The notes under the pieces were generated by a model that was given only the letters and a program-made list of their open reading frames with translations, was not told the DNA's origin and made no database searches. Below are positions 1-48,719 of a DNA stretch of 48,719 bases, piece by piece. The stretch's first letter is position 1. Every line of letters begins with the position of its first letter. Position numbers and translations under genes: made by a program. This stretch comes from Persephonella sp. (GTDB lineage: Bacteria > Aquificota > Aquificia > Aquificales > Hydrogenothermaceae), in contig JAUZSJ010000051.1 in NCBI GenBank assembly GCA_030949555.1, forward strand, positions 1 to 48,719, read 5' to 3'.

Positions 1-224
1 AAAAGGGGAAAGGGAACTGGTGGAAAAAAAATAAGGGTGAAAAGAAAAGGAAGAAAAGGAAAAAAGAGTGGTGGAAGTAAAAGGATGCATAAGAAGGAAA
101 AAAGAAAATTCATTTTCAACTTTTCAAAGGTATAAAAAAAAAAAAGAAAATAGAAAAAGGGTAGAAATAAAAGAATTGTAAGGTGGAAGAAGAAGGGAAA
201 CAGGAAGGTTTAAGATTTTTAGCT
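1..224. other. Purine-rich, probably degraded contig end over the folC 3' end
   Basis: On the plus strand only about one base in five is a pyrimidine by my count, unlike the rest of the window. It should encode the second half of FolC on the minus strand. Just inside it the minus strand still reads, after a frame shift, a plausible FolC stretch (DFTFKELELKILNLP), but beyond that the translation turns into Ser/Phe/Leu/Pro filler from a T/C-only strand with no FolC motifs. I read this as low-quality base calling at a sequence end. I see no gene, terminator or repeat unit in it. Confidence 0.6.
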
Positions 225-923
225 CTAACTCCTTAAAAGTAAAGTCCATGCTTCTGTTTTTATTTTGTAGTGGAAACCTACAGGATAGTGGTATATCTCT
301 TTTATTCCATTTATGACAGCCTGAGATATTAGTTCTATCTGCTGTGTTCCTATTACAAGGGGTCTGTCTTTCCTTGCAATACCTATTTTTTCTCTTGCTA
401 TTTCGTAAGTTGTTTCTCCAAGTATATGGGTGTGGTCAAGAGATACGTTTGTTATTATAGATACCTCAGGATACACAACATTTGTTGCATCCCATCTTCC
501 TCCCAGACCAACCTCAAGAACAGCAATGTTAACATCTTCGTCTGCAAAATATCTGAAGGCAATTAGTGCTGAAGCTTCAAAATAAGAAAGTTCATACCTT
601 TCTATTACAGGTTTTAGCTCTTTTATATACTCTTCAAGCTGTAAGTCTGATATGTTCTCCCTGTTTATCTGCCATCTTTCGTTTTCTTCAATCAGATGGG
701 GGGAAGTAAACAGTCCTGTTTTAAAGCCATGTTTTCTAAACAGAGACTCTAAAAAGGCAGCTGTTGAGCCTTTACCGTTTGTTCCAGAGATAAGTATAGA
801 TGGATACTTTCTATGGAGATTTCCTGTATCCTTCAGGGCGTTCCGTATTCTATCTAATCCTGATTTTATGTCAAAAACCTTTCTGTTAAACAGACTGAAC
901 AGTTTCATTTTTTCTGTAACCAT
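225..923 (-). CDS. folC: Bifunctional folylpolyglutamate/dihydrofolate synthase, N-terminal part (frameshifted, 3' end lost)
   Basis: Mur-ligase-family enzyme that adds glutamate to dihydropteroate or folate with ATP in the cytoplasm. The ATP-binding loop ISGTNGKGST is at about residues 45-54, followed by TSPHL, the GLGGRWDATN segment and SLDHTHILG, all in the normal FolC order. Only 232 residues are open against the usual 400-430. Near position 240 the frame breaks and the next frame continues as a FolC-like stretch before running into the degraded purine-rich end. The start at 923 lies inside the 3' end of lgt (38-bp overlap); an internal ATG five codons later is an alternative. It is the last gene of the rpe-def-lgt-folC series. 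Identification is secure; the C-terminal half is not readable here. Confidence 0.88.
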   Translation of the reverse strand: MVTEKMKLFSLFNRKVFDIKSGLDRIRNALKDTGNLHRKYPSILISGTNGKGSTAAFLESLFRKHGFKTGLFTSPHLIEENERWQINRENISDLQLEEYIKELKPVIERYELSYFEASALIAFRYFADEDVNIAVLEVGLGGRWDATNVVYPEVSIITNVSLDHTHILGETTYEIAREKIGIARKDRPLVIGTQQIELISQAVINGIKEIYHYPVGFHYKIKTEAWTLLLRS

Positions 924-1674
924 AAAAGTAGATAATTATTCCTACAGCAACCATTCCTAAGGTGATAATCTGATTCCAGGTCAGCCCTATGTGTGGAATA
1001 GGAGGTGTAACTCCTCTCCAGAATTCAAGAAGAAACCTTTCTAACCCGTACAGAATAAGGTAAAGGGAAAATATCTGACCGTCAAATCTCTTTTTTCTGT
1101 AGATAAAAAGCAGAAATAAAAATATTAAAAAGTTCCCCACGGCCTCCGCCGGCTGTGTAGGATAGAGGGGAATACCTGCAGGTGCAGAAGAATGTTCATG
1201 ATGTGGAAATGTTATGGCAAAATCCTTAAAAGGTGAATCTGGAGGAACAGGTTTTCCATAGCAGCACCCTGCTGCTGTGCAACCAACTCTTCCTATGGCA
1301 TGCCCTACTATTATAGATATTCCTGCAACATCTCCAGCTTTTAAAGGTGAGATGGAATACTTTTTTAGTAAAATCAGTAATACTGAAGCACCTCCTATAA
1401 AAGCTCCAAACCAGTCTATCCCTCCTTTCCACACTGCTACGTAATCAAAAAAGCTTTTAAACTGGTCTGGATGTTCCAGTATGTAGGCAATTCTTGCTCC
1501 AACTATTCCCCCTATAATTGTGAAAGTAAACAGGTTATCTATCTTCTTTGTGTCTATCTTTTCTCTTTTTCCAAAGTATAGAGCTGTCAGGTAGGAAACT
1601 ATAAGGCCTAAAGCAACAAGAACTCCATATGTGTGCACAGTAAAATCACCAATTTCTATAAGGTCTGGAAACAA
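886..1674 (-). CDS. lgt: Prolipoprotein diacylglyceryl transferase
   Basis: Inner-membrane enzyme that moves diacylglycerol from phosphatidylglycerol to the lipobox cysteine of prolipoproteins, the first step of lipoprotein maturation. The 262-residue product has the usual length, about seven hydrophobic segments, an N-terminal motif with HTYGVLVALG, GGIVGARIAYI, and the signature region HAIGRVGCTAAGCCYGKP around residues 125-142; the cysteine-rich variant of the GRxGN signature is common outside enterobacteria. The start is TTG at 1672-1674, preceded at good distance by AGGAGG; no ATG fits better. It follows def after about 10 bases and overlaps folC. The frame is intact. Confidence 0.93.
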   Translation of the reverse strand: MFPDLIEIGDFTVHTYGVLVALGLIVSYLTALYFGKREKIDTKKIDNLFTFTIIGGIVGARIAYILEHPDQFKSFFDYVAVWKGGIDWFGAFIGGASVLLILLKKYSISPLKAGDVAGISIIVGHAIGRVGCTAAGCCYGKPVPPDSPFKDFAITFPHHEHSSAPAGIPLYPTQPAEAVGNFLIFLFLLFIYRKKRFDGQIFSLYLILYGLERFLLEFWRGVTPPIPHIGLTWNQIITLGMVAVGIIIYFYGYRKNETVQSV

Positions 1675-1683
1675 TTCTGCCTC

Positions 1684-2222
1684 CTATTTTGCTTTTGCAA
1701 GCTCCTTTCTTTTTTTCATGTATCGGTCTAAAACTATTCTCCTTTTCACAGGGGAAAGATAACTGATAAATGGTATTCCGTTAATGTGGTCTATTTCGTG
1801 CTGAAGGACAACAGATAAGAAGTTTTCCTGCTTTAATCTCTATATCTTTCCTTCCATATCTTTTGCTTTTACCACAACCTTTTCAGCCCTTGGTATTGTT
1901 ATCTGAACCCCGGAAAGCTTAGACATCCTTCTGTTGATTCTATCTCCCCTTCTTTCTTAACTATCTCAGGATTTACCAGCACCATCTGAACCCCTTCTTC
2001 ACCTTCTTGCTGGTCGTACTTTTTTGTGTTTGTGTCTATAACAATAATCTGGTACGGTATTCCAATCTGGTTTGCTGCAAGACCAATCCCTTCAAGCTGA
2101 TACATCTTTTCAAACATTATATTAACGTACTCCTTCAATCTTTCGTCAAAAAAGTCAACCTCTTTCATCTTCTGCTTAAGTATTCTGTCAGGCCATGTCC
2201 TAATTTCGTATACCATTTTCAT
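1684..2222 (-). CDS. def: Peptide deformylase (frameshifted)
   Basis: Metalloenzyme that removes the formyl group from the N-terminal methionine of new proteins. The first 107 residues are open and hold motif 1 (GIGLAANQIG) and motif 2 (EGCLSFPG, whose Cys is a metal ligand). Right after FPG, at a GGGG run near 1911, the frame breaks. The other frames supply QITIPRAEKVVVKAKDMEGK and motif 3, QHEIDHINGIPF (two His ligands and the catalytic Glu), then a Lys-rich end finishing at the TAG at 1684-1686. At least two indels (near 1911 and 1840) are needed. The ATG overlaps the rpe stop in an ATGA arrangement, so translation is probably coupled. All three catalytic motifs survive, so I read the breaks as sequencing errors. 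Confidence 0.9.
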
Positions 2223-2895
2223 ACCTCTATATATCTAACTTTTTCTTTCAGTTTTTTAACAGCTTCTGCAGGATTTTCCGCCCCAAAAATGGAACTTCCT
2301 GCTACAAATATGATTACTCCGGTTGAAGAAACCTCTCTAATGTTATCCTCTTTTATTCCACCATCAATCTCAATTAATATATCCGTCCTTCCTGTTTCTT
2401 CCATAAGGATTTTCAGCTTTTTTACTTTCTCCAATGTTTGAGGTATAAATTTCTGTCCACCAAAACCGGGATTAACAGACATGATGAGAACATAATCAAT
2501 GAAGTGTATAATCTCTTCTAATGTATTAACTGGAGTTGCAGGATTCAGCACAACCCCTGCTTTTGCTCCAAGACTTTTTATTTTTTCTACCAGTCTATGG
2601 GAATGTATAGTTGCATCCATATGGAAGGAAATCATGTTGACCCCTGCTTTAACAAAATCCTCCACATATTTTTCAGGTTCCACTATCATAAGGTGGGCAT
2701 CAAATGGTAAATCTGTTATTGGCCTTATACTCTCTACGACAGGTATTCCAAAGGTTATGTTCGGAACATATCTGCCGTCCATTATATCAAGATGAATGAT
2801 ATCGGCCCCCCTTCTTCCACCTTTTTAATCTCATCTCCTAATTTTGAAAAATCTGCCGAAAGTATTGAGGGGGCTATTAATTTTATTTCAGACAA
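2219..2895 (-). CDS. rpe: Ribulose-phosphate 3-epimerase (frameshifted near the N-terminus)
   Basis: TIM-barrel enzyme interconverting ribulose 5-phosphate and xylulose 5-phosphate in the pentose phosphate pathway. The main frame carries LDIMDGRYVPN, DAHLMI, SFHMDA, MSVNPGFGGQKF and IEIDGGI, the metal and phosphate sites of the family. The N-terminus (LIAPSILSADFSKLGDEI) is in a different frame and begins at TTG 2893-2895 behind GGGGAGG. The frames meet at a run of six G on the minus strand (around 2807-2812), where one more G would give the expected EEGGADIIHLD. Joined length is about 225 residues, normal for Rpe. First gene of rpe-def-lgt-folC. Confidence 0.92.
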
Positions 2896-2929
2896 GATAA
2901 ACACCTCCCCTTTTTAAGCTTAGATTAAA

Positions 2930-2945
2930 ATATTAGCATACAATA
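2930..2945. promoter_or_regulatory. Putative bidirectional promoter core between rpe and the 2959 gene
   Basis: The plus strand has TTAGCATACAATA at 2933-2945. Read on the minus strand it gives an extended -10 (TATGC followed by TAATAT) about 35 bases before the rpe TTG; read on the plus strand it holds TACAAT about 14 bases before the next gene's ATG. No good -35 is visible on either side. The same 13-bp element recurs at 29314-29326 and, with two changes, at 36839-36851, each time between divergent genes. Confidence 0.5.
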
Positions 2946-2958
2946 GAGGAAAACTATT

Positions 2959-3553
2959 ATGAGAAATTTAAGGGTTGAAATTCCCGCAAGATGTTTCACA
3001 TTTTTGGTACCCTTTCTCTCCTTATCCCATTATACCTGTGGGGTAAACTGTCTGTTGTTTTGATAACGGGAGTTATAATTATAGTCTCTGCTACCTGTTT
3101 CTATGCTCAGGGTAAAAAACAGATGGACAGACTGGTTCTGGAAAATTGTCTTTCTTTTAGAAAGGGAAGAAAATCTGAAAACTGTTCCAGGTAAACAGGC
3201 TTTCTCTCTGTCTGCTGGTATCTGCCTGACTGCACTACTTTTTCAGTGAAAATATTCTGGAAGTAGCGATAGTTACTACTGCTGTATATGACGGTGTTGC
3301 CACAATAATAGGACTTCTCTGGGGTAAACATAGACTGCCTAACGGTAAATCTGTTGAAGGAAGTACAGGAGGTGTTCTGATAAATAGTTTATTTTTATCT
3401 TTTCTTATACCTGTTTTTTACAGTCTGTTGGTTTCTACCTTTTCTGCCTTTATTGAAAATATCTCCTCTAACAGAAGGTGGTATACAGATGATAACTTTT
3501 TGATTCCTCTACTGACAGGAATGTTCTGTTATTTTTTACAGATTCCAGCCTAA
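2959..3553 (+). CDS. Dolichol kinase / diacylglycerol-polyprenol kinase-like membrane protein (frameshifted)
   Basis: Assembled from three frames: MRNLRVEIP, then RKMFHIFGTLSLLIPLYLWGK, then ENILEVAIVTTAVYDGVATIIGLLWGKHR, NGKSVEGSTGG and a C-terminal DNFLIPLLTGMFCYFL. This order (RKxFH near the N-terminus, a D-G-A-GLxWGK block, KSxEGS, final DN-IP) matches the CTP-dependent dolichol kinase / SEC59 / VTE5 group related to CDP-diglyceride synthetase. Members phosphorylate lipid alcohols in the inner membrane; the substrate here is unknown. About five hydrophobic segments. Breaks fall near 2990, 3190 and 3248. The stop lies 18 bases inside the 3' end of the convergent MIP18-family gene. Family call is fairly firm, function open. 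Confidence 0.7.
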
Positions 3554-3847
3554 ATCTCTAAGTTTTTGCTTTCCTTCAGATGAAATCTTTTCTGTGTTCC
3601 ACGGCTCGCTAAAATCCATGTTAACCGATATTTCTTCAAGACCTGGAAAATGTCTGTGAAGGGTTTTTATAACTGTCCTTATTATGTATTTTTCTAAAGG
3701 ACACTGGGGTGTTGTAAGGGTCATAGTCACTTTCAGCCTGTTATCATTAATGTTTATAGATTTTACAAGCCCTAAATCTACAATATTAAGTGGAATTTCT
3801 GGGTCATAAACCTCTTTTAAAGCATTTATAACATCTATCTCTGTCAT
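3536..3847 (-). CDS. MIP18/DUF59-family metal-sulfur cluster assembly factor
   Basis: An intact 103-residue protein with the family pattern: YDPEIPLNIVDLGLV at residues 14-28, TLTTPQCPLE near 43-52 (the conserved cysteine is C49), and FSEPWNTEKIS toward the end. Relatives (SufT, the PaaD group, eukaryotic MIP18) help insert Fe-S clusters into client proteins. It is the last gene of the minus-strand series, four bases after the dihydroorotase stop. There are no suf genes nearby, so the client is unknown. The 3' end overlaps the convergent gene at 2959-3553 by 18 bases. Confidence 0.85.
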   Translation of the reverse strand: MTEIDVINALKEVYDPEIPLNIVDLGLVKSININDNRLKVTMTLTTPQCPLEKYIIRTVIKTLHRHFPGLEEISVNMDFSEPWNTEKISSEGKQKLRDLGWNL

Positions 3848-3850
3848 TAC

Positions 3851-5130
3851 TCAGTCTCTATAAACTATCTTTCCATTGAAAAAGGTATACTTTACCTTCC
3901 CTATCAGCTTCCTTCCAAGGAGAGGTGTGTTTTTGCTTTTGGATTTTACTGTTTCTTCGTTCACTTCCCAGCTTTCTGCAGGGTCAAATATTGTTAGCTC
4001 TGCCTTTTTCCCTTCTTTTATCTGGGGAGGTTCTATACCAATCTTTTTAGCAGGATTTATGGACATTACCTCAACCAGTCTGTCTAACCCAAAATACTCT
4101 TTCTTTACCAGCTCAAGGATTATGGGAAGTGCAAACTGGAGTCCAATCATTCCTGGAGGACAGTGGCTGTGCTCTAACATCTTTTCTTGATGGGCATGGG
4201 GGGAGCGTGGTCTGTTGCTACAATCTCTATAATTCCTGATGCCAGTGCCCACCTCAGTGCTTCAATATCTTCGTGTTCTCTGAGAGGTGGAGAGACCTTC
4301 GCTTTACAGTCAAAGTCCAGCCATTCCTCATCTGTCAGGTAAAGGTGATGGGGTGTCACCTCTGCTGTTACCTTTGCTCCCATTGCTTTAGCCCATGTTA
4401 TGATTTCAACACCAACCTTTGTTGACAGATGGCATATGTGAACAGGCATTCCTGTATGCATAGACAGAACGCAGTCCCTTGCCACCATTGTATCTTCAGC
4501 TTCCGGTGGTAGAGGGGGAAGTCCTAATGCTGCTGATATTTCTCCTTCGTGGGCTACACCGTCCTGAGAAAGGTTTATGTCTTCACAGTGATTAGCAATA
4601 AAACTTCCTATAGAACCTGCATACTCCATAGCTTTGCGCATCAGATGTGCATTGTAAACGGGAGCTCCATCATCTGTAAAGTAAACAGCTCCTGCATCTT
4701 TGAGGAGCCACATCTCAGTGAGCTCTTTACCTTTTCTACCTTTTGTTACTGCTGCAGCAGGTAGAACTCTGCACAGTCCAACCTCTTCTCCCTTTTCTAT
4801 TACATATCTGACGAGGGATGGCTCATCAATGGCCGGCATCGTGTTGGGCATACATACAACTGTGGTGTAACCTCCTGCTACAGCGGAAAGGCTACCTGTG
4901 TATATATCTTCCTTATATGTCTGTCCCGGGTCTCTGAAATGAACGTGAATATCTGTAAAAGAAGGGGTTATTACCATATTCTCTGCATTTATAATATTTA
5001 TGTAAGGTGGCGGTTCTATATTTTCAGATATTTTCTTGATTACTCCTTTCTCTATCAATATATCTTTCTTTTCTGACAGATTATTCTGAGGGTCAACAAC
5101 ATAGCCATTTTTAATCAAGACAGTTTCCAA
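3851..5130 (-). CDS. pyrC: Dihydroorotase (one frameshift)
   Basis: Zinc amidohydrolase that cyclises carbamoyl aspartate to dihydroorotate in pyrimidine synthesis. DIHVHFRDPGQTYKED (His ligands) is near residues 60-75, then MPNTMPAID, ANHCED, HICHLST, EVTPHHLYL and the catalytic TDHAP. Right after ATDHAPP the frame breaks in a run of C on the minus strand (around 4199-4204) and the next frame continues HAHQEKML, CPPGMIGLQ and a normal C-terminus. Total length about 425 residues fits the class I PyrC/PyrX family; with all ligands present it should be active. Start ATG 5130. It sits between lepB and the MIP18-family gene; the other pyrimidine gene in the window, carB, is not linked. Confidence 0.94.
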
Positions 5131-5141
5131 TCCTTACCTCC

Positions 5142-5842
5142 TTACTGGATTACCTTTCCTATTCTATTAAATCTAATTCCAGGAGATTGTGTGTCTACAG
5201 AGAAATAAATAACAAAAGCCTGTCCTATGATGTAATCATCAAGAACAAATCCCCAGAAACGGCTGTCTCTACTGTTATCTCTGTTATCTCCCATGACAAA
5301 GTAATATCCTTCTGGAACCTCTACAGGACCAAAATCCTTACCTATCTCCATCAAATATTTCCATCACTGTATAACTGTAATCTCTTTGTGTATATCTTCG
5401 GTATAGTTTCTATGTACTTGACAGCCCTTGCATTTTTCTCCTTAAAAAATCCAGCTTTTTTCCTTTTTAAAGGTTTGCCATTTAAGTAAACAATATCATT
5501 CTTAACCTCAACAACATCTCCCGGCAGTCCTATTATTCTTTTTATAAAATCTATCTTGGGATTTTCTGGATACTTGAAAACAATAACATCTCCCCTGTCT
5601 GGCTTTGCCATTCTGTTTTTGTATCTGTAAAAGTCTATCCCTGTAAATGGAATGCCTATACTCCAGTCTCCATATACAAGTTTGTTTACCAGAATAAAAT
5701 CTCCCACCAGTAAGGTAGGCTTCATTGAGCCTGAAGGTATATTAAAAGCCTGAGCAAAAAACACTCTGATAAAAGATACAACGATAACAATGAATAAAAT
5801 AGTTTTTACTGCACCTGCTATGGTTTTTTTTTGCTGTTCCAT
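5142..5842 (-). CDS. lepB: Signal peptidase I (one frameshift)
   Basis: Membrane-anchored serine protease that removes signal peptides on the outer face of the inner membrane. A single N-terminal membrane segment (about residues 12-31) is followed by box B, IPSGSMKPTLL, with catalytic Ser39; the general base is Lys101 in DFIKRIIGLPGD. The frame breaks near 5354 after LYSDGNI; the other frame gives GKDFGPVEVPEGYYFVMGDN and NSRDSRFWGF (boxes D and E), then GQAFVIYFS. Total about 233 residues. It follows the thermonuclease gene after nine bases and precedes pyrC by about 11, so the genes are probably co-transcribed. Confidence 0.94.
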
Positions 5843-5851
5843 TTGCAGTGA

Positions 5852-6454
5852 TTACCTCCACAATCCTTTCTTTTTTTCCCGAGCCTCCCTGAAGCATCTG
5901 AGGAACTGTTTCTGGTATTTTACATTTGGTGGAATGGTTAATGGATACGCATATCCTTCACATATTATCTCTCTGTTAAGCATTCTTCCATCAGATAGCC
6001 ATACATATGCAAGGAGTCTTCCGTATCTGTCCTGAGGCTGAATGTCAAACTCTAAAAAAACAGTTTTATAGAACCTCTTCTTTCCTGTCCTTTTAATCGA
6101 GAGGAGATTTTCGGTAAATCTCTTTGCTCTTTTACCAAGCTGAATAATAGTTTTAACATCCCTTTCTGTTTCCTTTGACTGTAATCTTGCCCTTCTGTTT
6201 GGTTTACTTTCAGGTGTATCTATACCTATAAGTCTTACTGTAAACCTGAGGTTTTTTAAAGTCTTTCTGCTGTTAAAAGTAGTTTCTGGTATTTTAACAA
6301 TAATTGTGTCACCATCAATAACTCTGATAACCTTTGCTTTTATATAATCTGAAGGTGGCTTCCATCTGTTTTCGGCTATAGATATTCCAGAAAAGCACAG
6401 TAATATAAGTATAGCTGTTTTAACCCTGATAACCGAACTTTTTAACATCCTCAT
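5852..6454 (-). CDS. Secreted thermonuclease-family (SNase-like) protein
   Basis: A 200-residue protein with an N-terminal signal peptide (hydrophobic TAILILLCFSGISIA after a basic start), so probably periplasmic. The body is an SNase domain: VIDGDTIIVKI, VRLIGIDTPESK and DRYGRLLAYVWL carry the Asp, Arg and Glu positions of staphylococcal nuclease, so phosphodiester cleavage is plausible. An insertion with many Lys/Arg lies between the second and third motifs. The start used (6454) is within the last 35 bases of purE; the second Met is an alternative. The frame is intact. Substrate (DNA or RNA) is not shown by the sequence. Confidence 0.85.
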   Translation of the reverse strand: MRMLKSSVIRVKTAILILLCFSGISIAENRWKPPSDYIKAKVIRVIDGDTIIVKIPETTFNSRKTLKNLRFTVRLIGIDTPESKPNRRARLQSKETERDVKTIIQLGKRAKRFTENLLSIKRTGKKRFYKTVFLEFDIQPQDRYGRLLAYVWLSDGRMLNREIICEGYAYPLTIPPNVKYQKQFLRCFREAREKKKGLWR

Positions 6455-6921
6455 TTGCCTTAAGAACCTTTTCTCTCATTTCTTTTTTGTACTGATGTAG
6501 TTTCTCTCTCACTTCAGGATATGCAACACCTAAAATCTGAGCAGCAAGAACTGCTGCGTTTATCGCTCCAGCTTTCCCTGTTGTAACTGTTGCCACTGGA
6601 ACCCCCGGAGGCATCATAACTGTAGACAGAAGAGAGTCAAGTCCTTTAAAGGAAGAGTTATCAACAGGTATTCCTATGACCGGTATAGAGACCTTGCCTG
6701 CTATTGTTCCTGCAAGATGTGCTGCAAAACCTGCGGCAGCAATTATTACTCCGTATTTTTCCTCGGCTGTTTTACATACTTCAGACACTTCATCAGGTGT
6801 TCTGTGGGCAGAGAGAATATAAACATCAAAGGGTATCTCAAACTTCCTCAGTGTTTCAAAACAGCCTTCCATCAGCTCAAGGTCAGATTTACTTCCCATA
6901 AAAACTGCAATCCTTTTTCAT
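6420..6921 (-). CDS. purE: N5-carboxyaminoimidazole ribonucleotide mutase (frameshift at the N-terminus)
   Basis: Purine-synthesis enzyme moving the carboxyl group from N5-CAIR to give CAIR. The open frame begins at MGSKSDLELM, the conserved substrate loop, and carries SAHRTPDE, GFAAHLAG, IPVIGIPV and PPGVPVATV in family order. The true start is probably ATG 6919-6921 behind AGGAGG; from there the reading is MKK, then a one-base shift at a short G/A run, then IAVFMGSKSD, the usual beginning. The product is about 166 residues, normal for class I PurE. No purK is adjacent. It lies downstream of gltB. Confidence 0.93.
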
Positions 6922-6978
6922 CTATTCCTCCTTTTTTCTGGTAATTTTAAACAGTTTCGAAGGAAAAATCAGTGAAAT

Positions 6979-9900
6979 CTACCTTTTTTCTTCAGGTTTT
7001 GCCTCGTCTGTTTCAGCAGCAGGTTTTTTAATCTCAACAGGAGAAATCTTTACAAAGTTATTTATCTCTTCATCAACGTTAGCCAGTATATAGGATGCAA
7101 TTTCACTATCTGTATAGCCCTTATGTTTTGTAAGGAGTCTTTTAACCTCTTCCACATCTTCACTGTCCAGTTCGTCAACAAAGACATAGGAACTGTTTAT
7201 ATTGTTTTCCATCCTTCCTTCAGGGTCGTAAACATATGCAACTCCACCTGTCATTCCTGCCCCAAAGTTAACACCTGTTCTGCCTAAAACCATAACTGTC
7301 CCATTTGTCATATATTCACAGCAGTGGTCTCCTGCACCTTCAACAACAGCTGTAGCACCTGAGTTTCTTACTGCAAATCTCTCCCCTGCGATGCCTGAAG
7401 CAAATAGTTGTCCACCGGTTGCTCCATAAAGACATGTATTGCCCATTATCACATTTTCGTGGGGCTTTCCTCTGAACTCTTTAGGTGGTTTTATAACAAT
7501 AATCCCTCCAGTCATTCCTTTTCCAACATAGTCATTGGCATCTCCTGTCAGTATAAGGTTCAGGCCGGGAACACAGAAAGCTCCAAAAGACTGACCTCCT
7601 GTTCCTCTGAAGTTAAGCTCTATCTTTGAGAGTCTCAGGCCTTTATCACCGTATCTCTTTACAATTTCGTGGGCTATTCTTGCTCCCACAGACCTGTATG
7701 TGTTCTTTATTACATAAAATCCTGCATAATTTTCCTGTCTCTCTATATAAGGAAGGATATCTTTAAGAATTTCTTCGTCAAATGACTTTTTAGGTGGGTC
7801 GTTTTTCTCCTGCACGCATCTTATAGGTTTTGTCATATCAGGCTTTTCTATAATGTAACCAATATCAACAAATTTTGCTTTGTAGTGGTCTGCTGGTATT
7901 TTAGGTTTGATAAAATCAACCCTACCTATGATATCGTCAAGATGCCTGTATCCAAGGTCAGCAAGCCACCTTCTAACATCCTGAGCAAGGAATATAAGGT
8001 ATCTGATAACATGTTCAGGCTGTCCCGGAAATTTTTCTCTCAATCTTTCATCCTGAGTGGCAACACCAACAGGACATGTATTGAGATGACACTGCCGTGC
8101 CATAACACAACCTTCAGCAACCATAAGAGATGTTCCCAGTCCAAACTCTTCAGCTCCAAGGAGAGCCCCAATAATCACATCTCTACCTGTTTTTATCTGT
8201 CCGTCAATCCTCAATTTAACCCTTCCTCTCAAATCATTGTCTATCAAGTACTTTGGACTTCCGACAGTCCCAATTCCCATGCTGTTCCTGCGTTTTTTAT
8301 TGAGACAAGGGGAGATGCACCTGTTCCACCGTCATGACCTGATATGTGAATAATGTCTGCAAACGCCTTTGCAACACCTGATGCAATTGTTCCTATACCT
8401 GTTTCAGAAACAAGTTTTACTATAACCTTTGCTCTGGGATTTATCATCTTAAGGTCGTATATAAGCTGGGCAAGGTCTTCAATGGAGTATATATCGTGAT
8501 GGGGAGGAGGAGATATAAGTGTTGTTCCCGGTTTTGCCCTTCTGAGGAATGCTATGTATGCATTAACCTTTTTACCAGGTAGCTGTCCCCCTTCACCTGG
8601 TTTTGCACCCTGGGCTATTTTTATCTCTATTTCTTCTGCAGAATTCAAGTATTCGGGAGTAACTCAAATCTTCCAGAAGCAACCTGTTTTATTTTTGAGT
8701 TTTTTATTGTGCCGTATCTTGCAGGGTCTTCTCCACCTTCTCCAGAGTTGGACTTTGCTCCAACTCTGTTCATTGCTTCAGCTATGGTTTCGTGGGCTTC
8801 TTTTGACAGAGCCCCAATAGACATTGCAGCTCCTACAAATCTTTTCACAATCTCCTCTGCAGGCTCCACTTCCTCTATGGGAATTGGTGGTCTGTCAGAC
8901 TGTATCTCAAACAGGTCTCTGATTGTTACAGGTTTTTCTCTCCACGTGTCCTCTGTAAATTTTATATACTCTTCCCAGCTTTCACCTCTGACTGCTCTGT
9001 GCAGGTCCCTCACAGCATTTGGATTCCATGAATGAAACTCTCCATCCCTTCTGTGTCTGAACTCTCCACCTGTTGGGACAACAACCTTTTCTGAAGCAAA
9101 GGCCTCATTAAATCTGATAAGTGTCTCCTGTGCTATCTGTTTTATCCCAATACCTCCAAGCTGTGAAGGTGTTCCTGGAAAATATCTGTCTATTACCTCT
9201 TTTCCTATTCCAAGAGCCTCAAATAGACCAGAGCCTCTATAGCTTTTGATTGTTGCAATTCCCATTTTTGACATTATTTTCAGAAGACCTTCATTTACAG
9301 CTTTACGGTAGTTAAGGACCGCTTCTTCAAAACTTAGGGTGAACTTTCTGTCCTCTTCAACGAGGTTTCTGATTATCTGAACGGCCATATAAGGGTTAAT
9401 AAGAGTAGCTCCATATCCTATAAGAAATGCGAATGAATGGGTGTCCCTCACTTCCGCCGTATCGGCAATAAGTGAAAACTTGCTTCTTTTTCCTTTTCTT
9501 CCCATGTGGGCATTAACGGCAGCAACAGCAAGACCCATCGGTATAGGTGCTCCCTCAATAGAAACATCTCTATCTGTAAGAACTATCAGTTCCTTTCCAT
9601 TATCAACAGCATCCTCAACTCTATTACATATCTCTTCCAAAGTCAGGTTCTAAAGCGTCGTCATATGGAGAGAATATTGCAGGAATTATCTCAACTCTAC
9701 CTTCATACAGTTTTATCAGTTCTTCCATCTCGTTATCAAATATTACAGGGGAGCTGAAAAGAAGCTGTTTTGCATGCTCCGGTGTTTCTGTGAGGAAGTT
9801 TTCCTTTTTACCTACATATGTATTGAGAGACATCACCTTTTTTTCTCTTATAGGGTCAATAGGAGGATTTGTAACCTGGGCAAACCTCTGCTTAAAATAT

Positions 9901-11390
9901 GTTGATAGGAGTTTAGGATCTTTTAGACAGTACAGACAGAGGAGTATCATTACCCATGGAGTAAACAGGGTCTGCTCCCTTTTTCTGCCATAGGCTTTTA
10001 TTAAGCATGTTTATCTGGTCCTTACTGTATCCAAAACATACAAGTTCCCTTGTTATCTCTTCTGGTTTTACATCAGGAACTTCCTTTGCAGGAATAAACT
10101 CTCTGAGATTTTCCTCTATCCACTGTTTATAGGGTTTACCTTCTGAAACTTTGTGTATAACATCCTTAGAAAAATAAATCTTTCCTTCTCTCGTATCTAT
10201 GGCTATTTTATCCCCTGGTCCCAATCTCCCTTTTTTCAGTATTTTTTCCTCTGGAATGTCAACTGTTCCAACTTCAGAAGCCATTATTACAGTATCTTCT
10301 GTTATCACATATCTTGCAGGTCTAAGACCATTTCTATCTAACTTCCCTATCACAATGTTGCCGTCTGTAAAAGCAATAGCTGCCATGGGCCATCCCATGC
10401 TTCAAATATACATGAAAAGTATTCATAAAATGCCTTCTCTGTTGAAGTTAACCTGTCATCATTTTCCCAGGCTCTTGGAATTAAAGCATTTATAGCTACT
10501 CATAGGGTCTTTCCCAGACATTACAAGAAATTCCAGAGCATTGTCCAGAGATGCCGAATCAGAGTCATCGTATCTGACTATGGGAAGTATGTCCTCTGCC
10601 AAATCTCCCCATATTTCTCTAACATCTTCAGCCTTTGCATTAATCCAGTTTCTGTTTGCAGATATTGTGTTTATCTCTCCATTATGGGCAAGCATTCTGA
10701 ACGGTTGTGCCAATTTCCACTGAGGAAAAGTATTTGTAGAGAATCTCTGGTGAAACAGGGCAATACCACTTTCGTAATCTTCATCCTGTAAGTCTGGATA
10801 AAAGTATTTAAGTCTTGGAGCAGTTACCATTCCTTTGTAAACTATAGTTCTGCCTGACAGTGAAGGTATATAAAACTCCCTGTACTCCCCTATACGGGAC
10901 AGTTTTTCTAACTTTTTTCTCAGAATAAAAAGCTCTTTTTCAAAAGTTTTCTACATCTATTCCTTCTTTTGATATAAACCCCTGCCATATAGAAGGCATA
11001 TTTGATTTTGCTATTACTCCCAGCTCTTCTTCTACAACAGGAACTTTTCTCCATCCTAAAAATCTGAATTTTTTGTTTACTACATTCTCTACTTCTTTTT
11101 TAAGTTCTTCCTCTTTTCCTTCTGGAAAGAAAAATACACCTACAGCAAAATCTTCAGGCTGTGGTATTTTTATATTAAGTTTTGACAGTTCTTTCTCAAA
11201 GAATTTATATGGAATATGCGTCAGTATTCCAGCACCATCTCCTGTTTTTCCGTCTGCACTGACAGCTCCTCTGTGGTCGAGGTTTTGCAAGTGATATTAA
11301 AGCATCAGAGACGAGTTTATGGGATTTTAATCCTTTAATATTTACAATAAATCCAACCCCGCAGGAGTCTCTATCAAAATTTCCGTGCAT
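6979..11390 (-). CDS. gltB: Glutamate synthase large subunit (about eight frameshifts)
   Basis: Makes two glutamates from glutamine and 2-oxoglutarate. The span encodes about 1,470 residues, the expected size. It starts [14 protein letters not shown]: Cys10 is the class II amidotransferase nucleophile after a short propeptide. Then come [31 protein letters not shown] and LAHNGEINT (glutaminase domain), the central domain, [10 protein letters not shown] and [11 protein letters not shown] (FMN-binding synthase domain), the 3Fe-4S motif C-x5-C-x4-C in [12 protein letters not shown] (near 8110), and a C-terminal beta-helix. Frame breaks lie near 11285, 10945, 10500, 10395, 9930, 9645, 8650 and 8260, yet every domain is complete, which argues for sequencing indels. 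No gltD is adjacent. Confidence 0.95.
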
Positions 11391-11431
11391 ACTACTGCTC
11401 CTTAGCCGTTTATTTTGAGGTGTAACTACTT

Positions 11432-11461
11432 ATTATATATCTGTATATACACTTATTACAA
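11432..11461 (-). promoter_or_regulatory. Putative sigma-70-type promoter of gltB
   Basis: On the minus strand TTGTAA (11456-11461) and TATAAT (11432-11437) are separated by 18 bases, and the -10 ends about 41 bases before the gltB ATG. GGAG lies close to the start codon. This is the best-matching promoter in the window and probably drives the whole gltB-purE-lepB-pyrC series. Confidence 0.6.
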
Positions 11462-11471
11462 ACCTATTGGC

Positions 11472-11486
11472 TCAAACAGTGTTTGA
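11472..11486. promoter_or_regulatory. 15-bp palindrome upstream of the gltB promoter
   Basis: TCAAACA-G-TGTTTGA is a perfect inverted repeat (7-bp arms, one central base). It sits 10 bases upstream of the gltB -35 and two bases beyond the amrS stop. The position suits an activator or repressor operator for gltB; without a T-run it does not look like a terminator for amrS. The binding protein is unknown and the match to known nitrogen regulator sites is not convincing. Confidence 0.4.
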
Positions 11487-11487
11487 T

Positions 11488-12513
11488 TTAACTCCACATA
11501 CCAGCTATTTTTGTGCCACATTCTGGGCACTTTCCATCCTTCAGATGATTTATAACAAACTGCCCTATATGTCCTCTTCTGTCTATAACCCTGTATCCGC
11601 AGGAAGGACAGTATGTGGATTCTCTGTCTTCATCATCAAGATTTCCTACATATACATAGTTCAGTCCTGCCTCCTTTCCTATTTCGTATGCTTTTTTCTA
11701 GAGTTTCAACAGGGGTTGGAGGAACATCCATCATCTTATAAGCAGGGAAAAATCTTGATATATGCCATGGGATATTTTTGTCTAAAGATGCTATCCATTT
11801 TGCAACTTCTCTCAGCTCTTTCTCATCATCATTGTATCCGGGAATGATAAGTGTTGTAAGCTCAATCCATATGCCAAGTTCTTTTGCATGTTCTATCGTT
11901 TTTAAAACTGGCTTTAAACGGGCACAGGATACTTCTCTATAAAACTTATCGCTAAACGCTTTAAGGTCTATATTCATTGCGTCAAGATATGGAGAAAGAG
12001 TTTCCAGCGCCTCTTTTGTTTCGTAACCACTGGACACAAACACATTCTTTGTTCCATTTTCCTTTGCCAGTTTCATTGTGTCGTAAGCATACTCAAAGAA
12101 AACAACAGGTTCGTTATAGGTGTAGGCTATTGATGGAATGTTGTTTGTTTTACAGATGTTTACAATAGCTTCAGGCATTAGATTGACACCAAATATTTCC
12201 CCATTGTGGGTCTGGGGATACTGTGATATCTCCCAGTTCTGACAGAATTTACAGCAGAAATTACAGCCTACAGTTCCAACAGAAAATATTGGAGTTGAAG
12301 GCAGGAAATGAAATAGAGGTTTTTTCTCTACAGGATCAATGTTGTATGAAGCAGCAAGACCATAAACAGTAAGGTACAGATTGCCATCTTCCCTAACTTT
12401 TCTGATGCCGCACTTCCCTATCTCACCTTTTTTTAAAACGCACCGTTGACTGCAGGCTGTGCACAACACCTTTCCGTCTTCTCTTTTTTTGACATCCATG
12501 CAACTACTTCCAT
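11488..12513 (-). CDS. amrS: AmmeMemoRadiSam-system radical SAM enzyme (two probable frameshifts)
   Basis: Radical SAM protein of the AmrS (PflA-related) family. It has an N-terminal cysteine set CTACSQRC and GKCGIR, the cluster motif C-x3-C-x2-C in CNFCCKFCQNWE, AYTYNEPVVFFEY, NIDLKAF, and HISRFFPAYKM. At an A-run near 11697 the frame changes into KEAGLNYVYVGN followed by a zinc-ribbon-like tail with YCPSCG and KCPECGTKIAGMW, which is normal for the family. The ATG at 12513, behind AAGGGG, gives MEVVAWMSKK and then needs one base shift in an A/T run (12485-12491); the in-frame ATG at 12499 has no ribosome site. No memo or AMMECR1 gene is adjacent, and the substrate of this family is not settled. 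Confidence 0.85.
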
Positions 12514-12561
12514 CTTTATCCCCTTGCTTAATGTTTGCTGTTTAATATATCTGTAAAATCT

Positions 12562-12567
12562 TATAAT
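12562..12567 (+). promoter_or_regulatory. carB: Putative -10 element of the carB operon
   Basis: A perfect TATAAT lies 67 bases before the carB ATG; no clear -35 is visible at 16-18 bases. A second possible -10 (TAAAAT, about 12600) follows. An AGGAGG at 12586-12591 precedes an ATG-TAG start-stop pair at 12594-12599 in the leader. Confidence 0.45.
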
Positions 12568-12634
12568 GCAATACTAAAGTTTTTCAGGAGGTTATGTAGT
12601 AAAATATTTAAAATTCCCACTTAGAGGTAAATAG

Positions 12635-14330
12635 ATGCCAAAAAGGACAGACATCAGCAGGATTCTCCTTATCGGTTCAGGACCTATAGTTATTGGTCAG
12701 GCAGCAGAGTTTGATTACTCAGGAACACAGGGGGCAAAAGCATTAAAGGAAGAAGGATACGAAGTAATATTAGTTAACTCTAATCCTGCAACCATTATGA
12801 CAGACCCTGAAGTTGCGGACAAAACATATATTGAACCTCTGATAACTCCTGTTATTGAGAAGATTATTGAAAAGGAAAGACCTGATGCACTGCTGCCAAC
12901 CTTAGGAGGCCAGACAGCATTAAATCTTGCTGTGGAGCTGTATGAAAAGGGTGTTTTAGATAAATACAACGTTAAAATGATTGGTGCAAACTACGAGGCA
13001 ATAAAAAAGGCTGAAGACAGGGAGCTGTTTAAAGAGGCGATGGAGAAGATAGGACTACAGATGCCCAGGAGTGCTGTTGTAAAATCTGTGGCAGAGGCTA
13101 TGGAAACTATACACTGGATAGGTTTTCCTGTTATTATCAGACCTTCTTTTACCCTGGGAGGAACAGGAGGCTCTATTGCCTACAATATTGATGAGTTTTA
13201 TCCAAAGGTAAAGGCAGGATTAGAGGCTTCTCCTGTTCATGAAGTTCTGTTAGAAGAGTCTGTTATAGGGTGGAAAGAGTTTGAGATGGAGGTTATGAGG
13301 GATAAAAATGACAACTGTGTGATTGTATGCTCAATAGAAAACTTAGACCCTATGGGCGTTCATACAGGGAGACAGTATAACCATAGCTCCCGCAATGACA
13401 CTCACAGACAAAGAGTATCAGATGCTCAGAGATTACTCTATTGCAGTCATCAGAGAGATTGGGGTTGAGACTGGCGGTTCAAATGTTCAGTTTTCTCAGA
13501 ATCCAGAAACAGGACAGTTCTACGTTATTGAGATGAATCCCAGGGTTTCCCGTTCTTCAGCATTGGCTTCAAAGGCTACAGGATTTCCCATTGCAAAAAT
13601 TGCAGCAAAGCTTGCGATAGGATACACATTAGATGAGCTTCCTAACGATATAACAAAGGAAACCCCTGCATCTTTTGAGCCAACAATTGACTATGTAGTC
13701 ACAAAGATACCTCGTTTTGATTTTGCCAAATTTCCTGAAACAGACCCTACTCTTACAACAATGATGAAATCAGTTGGAGAAGTGATGGCCATAGGAAGAA
13801 CTTTTAAAGAGAGTATTCATAAGGCTGTGAGAAGCCTTGAGCTGGGAAGATACAGCTTTTATATGGGATTGGAGAGGGAAGATGACGAGGTAATAAAAGA
13901 AAAGATTGTTACACCAAATGCAGACAGACTGTGGTATATAGCAGAAGGTTTTAGAAGAGGATGGACTGTAGAGGAGATACATCAGCTTTCCCATATAGAC
14001 AGGTGGTTTTTGCATCAGATAAAAGAGATAATAGACTTTGAAAAGGAACTTTCTGAAAAAACACTTGCTACCATAACAGAGGAAGAGATTGGAAAGGCTA
14101 AACAGTGGGGATTTTCCGACAGAGAACTGGCAAGACTGCTTAAAACTTCGGAAGAAAAGATAAGACAGAGAAGGCTGAGGGTTTCCTACAAGGTCGTTGA
14201 TACATGTGCCGCAGAGTTCAGAGCATTCACACCTTACTACTACTCTTCATATGAAAAACCTTTTGGTATTGTGAGAGAAGACGGCACCGTTGAGGTAATT
14301 TTTGACACGGAAAATTTGGAGGAGAAATAG
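12635..14330 (+). CDS. carB: Carbamoyl-phosphate synthase large subunit, N-terminal half (split CarB; one frameshift)
   Basis: Encodes about 565 residues, equal to the carboxyphosphate synthetase half plus the oligomerisation domain of the usual ~1,070-residue CarB. It starts MPKRTDI with [21 protein letters not shown], then [49 protein letters not shown] and, at the end of the oligomerisation domain, [11 protein letters not shown] and TPYYYSSYE. It closes with a short tail and TAG, and an unrelated gene begins two bases later, so the gene really ends here. Split carB genes are known in Aquifex and some archaea. One extra G near 13370 breaks the frame between MGVHTG and the [10 protein letters not shown] segment. 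The C-terminal half is not in the window. Confidence 0.93.
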
Positions 14331-14331
14331 T

Positions 14332-15196
14332 ATGCAGATAAACCCAGATAAATTTCCAAAATCATCTGGAGGAGTACCAAATTTTGTAAAAGGTCTTCCT
14401 ATCGTAATAGTAATACTCATACTATTCCTTATCATTGCACCACCATTTGTTGTTATCCCCAGTGGATATGTAGGGGTGAAGCTCACTTTAGGAAAGGCCG
14501 ACATGAATGAGATGCCTCCAGGACTGAACTTCATAATTCCAGCTGTTCAGAGGGTGATAAAGATGTCTGTCAGAACCCAGTCCTATGACCTGAGAGGGGC
14601 AAATTCCATAAACTCTCTGTCCAGGGATGGTTTAACAATAAATACAGAGCTTACTGTTTTATACAAGATTATGCCAGATAAAGCGGCGGGAGATATATGT
14701 TGAGTATGGGTTAGATTACGAGACAAAAATAATAAAACCAGTCATAAGGTCTGCTGTAAGAGATGTGATTGCCACATTAGACAGTTCACAGGTCTATCAG
14801 GAAAGGGAGCTTATCCAGAAAAAGCTTATGGAGAACGTATCAAAAGAGCTCGAGAAGAGGTATATCCTACTTGATGAGATTTTAATCAGGGATATAAAGC
14901 TGCCCAAAAGGGTTGTTGAGGCTATAGAACAGAAGAGAAGAGCATATGAGGAGATGCAGAAGATGAAGTTTATAGTTGAAAAGGAAAAGCTTGAAGCTGA
15001 AAGAAAAAGGGTTGAAGCTCAGGGAATTGCAGATGCAAACAAGATAATTGCAGGCTCTCTAACCAAGGAGTATCTTCAGTGGAAATTTATTGAAAACATA
15101 AAAGCCTATGCACAGGGGGACAACAATACTGTTATACTGATACCCTATGACCAGCAGATGACCCCTATAATTAACATACCAAACATAAAGAAGTAG
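14332..15196 (+). CDS. SPFH/prohibitin (Band 7) membrane protein (one frameshift)
   Basis: A Pro/Gly-rich N-terminus, one membrane segment (about residues 20-38), then the SPFH domain beginning VVIPSGYVGVKLTLGK and running through NFIIPAVQRVIKMSVRTQSYDL and INTELTVLYKI. A break near 14695 separates this from DYETKIIKPVIRSAVRD, SSQVYQERELIQ, ILIRDIKLPKRV and a charged coiled-coil region; the C-terminus is PYDQQMTPIINIP. The family resembles prohibitin and HflK/HflC, which form membrane rings and modulate FtsH, but no partner hflC is present. ATG is two bases after the carB stop behind GGAGG. It heads a run of small envelope-related genes. Confidence 0.85.
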
Positions 15197-15205
15197 GAGG
15201 AATAG

Positions 15206-15586
15206 ATGGAAAAGGTAGCAACAGTAATCCTTAACGAAAATGGAGAGTTTTATGGAGAGCTTGAAGGTAAGGGATTTAACTTAACGCAAACTGGATTGAG
15301 AGCTGTGGATCTGATGCTCATATCTGTTGGATACTGCTTCGGACTTACTGTTGAGGCATATGCAAAACACAAAGGATACGAGATAAAAAATCTGAAAATT
15401 AATGTTGTAGGAAAAAAGCATGAAAAGGAAAACAGGTATTCAGAGATAACAATAAAGGTCTCCTTTGATTCAAATCTTGATGAAAAACAGATACAGCGAG
15501 TGATGGAGATAGGAAAGAGGGGATGCACAGTCAGTAATACTATGCTGAAACCACCAGAAATAAAAACATTGTTCAGTAAAGAGTAA
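15206..15586 (+). CDS. OsmC/Ohr-family protein
   Basis: An intact 126-residue protein with the OsmC fold pattern: two conserved cysteines, Cys44 in SVGYCFGLTVE and Cys107 in KRGCTVSN, the pair used in peroxide reduction by OsmC/Ohr. A Gly-rich N-terminal strand region and the YEIKNLKINVVGK segment also fit. The nearest relatives by style are the small OsmC-like proteins of Thermotogae and Aquificota rather than Ohr itself. Good GGAGG before ATG; nine bases after the SPFH gene, so probably co-transcribed. Peroxidase activity is inference. Confidence 0.82.
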   Translation: MEKVATVILNENGEFYGELEGKGFNLTQTGLRAVDLMLISVGYCFGLTVEAYAKHKGYEIKNLKINVVGKKHEKENRYSEITIKVSFDSNLDEKQIQRVMEIGKRGCTVSNTMLKPPEIKTLFSKE

Positions 15587-15599
15587 GGAGGGTGTCAAA

Positions 15600-15836
15600 A
15601 TGGAAGCAAACACATTCTTTTTAGGAATTATCGCACTGTGTATGGTGATTATTACTATAGGTCTATTTGTTATGTCTATTGTAATGGCAGTACTGCTGAA
15701 ACAGGTAGCAACACTTCTTATCAGACTGAATATGGACTATAAAGTTCTTTCACCAAAGGTTCAGAAGATTGTTGAAAATATAGAGTATACAACATCCATA
15801 CTGAGTATATTCTCACTCCTTAGAAGAAAGAAGTAG
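15600..15836 (+). CDS. Small single-span membrane protein, unknown function
   Basis: 78 residues: residues 5-32 form a strong membrane segment (FFLGIIALCMVIITIGLFVMSIVMAVLL is split here by no charge), followed by a charged helix with VLSPKVQKIVENIEY and a basic RRKK end, so the tail is probably cytoplasmic. AAGGAGGGTG precedes the ATG, and it lies between the OsmC gene and another small membrane gene with spacers of about 10-14 bases. The layout resembles DUF948-type membrane-anchored helices, but I cannot assign a family. Confidence 0.7.
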   Translation: MEANTFFLGIIALCMVIITIGLFVMSIVMAVLLKQVATLLIRLNMDYKVLSPKVQKIVENIEYTTSILSIFSLLRRKK

Positions 15837-15846
15837 AGGTTGTTAG

Positions 15847-16128
15847 ATGAAAAGGGATTTATACCTGTTTATAGGAGGATTTTTAACGGGAATATCTCTT
15901 TCTGCCTATCTGTACTGGAAGAGAAAACAGATAATAAACAGACTGAATGCTATTGAAAAGAAGCTGTCAGGAAAAGCTCTGAGAAGTTCAGTTAAAACTG
16001 TTGTTTATGAAACAGTCTCAAAGGTGAGGAAGCTTTTAATTAACACAAAGGGTGTTCCTCTTGAGGAAAAAGAGTATATATTAAAAAAAGTAGAGGAAAA
16101 AATAAGAAGATTAGAAGAGATTGTATAA
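15847..16128 (+). CDS. Small membrane-anchored coiled-coil protein, unknown function
   Basis: 93 residues: an N-terminal membrane segment (about residues 5-23, LYLFIGGFLTGISLSAYLYW), then an almost wholly helical charged body ending EKKVEEKIRRLEEIV. It resembles the next gene in plan and at the C-terminus (EEKIRRLEEIV against ESKIRKLEEVI), so the two are probably paralogues. YtxH-like proteins have this shape. A short leader separates it from the gene before; the next gene starts 10 bases downstream. Confidence 0.7.
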   Translation: MKRDLYLFIGGFLTGISLSAYLYWKRKQIINRLNAIEKKLSGKALRSSVKTVVYETVSKVRKLLINTKGVPLEEKEYILKKVEEKIRRLEEIV

Positions 16129-16138
16129 GGAGGAAGTT

Positions 16139-16429
16139 ATGAAAAGAGGAACACTTGCAGTAATAGTTGGAGTACTTGCTGGAGCGGTAGGTGCGTATTT
16201 TGCAACACAGAGAAGAGACGAAGTTATGCAGAAGTTAAGCGAAATCCAGTCAGCTCTGAAAGAAGCTGAGATTACAGGTAAAGCTAAAGCTATAGCCTCA
16301 GACCTTGTGGAAAAGATAAAGGAACTTGTCAAGAAAGGGGATGAGATGACAAAAGAGCAGAGAGAAAAGGTTTTAGAAGAGGTGGAGTCTAAAATCAGGA
16401 AGTTAGAGGAGGTTATAAGGAGAGGTTAA
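16139..16429 (+). CDS. YtxH-like small membrane-anchored protein
   Basis: 96 residues: membrane segment TLAVIVGVLAGAVGAYFAT at residues 5-23, directly followed by QRRDEVMQKLSEI and a long charged helix ending in IRKLEEVIRRG. The Gly-rich single span followed by a helical tail is the YtxH pattern. Start chosen at ATG 16139 behind AAGGAGGAAG. Probable paralogue of the preceding gene. Its stop overlaps the beginning of the YihY-family frame, so the genes are tightly packed. Confidence 0.72.
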   Translation: MKRGTLAVIVGVLAGAVGAYFATQRRDEVMQKLSEIQSALKEAEITGKAKAIASDLVEKIKELVKKGDEMTKEQREKVLEEVESKIRKLEEVIRRG

Positions 16430-17340
16430 GATTTTTAAAAATGTCAATCCATATAACTACCTGCCAGTAAAAAGAGATAAACCGTTAACATACAACTTTG
16501 TTGCAGCCCTTTACAGGGCAGTACTTGATTATTTCTTTAAAGATTTTGCCTATCATGCTGCTGCAATAACATTTTATACTCTGATGTCATTCTTTCCTCT
16601 TGTTCTTTTTCTTACTGCAGGTCTTTCTTATCTTCTCTCTATAAACACAGAAATAATCATCTCAACACTTCAAAAGTTCTTTCCACAGATAACCCAGCAG
16701 TTTCTACAGCTTCTCTTTACGCTGACAGAGAAAAGAACAATATTTGGTGTGGCTGGCCTTATTCTTTCTTTTACTTTGCCACAAGTATATTTACTTCCCT
16801 CCATACTGCCTTTGTGTATATATTTGATGGAAGGGAGGAAGGTGTTAAGAAAAAAGCCCTTATATATCTGATGGGTGTACCTGTTTTTACTGCAGCACTG
16901 GTTGCTATTTATCTTCTTGGTTCTTTCGTATCTTTTATACTTGGACTGATAAAGGAGTTCCAGTTGTGGAAGTATCTTGAAGAGATTCTTGGTATAGTTC
17001 ATCTAAAGTTTTTACTGGAAATCTTTACCAATGCAGGAATGATAGTCCAGTTTACCGGATTTTTAATAATCCTTTTCATACTTTACAGGTATCTATCTCC
17101 CCATCTTATATACCGGACAGGTATCATATTTTATGTTTCCCTGTTCGTGTCTGGACTGCTTTTTTTCTACTTTCTTATATCTTCAACCTCTACATCCTTT
17201 TAGCATCAAAAGCAAACCCTATATACGGGGCCCTAAGTGGAATATTTGCATTTCTGGCGTGGCTTTATATCACTTACGGAATAATTCTGGTAGGTGGCAG
17301 AATGCTGTTTTATCTGGAAAAGATAGAAGAAGACCGGTAG
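16425..17340 (+). CDS. YihY/BrkB-family inner-membrane protein (two frameshifts)
   Basis: About 300 residues with six predicted membrane segments. It opens with YNFVAALYRAVLDYFFKDFAYHAAAITFYTLMSFFPL, here quoted in pieces: the block KDFAYHAAAITFYTLMS is the hallmark of the family (once called RNase BN), and it ends SGIFAFLAWLYITYGIILVG, near GGRMLFYLE. Frame breaks lie near 16780 and 17190. No ATG exists in frame: a stop at 16416-16418 is followed by AAGGAG and GTT-AAG-ATT, so the start is uncertain (perhaps ATT 16431, or an indel hides it). It overlaps the convergent SDR gene by about 31 bases. Function is unknown; transport is a guess. Confidence 0.75.
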
Positions 17341-18059
17341 TTCCATCTATCGTATGCTTTTTTATCGTATATGCCAGGAAACAGTTTAGACAGCCAGATA
17401 AAGTATCTGTACCACCGGGAAATGTTATCTCCTTTTTTTTATTTTTGTATGCTCTGAATACTGCCTCTGCAAACTTTTCTGAAGTAGAGCCAAAAGGGGT
17501 TTCTGGAGGTTTTTTACTGCCCATGGCACGTGAAGAAAACCCTGTGTTTATTCTTCCGACAATAAGATTTAAAACATGGACATTGTTCTTTATCAGTTCT
17601 GCTCTAAGGCTGTCAGAGAATGCGTTAAGGGCATATTTTGATGCACAGTATCCACCCATGTAAGGAACATGTAACTTACCTGCTACGGAAGAAACATTTA
17701 TTATGCTTCCTTTACTCTTTTTTATTTCAGGAAGGAGAAGTTTTGTCAGATATACAACAGAGAGAAATTTATCTCAAACAGCCTTCTCAAATCTTCCATA
17801 TCCATCTCTTCCCAGCTTTCATACAAACCAACACCTGCATTATTTATAAGGACATCAATCCTGTCTGTATTTTTATTAATCTCATACACTGCCCTCTCTA
17901 CCCCTTTACTGTCTGAGAGGTCTGCCTGAATAAATACGTCAACACTATCTGTAGGTGTTCTGGATATTCCTAAAACAACAAATCCGTTTTTTTGAAAACA
18001 TCAGAAAGAGCTTTTCCCAATCCTTTAGATGCTCCTGTTATGACAGCAACTCTTTTCAT
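17310..18059 (-). CDS. Short-chain dehydrogenase/reductase (frameshifted)
   Basis: Classical SDR of about 245 residues. N-terminus MKRVAVITGASKGLGKAL (TGxxxGxG cofactor loop), then IDVLINNAG, INVSSVAG (catalytic Ser) and YCASKYALNAF (Tyr-x3-Lys), with a PG-to-VG variant after the active site (LIVGRINTGF). Breaks lie near 17990 (T-run), 17775 and 17390; after the last, the frame KLFPGIYDKKAYDRW gives a typical SDR end and stops at 17310-17312. NAD(P)-dependent alcohol or ketone chemistry is likely, substrate unknown. Its start overlaps the end of the P-loop kinase gene. Confidence 0.82.
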
Positions 18060-18589
18060 CTGTTATCCTCTTTTTAACAATGATATCAAATTCAGACAGG
18101 GAAGGTTGTTCTAACATCTCATACTGGGAAAGGATTATTTTTGGTGGAACATACTTGTCCCTTTCAGAGAGGAGCTGTCTGTTTATGCACAGTTTCAGGT
18201 CTGGGATGAAAAAAACACCAATCTTTAAAAAATCTGGAAATAGATTCAGAAACTTACTCCTTGATTTCTTTTTCAGGTTTTTGTATTGTCAATGTAGATA
18301 ATATCTTTGTCTGTATTTTTTACTTTTTCTCTTGCCTTTCTTAATATCTTATATTTTTGTCGTCTACTACTCTGTAAATCTCTCTGTAATTTTCTTTTTT
18401 AATCTCCTCTTTTCCTGTAATTTTTCTATATATCTCTGTTCTAATCTGGTCAAATGATACACACTCTATATCAAAATGCTCAGAAAGCTGTCTGTAAAGG
18501 GTTGTCTTTCCACTGCCTGATATACCAACAGGCATAATCAGTATTTTCCTGTTCTGATTGTTTGATAAAATATTTCTCAGTGTTTTCAT
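18025..18589 (-). CDS. P-loop kinase of the T4 polynucleotide kinase-like group (two frameshifts)
   Basis: Begins MKTLRNIL and reaches the Walker A motif PVGISGSGKTTLYRQL near residues 20-35, with VSFDQIRTEIY downstream. After a break near 18345 comes KAREKVKNTDKDIIYIDNT, and after another near 18283 NLKKKSRSKF, GVFFIPDL, CINRQLLSERDKYVPP and a C-terminal region. The order P-loop, D-x-(I/L)R, D-x-TN-l, L-x-C-x-x-R, R-x-V(P) is that of the AAA_33/T4 Pnk-like kinases, which phosphorylate nucleic acid 5' ends or small molecules. The end at 18025 (overlapping the SDR start) is the first in-frame stop. Divergent from the aminotransferase. Confidence 0.62.
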
Positions 18590-18607
18590 ATCTCTTGAAT
18601 TTATTCC

Positions 18608-18623
18608 TGAAAAAATTTTTTCA
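18608..18623. promoter_or_regulatory. 16-bp A/T palindrome upstream of the aminotransferase
   Basis: TGAAAAAATTTTTTCA is perfectly self-complementary and ends ten bases before the aminotransferase ATG, touching its ribosome site (AAGGAGAG). It lies in the 44-base gap between two divergent genes, so a protein bound here could act on both. A/T palindromes can also arise by chance in such gaps. Confidence 0.3.
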
Positions 18624-18633
18624 AGGAGAGAAG

Positions 18634-19814
18634 ATGAACAGGATAATAAAAAATCTCAGACCTTATCCTATGGAAGAGCTAAACAGAATAAAAAGTGAGC
18701 TGAAGGAAAAAGGTATAAAGATTTATGATTTTGGAACAGGAGACCCAAAAGAACCTACAGACAAAAAATAAGGGAGGCTCTTATCAATGCTGTTCCACAG
18801 ATAAGTCAGTATCCTTCTGTTTACGGGAAGAAGGAGCTCAGGAATGCGGTGGCTAAATGGTTTAAAAACAGATTTGGAGTTTCTCTCAACCCTGATACCC
18901 AGATTATACCTTCAAACGGTTCTAAAGAAGCTATATTTCACTTTCCTCTGGTCTTTATAAATACAGACATCCCGGATAAGAAAAAGGTTATATTCGGGAC
19001 CCCTGGATATCCTGTTTATGAGAGGGGGACATTGTATGCAGGAGGAGTACCTGTACCTGTAAAGTTAAAAGGAAGATAACTTTCTCCTTAGATTAGACAG
19101 AGTTGAAAAATCTATCTTAGAAGAGACACAGATTGTATGGATAAACTATCCCCACAATCCAACAGGTGCAACAGCTCCCCTTTCTTATCTGGAAGATGTT
19201 TACCACATATGCAGAGAGTATGAGATTATTCTGTGCTCTGATGAGTGCTATACAGAGATTTATTTTGAGAGTAAACCTCCATCTGCCCTTCAGGTAGGAA
19301 TTGAAGGTGTGGTTGTTTTCCACTCCCTTTCCAAAAGGAGTGGCCTGACTGGATACAGGACAGGATTTGTTGCAGGAGATGAAAAAATAGTATCTGAGTA
19401 CAGAAAGGGAAGGGCATCATTTGGAGTGGCAACGCCAGACTTTATCCAGACAGCTGCAAAAGTAGCATGGTCTGATGAAGAACATGTGGAAGAAAGAAGA
19501 AAAATTTTTAAAGAAAAAAGGGAGATATTTTTACAGTTTTTCAAAAAAATAGGTCTTCAGTTCCTGTATCCTGAAGCAACATTTTATTTCTGGGTTAAAG
19601 CTCCTGATGGAATGAGCAGGGGAAGATTATGCAAAACACCTTTTAAGATATGGAATGAGTGGTATCTCCTGGGGTTAATTTCTGTTCAGGTTTAGAAGTA
19701 ATGGAAGGAAGATGCCAGTCTGAATACTTCAGAATTGCTCTTGTTCCTACAGTTGAAGAATGCATGGAAGCAGTCAAAGTATGGAAAAAAGCCCATGAAG
19801 AACTGAAACTCTAA
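18634..19814 (+). CDS. dapC: Class I/II PLP aminotransferase, probably succinyldiaminopimelate transaminase (frameshifted)
   Basis: Fold-type I aminotransferase, about 390 residues after joining frames. N-terminal LRPYPMEELNRIKSELKEKG and IYDFGTGDPKEPT, then QYPSVYGKKELRNAVAKWF, INYPHNPTG, SDECYTEIYF and the PLP lysine in HSLSKRSGLTGYR, ending FRIALVPTVEECMEA. The beginning resembles the DapC group of thermophiles and epsilonproteobacteria, which serves lysine and cell-wall synthesis; other N-acyl or aromatic aminotransferase roles are possible. Breaks lie near 18765, 19073, 19620 and 19680. The stop at 19812-19814 directly abuts the 3' end of the tRNA gene on the other strand. Confidence 0.78.
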
Positions 19815-19891
19815 TGGTGGGCCCGGGAGGACTCGAACCTCCGACCGGACGGTTATGAGCCGTCTGCTCTAACCAACTGAGCTACGGGCCC
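19815..19891 (-). tRNA. tRNA-Met (CAT anticodon), elongator type
   Basis: A 77-base cloverleaf with every stem perfect: acceptor GGGCCCG/CGGGCCC, D stem GCTC/GAGC, anticodon stem GACGG/CCGTC with loop CTCATAA, T stem GGAGG/CCTCC with TTCGAGT, encoded CCA. The D arm GTAGCTCAGTTGGTTAGAGC is that of elongator tRNA-Met; the initiator lacks these features. A tRNA-Ile2, whose CAT is changed to lysidine, has a similar look and cannot be fully excluded. The CCA end touches the aminotransferase stop tail-to-tail. Confidence 0.95.
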
Positions 19892-19969
19892 AAACGGAGA
19901 TAATAATATATAACGACAGCCACATAAAGTCAATACCTTTAAAAGCAGGCTGCTCTTAGTGGCCCAATC

Positions 19970-20407
19970 TCAGGCTTCTTCTATAAATTCCCTCAGATGT
20001 TTAGGCAGTTCAGCCTCTACATCCTTTATTTCTCCATCTGAAACATGTCTCTTAATTACTCTGATTACTGCTTTTATTGCTTCTCTTGCATGCTGTTCAT
20101 TTCCTAAATCCCTTGCAGCTGTTCTTCTGTCTTCTTCAATTACTGCATGGATAAGGTCCTCAACATGTTTTATAGATTTGTCTGGAGATTCTGTAATTCT
20201 CCAACCGTCAACAGCAACAGCCTTTATGCACATAGGAAGCTGAGCCAGAAGATCCAGGAATTCTTCTGGTGTTAATCTTCTTCTGAAAGCATGTAGAACA
20301 GCTCTCAAAATTCTCCCTGCCCTGTCTTTGTCTTCAGGAACTCCAAGCTCTTCAGCCAGCTCCTTCAGGAATAGATTTCCTTTCTGGACGTACTTTTCGA
20401 AATTCAT
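19970..20407 (-). CDS. DUF2267 family protein
   Basis: A 145-residue intact protein rich in charged residues with the DUF2267 pattern: N-terminal FLKELAEELG, GRILRAVLHAFRRRLTPEEFLDLLAQLPM, and a C-terminal DGEIKDVEAELPKHLREFI. Such proteins are small helical cytosolic proteins, two repeats of a helical unit, of unknown function. Good AAAGGAGG before the ATG. It has its own promoter and seems to be a single-gene unit, next to the tRNA gene. Confidence 0.85.
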   Translation of the reverse strand: MNFEKYVQKGNLFLKELAEELGVPEDKDRAGRILRAVLHAFRRRLTPEEFLDLLAQLPMCIKAVAVDGWRITESPDKSIKHVEDLIHAVIEEDRRTAARDLGNEQHAREAIKAVIRVIKRHVSDGEIKDVEAELPKHLREFIEEA

Positions 20408-20443
20408 GGCTCGCCCTCCTTTTTATAATTTGTTCACTAAAAA

Positions 20444-20471
20444 AATATAAATTTATTTTTATCAAATTCAA
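20444..20471 (-). promoter_or_regulatory. Putative promoter of the DUF2267 gene
   Basis: On the minus strand TTGAAT (20466-20471) and TATATT (20444-20449) are 16 bases apart and the -10 lies about 37 bases before the ATG. The gap is very A/T-rich, as expected of a strong promoter. Confidence 0.5.
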
Positions 20472-20510
20472 GACGGATACTCTCTGTATAATTAATATGT
20501 TGATTTGAAG

Positions 20511-21466
20511 TTAGTCTGTCACTGGTGAGGTGATAAATATCTCGTTGTTTGAGATATATTCTTTAAGCTTTCCCTCTTTTATCATCTCCTTTATTTTCCT
20601 CACTGTCTCTTCTTTGAATACTGTCTGTATGTCCTGATATGTATAAGGCCTCCTTCTGAATGTCTGTATTATCTGATTTTCGCTTATGTTTATCTTTTCT
20701 ATTGTGCTGTCTTTCCCTCTTGTTATCACATTTGTATCTATCTCTTCAAAATACTGGTGCTATATCTAAAAAGTTCCCTGTCTGTGAGGGGATTTACCCT
20801 GTAAGCAGGTGGTCTGTCCACTGTTCCAATGTCCAGCCTGTCTGGTTTTATTTCTCTCAGAACCTCAGACAGTTTTTTTATGTTTTCCATTGAGTCATTT
20901 ACTCCTCTTACAAACAGAATTTCAATAATCAGTTTTCCTTTAAATTCTTTTCTGAAAAGTTTCATCCCATCAACAATGTTATCACATTATATATTCCTCT
21001 CAATGTTCTGTTTATCTTCTCAAAGGTTTTCTGGTCTGCTGCATCAAGTGAAAGTTTGACAATATCAAACTTTCTCAGAACTTCTCTAACTTCAGGTCTG
21101 TTTATAGTTGAACTGTTTGACAGAATTAATGTTTTTGAGTTGCTCTTAATTTTGTTTATACTGCTGACAAGTTCATCAAGAAATGGATAAAGGGTGGGTT
21201 CTCTCCCTTGCTGTTACTGTGATAACATCAGGATAGCCGGAAATTTTCAGGAAATCTTGAAGCTCTGAAATAATTTCTTTAACCTGTGGAGGATTTTCTA
21301 TCTGCGATACAGTTTTTCCTTTCCCTACCTCACAGTACAGACAGTCAAAAGTTACACTGCTTCTTTTCTGGCGAGAACGTCTACGCCTATAGATTTTCCA
21401 AACCTTCTTGATATGACAGGTCCAAATATATACTTCACTTATTCCACCTTTTGAATTTAATTCCAT
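20511..21466 (-). CDS. Radical SAM protein of the COG0731 (wyosine-synthase-like) group (several frameshifts)
   Basis: N-terminus with GGISEVYIFGPVISRR-type start; with one T removed near 21347 the cluster motif reads C-x3-C-x2-C (CNFDCLYC) followed by EVGKG, the COG0731 form. Downstream: DVITVTARGEPTLYP (SAM site), KTLILSNSSTINRPEV, FDIVKLSLDAAD, and IIEILFVRGVNDS. The C-terminal part carries a small winged-helix-like DIQTVFKEETVRKIKEM region. Breaks lie near 21405, 21347, 21195, 20980 and 20750. The start ATG 21466 has no ribosome site but a TATAAT five bases upstream. In archaea the family makes wyosine in tRNA-Phe; bacterial members are not well characterised. Confidence 0.72.
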
Positions 21467-21508
21467 TTATATTATAATTCTTTTATATTTTTACCAGAGT
21501 AATAAAAA

Positions 21509-23056
21509 ATGAAAAAATTATTAACTGCTTTACTTGCTTTCAGTTTCAGTTTTGCTTCCCCTGTAAAGGATGAGCTTCAGCCTGAAGACATTGATATTCT
21601 CCTTTCCATTGCCCTTGACAGCTCCTCCGTTTTAAACAACAGCTCTTTTTTTGATTCAAAAATTGATATTTCAATCAAGATAGACCTCGTAGAAAAGTCT
21701 ATGATTCAAAACCGTATAAGATTTTTTAAAAAGAGAGGTCTTAAAAAGATATCCTATTACCTTGATAGAGGGAAAAAATATATACCCCTGATAAAAGAGG
21801 TGTTCGACAGGTACAACATACCTGACGAGTTTATCTTTCTTCCTATTATAGAGAGCCATTTCAACATAAAGGCAATATCTCCGGCAGGTGCAGCAGGGTT
21901 GTGGCAGTTTATGCCCCAGACAGCAAGAATGTACGGCCTTACTATAAACAAATGGATTGATGAAAGATATGACATTGAAAAGTCTACAATCGCAGCAGCT
22001 CTTTATCTGAAAGATTTATACGGAATATTTGAAGACTGGACCTTAGCTCTTGCCAGCTACAATACAGGTGAAGGGGTTATAATAAGAAAGATTAATAAAT
22101 ACGGTGGACTGAACTTCTGGGATATTGACGAGTATTTATCAAAAGAGACAAGGAATTACGTTCCCAACTTTTTAGCTACTGTATCAATAGTAAGGGAGCT
22201 ACTCCAGAAAGAACATTTTGATTATAAACATATGGAGTTTGATATTCTTAGAGTAAAAAAGCCTGTATCCCTGAGATACATTGCATCTCTCATTGGCTAC
22301 CCTGTCCATTTTCTCAGAGAGATGAACCCCCATCTTAAAAAAGGAATAACACCTCCATATGAAGGTGAATACAACATATACATACCTAAAGGATACAGAA
22401 AAACTTTAGAAGTTGCTCTGGAAAAAGCTCCACTTGAGAAATACCCTGCACTTAAAGAATATACAATTAAAAAAGGAGATTCTTTAGGTAAGGTAGCCAG
22501 AAAATTCGGAACCACAGTCTCTTATCTAAAAAAAATAAATGACATCCAGAATACCATTATTATGGCAGGTTCTGTTCTTAAGGTTCCCTCTTACATAACA
22601 GCCTATCCTGATTACTATGACGGTATTATTGACCTGTCTGAGGATATTATATACACCCCAAAGGGTATCATTTATAAAGTGAAAAAGGGAGATACCCTTG
22701 GTAAGATTGCAAGAAAATTCAGGGTTTCTGTTTCTGCAATCAAAAAGTGGAACAGAATTAAAGACTTTATCTATCCAAATCAGAGGATTATTATATACAA
22801 GAGGGTAAAGTACAGAAATACTGGAAGAAACATTGTAGTAAAGAGAAATATATCGTATCTTAAAAAGAAAGTAAAAAAGAGAAAACCTACATACAGATAC
22901 ATATTTTACAGAGTAAAAAAGGGTGATTCTCTTTTGAAAATAGCTAAAAAATATGGAGTATCTGTCAGTCAGATTAAACAGTGGAATAGATTAGAGGGTA
23001 ATATAATAAGAGTTGGACAGAAAATAACTATAATAAAGAGAACAAATGACGGATAA
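21509..23056 (+). CDS. mltD: Membrane-bound lytic transglycosylase D with three LysM domains
   Basis: An intact 515-residue periplasmic muramidase-like protein. Signal peptide at residues 1-16 (LLTALLAFSFSFAS). The transglycosylase core has the catalytic Glu115 in FLPIIESHFN, then SPAGAAGLWQFMPQTA, YLKDLY and ALASYNTGEG, the Slt/MltD motifs. Three LysM repeats follow at about residues 320-360 (YTIKKGDSLGKVARKFG), 395-440 (YKVKKGDTLGKIARKF) and 465-510 (YRVKKGDSLLKIAKKYG), which bind peptidoglycan. No lipobox cysteine is evident after the signal, so it may be soluble in the periplasm. Its last bases overlap the ATG of the PsiE-like gene. Confidence 0.93.
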   Translation: MKKLLTALLAFSFSFASPVKDELQPEDIDILLSIALDSSSVLNNSSFFDSKIDISIKIDLVEKSMIQNRIRFFKKRGLKKISYYLDRGKKYIPLIKEVFDRYNIPDEFIFLPIIESHFNIKAISPAGAAGLWQFMPQTARMYGLTINKWIDERYDIEKSTIAAALYLKDLYGIFEDWTLALASYNTGEGVIIRKINKYGGLNFWDIDEYLSKETRNYVPNFLATVSIVRELLQKEHFDYKHMEFDILRVKKPVSLRYIASLIGYPVHFLREMNPHLKKGITPPYEGEYNIYIPKGYRKTLEVALEKAPLEKYPALKEYTIKKGDSLGKVARKFGTTVSYLKKINDIQNTIIMAGSVLKVPSYITAYPDYYDGIIDLSEDIIYTPKGIIYKVKKGDTLGKIARKFRVSVSAIKKWNRIKDFIYPNQRIIIYKRVKYRNTGRNIVVKRNISYLKKKVKKRKPTYRYIFYRVKKGDSLLKIAKKYGVSVSQIKQWNRLEGNIIRVGQKITIIKRTNDG

Positions 23057-23554
23057 TTTAAAAAAAGGTTTAAAGGGCTTCTGGAACCTCACAAAAATAC
23101 ACAGAAAATTAGGGATTTTCTGGAATTTTTAGAGGATATAATTGTCCTGATTTTACTTGTACTTCTTTTTCTGCTGAGTATATATGCCCTTTACGATATA
23201 TATGTATCTCTAACCAAAGCCAAAATAAAGGTTTATGACCTTATACCAAAATTTATATACCTGTTTATACTGATTGAACTGTTCAGGCTGACAATTGTTT
23301 ATCTAAAAGAGAGGAGAATAGATACCTCACTTATAGTGAAAACAACACTTATCGCTGTACTGAGGGAAATTATTATCAAAGCTCCCCACTTTAAACCCCT
23401 TGATTATGTAGGTATCGCATTTCTTACACTTATACTTGCCCTGATGTACTATGTTCCTAAATACATATTTGTCTCTGAAGCAGAGTTTGAGCTTAAGAAA
23501 AAACCCTATCAGTTGAAAACAAAAAGAGTGGTAAAATCAAAAAGAAAAGAATAG
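23046..23554 (+). CDS. PsiE-like membrane protein (one frameshift)
   Basis: About 170 residues. The ATG lies inside the last codons of mltD. After a break near 23075 the frame reads TQKIRDFLEFLEDIIVLILL and shows four membrane segments, with KVYDLIPKFIYLFILIELFR, IDTSLIVKTTLIAVLREII and FLTLILALMYY, plus a basic tail. The pattern, especially ELFR and the REII segment after a short loop, is that of the phosphate-starvation-inducible PsiE family, whose job is unknown. Placement between mltD and mfd suggests co-transcription, not a shared function. Confidence 0.72.
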
Positions 23555-23563
23555 ATTCTGTGT

Positions 23564-26343
23564 ATGGAAAAGCTCTACGGAAGCATCGGTTCATTCCCTG
23601 AATACTGGACAGTTAAACATTTCTGTGAAACTGTCTGTGTTATAACAGATTCTGAAAAAAGAGCAAAACTGTTCTATCACGATGCAAAGGTGTATGCCAG
23701 ATATCTGGATATAGATATAGAAGTATCCATCATTCCTTCAGAAACAGATATCTTAGATACAGACTCCCAGATAAAGAGAAATTACGCCCTCTACTGTATC
23801 TTAAGGAAAAGAAAATCCATAGTTGTGCTGGATAAAAAAGCGCTTGATATACCTGTTAGAGGAAAAAACGACTTTTAAACAGCATTATAACAGTAGAAGA
23901 AGGAAAAGAGATAAATAGAGAATACCTGATAGACATTTTGCTTAGAAACGGTTACATAAGGGAAGAGATAGTAGAAAATGTAGGTGAGTTCAGCGTTAAA
24001 GGGGGATTTATATCTGTACATATTCCATTTACAGGTGTAGTGGAGATAGACCTGTTCGGAGATTCTGTTGAGAATATATACATAAAATCAAAACTCGCAA
24101 CAAGAAAGAAGATAAAAACTGTTGATATTTTCCCACTTTATGACTTTCCGGTGAAAGGAGACAGCATAACACTACAGTTTGAAAAAACAGGAGATACAGA
24201 GATTTCAGACTATCTAAAAAACATAAAGAGATACTATATAGACATATATGCAGCGAAAGATGGTGAGATTTACTTCTTCTCAACTGGCAGTTCAGATATT
24301 GTAGGCAGTACAAAAAACAGGGAAGATTTGAAAGAGATAAAACTTCCGCTAAGACAGCCCCTTGTCTTAAAAGATGAAAATCTATTTTTCACTCCATCAA
24401 AAGAAGAAACATTTCAGATAGATTTTGAGCCTTTAGAGGAAGGGGATTATGTTATACACGAGGATTATGGTATAGGCATATACAGAGGTATAGAAACGAG
24501 AAACATAAAAGGGAAGAATTACGATTTTATGATTTTAGAGTACGCAGGAGGAGAGAAAATATACCTGTCCTACCTCCACTTTGACAGGATATTCAGGTAC
24601 AGGGCATCTGGTACTGTTGAGTTAGATACAATTGGTGGAACATCCTGGAGAAATCTAAAGAAAAAGGTTAAAAGCTCTCTTAAGAAGGTTGCAAAACAGC
24701 TGTTGAAACTGTATGCAGAGAGAAAAAATGCAAAAAGGAAACCATATATAGTGGATGATGAGCTGATTAAAAAATTTGAGAGCTCTTTTCCCTATGTTGA
24801 AACTCCCGACCAGATGAAGGCTATTATAGATATAAAAAACGATATGACATCAGATACTCCTATGGAAAGGATTATATGTGGTGACGTTGGTTTTGGTAAA
24901 ACTGAGGTTGCTCTAAGAGCTGTGTTTATAGCTGTTTATAACGGTAAACAGGTAGCAGTTTTAACTCCCACAACTGTCCTTTCATTTCAGCATTACAGAA
25001 ATTTTAAGGAAAGACTGGAGCCGTTTGGTATAAGGGTTGAGAACCTTTCAAGACTGAAAACAAAAAGGGAGATTGAAGATATACTGGAAAAGCTGAAAAA
25101 GGACAGATTGATGTAATGATAGGAACACACAGACTTCTTCAGGATGATGTAAAGTTTAAAGATTTGGGGCTGCTGATTATTGACGAAGAACACAGATTTG
25201 GTGTGAGGGCAAAAGAAAAAATAAGAACAGTTAAAAAGGATGTTGATACTATCTACCTATCTGCAACACCAATACCACGAACACTTAGTATGGCTCTTTC
25301 TGGTTTTAAAGATATATCTGTTATAAGAACACCGCCAGAAGGAAGGCTGGAAACAAAAACCTACGTTTCTGTTTACAGTGAAGATGTTATCAGGAGGGCA
25401 ATTGATTTTGAGCTAAGCAGAAATGGTCAGGTTTTTTACCTGTTTAACAGGATTGATGGAATTGAAGAGAAGGCAAAGCAGCTAAAAAGTATATTCCCCA
25501 GTGCAAACATAGAAATAGCCCATGGGAAGCTAAAACCTAAACAGATAGAAAAGAGATTAATTGACTTTATACAGAAAAGGATAGATATACTGGTTTCTAC
25601 CTCTATAGTTGAGACGGGGATTGATATACCCTCCGCAAACACACTGATAGTTGAGAGAGCTGACCTTTTTGGTCTTGCACAGCTTTACCATCTTAGGGGA
25701 AGGATAGGAAGGGGAAACATTCAGGCTTACTGCTACCTCCTTCTTCCAGAAAAGATAACAGAGAACGCTCACAAAAGAATAGATGCTGTCCTCAGATTTA
25801 CCAGACCTGGTTCTGGACTGAAAATATCTATGGAAGATATGAGAATAAGGGGAGCAGGTAATATCCTTGGTGTTGAGCAGAGTGGTTATCTGAAAGCTGT
25901 CGGTTATGAGATGTATATTAAGCTCCTTCAAGAAGTTTTTCAGGAAGAAACAGGTTCAGAGGAAAAAACGCCAGTTATTCAGGTAGACTTAGACAGCTAC
26001 ATACCAGAGAGCTTTATAAAAGACCCTTCAGAAAGGATGAATCTTTATATGATTGTGTCAAAGGCAGATGTGCCAGAAATAGAGCAGATAAAGGAGTATC
26101 TGACCCGTTTTCACGCTGGGGTACCTGAAGCAGTTCTGGTTTATCTTGATGTGGAAAAGCTGAAGAAGGCTGCAAAAAATATGGGATTTAAAAAGATACA
26201 GATTTCAAAAAGATAAAACAGTAATAACCTTTAAACAGGATAATCCACCGCCTCCAGAGATTATTGACAGGATTTTAAGGCATTTTGAAGTGGTAGATGT
26301 ATCAGCTGATACTGTTTCATTACATCTGAAAAGAGAGATATAG
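23564..26343 (+). CDS. mfd: Transcription-repair coupling factor (three frameshifts, short N-terminus)
   Basis: SF2 DNA translocase that removes RNA polymerase stalled at DNA damage and recruits UvrA. Joined length about 927 residues. The RNA-polymerase-binding domain EEGDYVIHEDYGIGIYRG starts near residue 292, followed by GDVGFGKTEVALR (Walker A), LTPTTVLSFQH, IIDEEHRFGV (DEEH box), LSATPIPRTL, STSIVETGIDIPSANT, the RGRIGRG motif, and a C-terminal TRCF domain. Breaks lie near 23875, 25110 and 26205. In E. coli the polymerase-binding domain starts near residue 475, so the UvrB-like N-terminal module is much reduced. Nine bases after psiE. Confidence 0.92.
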
Positions 26344-26368
26344 GAAGATTAGCTGAGATTATTTCGGC

Positions 26369-27271
26369 TTATTCCAGTATCTCAACCTTTGCCCCTTCTG
26401 TATCAACATCAAGAACCATAAATGAAGACTGAACTCCATTCTTTCTGAAGGCATATACCATCCTTTCTCCAATCTCCTGATGATTTTCTACAGAAAGGGC
26501 AACAACAGAAGGTCCAGCTCCACTGAGAGATACTCCTAAGGCTCCTGCATTGTATGCCTCTTCTACCACATTATCAAATCCAGGGATAAGTTTTTTTCTG
26601 TAAGGTTGATGAAATCTGTCTTCCATAGCAACTTTTAGAAGGTCGTATCTCCTGTTTACTACTGCAGACAGGAATAGAGAAGCCCTCTGAAGATTAAAGA
26701 TACCGTCTTTTAAAGATATTTTTTCTGGTAAAACAGAACGGGCCTTTTCTGTAGAGAGTTCAAAATCAGGAACAGCAACAACTACTTTTATATCTTTGGG
26801 AAATGGTATTTTCTGGTAATATGTTTTACCTTCTGATACAAGGGCGGTAGTAAACCCACCTTTCCACGCAGGAAGCAGGTTGTCTGGGTGGGGTTCAAAT
26901 CTGTAAGCTGCTTCAAAAAAGAGCTCATCTGTAAGCTCTGTTTTGCTCACAGTTGTACTGATTAATATTCCTGCCACTATAGCTGTTGCACTGCTCCCAA
27001 GCCCCCTTGCAACAGGAATGTTACTTATCTGCTTTACCTTTGCCCCGTGAAATGTTTTTCCTCTTTTTTCACACATATATTTAAGAACCTGAACAAATAA
27101 ATTGTTTTCTGGTTCTTCAAGAAATGGATTCTTAGGGACTGTTTCTATTACTACCCCATCATTTTCTTCCACTTCAAACTCATTGTAAAGGGTAAGGGCA
27201 AGACCAAAAGTATCAAAACCTGCTCCAAGGTTTGCTGTAGTTGCAGGAACAACAGCTTTCAGTTTTTTCAT
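26369..27271 (-). CDS. thrB: Homoserine kinase
   Basis: GHMP kinase that phosphorylates homoserine in threonine synthesis. An intact 300-residue protein: VVPATTANLGAGFDTFGLAL at the N-terminus, the ATP loop PVARGLGSSATAIVAG near residues 85-100, FEPHPDNLLPAWKGG, and SLSGAGPSVVAL near the C-terminus (the third GHMP motif). ATG directly follows the hldD stop with GGAGGATAG between genes, so it is the last gene of efp-accB-hldD-thrB. The other pathway gene in the window, hom, is 11 kb away. Confidence 0.95.
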   Translation of the reverse strand: MKKLKAVVPATTANLGAGFDTFGLALTLYNEFEVEENDGVVIETVPKNPFLEEPENNLFVQVLKYMCEKRGKTFHGAKVKQISNIPVARGLGSSATAIVAGILISTTVSKTELTDELFFEAAYRFEPHPDNLLPAWKGGFTTALVSEGKTYYQKIPFPKDIKVVVAVPDFELSTEKARSVLPEKISLKDGIFNLQRASLFLSAVVNRRYDLLKVAMEDRFHQPYRKKLIPGFDNVVEEAYNAGALGVSLSGAGPSVVALSVENHQEIGERMVYAFRKNGVQSSFMVLDVDTEGAKVEILE

Positions 27272-28231
27272 CTATCCTCCTACAGGGTGATAAACTTTTC
27301 CTTCCAGTATCTCAACATACTCTTTTATCCCTTTTTCAAGATTATACTTTGGTACAAACCCCAGTTCCTTTTTTATCTTTCCCATGTCTGCCTGTGTAAA
27401 TTCCTGATAAAAGTCGTAAGGACAGTCAAAGTATTCAGGTTCTAAATCTTTCCCAAGATACCTGTTTAGAAGTGAAACAATCTCGTTAAAAGACCTTGCC
27501 TCTCCAGAACCTATATTGTAGACAGTTGAATGGGGAGCCTCTATTGCAAGGATAGTAGCATCAACAGCGTCTTTTACATAAACAAAATCCCTTTTCTGCT
27601 CACCCCACTTAAACAGGCGAGGACTTCGGTCCTTTTTTATCTGTAGATAAAGCTGGTATATCATGCTGGCAAATTTTCCCTTGTGGGCTTCTCCGGGACC
27701 ATACACGTTGAAGTATCTAACTCCTACCACTTTTAAACCTGTTTTCTCAGAAAAGTCCTTCCCTATATTATCCATTACATATTTAGAAAAAGCGTATATA
27801 TTTTCTGGGGATTTTTCTCTCTCTTCTTTCAATGGAACATACTCTTTAACATTTCCATAAACAGAAGCAGAAGATGCATAAACAACCACTGACTCACTTT
27901 CTCCTGCAAGCTCCAGTATGTTCTTGAATCCATCCACATTCTTCCTCATCATCGGTTCCTGGTCTGTAACAGTTGTGTCTGTTATAGAGGCAAGATGGAA
28001 TATTACCTCCGGCTGGAAATCGTCTACCTTGAAGAACAGTTCATCCGTGGATACATCACAGGCTAAAACCTCACCTCTGAATTTTTTCAGATTTTTAAAG
28101 TTTGCACTGGAAAAGTCGTCAAGTATCATAATTTTTGCCTTTGGATATCTATCCTGTAATTCTAAAGCCAGATTGGAACCAATAAATCCAGCTCCACCTG
28201 TTATAAGAATGCTGTTAATCTCTTCTACCAT
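27272..28231 (-). CDS. hldD: ADP-L-glycero-D-manno-heptose 6-epimerase
   Basis: SDR enzyme making the heptose donor for the lipopolysaccharide inner core. Intact 319 residues: LITGGAGFIGSNLAL (NAD site), the SSASVYG stretch with the catalytic Ser, YAFSKYVMD (Tyr-x3-Lys), VVGVRYFNVYGP and KRDFVYVKDAVDATI, and near the end YDFYQEFTQADMGKI, which is typical of HldD (RfaD) rather than GalE. Implies a heptose-containing diderm envelope. Lies between accB and thrB with tight spacing. Confidence 0.9.
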   Translation of the reverse strand: MVEEINSILITGGAGFIGSNLALELQDRYPKAKIMILDDFSSANFKNLKKFRGEVLACDVSTDELFFKVDDFQPEVIFHLASITDTTVTDQEPMMRKNVDGFKNILELAGESESVVVYASSASVYGNVKEYVPLKEEREKSPENIYAFSKYVMDNIGKDFSEKTGLKVVGVRYFNVYGPGEAHKGKFASMIYQLYLQIKKDRSPRLFKWGEQKRDFVYVKDAVDATILAIEAPHSTVYNIGSGEARSFNEIVSLLNRYLGKDLEPEYFDCPYDFYQEFTQADMGKIKKELGFVPKYNLEKGIKEYVEILEGKVYHPVGG

Positions 28232-28242
28232 TTACCTACCCC

Positions 28243-28695
28243 TTATAACGGTTCTATGTAAAAAAGTTCCTGTCCAAATTCAACAGGCTGGCCATTCTCA
28301 ACTAAAATCTTTACAACCCTTCCATTTATATCACTCTCTATTTCATTCATAACCTTAAGAGCCTCTATAATACATAAAACCTGTCCCTTAGATACAGTAT
28401 CCCCTTCCTCAACAAAAGGAGGTGCTCCCGGAGAAGGTGCTCTATAAAATGTTCCAACAAGAGGTGATTTTATGACATGATACTTTTCTGCTTTTTCTTC
28501 TTGAGCTTCTGCCTGTGGAGCAGTTCTGTGCTCTTCTTTCAGTTCAACTATCTGATGGGGTGCAGAAACAACTTCTTTTTTAGGGCCTACATACTGTCTG
28601 ATTTTTATTCTTCCTTTTTCTGTCTCGAACTCAACCTCTTCAATTTTAGTTCCTTTTATCTTCTCTATAATCTCAAAAATAAGGTTCTTGTCCAT
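28243..28695 (-). CDS. accB: Biotin carboxyl carrier protein of acetyl-CoA carboxylase
   Basis: Carries biotin between the carboxylase and transferase parts of ACC. 150 residues: N-terminal helix region, a charged Pro/Ala/Glu linker (about 45-75) and a biotinyl domain with SPLVGTFYRAPSPGAPPFVEEGD and the modification site IEALKVMNEI (Lys in LKVM; the usual form is AMKLM). Start ATG at 28695 just after the efp stop. accC is not present here; in many bacteria accB follows efp as it does here. Confidence 0.95.
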   Translation of the reverse strand: MDKNLIFEIIEKIKGTKIEEVEFETEKGRIKIRQYVGPKKEVVSAPHQIVELKEEHRTAPQAEAQEEKAEKYHVIKSPLVGTFYRAPSPGAPPFVEEGDTVSKGQVLCIIEALKVMNEIESDINGRVVKILVENGQPVEFGQELFYIEPL

Positions 28696-28706
28696 AGCTT
28701 TCCCCT

Positions 28707-29279
28707 TTATTCGTTAACCCTTTCTATATATTTTCCTGTTCTTGTATCTACTTTTATTCTGTCCCCTTCATTTATAAACAGTGGAACCTGAACTGTAGCT
28801 CCTGTATCTATCTTTGCAGGTTTTAGTGTTGAAGTTGCTGTATCACCTTTAAAGCCCGGTTCTGTTTCTATCACTTCATAAACAGCAGATTTTGGCAGCT
28901 CTACACCAATAGGCTGTCCTTTATCTAAAAATATAAACACTTCCATTCCCTCTTTCAGAAACTGTGCTTCGTCTCCTAAAACAGTTGAAGGAACAGCAAT
29001 CATATCTCCTGTGTTAGAATCAATAAACCAGTAGGAATCTCCATCATAGTACGAGTAAGCCATCTGCCTCTGCTCAAAATCTGCAAGTTCTATGGAATCA
29101 GAAGATTTGTATGTGATTTCAATAACATTTCCTGTTTTCATATTTTTTGCCTTAACCCTTACAAATGCCTGACCTTTTCCCGGCTTTACATGGTCGTAGT
29201 CCAAAACCCTGTAAGGCTCTCCATTGTGAACAATAAACATATCCTTCTTAATCTGATTAATTCCGATTTTGACTCCCAT
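28707..29279 (-). CDS. efp: Elongation factor P
   Basis: Translation factor that rescues ribosomes stalled at polyproline. Intact 190 residues: IKKDMFIVHNGEPYRVLDYDHVKPGKGQAF, quoted as IKKDMFIVHNGEPYRV and HVKPGKGQAF, with the loop-tip Lys35 that would be beta-lysylated where EpmA exists (no epmA or epmB seen in the window). KSSDSIELADFEQRQMAYSY and ETEPGFKGDT are family motifs. First gene of the efp-accB-hldD-thrB set; good GGAGG before the ATG. Confidence 0.96.
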   Translation of the reverse strand: MGVKIGINQIKKDMFIVHNGEPYRVLDYDHVKPGKGQAFVRVKAKNMKTGNVIEITYKSSDSIELADFEQRQMAYSYYDGDSYWFIDSNTGDMIAVPSTVLGDEAQFLKEGMEVFIFLDKGQPIGVELPKSAVYEVIETEPGFKGDTATSTLKPAKIDTGATVQVPLFINEGDRIKVDTRTGKYIERVNE

Positions 29280-29310
29280 TTAGACCTCCATAACAATTTT
29301 TATCTGTATA

Positions 29311-29326
29311 ATTTTAGCATACAATA
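29311..29326. promoter_or_regulatory. Putative bidirectional promoter core between efp and thiL
   Basis: Plus strand TTAGCATACAATA at 29314-29326, the same 13 bases as at 2933-2945. On the minus strand TATGC followed by TAAAAT makes an extended -10 about 32 bases before efp; on the plus strand TACAAT lies about 31 bases before thiL, with a further TATAAT at 29307-29312. The two start codons are 78 bases apart. Confidence 0.55.
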
Positions 29327-29356
29327 AATCTTTTTCAGATGTAGTCAGAGGAAGAA

Positions 29357-30310
29357 ATGAAAATAGAGGATTTAGGGGAATTTGGTCTCATTAAGAGACT
29401 GACAAAAATATTAAAAATAAAGGACAGTTCTGTTGTTGTTGGTTTTGGTGATGACTGTTCCTGTGTAAACATATCTGGCCAGCTTGTCCTGTTTACTTCA
29501 GATATACAGATTGAGGGGAGACATTTTGTAAAAAATCTGATATCCCCTCAGGATTTAGGCTGGAGAGTTGTTTCTGTCAATGTCAGTGATATTGTTGCCT
29601 GTGGTGGAAAACCACGATGGGGATTTATATCTGTATCCGTCCCTCCAGAACTTGATTTTGAGTATATAGAGCAGATTTATACAGGAATGGAAAAAGCCTG
29701 TCGGTATTACAAGATGGATATTATTGGAGGAAATACATCTTCCTCAGAAATAATAATCCTCGACCTTTTTTTAACAGGGATTACAGAGCGTTTTGTACCA
29801 AGAGGTGGAGCTACAGAAGGAGATTACATACTACTGTCTGGATACACAGGTCTGTCAAGGGCAGGTATGGAACTTCTGAAGATGAAAAAGGACAGTTATG
29901 AAGATTTTGAAGAGAGACTGATAAAAAACCATACAACACCTGTTGCAAGAATTGATATAGCTGATAGGATTAACAAATTTGCCAGCAGCTGTATTGACAT
30001 AAGTGACGGTCTTGCAGGAGACCTGTCTCACATTCTCCACTCTAGCAGGGCAAAAGCAGTTTTATACAGGGAAAAACTACCTGTCAGTCAGGACCTGAAG
30101 AGTTTCTGCAGAAAGTACAGTAAAGACTGTTTAAATTACATCCTTTTTGGTGGTGAAGATTACCAGCTTATTTTTACTGTAAAAGAGGAGCATATATCCT
30201 ACTTTAGTGACTGTTTTGTTATCGGGAGAATAGAGGAAGGCTCTGGAATTTTTCTGAAAGAGGGAAATAATATTAAAAAAGTTCCTGAGAAAGGGTATCA
30301 GCATCTATGA
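29357..30310 (+). CDS. thiL: Thiamine-monophosphate kinase
   Basis: PurM/ThiL-fold enzyme that makes thiamine diphosphate with ATP. Intact 317 residues: VVVGFGDDCSC at about residues 27-37 (Mg-ATP site), FTSDIQIEGRHFV, VVSVNVSDIVACGGKPRW, KMDIIGGNTSSS and the later CIDISDGLAGDLSHIL, all family signatures. Final ATGA overlap with rtcB suggests coupled translation. GAGGAA before the start codon. No other thi gene is near. Confidence 0.94.
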   Translation: MKIEDLGEFGLIKRLTKILKIKDSSVVVGFGDDCSCVNISGQLVLFTSDIQIEGRHFVKNLISPQDLGWRVVSVNVSDIVACGGKPRWGFISVSVPPELDFEYIEQIYTGMEKACRYYKMDIIGGNTSSSEIIILDLFLTGITERFVPRGGATEGDYILLSGYTGLSRAGMELLKMKKDSYEDFEERLIKNHTTPVARIDIADRINKFASSCIDISDGLAGDLSHILHSSRAKAVLYREKLPVSQDLKSFCRKYSKDCLNYILFGGEDYQLIFTVKEEHISYFSDCFVIGRIEEGSGIFLKEGNNIKKVPEKGYQHL

Positions 30311-31407
30311 AAGAAAAGATAAAAAGTTTAATACAGCTTGAGGAGATAGAACCTGAAGCATTAAAACAGATATACGACATTGCATCGCTGGATATAGTTA
30401 AAAAGCTTGCCATTATGCCTGACGTTCATACTGGATACGACCTGTGTATTGGAGGAGTTGCCCTTGTTGAAGGACATATATCACCTTCCTTTGTAGGTTA
30501 CGACATAGGCTGTGGTATGTGCTTTGTTAATACAGGCGTTAGTGTAAAAGATGTATTCAAAACAAAAAGGGATAGAGAAGAGATTGCTAAAAAAATTTAC
30601 AAAGAGATACCTGTAGGGAAAACTATAAGAAAAAGACCCCTTGATTACAAAAAATTCCGTTCAGCAAGTGGAGATAGTTCTTTAGAAAAAAAGGTAAATG
30701 ATAAACTGTTTCATTCCCTGGGGACACTTGGCAGTGGCAATCACTTTATTGAGATTGGAGAGAATTTAGAGGGAAATCTGTGTATAACAATACATTCAGG
30801 TTCAAGAAATATTGGTCATACAATAGCAAGCTATTACATGAAAAAGGGCAGATTTCTCCCTTTAGATTCCTTCTGGGGAAAAGCATACCTTGAAGACATG
30901 AACTTTGCCCTTAATTATGCTCTTGCAAACAGATTGACAATGATGAAAACAGTATTGAGAGTTTTAAATTTTACAGAAAAAGAGATAGATAGGATTATTC
31001 GTAAAACCCTTATTAATGAGAACCACAACCATGCTGTCCTGACAGATGAAGGGGTACTGCACAGAAAAGGAGCAACACCAGCGGAGGATGGACAGAAAGG
31101 AATAATACCTGCAAACATGAGGGACGGTGTTTATATAACAGTCGGTCTCGGAAATGAAGAGTTTCTTTCATCTGCATCCCATGGTGCAGGGAGAGTGCTT
31201 TCAAGGAGAAAAGCAAAAGAGCTTATAGATATAAGAGAGTTTAAAAAAGTTATGGAGATGGCAGATGTTGTGGCAAAGGTGGACAGCTCTACAGTAGATG
31301 AGGCACCATTTGCCTATAAGGATATAAATCAGGTTATAAAAGCTCAGGAAGGAGTTGTTATAGAAGTTATTGACCAGGTCAGACCTTTAATAAACATAAA
31401 AGGTTGA
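30307..31407 (+). CDS. rtcB: RNA-splicing ligase RtcB (short form)
   Basis: Mn/GTP-dependent ligase that joins a 3'-phosphate or cyclic phosphate RNA end to a 5'-OH end. Intact, 366 residues, shorter than the ~480-residue canonical form: IMPDVHTGYDLCIGG, VGYDIGCGMC (the metal-binding Asp and Cys), GTLGSGNHFIEI, SGSRNIGH, NHNHAVLTDEGVLHRKGATPA, and SSASHGAGRVLSR with the guanylated His. Bacterial members of this short group act in RNA repair; no tRNA introns are implied. Overlaps thiL by ATGA. Its stop abuts the mraY stop without a gap (convergent). Confidence 0.92.
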   Translation: MKEKIKSLIQLEEIEPEALKQIYDIASLDIVKKLAIMPDVHTGYDLCIGGVALVEGHISPSFVGYDIGCGMCFVNTGVSVKDVFKTKRDREEIAKKIYKEIPVGKTIRKRPLDYKKFRSASGDSSLEKKVNDKLFHSLGTLGSGNHFIEIGENLEGNLCITIHSGSRNIGHTIASYYMKKGRFLPLDSFWGKAYLEDMNFALNYALANRLTMMKTVLRVLNFTEKEIDRIIRKTLINENHNHAVLTDEGVLHRKGATPAEDGQKGIIPANMRDGVYITVGLGNEEFLSSASHGAGRVLSRRKAKELIDIREFKKVMEMADVVAKVDSSTVDEAPFAYKDINQVIKAQEGVVIEVIDQVRPLINIKG

Positions 31408-32472
31408 TTATCTTATCTTTAGCGTTGAAAGGGCTATAATTGCAAGCAGAATAGATATTATCCATACCCTCGTAACTATCTTCGGCTCTTCTATTCCTTT
31501 TTTCTCAAAATGGTGATGTATAGGAGCCATGAGAAATAGTCTTTTACCTGTTATTTTGAAGTAGGTAACCTGTAAGATTACTGAAAGGGTTTCCACAACA
31601 AAAATTCCTCCAACGACAGCCAGAACAATCTCCTGCTTTGTTATAACTGCAACAGTTCCTAAAACAGCACCAATTGACAGAGAGCCAGCATCACCCATAA
31701 ACACCTCTGCAGGAAATGAGTTAAACCATAGAAAACCCAGACCTGCCCCTAAAAATGCCATGAGGAAAACTGTAAGTTCTCCACTTCCTGCTATATATGG
31801 AATATGGAGGTAGGAGGCGAGCTTGTGGTGTCCAGCAATGTATGCAAAAAATGCGAACGTTCCAATGGCTATCAGAGAAGGTCCAATAGCCAGCCCATCA
31901 AGACCATCTGTAAGATTCACCCCATTAGATGTTCCAACAATAACAAAAACAATGAAAGGGATATAGAGGAAACCAAGGTCTATAAACAGATTTTTGAAAA
32001 ATGGAAAGTATAAAACAGAATCAAAGGCTGGATACAGAAACAGAGCTACAGCAATAACAGAGGCAAGTAAAAGCTGGATGGAAAACTTAACCTTTGCAGA
32101 AATACCTTTCTTTGTCTTTATCTTATTGTAATCGTCCCATCCTCCCAAAGCAGCAAAAGATATCATAGCAAACAGTGTTATCCAGATATAAAAATTATCA
32201 AGTCTGCACCACAGAATTGTTGAAAGGAGAACAGAAAAAACAATCAATACTCCTCCCATTGTAGGAGTATGCTTTTTACCTGCATGACCGTCAGGTGTGT
32301 ATTCCCTTACATAACCCCCCTCTTTTCTCTGGAACAGCTTTAACTTCCTGATTATGTAGGGTCCAACCAGAAGGGATATAAAAAACGAAGTGATGAGGGC
32401 ATAAAAGCCTCTAAATGTTATATATTTAAACAGATTTATATCAAAATACTGATACAGCAGATGGTAAAGCAT
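31408..32472 (-). CDS. mraY: Phospho-N-acetylmuramoyl-pentapeptide transferase
   Basis: Makes lipid I from UDP-MurNAc-pentapeptide and undecaprenyl phosphate in the inner membrane. Intact, 354 residues, about ten membrane segments. Signatures: KKHTPTMGGVLI, ALGGWDDYNKI, GTSNGVNLTDGLDGLAIG, FMGDAGSLSIGAVLG (Asp catalysis) and MAPIHHHFEKKG. Usually it sits in the dcw cluster between murF and murD; here it is at the end of the gpmA-tpiA-secG series, four bases after the SPOUT methyltransferase. Stop is immediately next to the rtcB stop. Confidence 0.96.
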   Translation of the reverse strand: MLYHLLYQYFDINLFKYITFRGFYALITSFFISLLVGPYIIRKLKLFQRKEGGYVREYTPDGHAGKKHTPTMGGVLIVFSVLLSTILWCRLDNFYIWITLFAMISFAALGGWDDYNKIKTKKGISAKVKFSIQLLLASVIAVALFLYPAFDSVLYFPFFKNLFIDLGFLYIPFIVFVIVGTSNGVNLTDGLDGLAIGPSLIAIGTFAFFAYIAGHHKLASYLHIPYIAGSGELTVFLMAFLGAGLGFLWFNSFPAEVFMGDAGSLSIGAVLGTVAVITKQEIVLAVVGGIFVVETLSVILQVTYFKITGKRLFLMAPIHHHFEKKGIEEPKIVTRVWIISILLAIIALSTLKIR

Positions 32473-32476
32473 CTAT

Positions 32477-33046
32477 CTACCTGTTAGGTGAGAATAGCCT
32501 ATCAAGGATTATAGCTGTTGCATTTCTAACAGAAAGATGGTTGTAATCTCCTGCTCCAAGTACAGGTTCCAGAATGAAATCACAGCTGCTGACTAACTCT
32601 TCTGGCATTCCCCAACCTGTTCCCATAAGTATTAAAAATGTTTCGTCACTGCTCCTGATTATGTTAGACATTTCTTTGTAAGAAACAGTCTGAGGATACT
32701 TTTTTGCCGATGTTGCAATCAGTTTAGGCTCCTTTCCTGTTCTTTTTTTTATGTCTTCTATTGCCTGAGTTATAGTTGAAACAAGCCTGACCAATTTTGC
32801 AGCCTCTGCTCTCCTTGGATTGAAACGGGAACCAAACCCTTCTGTCCAGTATTTAATCTGTTCGGAAATAACAAACTGCTGAGCCTCAAGGGGCTGTATT
32901 ATGTAATATCCCCCAAGCTCGTATGTTCTTGCAGGCCTTGCTATATCGTGAAAATCAAGTGTTGTGAATGAAGTTACTACCCATTTTTTGTCTTTGTTTA
33001 CTGCAGGATAGTGGACAACAGATACAAAAACATGTCCGTTTTTCAT
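32477..33046 (-). CDS. SPOUT-type RNA methyltransferase (PF09936-like)
   Basis: 189 intact residues. The first two-thirds hold VSVVHYPAVNKDKKWVVTS and DIARPARTYELGGYYII; the last third has the knotted SAM-binding site: LMGTGWGMPEEL, FILEPVLGAGDYNHLSVRNATAIILDRLF. This matches the predicted SAM-dependent RNA methyltransferase family PF09936, seen next to or fused with TrmD in thermophiles; its RNA target is unknown. Start ATG overlaps the previous gene's end by four bases. There is no trmD in the window. Confidence 0.75.
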   Translation of the reverse strand: MKNGHVFVSVVHYPAVNKDKKWVVTSFTTLDFHDIARPARTYELGGYYIIQPLEAQQFVISEQIKYWTEGFGSRFNPRRAEAAKLVRLVSTITQAIEDIKKRTGKEPKLIATSAKKYPQTVSYKEMSNIIRSSDETFLILMGTGWGMPEELVSSCDFILEPVLGAGDYNHLSVRNATAIILDRLFSPNR

Positions 33047-33645
33047 TCACCGCCTCTGTATTTAATATATTTTACAGTTCCATCAGCAAACTCTGTTTTT
33101 AAAGGAAAGAACTTTACAGTCAGCCTGTTTAAAGGAAGTTCTTTAACCTTTATATGCTCAGACTTTCCAGGGTCGTAATCAAACTCAACATTCATTTTTA
33201 CTTCTTCCCCCGGCTGTATGGTCATTCCTTTAAAGAAGTTAAGTGCTTTGTTTATGTTAATTTTCTTTTCCATAACCTTTTTTCCATCAACATACACAAT
33301 TACTTTTCCTGAAATATTGTTTATTTCTTTTCCTGTGTTGTTTTTGAACAACATCTTCAGAACAATCTGGTCCGATCTCTGCCACAAACTTTCTTTCAGT
33401 TTCAGAGGCTTAAACTTTTTAGACAAAACCCTGTAAGTAACGAACTTCTGGTTCTCGTCTGCAACAATAATATCTGTTATTTTTGAAGAGGGCACAGATA
33501 CCTGCTTTTTTCCCTCTAACACCTCTATCCTCTTTTCTAACTGCTGAACTCTCTTTTCTAACTGCTGAATTCTTTCCTCCAGTGTTAAACTAAAGGAATG
33601 TCCAGCCAATCCAAGAAATATAAAAAAAATCAGTGGCTTTCTCAA
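33043..33645 (-). CDS. Secreted coiled-coil protein, unknown function
   Basis: 200 intact residues: signal peptide at 1-19 (PLIFFIFLGLAGHSFS), then a coiled coil of repeated 7-residue units at about 22-45 (RIQQLEKRVQQLEKRIEVLE), a linker, and a beta-rich domain with RVLSKKFKP, VLKMLFKNNTGKEI, VIVYVDGKKVMEKKI, GMTIQPGEEVKMNVEFDYDP, a layout that suggests an immunoglobulin-like fold. It lacks a lipobox. I do not recognise the family; periplasmic trimer or dimer is a guess from the coiled coil. It overlaps the SPOUT gene by four bases and follows secG by three, so it is co-transcribed. Confidence 0.72.
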   Translation of the reverse strand: MRKPLIFFIFLGLAGHSFSLTLEERIQQLEKRVQQLEKRIEVLEGKKQVSVPSSKITDIIVADENQKFVTYRVLSKKFKPLKLKESLWQRSDQIVLKMLFKNNTGKEINNISGKVIVYVDGKKVMEKKININKALNFFKGMTIQPGEEVKMNVEFDYDPGKSEHIKVKELPLNRLTVKFFPLKTEFADGTVKYIKYRGGE

Positions 33646-33648
33646 GTT

Positions 33649-33951
33649 TTACCTCTCATTTTTTTCTGTCTGTTTTGTCTGGGGGATATCTGATAAAACA
33701 GAAGAGCTTTTCAGAGACTTGTGATGGATATAAGACATTGCAAACACTATAAACAGGAAAATTCCTCCAAGCCAGTATGTTATTTTGGTGAGTATGTTGG
33801 AAGCTCCTGCTCCTAAAACTGTTGCTGCTGCACCTGAGCCAAATATTGCTCCAATTTCTGCACCTTTTGTTTTCTGCATGAGAACGATAACAATGAGCAG
33901 TACTGCATCTATAATAAGGAGTACTGCAAGAACTGTAAAAAGGAAGTCCAT
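33649..33951 (-). CDS. secG: Protein translocase subunit SecG
   Basis: 100 intact residues. Two membrane segments (about 4-24 and 55-75) with the SecG pattern VLLIVIVLMQKTKGAEIGAIFGSG and a Gly/Ala-rich AAATVLGAGASNILTKIT. It is a subunit of the SecYEG channel. The tpiA-secG order is common in bacteria and supports the call. Confidence 0.93.
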   Translation of the reverse strand: MDFLFTVLAVLLIIDAVLLIVIVLMQKTKGAEIGAIFGSGAAATVLGAGASNILTKITYWLGGIFLFIVFAMSYIHHKSLKSSSVLSDIPQTKQTEKNER

Positions 33952-33954
33952 ATC

Positions 33955-34737
33955 TTAAACCTCCATCACTTCTGTTATTATTCTGTAAAATCTTTCAGGG
34001 TCAAGACTTGCTGTTCCAACTAAAAACCCGTCTATATTCTTTTCCTTTATAAGCTCCCTTGCATTTTTCTCATTTACACTGCCACCATAAAGTATGCGTG
34101 TTTTACTGTCATTGCCTTTTGATATCTCATTAATCAGTGACCTTATAAATCGGTGAACTTCCTGGGCCTGCTCTGGTGTTGCATTGATGCCTGTTCCTAT
34201 AGCCCATACAGGTTCATATGCAATATCTATATAAACCATATCCCTCTCAACACCTGCAAGGCCATTCCTGATTTGCCTTTCCACAACAGACAGCGTTTTA
34301 CTCTGTTCTCTCTCTTCCAATGTTTCCCCTACACACAGTACAGGTCTGATACCATGTTCAATTGCAGATATCACTTTTTTATTTATAAGACTGTCCTTCT
34401 CACCAAATCTGTGTCTTCTTTCTGAATGACCAATAATTACATAATCTACTTCTAATTCATTCAGCATCAGTGGGGATATTTCTCCTGTAAAGGCTCCTTT
34501 TTCCTCATAATACATATTCTGGGCACCTAACTTTACATTGTATTCCCCCTCTTTTTTTGCTGCATCCAGCCTGATAGATGCAGATGACAGTGCTGTAAAA
34601 GGAGGGGCTATCATAATTTCTACTTTTGTAAGGTCCTTTACAGAAGGGATAAACAGGTCTAAGTATTCTAATGTTTCTCCTACAGTTTTGTTCATCTTCC
34701 AGTTTGCTGCTACAAGATAGCTCATTTTACTCTCCAA
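33955..34737 (-). CDS. tpiA: Triosephosphate isomerase
   Basis: Glycolytic/gluconeogenic TIM-barrel enzyme. 260 intact residues: N-terminal AANWKMNKT (Lys), IIGHSERRHRFGE (catalytic His), AYEPVWAIGTGINATPEQAQE (catalytic Glu and the moving loop), RILYGGSVN and DGFLVGTASLDPE. It starts inside the end of gpmA (11-bp overlap), so glycolytic genes are coupled. Confidence 0.96.
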   Translation of the reverse strand: MESKMSYLVAANWKMNKTVGETLEYLDLFIPSVKDLTKVEIMIAPPFTALSSASIRLDAAKKEGEYNVKLGAQNMYYEEKGAFTGEISPLMLNELEVDYVIIGHSERRHRFGEKDSLINKKVISAIEHGIRPVLCVGETLEEREQSKTLSVVERQIRNGLAGVERDMVYIDIAYEPVWAIGTGINATPEQAQEVHRFIRSLINEISKGNDSKTRILYGGSVNEKNARELIKEKNIDGFLVGTASLDPERFYRIITEVMEV

Positions 34738-35341
34738 GTTCTCTGATTTCTTTGTTTATCACATTTCCATTTTCATCAAGCTCGTAAATTATAGGTGTTC
34801 CTGTTGGTATCTCAACCTTTATAATCTCTTCAGGAGATAACTTTTCCAGATACATAACTATGGAACGGAGGGAGTTCCCGTGGGCTACTACTAAAACATC
34901 TCTGCCGTCCAGTATGTCACCCATAATGGCTCTTTCAAGGAAAGGTATTGTCCTTGCTGCCGTATCCTTCAGAGATTCTCCTTCAGGAGGTGGAATGTCA
35001 TAACTTCTTCTCCACAGATGAACTATTTCTTTTCCCCACTTTTCTCTTGCTCTGTCTTTGTTTAATCCCTGCAGAGTTCCGTAATGTCTTTCATTCAGTG
35101 CTTTATCTTTTATTACAGGGATAAACAGTCCTATAGTCTCAAGTATTATTCTGAGTGTTTCCTGAGCCCTTGACAGGTCTGAAGTGTAGGCCACTGAAAA
35201 TCTTATATCTTTGAGCAGTTCTCCTGCCCTGTAAGCCTCTTCTTTTCCTTTTTCTGTTAAAGGAACATCAACCCATCCTGTAAATCTGTTCTGCAAATTC
35301 CAGACAGATTGACCGTGTCTTACAAGAACCAGTTTAGGCAT
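34727..35341 (-). CDS. gpmA: 2,3-bisphosphoglycerate-dependent phosphoglycerate mutase
   Basis: 204 intact residues: LVRHGQSVWNLQNRFTGW (phosphohistidine His near residue 9), LSRAQETL, NERHYGTLQGLNKDRA and VVAHGNSLRSIVMYL. These are dPGM signatures, not the iPGM form. It precedes tpiA and follows the DUF3817 gene; both borders overlap by 8-11 bases. A role in lower glycolysis or gluconeogenesis is expected. Confidence 0.94.
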   Translation of the reverse strand: MPKLVLVRHGQSVWNLQNRFTGWVDVPLTEKGKEEAYRAGELLKDIRFSVAYTSDLSRAQETLRIILETIGLFIPVIKDKALNERHYGTLQGLNKDRAREKWGKEIVHLWRRSYDIPPPEGESLKDTAARTIPFLERAIMGDILDGRDVLVVAHGNSLRSIVMYLEKLSPEEIIKVEIPTGTPIIYELDENGNVINKEIRELGE

Positions 35342-35643
35342 TTGCCAGTTCTCCTTTCTCTTTTTTATTTATTTTACCATTAATCAATTTCTCCATTGGT
35401 ATTAATCCAAAGGGAATAACAGAAAACAAAAGCATCTTTAAAACAAAACTGTTTTCCAGTCTGAAATCTTTTCTTGCCTGATACAGAATATACAGGAAGA
35501 TAAGCCACAGAATTCCGTGGATAGAGCCAAATATTTTGGTAGCAATCTCGTATCCAGATATGTACTTCAGTTGGCATTCCAATAAAGACAAGTACAATGA
35601 GAGAGATGCCCTCTATAAAGGATATCTTTGCCAGTCTGTCCAT
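35334..35643 (-). CDS. DUF3817 membrane protein (one frameshift)
   Basis: About 100 residues with three membrane segments. N-terminal frame MDRLAKISFIEGISLIVLVFIGMP joins after a break near 35573 to LKYISGYEIATKIFGSIHG, LWLIFLYILY and LLFSVIPFGL. FxEGxSxxxLxFxxMPLKY...HG is the DUF3817 signature. Start ATG 35643 behind AAGGAG. Function is unknown. It sits between the methyltransferase and gpmA with small gaps. Confidence 0.8.
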
Positions 35644-35653
35644 TCTTTTCTCC

Positions 35654-36395
35654 TTATTTATGGAATTTTTCAAGTATAAATTCTACTTCTGGAGTGTAGA
35701 TTTTTTTATGGGAATCTTCATAAACAATAAGAGGCTTTCTCTACTGTTTCCCCTCCTGATTTTCCTCCTTTTATCCCTTCCAGTAAAACATGAGTTGCAG
35801 ATTCATCAATTGTCGGATGAACAGTCCTGTATCTTTTCGGCTGGATATTTTGCTCAATCAGACTGGTTATAAATTCAGAAAATCTTGAAGATGGGATGAT
35901 GGCAAACAGTTTTCCACCATTTTTAAGAAGGTATGATGAGGCCTTAACGAAATCTTTTATTTTCCCCTCTATCTCAAATCTTGCTATATTTTTCTCTGTT
36001 TTTTCTATATCTAAAGGTGGCTGATGATATGGAGGGTTAAACACCGCGTATTCAAAACTCTCGGAGCGAAATATTCTCTTGATTTCTCTGACATCACCTT
36101 TAAAAAGCTGGGCTTTTATGTTATTTATATGAATATTTCTCCAAGCCTGAGAGAAAAGGCTCTCCTGAAGCTCTATTCCATAAAGCTGGACTTTTTTGTA
36201 TTTTAGACTCAGGAGTATCAATATGATGCCAGAACCTGTTCCCAGGTCTATAAGCTTTGATGGCCTGTCTGTTATCTTTACAAAAGAGGCAAGGAGAAGG
36301 CTGTCTATATTAAATCTATAACCTTCCTTGCTCTGTATAATCTTTATTTTTCCTCTCAGAAAAGGAGTGAGCGTCTCTTCTTCCTTTATTTCCAT
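35654..36395 (-). CDS. N6-adenine methyltransferase, TrmN6/YfiC-like (one frameshift)
   Basis: About 246 residues. QSKEGYRFNIDSLLLASF, then SAM motif I in LIDLGTGSGIILILL, YGIELQESLFSQA and the catalytic NPPY (VFNPPYHQPP) that marks amino-methyltransferases. The main frame ends early after ETVEKAS; one base less near 35740 gives PLIVYEDSHKKIYTPEVEF and a stop at 35654-35656, the normal end of this family. Bacterial relatives methylate A37 of tRNA1Val; target here is by analogy. It follows atpC by two bases. Confidence 0.85.
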
Positions 36396-36397
36396 TA

Positions 36398-36808
36398 CTA
36401 TCTGACTTTTATCCCTGCCAGTTCTAACAGTGTTTCTGCTCTTTCCCTCATTTTTTCAAGGTTTTCTATCTCTTCAAGGGAGAGGGCTTCTCTCTGCTCT
36501 AACCTTGAAACAGCCTCTTCTAATATCTTTTTTTCCTGTTCAACATTTATCTCTCCCAGTTCAAAAGCCTCTTCTACCAGAATGATAACCCTGTCTCCTC
36601 TAATATCAATGGTTCCGTATGTTACAGCAAATTCAACTGGTTCTTTTTCTGACCTTTCTATTCTCAGCTTCCCCGGGACAACGTTCGTAAGAAGGAGCAT
36701 ATGATTTTCTAAAATGCCAATTTCCCCATCTGATGTGTTTACAACTGTCTGCTCAACTTCTCCCTGGAACACTATACCATTTGGAGTAACAACCTCTAAC
36801 TGATACAT
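36398..36808 (-). CDS. atpC: ATP synthase F1 epsilon subunit
   Basis: 136 intact residues: VVTPNGIVFQGEVEQTVVNTSDGEIGILENHMLLLT in family order (quoted in part: VVTPNGIVF, DGEIGILENH), then a beta domain and two C-terminal helices (LEQREALSLEEIENL). It regulates F1. The other atp genes are not in the window, so it is detached from its usual atpD neighbour. Good AGGAGG before the ATG. Confidence 0.93.
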   Translation of the reverse strand: MYQLEVVTPNGIVFQGEVEQTVVNTSDGEIGILENHMLLLTNVVPGKLRIERSEKEPVEFAVTYGTIDIRGDRVIILVEEAFELGEINVEQEKKILEEAVSRLEQREALSLEEIENLEKMRERAETLLELAGIKVR

Positions 36809-36835
36809 TCCTTGCCTCCTGTTAATTCTTTCAAT

Positions 36836-36851
36836 AAATTAGTTTACAATA
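36836..36851. promoter_or_regulatory. Putative bidirectional promoter core between atpC and elbB
   Basis: Plus strand TTAGTTTACAATA at 36839-36851, a two-base variant of the element at 2933 and 29314. On the minus strand TAATTT (36836-36841) could be the atpC -10, about 28 bases before the ATG; on the plus strand TACAAT or the following TTTACA begins about 32-40 bases before elbB. Spacing to both genes matches the efp/thiL case. Confidence 0.45.
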
Positions 36852-36882
36852 ATTTAGACTAAATTTCATAAATGGAGGTTTA

Positions 36883-37542
36883 ATGATGAAGGTAGGTGTT
36901 TTACTTGCAGGGTGCGGAGTTTTTGATGGTGCTGAAATACACGAGGCAACACTGACTCTCTACTTTTTAGAGAGGGAAGGTGTGGAAATTGTGTGTATGG
37001 CTCCAGACATTCCTCAGAAGGAGGTCATAAACCATTTGAATGGGGAGAAGATGAACGAAACGCGGAATGTCCTTGTTGAGGCTGCGAGGATAGCGAGGGG
37101 AGACATAAAAAACATAAATGAGGTTTCTGCTGACGATATAGATGCTCTTATAATGCCAGGTGGATATGGTGTTGCCAAAAACTTTTCTAACTTCCTTGAA
37201 AAGGGAGCAGAGGCTGATGTTATACCAGAGGTGAAAAGACTGCTTGTTGAAATGTTCCAGAGAGGAAAGCCAATAGGTGCTGTATGTATATCTCCTGTTA
37301 TAGTTGCAGCGGCACTCCGGGAAGCAAAGGCCAGACTGACAATAGGAAGTGATGAGCAGGTGGCAAAAGCTATAGAAGCAATGGGACAACAGCACTTAGT
37401 ATGTCCAGTCTCAGAAGCTCTTGTAGATGAGGAGAACAAAATTGTTTCAACTCCTGCATATATGGAAGGGAAGACAATAAAAGATGTTGCAGAGGGTATT
37501 GAAAAATTAGTTAAAGAAGTTATCAGACTTGCAGGTAAGTAA
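36883..37542 (+). CDS. elbB: ElbB-like isoprenoid biosynthesis glyoxalase (DJ-1/PfpI family)
   Basis: 219 intact residues: VGVLLAGCGVFDGAEIHE at the N-terminus, IMPGGYGVAKN (residues near 90-100), and the nucleophile elbow GAVCISPVI. These are ElbB/ES1 marks within the DJ-1 superfamily. E. coli ElbB has glyoxalase activity in vitro; physiological role is unclear. Its stop overlaps the dcd ATG (TAATG), so translation is coupled. Confidence 0.88.
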   Translation: MMKVGVLLAGCGVFDGAEIHEATLTLYFLEREGVEIVCMAPDIPQKEVINHLNGEKMNETRNVLVEAARIARGDIKNINEVSADDIDALIMPGGYGVAKNFSNFLEKGAEADVIPEVKRLLVEMFQRGKPIGAVCISPVIVAAALREAKARLTIGSDEQVAKAIEAMGQQHLVCPVSEALVDEENKIVSTPAYMEGKTIKDVAEGIEKLVKEVIRLAGK

Positions 37543-38018
37543 TGATACTCAGAAAAGAGCAGATTAAGGAACTGTTAAAAATAGGCTCAATAGAGATTAA
37601 TCCCTTTGATGAGGAATCTCAGCTAAAGGTTTCTTCTGTTGATTTGAGACTCTTCTGACAGAGAGCTTATACGTACTCTGTAGAGCTGGAACCTGAGTTC
37701 CAGCTCCTTGACCCTAAAAACCCTTATCTTCAGACAATAGAAAGAAAATACATATCACCCCAGGGAATAGTTATTGAGCCTAAAAGGTTCATTCTCATTG
37801 AGACAGAAGAGTATATAAAGATTCCAGAAAATGTGTCTATCTTCTTGCAGCCAAAGTTCAGACTTGTGAAAATGGGAATCCAGCTCATCAACACAGGCTG
37901 GCTTGAGTGTGGATTTGAGGGAAACATAACATTATCTCTTTTTAACAGTAATGACCTCCCTGTCAGGCTTTACGCAGGAATGTCAGCTGTCCATATCTTC
38001 TTTGAAAAAACAGGATAG
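37542..38018 (+). CDS. dcd: dCTP deaminase/dUTPase family protein (frame broken)
   Basis: About 159 residues. N-terminal MILRKEQIKELL and VSSVDLRL (family motif SxDLRL), then an in-frame TGA after LRLF at 37656-37658, then SVELEPEFQLLDPKNPY, PQGIVIEPKRFILIETEEY, GIQLINTGWLECGFEGN and a VHIFF end. The family converts dCTP to dUTP, some members going to dUMP; this one would supply dUMP for thymidylate. The TGA lies in a messy 12-base stretch where several indels restore SDRAY, so it is probably an error. ATG overlaps the elbB stop. Confidence 0.82.
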
Positions 38019-38028
38019 GAGGTAGTTT

Positions 38029-39333
38029 TTGAAAGAGGTTAACATAGGAATAGTTGGTTATGGTGTTGTTGGAAATGGTGTTGCAAAAATAATTGAGGAA
38101 AAATCCGAACTACTTCAGAAGAAGTCAGGTATAAAAATAAATCTGAAGAAAGTTTTTACAAGAAACTGGAATAAGAAGTTTCCTTACCCTTTATCAGAGG
38201 AGAAGAAAGCTTACTCGCTGGAAGAAATTTTAGAAGACAGGGGTATACAGATAGTTGTTGAGCTTACAGGAGGAATAGATTTTCCATTTAAACTGATAAC
38301 AGATTCAATCAATAAGGGTAAGCATATAGTAACAGCAAATAAAGCTCTTCTCGCAGAAAAGGGAAGAGAAATCTTCTCTATAGCTGAGAAAAACAAAATA
38401 AGAATTGGCTTTGAGGCAGCAGTTGGAGGAGGTATACCTATAATCAGAGCATTAAGAGAAGGTCTTATTGCAAACAGAATAACAAATATTTATGGAATAC
38501 TTAACGGAACAACAAACTACATTCTCACAAAGATGTTTAAGGAGCACAGAGATTTCAGCTCTGTTCTGAAAGAAGCTCAGAAGTTAGGATATGCAGAAGC
38601 AGACCCAACACTTGATATAAATGGAACAGATGCTGCCCACAAAATAGCCATTTTAGCTTCTCTGTCTTATGGTGGTTTTATAGATTTTGACGGTGTTTAC
38701 ATAGAAGGAATTGAGAAGATAGACAGCCTTGATATAGACCTTGGAAGGGAACTGGGATATACGCTGAAACTTCTTGCTATAGCTAAAAGCCACAATGGAG
38801 AGGCTGAGGTTAGAGTTCATCCAACATTTATTCCTTCTGATCATCCCCTTGCAAAGGTTGATGGGGTTTTCAATGCGGTTATGGTTGAGGGAGATTCGGT
38901 AGGTGAGACTATGTTTTATGGAAAAGGGGCAGGAAGTCTTCCTACTGCAAGTGCTGTTGTAAGCGATATAGTGGATATTGCAAAAAGTATAGCTCTTGGT
39001 GTGGGAAGAGAGATAGAAGTCACCTCTATAAACTGGGAACACAGACAGCTCACACTGACAAAGGTGAAGGATTTTTATACACGATACTACGTGAGATTTA
39101 CTGTTCCGGACATTACAGGTGTTCTGGCAAAAGTAGCAGCTGTTTTTGCAAAACATAACATCAGTATTGCAGCTGTTATACAGAAAGAAAAGGTTCTTTC
39201 AATAGCAAGAAAAGCAGATGAAAAGATTGTTCCCCTCGTAATACTCACACATACAGCCTCAGAAAACAGCATACAGTCAGCCATCAGCGAGATAGAAAGT
39301 CAGGGTATAACAGCAGAAAAACAGTTATCGTAA
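38029..39333 (+). CDS. hom: Homoserine dehydrogenase with C-terminal ACT domain
   Basis: 434 intact residues. NIGIVGYGVVGNGVAKII (NADP site), FTRNW, TANKALLAEKG, FEAAVGGGIPIIRALREGL, NGTTNYILTKM, GYAEADPTLDINGTDAAHK (active-site Lys/Asp region) and a C-terminal ACT domain, VRFTVPDITGVLAKVAAVFAKHNISI, which suggests threonine feedback control. The start is TTG 38029-38031 behind AGGAGG. Completes a pathway step with thrB, which lies elsewhere in the window. Confidence 0.96.
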   Translation: MKEVNIGIVGYGVVGNGVAKIIEEKSELLQKKSGIKINLKKVFTRNWNKKFPYPLSEEKKAYSLEEILEDRGIQIVVELTGGIDFPFKLITDSINKGKHIVTANKALLAEKGREIFSIAEKNKIRIGFEAAVGGGIPIIRALREGLIANRITNIYGILNGTTNYILTKMFKEHRDFSSVLKEAQKLGYAEADPTLDINGTDAAHKIAILASLSYGGFIDFDGVYIEGIEKIDSLDIDLGRELGYTLKLLAIAKSHNGEAEVRVHPTFIPSDHPLAKVDGVFNAVMVEGDSVGETMFYGKGAGSLPTASAVVSDIVDIAKSIALGVGREIEVTSINWEHRQLTLTKVKDFYTRYYVRFTVPDITGVLAKVAAVFAKHNISIAAVIQKEKVLSIARKADEKIVPLVILTHTASENSIQSAISEIESQGITAEKQLS

Positions 39334-39352
39334 GGGTTGAAGATGAGGAAAG

Positions 39353-40815
39353 ATGAGAGTATCCAGTGTTAACAGTTTAAGGAGAAAAGCAGGGCTTATT
39401 CTTGCTCCTGTTGTAGCAGCTTTTATATATCTCCTACCCCTTGACCTGAACACAGACGCCCGTGCTGTTTTTTCTATTATGGGTTTCTGTCTTGTTTTCT
39501 GGCTGACAGAAGTAATTCCACTCTCAATGACAGCCCTCCTTGGAGTATCTATTGCCGTTGTGCTGGGAATAACAGATGTAAAGGAAGCATTCCTGAGTCT
39601 TGGACATCCCGTTATCCTGCTTTTTTATTGGCAGTTTTCTGATAGCCCAGTCAATGACCAAGCACGGTCTTGACAGGAGATTTGCTCTAAATCTTTTGTC
39701 AAAAGATTTTTTTCTGAAAAGTCCTATCAGACTTATTGCAGGTTTTTCCATTATATCCTTCCTGCTCTCTATGTGGGTCAGCAATACAGCAACAACTGCA
39801 ATGCTCCTTCCTCTTGTCCTTGGTATCATACATACTCTGAAAAAAAACAGATTAGCCAACACCGGTACGTTTGCTATTTTTGCTCTTCTGTCTGTTGCCT
39901 ATGCAGCTTCTATAGGAGGGGCAACAACTCTGATTGGAACACCAACAAATCTTATAGGCGCTGGATTTTTAAAAGATGCTGGTTATGATGTTAACTTTTA
40001 AAATGGTTTATTATGGCTTTTCCAATAACTGTTCCTCAGTTACGATGATCGAATGCTACTGTACATCAGGGTCTGCACTCTGGAGATTCTTCTCTTTTGA
40101 TGTAAGTAGAGTAAAAAGCATAATCTTAGAAGAAAAGAAGAAACTGCCGAGGATAAATACAGGAGAAAAAAACACACTTTTAATCTTCCTTTTAGCAGCA
40201 TTTTTCTGGGTTTTACCGGGACTTGCAAATCTACTGGGAAACCAGCAGATGTACATATTTCTAAAAACCCATATACCGGAAGCTATTGTGGGACTTGTAG
40301 CAGGAATTCTGCTGTTCCTTTTACCAGCGAGAAAAAATGAGGGAACATTAACAGTAAAGGACTTAAAAGAGTTAGACTGGGACACTGTCCTTCTTTTTGG
40401 AGGGGGAATTGCTCTCGGTAAGCTGATTATAAAGACAGGTCTTGCAGAATACATAGGTAAAAATGTTGCTGATTTTGTATCTCCAGAAAATGCTGTGTTG
40501 TTTATTATCGTTCTTGTTGTGTCCATGATACTTCTAACGGAGGTCAGTTCCAATACGGGCAACAAAGCCATAACGCTTGGGCAACCTATACTGATAGGTA
40601 TACTGAAAGAAATGACTGTGGAAATATTCTATCCTGTGTTCGGGATAATCATTGCTGCAAGCTTTGCTTTTATGCTTCCAATAGCAACCCCTCCAAATGC
40701 AATTATTTACGGCAGCAGGTATATTTCCATAGATAGGATGGTAAAGGTTGGCCTCTTTATGAACATTATAGGCTCGGTTATAATATCTACTTTCATAATA
40801 ATCTATATGAAGTGA
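39353..40815 (+). CDS. DASS/SLC13-family anion transporter (two or three frameshifts)
   Basis: About 487 residues, roughly 11 membrane segments. N-terminal LLPLDLNTDARAVFSIMGFCLVFWLTEVIPL, then VLGITDVKEAFLSLGHPVI (quoted in part), WVSNTATTAMLLPL (SNT motif), SIGGATTLIGTPTNLI and, after breaks near 39630, 39998 and 40090, the C-half with TVLLFGGGIALGKLI, EVSSNTGNKAI (second SNT-like motif) and PIATPPNAIIYG. Carries sulfate or dicarboxylates coupled to sodium; the substrate cannot be told from sequence. Start at 39353 chosen as the ATG giving the normal N-terminus. Confidence 0.85.
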
Positions 40816-40824
40816 GGTGAGTGA

Positions 40825-41258
40825 ATGGAAACGAAATGGGAGTTTTCTGCCGGTGGAGTCAGTTTACAGAAAGAAAGAAGATGGAGATCTGGAAATTCTT
40901 TTAATCAGGGTACAGAACAGATGGAGTTTCCCAAAGGGGAATATTGAAGGGGAGAACCAAAAGATAAAGCTGCACTGAGAGAAGTCAAAGAAGAGACGGG
41001 AGTAGATGCTGAAATTGTTGAGTATCTTGGAGAAGTAGACTACTGTACAGTATGGAACCTTGACAGGAATTCACAAGTTTGTTTACTACTACCTTATGAG
41101 ATACATCGGTGGAGAAATAACTCCACAAAAGGAAGAGATAGATGAGGCAAAATTTATTCCCCTCAAAAAGGTAGAAGAACTTCTCACCTATCCTACTGAC
41201 AGAAAAATATTTGAAAAGGGCTTTTAAAAGTCTCTTGGAAAAGATAGGTGAGGTTTGA
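40825..41258 (+). CDS. Nudix hydrolase, Ap4A-hydrolase-like (frameshifted)
   Basis: About 144 residues. Nudix box G-x5-E-x7-REVKEETG is complete after repair: GNIEGGEPKDKAALREVKEETGV, quoted as GEPKDKAALREVKEETGV. EFSAGGV starts the protein; RWSFPKG and DEAKFIPLKKVEEL are family-like. This pattern (SAGGV near the N-terminus, FPKG before the box) is that of diadenosine tetraphosphate hydrolases of Aquifex type, which clear Ap4A. Breaks lie near 40865, 40950 and 41060. Stop TGA 41256-41258 overlaps the next ATG. Confidence 0.8.
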
Positions 41259-42139
41259 TGTGTACCTGCTTGCAAAAACATTTTTTTAATTTTTCTGAGA
41301 AACTTGGCAGAGACGCTGCACTGAACTTGAGGCGAAAAAAAAATAGGTTCAACATTCTGGAGGTTAGGTTACAGGAAAAATGTGATACTGAAAAATTTAG
41401 ACATTGCCTTTCCTGAAAAAAAGAAATAAAATGGAGTGAAAAATAGGGAGAGTAATCTCTCCAGAGTATAGGAGAAGAACTCTCGTTGAGTTTCCAAGAA
41501 AATTCCTGATTACGTTCACAGTGGGGAGATAGACAAAATTTTTTTTATTGACGAGGGGGAAGATATACTGAAAGAAAAAGGAGGAAAGATTATTGTATCT
41601 GCCCATATTGGCAACTGGGAGATTGGAGGGGCAGGTATATCCAGAAAATATGGAAATTTAGTGAGCCTTGCTTACGGATGAAAAACAGGAAACTGAACAG
41701 TCTGATAACACAGATAAGAGAATCTTCAGGAATGGAAGATAATATTCCATGACCAGCCACTGAAGGATTTTCTAAAGGCATTAAAAGAAGGAATGACAAT
41801 TGTTTTTTTAGTTGACCAGAATGCCCTCAGGCACAGAGGGATTTTTGTAAATTTTTTTTCGCTTCCTGCGTCAACAGTTTCTTTTCCTGCAAAACTTTCA
41901 GCAAAGTATGGGTATCCAATAATATTTTCCTATCAGTATTTCGACTTTAAAACCAGAACATACAGGGGAATTGTAAAAAATTTGGAAACCTCAGACAGAA
42001 AAGATGTGAGAGAAGTATAGTTCAGGCATATACGGAAGAAGTTGAAAAAGCTGTCAGAAAACATCCTGAGCAGTACTTCTGGGTCCACAAAAGATGGAAA
42101 ACACGGCCAGAAGGAGAACCTGAAAATTTATATACTTAA
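41258..42139 (+). CDS. Lauroyl/lipid A acyltransferase (LpxL/HtrB-like), heavily frameshifted
   Basis: Inner-membrane acyltransferase that adds a secondary acyl chain to lipid A. Fragments in order: LKNLDIAFPEKK, the catalytic H-x4-E motif in SAHIGNWEIGG, RESSG, KALKEGMTIVFLVDQNA, HRGIFVNFF, SLPASTVSFPAKLSAKYG, and the C-terminal HPEQYFWVHKRWKTRPEGE. About 290 residues after joining. At least six indels within 880 bases make it the most broken gene in the window; whether it is real decay or poor data is not clear. Start GTG or ATG near 41258-41262 is uncertain. The window also holds hldD, so lipopolysaccharide is expected. Confidence 0.75.
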
Positions 42140-42179
42140 ATTCTTCTAATGCATATCAATATTCAGTTAGCATCTCTGG

Positions 42180-42185
42180 TATAAT
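42180..42185 (+). promoter_or_regulatory. hemL: Putative extended -10 of hemL
   Basis: TGG directly precedes TATAAT (42180-42185), 28 bases before the hemL ATG in a 73-base gap after the acyltransferase gene. An extended -10 of this kind can work with a weak -35. Confidence 0.5.
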
Positions 42186-42212
42186 TATTCAAAAAATGTA
42201 TTAGAGGAGAAG

Positions 42213-43496
42213 ATGAAAAAGGAAAACTCAGTAAAACTTTTTAAAGAAGCCCAGAAATATCTGGTAGGTGGAGTTAACTCTCCTGTTAGAGCCTTCAAAT
42301 CCATTGGTATGGAACCCCTGTTTATCCAGAAAGGTAAAGGAAGCAGAGTGTGGGATGCTGATGGAAACGAGTTTATTGATTATGTATTGTCATGGGGACC
42401 ATTAATTTTGGGACATGCCCACGACCAGATTATCAATGCTATAAAGCATATTTCAAACTATGGAACAAGCTTCGGAGCTCCAACAGAGATAGAGATAGAG
42501 ATGGCAAAAGCTGTCGTTGATGCCGTTCCTTCTGTAGAAATGGTCCGATTTGTAAATTCTGGAACAGAAGCCACAATGTCAGCAATAAGGCTGGCAAGGG
42601 GATACACAGGAAAGAAAAAATTATAAAGTTTGACGGATGTTATCACGGGCATGGAGACTCTCTTTTAGTTTCTGCAGGGTCTGGAGTGGCAACACCTGGT
42701 ATACCAGGAACACCTGGGTATTCCTGAAGAGTTAGCCCAGCTTACAATTGTTCTTCCCTACAACAATATTGAAGCTGTAGAGGAGGCGTTTAAGAAGCAT
42801 GGAAACGACATAGCCTGCGTGATAATAGAGCCTGTTGCTGGTAATATGGGTGTTGTAGCTCCATCTAAAGAGTATCACCAGAGATTAAGAGAGATAACAG
42901 AAGAGTATGGTGCTCTTCTTATATGGGATGAGGTTATGACAGGCTTCAGACTTTCTCTGGGAGGAGCTCAGGAACTTTATGGAATACAGCCTGACCTTAC
43001 GACAATGGGGAAAGTTATTGGAGCTGGACTACCTGTTGGAGCATACGGCGGAAAGAGAGAGATAATGATGCATGTTGCACCAGAAGGACCTGTTTATCAG
43101 GCAGGAACATTATCAGGAAATCCCCTTGCCATGGCAGCAGGACTTAAACAGCTTGAGATACTAAAAGATAAAAACCCCTATCCAGATTTAGACAGAAAAG
43201 GAGATAGATTAGAAAAAGGTATGAGAGAGCTGATAGATAAGTATGGAATAAAGGCGACAGTAAACAGGGTAGGGTCAATGATAACAATGTTCTTCACAGA
43301 CAAAGAGGTGAAAAACTTTGATGATGCAAAATCCTCAGACCTTGAACTGTTTAATAAATTTTATAAATTGATGCTGGATAAGGGTATATACCTTGCTCCA
43401 TCCCAGTTTGAGGCCTCTTTCCTCAGCACTGCCCACAGCGATGAGGATATTAACAGAACGCTAAATGCCATAGAAGACACATTTAAACAGCTTTGA
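42213..43496 (+). CDS. hemL: Glutamate-1-semialdehyde 2,1-aminomutase (two frameshifts)
   Basis: PLP enzyme making 5-aminolevulinate in the C5 haem pathway. About 427 residues: [95 protein letters not shown], the PLP Lys in [18 protein letters not shown], and [11 protein letters not shown]. Breaks lie near 42621 (A-run) and 42720. ATG 42213 behind GGAG. It heads hemL-NTF2-nrdR. Confidence 0.95.
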
Positions 43497-43505
43497 GGGG
43501 AGAAG

Positions 43506-43898
43506 ATGGGGAAATCTCCTGTTCAACAGAGGATAGACAGCTGGATAGACAGCTGGAATGAGCATAATTTAGACAGAATTATGGAAAATTATGCAGAAAC
43601 TGCAGAGCTGTTTGACCCAAAGATAAAGGAAGTGTACCCAGACCTGCTTACTTTAGAAGGTAGAGACAGCATAAAGAACTATTACAGTGTTGTCCTGAAG
43701 GTATTTCCACAGCTGAATATAAAACCCCTGGGACTGTGGATTAAAAATCATGTAGCCCTCCTTGAATACTACATATACACCTCTGAAGATGCAAAAATAG
43801 ACGTGATATCAAAGTTTTATCTGAATAAAGAAAACACAATTCAGGGACATTTCGTTTATTATGGATTGAGCTACAAAGAACTAAAGGAGGAACAGTAG
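43506..43898 (+). CDS. NTF2-like/SnoaL-like small protein
   Basis: 130 intact residues. IDSWIDSWNEHNLDRIMENYAETAELFDP at the N-terminus (helix then cone strands), GRDSIKNYYSVVLKVFPQL, and C-terminal strands around FVYYGLSYKEL fit the NTF2-like cone fold (SnoaL-2 group). Such folds bind small ligands or act as weak enzymes; nothing defines the ligand here. Nine bases after hemL, five before nrdR. Confidence 0.7.
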   Translation: MGKSPVQQRIDSWIDSWNEHNLDRIMENYAETAELFDPKIKEVYPDLLTLEGRDSIKNYYSVVLKVFPQLNIKPLGLWIKNHVALLEYYIYTSEDAKIDVISKFYLNKENTIQGHFVYYGLSYKELKEEQ

Positions 43899-43903
43899 TA
43901 TAG

Positions 43904-44363
43904 ATGAAATGTCCAAACTGTGGTTCCCTTAACGATAAGGTTGTTGATACCCGCCAGTCAAAAGACGGGACAGTTATAAGAAGAAGAAGGGAATGTCTTG
44001 ACTGTGGATTTAGATTTACCACATATGAGAGATATGAAGAGGAAAAGATTGTTGTTAAGAAAAAAAACGGAACAACAGAGCCTTTCAGCAAAGACAAAAT
44101 AGTCAGAGGTATAAGACTTGCCTCAAAAAAACAGACCCGTTTCTGAAAGACAGATGGTTCAGATTGCAGATGATATAGAAAAGTATCTCCTTGAGGAAGG
44201 TAAACTGGTTGTGGAAAGTACAGAGATAGGAGACCTTGTCCAGGAAAGATTGAAAAAGATTGATACTGTTGCTTACCTGAGATTTAAATCAGTTTATAAC
44301 GAGTTTAAAGACCTGAAAGATTTTGAAAGAGCATTAAAAGAGATAGAAGAGAGGGAAGAATAA
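43904..44363 (+). CDS. nrdR: NrdR transcriptional repressor of ribonucleotide reductase (one frameshift)
   Basis: 153 residues. N-terminal zinc ribbon MKCPNCGS...CLDCGFRFTTYERYE (Cys pairs at residues 3/6 and 31/34), then the ATP-cone domain beginning VVKKKNGTTEPFSKDKI. The frame breaks near 44130 at an A-run; the other frame continues with RPVSERQMVQIADDI, EIGDLVQERLKKID and AYLRFKSVYNEF, the normal NrdR end. It represses nrd genes through ATP/dATP binding. The stop is five bases from the convergent parB stop. Confidence 0.95.
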
Positions 44364-44368
44364 TCCCT

Positions 44369-45318
44369 CTACTCGTACTTTTCTATAATACTGTAGATTT
44401 CCCTCAGCTTTCTTTCAATCAGTTTTTCTATCTTTCTCTTCTCCTCTTCAGGCAGTTTTCTGTATATGGAAGAAAATCTTTTGTTAATCTCCCTGAAGCT
44501 GTCTTTAAATGGATTTTTTACTCTTTTTTCAGCTTCTTCCCCCAATATATCCTTTACTTTCCTTTCTACCTCTTTTTTAGTCAGGTTGTTTCTGACTATC
44601 TCTTCAATAAGGGCTTTCATTTTCTCTGGATAGTTTCTCAGCTTATTTACCTCTATGGCAAGGCTGTAGGACCAGCCGTGTTTTTTAATAGCTTCCTTTA
44701 TTTCAGATGCCACATTCAAAATTTTCAGTCTTTCTATAAATGTTCTGAGATTTGTTCCAGACAGCTTCTGCAGAGTTTTCTCTATAATCTGTCCTTCCCT
44801 TCTCTCTTCTTCTGTCAGACTTTTTATATTTCCTGATATGTAGTTGAAAATCTTTCTTGATATTTTAATCACCTCTTCTTTATCTTTTTTAGAACCAATG
44901 AAAGATACTCAAGCTGTGACATCAGTTTATCGTAGTCGTTCAGGTCTTCCCTCTGGGCATTTTCAGATATCATCAATGCAAGGGCAGTCTCCTCATCTAC
45001 ATCCAGTATTATTGCTGGAATTTTGTTCCTCTTCAGATATTCAAAGGCTTTTATCCTTATATATCCAATTATCCTTTCATAACTTCCATCAGAGAGCCTC
45101 CTTACCACTACAGGCTGGGCAAGCCCAAATGCCTTTATGTTTTCTGCCAGTTCAACAACTCTTTTAGGGTCCACATAACTTCTGTCATGGAATCGGGGAT
45201 TTTTTATTTTTGATATTTCTATCTCTTCAGGTTTAACTTCCTGAATAGTCTGAATAGCCTCTTTAACTTTTTTTGAGCTTTTTGTATCTAACACATCTTC
45301 AAATATCCCAATGTCCAT
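44369..45318 (-). CDS. parB: ParB-like partition protein (one frameshift)
   Basis: About 317 residues. The N-terminal ParB domain holds EIEISKIKNPRFHDRSYVD, ELAENIKAFGLAQPVVVRR, YERIIGYIRIKAFEYL and MISENAQREDLNDYDKL. After a one-base break in an A-run near 44890 (LVLKK to DKEEVIKISRKI) comes an HTH-containing region and charged coiled helices (TKKEVERKVKDIL, RKIEKLIERKL). The CTP-binding box is GYIRIKA in place of the usual GERR-x-A, a divergence typical of non-chromosomal or specialised ParBs. Directly downstream of parA, 12 bases apart. Confidence 0.8.
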
Positions 45319-45330
45319 TTTATTTTCCTC

Positions 45331-46182
45331 CTAAACAGTAATTTCAGAATGTATCAGCACTCTTCTGAGTATCTCATCTGTTATACTTTCAAGTGTAAGC
45401 AGAATATCCCTCTGGGCTTTTTTCTCATTTTCAATATACTTCCTTATGGAAACTCTTTTACCTGCTGCTTCTGCCCACGCTATCCTGTCTTTTATAGGTT
45501 CAAAAAACAGCTCCTGTGAAGCCACCTTTACAAAATCGTACCTGCTTAAAATGTCAGGGATTGTCTGCTTTAAAGAGTTTAAAACATCATTATGCTCTTT
45601 AAGTCTTGGTTTATATGCAACAGGAATAAATCCTAATATTGACAGCTGAAGTCTGAATGTCATTACTGCCTGAATAACAGTCTGAAGAGTTCCTACTAAA
45701 CCTGTAGAATCAACAAAGGTCAGTCTTGTGGGAATGAGGATGTAATCACTTGCTGCTATTGTTCCTACTGTTAAAGCTCCAGAATCTGCGGGAGAGTCTA
45801 TAAGAACAAAGTCATACTCTTCAGCAAATCCTTTTTTACCAAATCCTCCCCTTAAGAAATTAGAAAGAACCAGTTCCTTACCCATTCTTCCACTTTCTGC
45901 TTCTTCTCTAAGTCCCTGATTAGATGGTATGAGGTGGAGATTCTCATTAATCTCAACTGGCTCTACATCTTTACCACTGAATATTCCTGTAATGTCATGT
46001 TTTCCTCCAACAAATTCAGAAAGTCTGTTAAAGCCAAAAAGCATGGTCTGAGTACCCTGAGGGTCGTAATCTACTACCAGAACCCTGTACCCCCTCCTGA
46101 ACAGTTCATAGGAAAAAGCATTGGTCAGACTGCTTTTACCTGCACCACCTTTCTGATTTACAAAACCTATAATCTTTCCCAT
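45331..46182 (-). CDS. parA: ParA-family partition ATPase
   Basis: 283 intact residues. Deviant Walker A with the signature Lys, QKGGAGKSSL at 9-18; Walker A' VDYDPQG, and Walker B-like FVLIDSPADSG, then PTRLTFVDSTGLVGT and GFIPVAYKPR. An MinD/Soj-type ATPase, without an N-terminal HTH, so it probably does not bind its own operator. It lacks the close similarity to chromosomal Soj seen next to gidB; no gid or dnaA is here. Probably partitions DNA or another cargo. Upstream lie the TGTCTTAAA repeats. Confidence 0.88.
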   Translation of the reverse strand: MGKIIGFVNQKGGAGKSSLTNAFSYELFRRGYRVLVVDYDPQGTQTMLFGFNRLSEFVGGKHDITGIFSGKDVEPVEINENLHLIPSNQGLREEAESGRMGKELVLSNFLRGGFGKKGFAEEYDFVLIDSPADSGALTVGTIAASDYILIPTRLTFVDSTGLVGTLQTVIQAVMTFRLQLSILGFIPVAYKPRLKEHNDVLNSLKQTIPDILSRYDFVKVASQELFFEPIKDRIAWAEAAGKRVSIRKYIENEKKAQRDILLTLESITDEILRRVLIHSEITV

Positions 46183-46203
46183 CTTTATACCTCTTAAATT
46201 GAT

Positions 46204-46269
46204 TGTCTTAAAAACTGTTCGGAAAATTTTTTTATTTCTTTAATTTAAGACAGGAAACTGTCTTAAAAA
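46204..46269. promoter_or_regulatory. TGTCTTAAA repeats and palindrome between parA and the receiver-like gene
   Basis: TTTAAGACAG (46244-46253) and CTGTCTTAAA (46258-46267) form a perfect 10-bp-arm inverted repeat around GAAA. A third copy, TGTCTTAAAAA at 46204-46214, is identical over 11 bases to 46259-46269. The set lies in the 137-base gap between divergent parA and 46320, and the palindrome covers the probable -35 region of the plus-strand gene. It could be a parS-like site for ParB or an operator for both genes. Confidence 0.55.
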
Positions 46270-46276
46270 TTATGTG

Positions 46277-46282
46277 TATAAT
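46277..46282 (+). promoter_or_regulatory. Putative -10 element of the receiver-like gene
   Basis: TATAAT 38 bases before the ATG at 46320, downstream of the palindrome; no separate -35 is evident because that position falls in the palindrome. CAGGAGGGG gives a strong ribosome site before the ATG. Confidence 0.5.
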
Positions 46283-46319
46283 TATTATGAAATTTATATT
46301 TATATCTCAGGAGGGGATT

Positions 46320-47228
46320 ATGAATATAGCGGTAATAAGTTTTGACCAGGATTTAGTTACAAGTCTGGCAAAGAAACTACCGGACTTTCAGGTTAAAGGC
46401 TACACTGACAGTCTGAGTCTCCTGAGGGAGATATCATTTTTTGACCCTGAAATTATTATCTACGACGCCACCGGCGGAGACCTTGCATTTAACGCACTTG
46501 AATTTTTCCTATCGAGGGAACAGGTAAAGGGTAAAAAGATAAAGGTCCTGATATCAAAGGATAATCCTATTGATGAAAAATCACTGTCCCAGTTTTCAGG
46601 ACTGGACTTTTATGACAAAGAGGCAGAACTGGAAAAACTTGTACAGGATTTAAAAGAAACAGGAGGGGAGGAAGCTACTGTAGAGTCATTTGAAGAAAGC
46701 TATCAGCCACCGACAGATATGGAAGCCCTTTTATCTACAGAAAGTCCTCAGACTGAAAGAGGCGAAATAGACCTGTCTATGGAAACGGAAGATATAGAAG
46801 ACGTAAATGAGCTGCTGAAAGAGATGGAAAACATATCTGTAGAGGAAACTGCTACACCACAGAAAACATCAAAAAAAGAAGAGGCAACAAACACAGGAGG
46901 AATGCTAAAGATAACTGTTGAGATATCTCCTGAGGATATCAGAGAAACAGTTTTAAAAATAGCTGTAGAAAAACTTATAGAGGAAATTAAGACAGATGTT
47001 GACATACAGAAGATAAAGGAAGACCTTCAGAAGGATTTCTTTGACAGATTAGAAAAAGAGTTAAAAGATTCTGCAGAAGAGATAAAGGAAAATATCAAAA
47101 ATAAAGTATTTGAAAGTATAGAAAGCGAGCTGAAGGAAAAGGTAAAAGAAAGTATCAAAGAGGATGTTACAAGGATAACAACAGAGCTTGTTAAAGAAAA
47201 ACTCAATCAGGTTTTTGGGAGTAAGTAG
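46320..47228 (+). CDS. Receiver-like domain plus acidic linker and long coiled helix, unknown function
   Basis: 302 residues from ATG 46320 (preceded by GGAGGGG). Residues 1-115 read like a CheY-type fold: MNIAVISFDQD, PEIIIYDATGGDLA (an Asp where the phosphoacceptor would be), KIKVLISKDN (Ser) and DFYDKEAEL (Lys), but the first acidic pair is weak. Residues about 120-200 are an acidic, disordered linker (ETGGEEATVESFEES, ENISVEET). The C-terminal part is a mainly helical charged segment, KIAVEKLIEEIKTDV to VKEKLNQVF, rich in coiled-coil heptads. No output domain is recognised. It is divergent from parAB and overlaps the flippase gene's 3' end by 26 bases. Confidence 0.7.
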   Translation: MNIAVISFDQDLVTSLAKKLPDFQVKGYTDSLSLLREISFFDPEIIIYDATGGDLAFNALEFFLSREQVKGKKIKVLISKDNPIDEKSLSQFSGLDFYDKEAELEKLVQDLKETGGEEATVESFEESYQPPTDMEALLSTESPQTERGEIDLSMETEDIEDVNELLKEMENISVEETATPQKTSKKEEATNTGGMLKITVEISPEDIRETVLKIAVEKLIEEIKTDVDIQKIKEDLQKDFFDRLEKELKDSAEEIKENIKNKVFESIESELKEKVKESIKEDVTRITTELVKEKLNQVFGSK

Positions 47229-48090
47229 GTTTTAGAAAATATGCAAGGGCAGCTATTAAGGCTGCCCCTGTTAGCATAAATATATGAACAAACACAGAAG
47301 CAAGTAAAGCCTTTTCCTTATCAACACCTAAAAGTATCAGTACCCCTGCATATCCGCCTTCGTATGTCTCCTATTCCTGCAATTCCATGAACTGGCAGTA
47401 TAGTCGTAATATCTCCAGCAGAAGCTGCAAAAAATGCTTTACCAAAGCCCAGGTCAATACCGGCAGGCAGAACAAGATAAAAGGAGCTAAATTTCAGAAA
47501 AACGTAAGAACAGAAAGCCCGTATAAAACAGTTATATTTTTGAAATTCAACTTACTTTCCTTGAATTCTTCTAATTTTCCGTAATTTATAACAGAAGATA
47601 GATGCTTTAAAATAACAGCTGAAACAGGCATTACAACAATGAGCAGGAAAGCAAAAAAATAAAAACCTTTCAAAACGAGAAAGGCAGCTCCAAAAACGGA
47701 AAATAAAGATATTGCATCAAATATCCTGACAGTAAAAAAAGTTATGGCACTTTCTGAAAAAGGTATATTCTCCTTCCTTAACATATAAAAAAAGGAGAGT
47801 TCTCCTGTTCTGAAAGGAAGAAATATATTAAATACTGTATTAAATGCAGTTATTCTAAACAGCTTTCTAAAGTCCTTTATAGAAAGTGTTAATCTCCATC
47901 TCACAGTTCTTGTAATGTATGAAAGAAAATAAAAAACAAACGCAACTGCAATGTTGAGTGGATTTATCCCCTTAAAAAACTGGATAAATTTCTCAAATCC
48001 TATAACAGCATAAAACAGATACAGAAACCCTGCTGTTATCCCAACAGATATGAATATCTCAAACAGTTTAATTAACTTTTTCCTCAACAA
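47203..48090 (-). CDS. UPF0104/AglD-like membrane protein, possible flippase (frameshifted)
   Basis: About 295 residues with seven or eight membrane segments. FVFYFLSYITRTVRWRLTL, FNIFLPFRTGELSFFYML (family motif F-PFR-GE), FFTVRIFDAISLF, and after breaks near 47500 and 47368 the segment GIDLGFGKAFFAASAGDITT, VHGIAGIGDI-GGYAGVLILL. These match the lysylphosphatidylglycerol synthetase TM/UPF0104 family (PF03706), whose members near GT2 enzymes may flip lipid-linked sugars. It starts inside the end of the neighbouring glycosyltransferase gene, which supports that role. Confidence 0.78.
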
Positions 48091-48719
48091 GTCCCCTGTT
48101 TACTGTTTCTAACTGCTGGTTTCTGATAATTTCCCTGATGATATAAGGTCTTTTTCCCTGAGACTCGTAATAGGTCCTCGTTATCAGTTCAGCAACAATA
48201 CCTGTTGATATAAGCTGTATTCCAGAGAGGAAAAACAGTGTTCCAAAGATGAGGAGGGGTCTGTTACCGATATCCTGTCCCAAAAACAGCTTTATTCCTA
48301 CAAGATAAAGAAGGACAGCAGTCCCAAGCAAAAGGAGAACTGCCCCGGAGCCTCCCAGTATTCTGAGGGGTTTTGTCCTGTAATCAAGGAGGAACTTAAC
48401 AAGTATAAGGTCAAGCAACACCTTAAACGTCCGTGAGATTCCATACTTTGACTTGCCGTAAATCCTTGGATGATGTCTGACAGGAATCTCAGTAACTTTT
48501 GCTCCAATAGCCTTTGACAGAGCAGGTAAAAATCTGTGCATCTCTCCATAAAAATCAAGATTTTTAGCTACTTCAGACCTGTAAGCCTTAAGAGAACATC
48601 CATAATCGTGAAGATGGATACCTGTTACTTTTGATATAAGCCAGTTTGCTATCCTTGAAGGGAGTGTTCTGCTGATGAATGCATCTTTCCTGTCCTTTCT
48701 CCATCCACTAACTATATCG
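48068..48719 (-). CDS. Polyisoprenyl-phosphate glycosyltransferase, GT2 family (truncated by the window edge)
   Basis: C-terminal 216 residues in one open frame up to the edge; the N-terminal sugar-binding half lies beyond 48719. Seen: DIVSGWRKDRKDAFISR, ISKVTGIHLHDYGCSLKAYR, GEMHRFLPAL, VRHHPRIYGKSKYG and two C-terminal membrane helices (VLLLLGTAVLLYLVGI and LLIFGTLFFLSGIQLI). This is the DPM1/ArnC-like group that moves a sugar to undecaprenyl or dolichyl phosphate at the membrane. Overlap with the flippase-like gene suggests lipid-linked sugar export. Sugar and lipid are not shown. Confidence 0.85.
   Translation of the reverse strand, partial: DIVSGWRKDRKDAFISRTLPSRIANWLISKVTGIHLHDYGCSLKAYRSEVAKNLDFYGEMHRFLPALSKAIGAKVTEIPVRHHPRIYGKSKYGISRTFKVLLDLILVKFLLDYRTKPLRILGGSGAVLLLLGTAVLLYLVGIKLFLGQDIGNRPLLIFGTLFFLSGIQLISTGIVAELITRTYYESQGKRPYIIREIIRNQQLETVNRGLVEEKVN

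Follow-up and report, generated by a model that had tools for sequence, protein, structure and literature searches.

The locus and its genes

The window, that is, the whole stretch of DNA analyzed here, is the 48,719-nucleotide contig C51 of a Persephonella-like metagenome-assembled genome (MAG) of 1.43 Mb that is 55% complete. Persephonella is a member of the Hydrogenothermaceae (Aquificota), and Persephonella MAG JALSNI010000029.1 is a close relative of the window. The open reading frame (ORF) at 46320-47228 on the plus strand is a genuine gene, and its product of 302 amino acids comprises a pseudo-receiver, an acidic linker, and a long helix. A longer in-frame ORF exists (46272-47228), with an upstream extension; we place the start at 46320 because a ribosome site (GGAGGGG, 46310-46316) lies just before it and because an alignment with 30 relatives shows the same start. 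A promoter scan of 46150-46350 returned no plus-strand site.

As an earlier note on this DNA had stated, parAB lies next door in divergent orientation. The parA gene (45331-46182, minus strand) encodes a Walker ATPase of 283 amino acids, recognized from its ORF and a domain scan, and parB occupies 44369-45318 on the same strand. A one-base frameshift relative to locus L038 leaves parB in two ORFs here, and it forms a single frame in relatives; the frameshift is probably an assembly error. Genes broken by frameshifts are common in MAGs, and frameshift-like breaks were seen in several genes of the window, with a hemL-like gene (42213-43496) and an nrdR-like gene (43904-44363), both named by eye, each falling into two ORFs. 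Upstream of parA lies a parS-like palindrome, TAAGACA-N6-TGTCTTA (46246-46265), set in a perfect inverted repeat at 46244-46267, where a terminator scan calls a stem. A half site, TTGTCTTAA, stands beside the parA start (46203-46211), and a second copy of the palindrome lies at 24350-24369, inside an mfd-like gene (23938-25116).

A predicted receiver fold with an altered active site

The earlier note had read the N terminus as CheY-like and had proposed structure prediction as a check; the models agree, folding residues 1-115 (46320-46664, plus strand) as a receiver. They were built from two sequences, the window protein and its L038 relative. AlphaFold2 modeled residues 1-119 with a pLDDT of 87.9 and a pTM of 0.82, in the order b1 a1 b2 a2 b3 a3 b4 a4 b5 a5, and the (beta-alpha)5 receiver fold spans residues 2-116 of the predicted models. 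The full-length model (mean pLDDT 64.2) reproduces this domain and continues into a low-confidence middle and then a single helix at residues 204-299. VIA-align matched the domain to a Thermotoga response regulator with a Z score of 13.8 over 110 residues, and 48 of 50 among the matches listed carry titles of receivers or response regulators, the two non-receivers being 8oyp_A (Z 12.5) and 9ckx_A (Z 12.4). Foldseek, given the domain alone, found receiver-bearing proteins by title in the best 50 of 1452 matches, the best of which had an E value of 4.7e-5 and a TM score of about 0.7.

The fold claim rests on these structure models, since sequence-level searches gave only weak matches. A Pfam scan of the window protein gave no match to Response_reg (PF00072) even at an E value of 1, and the protein is not among its own genome's seven Response_reg matches. 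Two of six further relatives touched that model (E of 0.017 and 0.022, both below the cut-off) and one touched the GlnR receiver model (E of 0.0038); both relatives from family f2 that were scanned touched a PhoB-type regulator model in NCBIfam, with a best E value of 9.3e-5, far below the cut-off. When solved structures were searched with a sequence profile, seven rows came back with E values of 0.66-0.92, comprising two response regulators by name, three ubiquitin or ribosomal proteins, and two more that we take to be receivers. Aligned by hhalign to the seven receivers of its own genome, the domain was co-linear over 101 columns, with a probability of only 9.9% and an E value of 0.0032.

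In the register given by hhalign, the receiver Asp pair aligns to S7-F8, and D9 adjoins. Position 7 is Ser or Thr in 27/27 Hydrogenothermaceae domains and in 20/20 first copies of families f2 and f3. D49 occupies the phospho-acceptor position and is Asp in every one of the 27 Hydrogenothermaceae domains; the equivalent residue in f2 and f3 is Asp in 20/20 first copies and 19/19 second copies (one gap). K100 is mostly kept, as Lys in 23 of the 27 domains, and is Arg in all 20 f2/f3 first copies. The Ser/Thr place is 78 or 79, which is not certain, as a Thr aligns to 78 in hhalign; at position 79, Ser occurs in 22/27 Hydrogenothermaceae domains and Asp in 20/20 f2/f3 first copies.

A pseudo-receiver is defined, in a passage of PMC12632262, by the lack of any of five residues. 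Because S7-F8 replaces the Asp pair, the modeled N-terminal domain is, under that definition, a pseudo-receiver and looks inactive; the acidic Mg2+ pair of phosphorylated response regulators is missing here. Other passages of the same source state that the Asp of GlnR and RamR is important for dimers rather than for phosphorylation, and term the way in which bacterial pseudo-receivers are switched a mystery (PMC12632262). The view that the protein has neither a helix-turn-helix nor an enzyme output also holds, in that no such domain passed the Pfam or NCBIfam cut-offs in the window protein, and an adaptor without an output domain fits this anatomy.

The acidic linker and its short motifs

The long acidic linker described earlier is present at residues 116-203 (46665-46928, plus strand) and is probably disordered, judging from its pLDDT and composition. 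Blocks of ten over residues 111-210 of the full-length model have pLDDT values of 29-57, and Asp+Glu make up 30% of residues 116-192, against 6% for Lys+Arg. The linkers of all 15 relatives measured are acidic as well (22-35% Asp+Glu), and that of L045 is Pro-rich (23%).

Two short motifs lie within the linker. PPTDMEALL (residues 130-138; 46707-46733, plus strand) resembles the EIDALL motif at the N terminus of FliM, weakly in the window copy and more strongly in several relatives, and DIEDVNELL (residues 158-166; 46791-46817, plus strand) overlaps a helix predicted at residues 160-168 with low confidence. The linker pattern PPxD[MIL][ED]A[LI]L is common to Persephonella and genome G016 and is close to the start of FliM, which in relatives, Persephonella included, reads FLSQEEIDALLG. 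EIDALL is the site for CheY-P according to part of PMC9126983. The protein could then be a CheY-binding decoy or linker, its [SP]PxD-hydrophobic-E-x-L-L motif mimicking FliM and either tying CheY-P to the protein or binding the protein's own receiver in cis. We consider this quite unlikely. Motif scores of 28-30 out of 57 in five relatives (L046 and L048-L051) exceed the maximum of 26 among 399 background ORFs, and 16 of the 35 linkers outscore 95% of their own shuffles, but for 15 of the 35 more than 10% of shuffles reach the score, and for four more than 80% do; the window copy scores 15, which 12% of shuffled linkers reach. The proteins of genus g8 (L062 7546-9042, L063 7143-8585, and L059 1-1239) each carry six matches to [DE][IVML][DENQ]x[LI][LI], of which one lies where the receiver ends in L063, yet FliM was found in none of the three g8 genomes.

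The C-terminal helix

Residues 204-299 (46929-47216, plus strand) form a single predicted helix, its first half at low confidence. The tail had been called helical and heptad-rich; the helix stands, but the heptads do not. The hydrophobic period of the window tail is 3.96 residues, with a power of 182.6 at the peak versus 1.5 at 3.5. All 55 tails tested, which include L038 and L040 (taken as one genome), peak at 3.94-4.24 and none at 3.4-3.6, within a search range of 3.2-4.4; in 200 shuffles per tail the peak was reached by at most 8%, and by none in most tails. Coiled coils usually have heptads, and a heptad coiled coil is excluded by the period in 55/55 tails. Conservation is concentrated at the tail's end, the last 20 residues holding five of its eight invariant or nearly invariant columns.

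PopZ is laid out as an acidic flexible linker followed by a self-associating C-terminal helix. By analogy, the present protein might build a polar matrix, a condensate or network with many clients for which the receiver would be one client-binding arm. The acidity of the linkers in 15/15 relatives, the Pro-rich one of L045 among them, and the conserved tail end are consistent with such a matrix, but the 4-residue period, unlike a heptad, argues against it, and we judge it unlikely.

Distribution of the family

A single-sequence search found the family gene in 34 of 41 Hydrogenothermaceae genomes, and a profile search found it in 98/136 genomes of the Aquificota and 97/112 of the Aquificales; these counts are lower bounds, since some of the misses fall in genomes that are incomplete and the profile has little strength beyond the Hydrogenothermaceae. 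Beyond the Aquificales, 24 other genomes of the class gave one weak match, with a stop, in G124. Tandem receivers were counted in 20 fetched loci at a permissive per-domain E value of 1, where all 20 f2/f3 proteins had two (16 proteins) or three (four proteins) receiver-domain hits; the genome search likewise returned two matches in many f2/f3 genomes. For the members scanned, no Pfam or NCBIfam family was matched above its cut-off. A protein of this kind, kept by most of a small-genome order, is a worthwhile target, as its pseudo-receiver class has an Asp that is invariant yet apparently non-catalytic. A literature search, limited to records, returned nothing on pseudo-receivers of Aquificales or on response regulators together with type IV pili in Persephonella.

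A role as a flagellar protein was considered and set aside, as there is no clear link with the distribution of FliM. FliM occurs in 103 of the 136 genomes and is present in families f4 and f5 of the class, where the gene has at best the weak G124 match; it is missing from the three g8 genomes and from the four g13 genomes that carry the family gene.

Gene neighborhood

No upstream partner is kept across the Hydrogenothermaceae, the place being taken by parA in eight genomes, a histidine kinase in four, and several other genes. The steadiest neighbor is a convergent LPG-synthase-TM gene downstream, found in 27/34 Hydrogenothermaceae carriers. The family gene is missing from 3/3 genomes of genus g4, so the protein is not indispensable; beside the convergent gene, G012 has ORFs of 89 and 147 amino acids that are unrelated by eye, and the other two g4 loci show no such gene by eye.

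The search for the same neighborhood in relatives, another check that had been proposed, found parA as the divergent neighbor in 8 of the 12 carriers within Persephonella; among others with the upstream gene in view it was so in 0/21, a count that leaves out G004, where the contig ends. Neither finding that the earlier note had named as refuting its reading was obtained, since the N terminus folds as a receiver in the models and relatives with parAB as neighbor exist. By mechanical starts, parA and the gene are 118-165 bases apart, and 137 in the window. On a gene tree of 32 rows the parA-adjacent group needs 2 changes versus a mean of 7.3 in shuffles, with near copies helping, and on this tree a single origin of the adjacency is possible. 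Gene and parAB are both present and apart in G019, G025, and G029, and G028 has the gene with only a ParB fragment. In G016, where the close ParB occurs as in no other genome outside Persephonella, about 11 kb separate the gene from parAB, and 18 of the 34 Hydrogenothermaceae carriers have no trace of ParB in either search.

The earlier note had further suggested that the gene and parAB share an operator. The inverted repeat is indeed perfect, but the palindrome travels with parAB and not with the pseudo-receiver gene. It lies upstream of parA in 8/8 adjacent genomes and in the four separated loci examined (G016, G019, G025, and G029), and none was found in the 230 bases before the family gene in L046, L048, L050, and L051, where parAB is elsewhere.

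These observations bear on whether the protein serves partition. Because parA adjacency is limited to part of Persephonella and many carriers lack ParB, a core role in linking ParA to cargo is unlikely, and the distribution led us to reject it as the core function; the proposal of ParA-driven positioning thus finds no support in the 21 non-Persephonella neighborhoods, in the 18 carriers without ParB, or in the four genomes with the loci apart. An adaptor that ties ParA/ParB to a cargo or to the cell pole, perhaps controlled by ParB at the intergenic palindrome, would account for the eight adjacent loci and draws on the few changes on the tree and on the proximity in G016. Against it stand the same ParB-free carriers, the four Persephonella genomes with the gene away from parAB, and the palindrome's association with parA, and we hold it to be very improbable.

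In G019, G025, G028, and G029, a histidine kinase gene of the same orientation precedes the family gene by 61 bases (as at L048 8226-11198 and L050 6053-9040, and likewise at L049 and L051). This arrangement, in 4 of 12 Persephonella carriers, could point to phospho-signaling, and the protein would then be a phosphorylated response regulator with an unusual output that is served by the kinase. The invariant D49, the usual K100, and the frequent Ser at position 79 would suit such a regulator. However, the Asp pair is Ser-Phe, and all 20 first copies in f2/f3 have Arg for the Lys and Asp at the Ser/Thr site. The kinase also has its own OmpR-type regulator, which precedes it in both loci scanned (L048 and L050). 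Of the 29 further carriers whose upstream gene is in view, not one has the kinase cluster immediately upstream, the families of those upstream genes having been tested in part. We therefore give a phosphorylated regulator very little credence.

Outside the Hydrogenothermaceae, the neighborhood takes another form. All 17 f2 loci fetched show a run of PmbA/TldD (identity tested in one member), a small protein with two apparent transmembrane stretches by eye, and the family gene, which hints at a membrane partner in f2; the run was found in 0/3 f3 loci. The small proteins (17 loci among L102-L120) share a conserved end, LKALRLTxATxKIIPxES, and the one member with scores had no Pfam match over the cut-off. 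As a universal partner this protein was rejected, the Hydrogenothermaceae giving 1/41, a weak partial match with a stop. In genus g3, a glmS-like gene beside the relative (L053 1-2466) appears by eye to contain an intein-like insert.

Related systems and a proposed function

FrzS of Myxococcus xanthus, a regulator of polar type IV pili with a pseudo-receiver and a coiled coil, is similar in layout, having an N-terminal pseudo-receiver with a replaced Mg-site Asp, a long helical C terminus, and no output domain, as described in parts of PMC1974792 and PMC11580455. Those descriptions also give FrzS no phospho-acceptor Asp and a coiled coil of 258 residues (PMC1974792, PMC11580455), whereas D49 is invariant in the window family and the helix of the window protein has about 96 residues and a 4-residue period. 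The FrzS receiver 2i6f matched the domain with a VIA-align Z of 12.6 at rank 21, and other receivers match as well or better. The window family also differs from FrzS in its acidic linker between domains and in the occurrence of tandem receivers. TadZ/CpaE proteins have a CheY-like fold with unusual chemistry, as here, and the TadZ receiver 4lda is among the Foldseek hits (E of 3.7e-4); one of the 27 domains touched the Pfam TadZ-like model (E of 0.093). In TadZ the receiver is fused to a ParA-type ATPase, whereas ParA here is encoded by a gene of its own, which in most cases is no neighbor. Orphan atypical response regulators of the HP1043 type have a receiver fold without phosphorylation and, by title, matched the domain in VIA-align (2pln, Z 13.4; 2hqr, Z 12.6). 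They have DNA-binding outputs, unlike the window protein, which has no known output domain.

Arguing from this architecture, we favor, at a little under even odds, a phosphorylation-independent scaffold or adaptor that is FrzS-like in layout but no member of FrzS. The surface of the pseudo-receiver would dock one partner, the linker motifs would catch further partners, and the tail would self-associate or bind a fixed cell structure, such that the protein might gather its partners at one place. Most Aquificales would share this function, which would not depend on ParAB, as parAB adjoins the gene only in part of Persephonella. The invariance of D49 speaks against a scaffold, since a purely structural role would not demand an Asp, although the Asp in GlnR and RamR has its importance in dimers. 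A bolder version, which we regard as a distinctly doubtful prospect, is an Aquificales-specific hub of cell organization that combines a new pseudo-receiver class (S-F-D in strand 1, Y/F-D in strand 3) with a helix of 4-residue hydrophobic period that would assemble as neither a heptad nor a hendecad coiled coil, and in which a FliM-like motif would admit chemotaxis signals in some lineages.

A candidate parS in Persephonella

The palindrome is a side finding that may be more interesting than the pseudo-receiver protein. Canonical parS, TGTTNCACGTGNAACA, had no exact match in 41 genomes and 0-2 one-mismatch sites per genome. TAAGACA-N6-TGTCTTA, in turn, has 4-7 copies in each of 12 among the 14 Persephonella genomes and at least two copies in 13 of 14, for 65 in all, versus an expectation from base composition of about 0.02 per 2 Mb; a reversed-pattern control gave 0 in 13 of these genomes and 1 in one. 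Elsewhere in the Hydrogenothermaceae it occurs twice in G016 and not in the other 26 genomes, which include G001, G004, and G013, all three having a ParB that is more distant. We put it forward as a candidate parS, non-canonical and unproven; should it prove to be their parS, these bacteria would have a centromere-like site that differs in sequence from the canonical one.

The ParB encoded beside it is itself divergent. Intact ParB from L038 passes the cut-off of the TIGR00180 parB model and has its lowest E value to the Noc (nucleoid-occlusion) model, below that model's cut-off. By eye it reads GYIRIKA where chromosomal ParBs have GERRxRA, given as their motif in part of PMC7022226. A literature search of records returned nothing on ParB of Persephonella or on parS together with ParB in Aquifex.

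Clustering of the sites was seen in G019. In G016, the two sites showed no clustering beyond chance (30,635 of 100,000 random draws were as tight), and in G017 one of five lies on another contig. All seven in G019 fall within a 461 kb part of its 1.91 Mb, a tightness matched by 152 of 100,000 random draws, with one of them 3.5 kb from dnaA and another 1.9 kb from parB, and in G029 all seven lie on the dnaA contig, one about 3.3 kb from dnaA.
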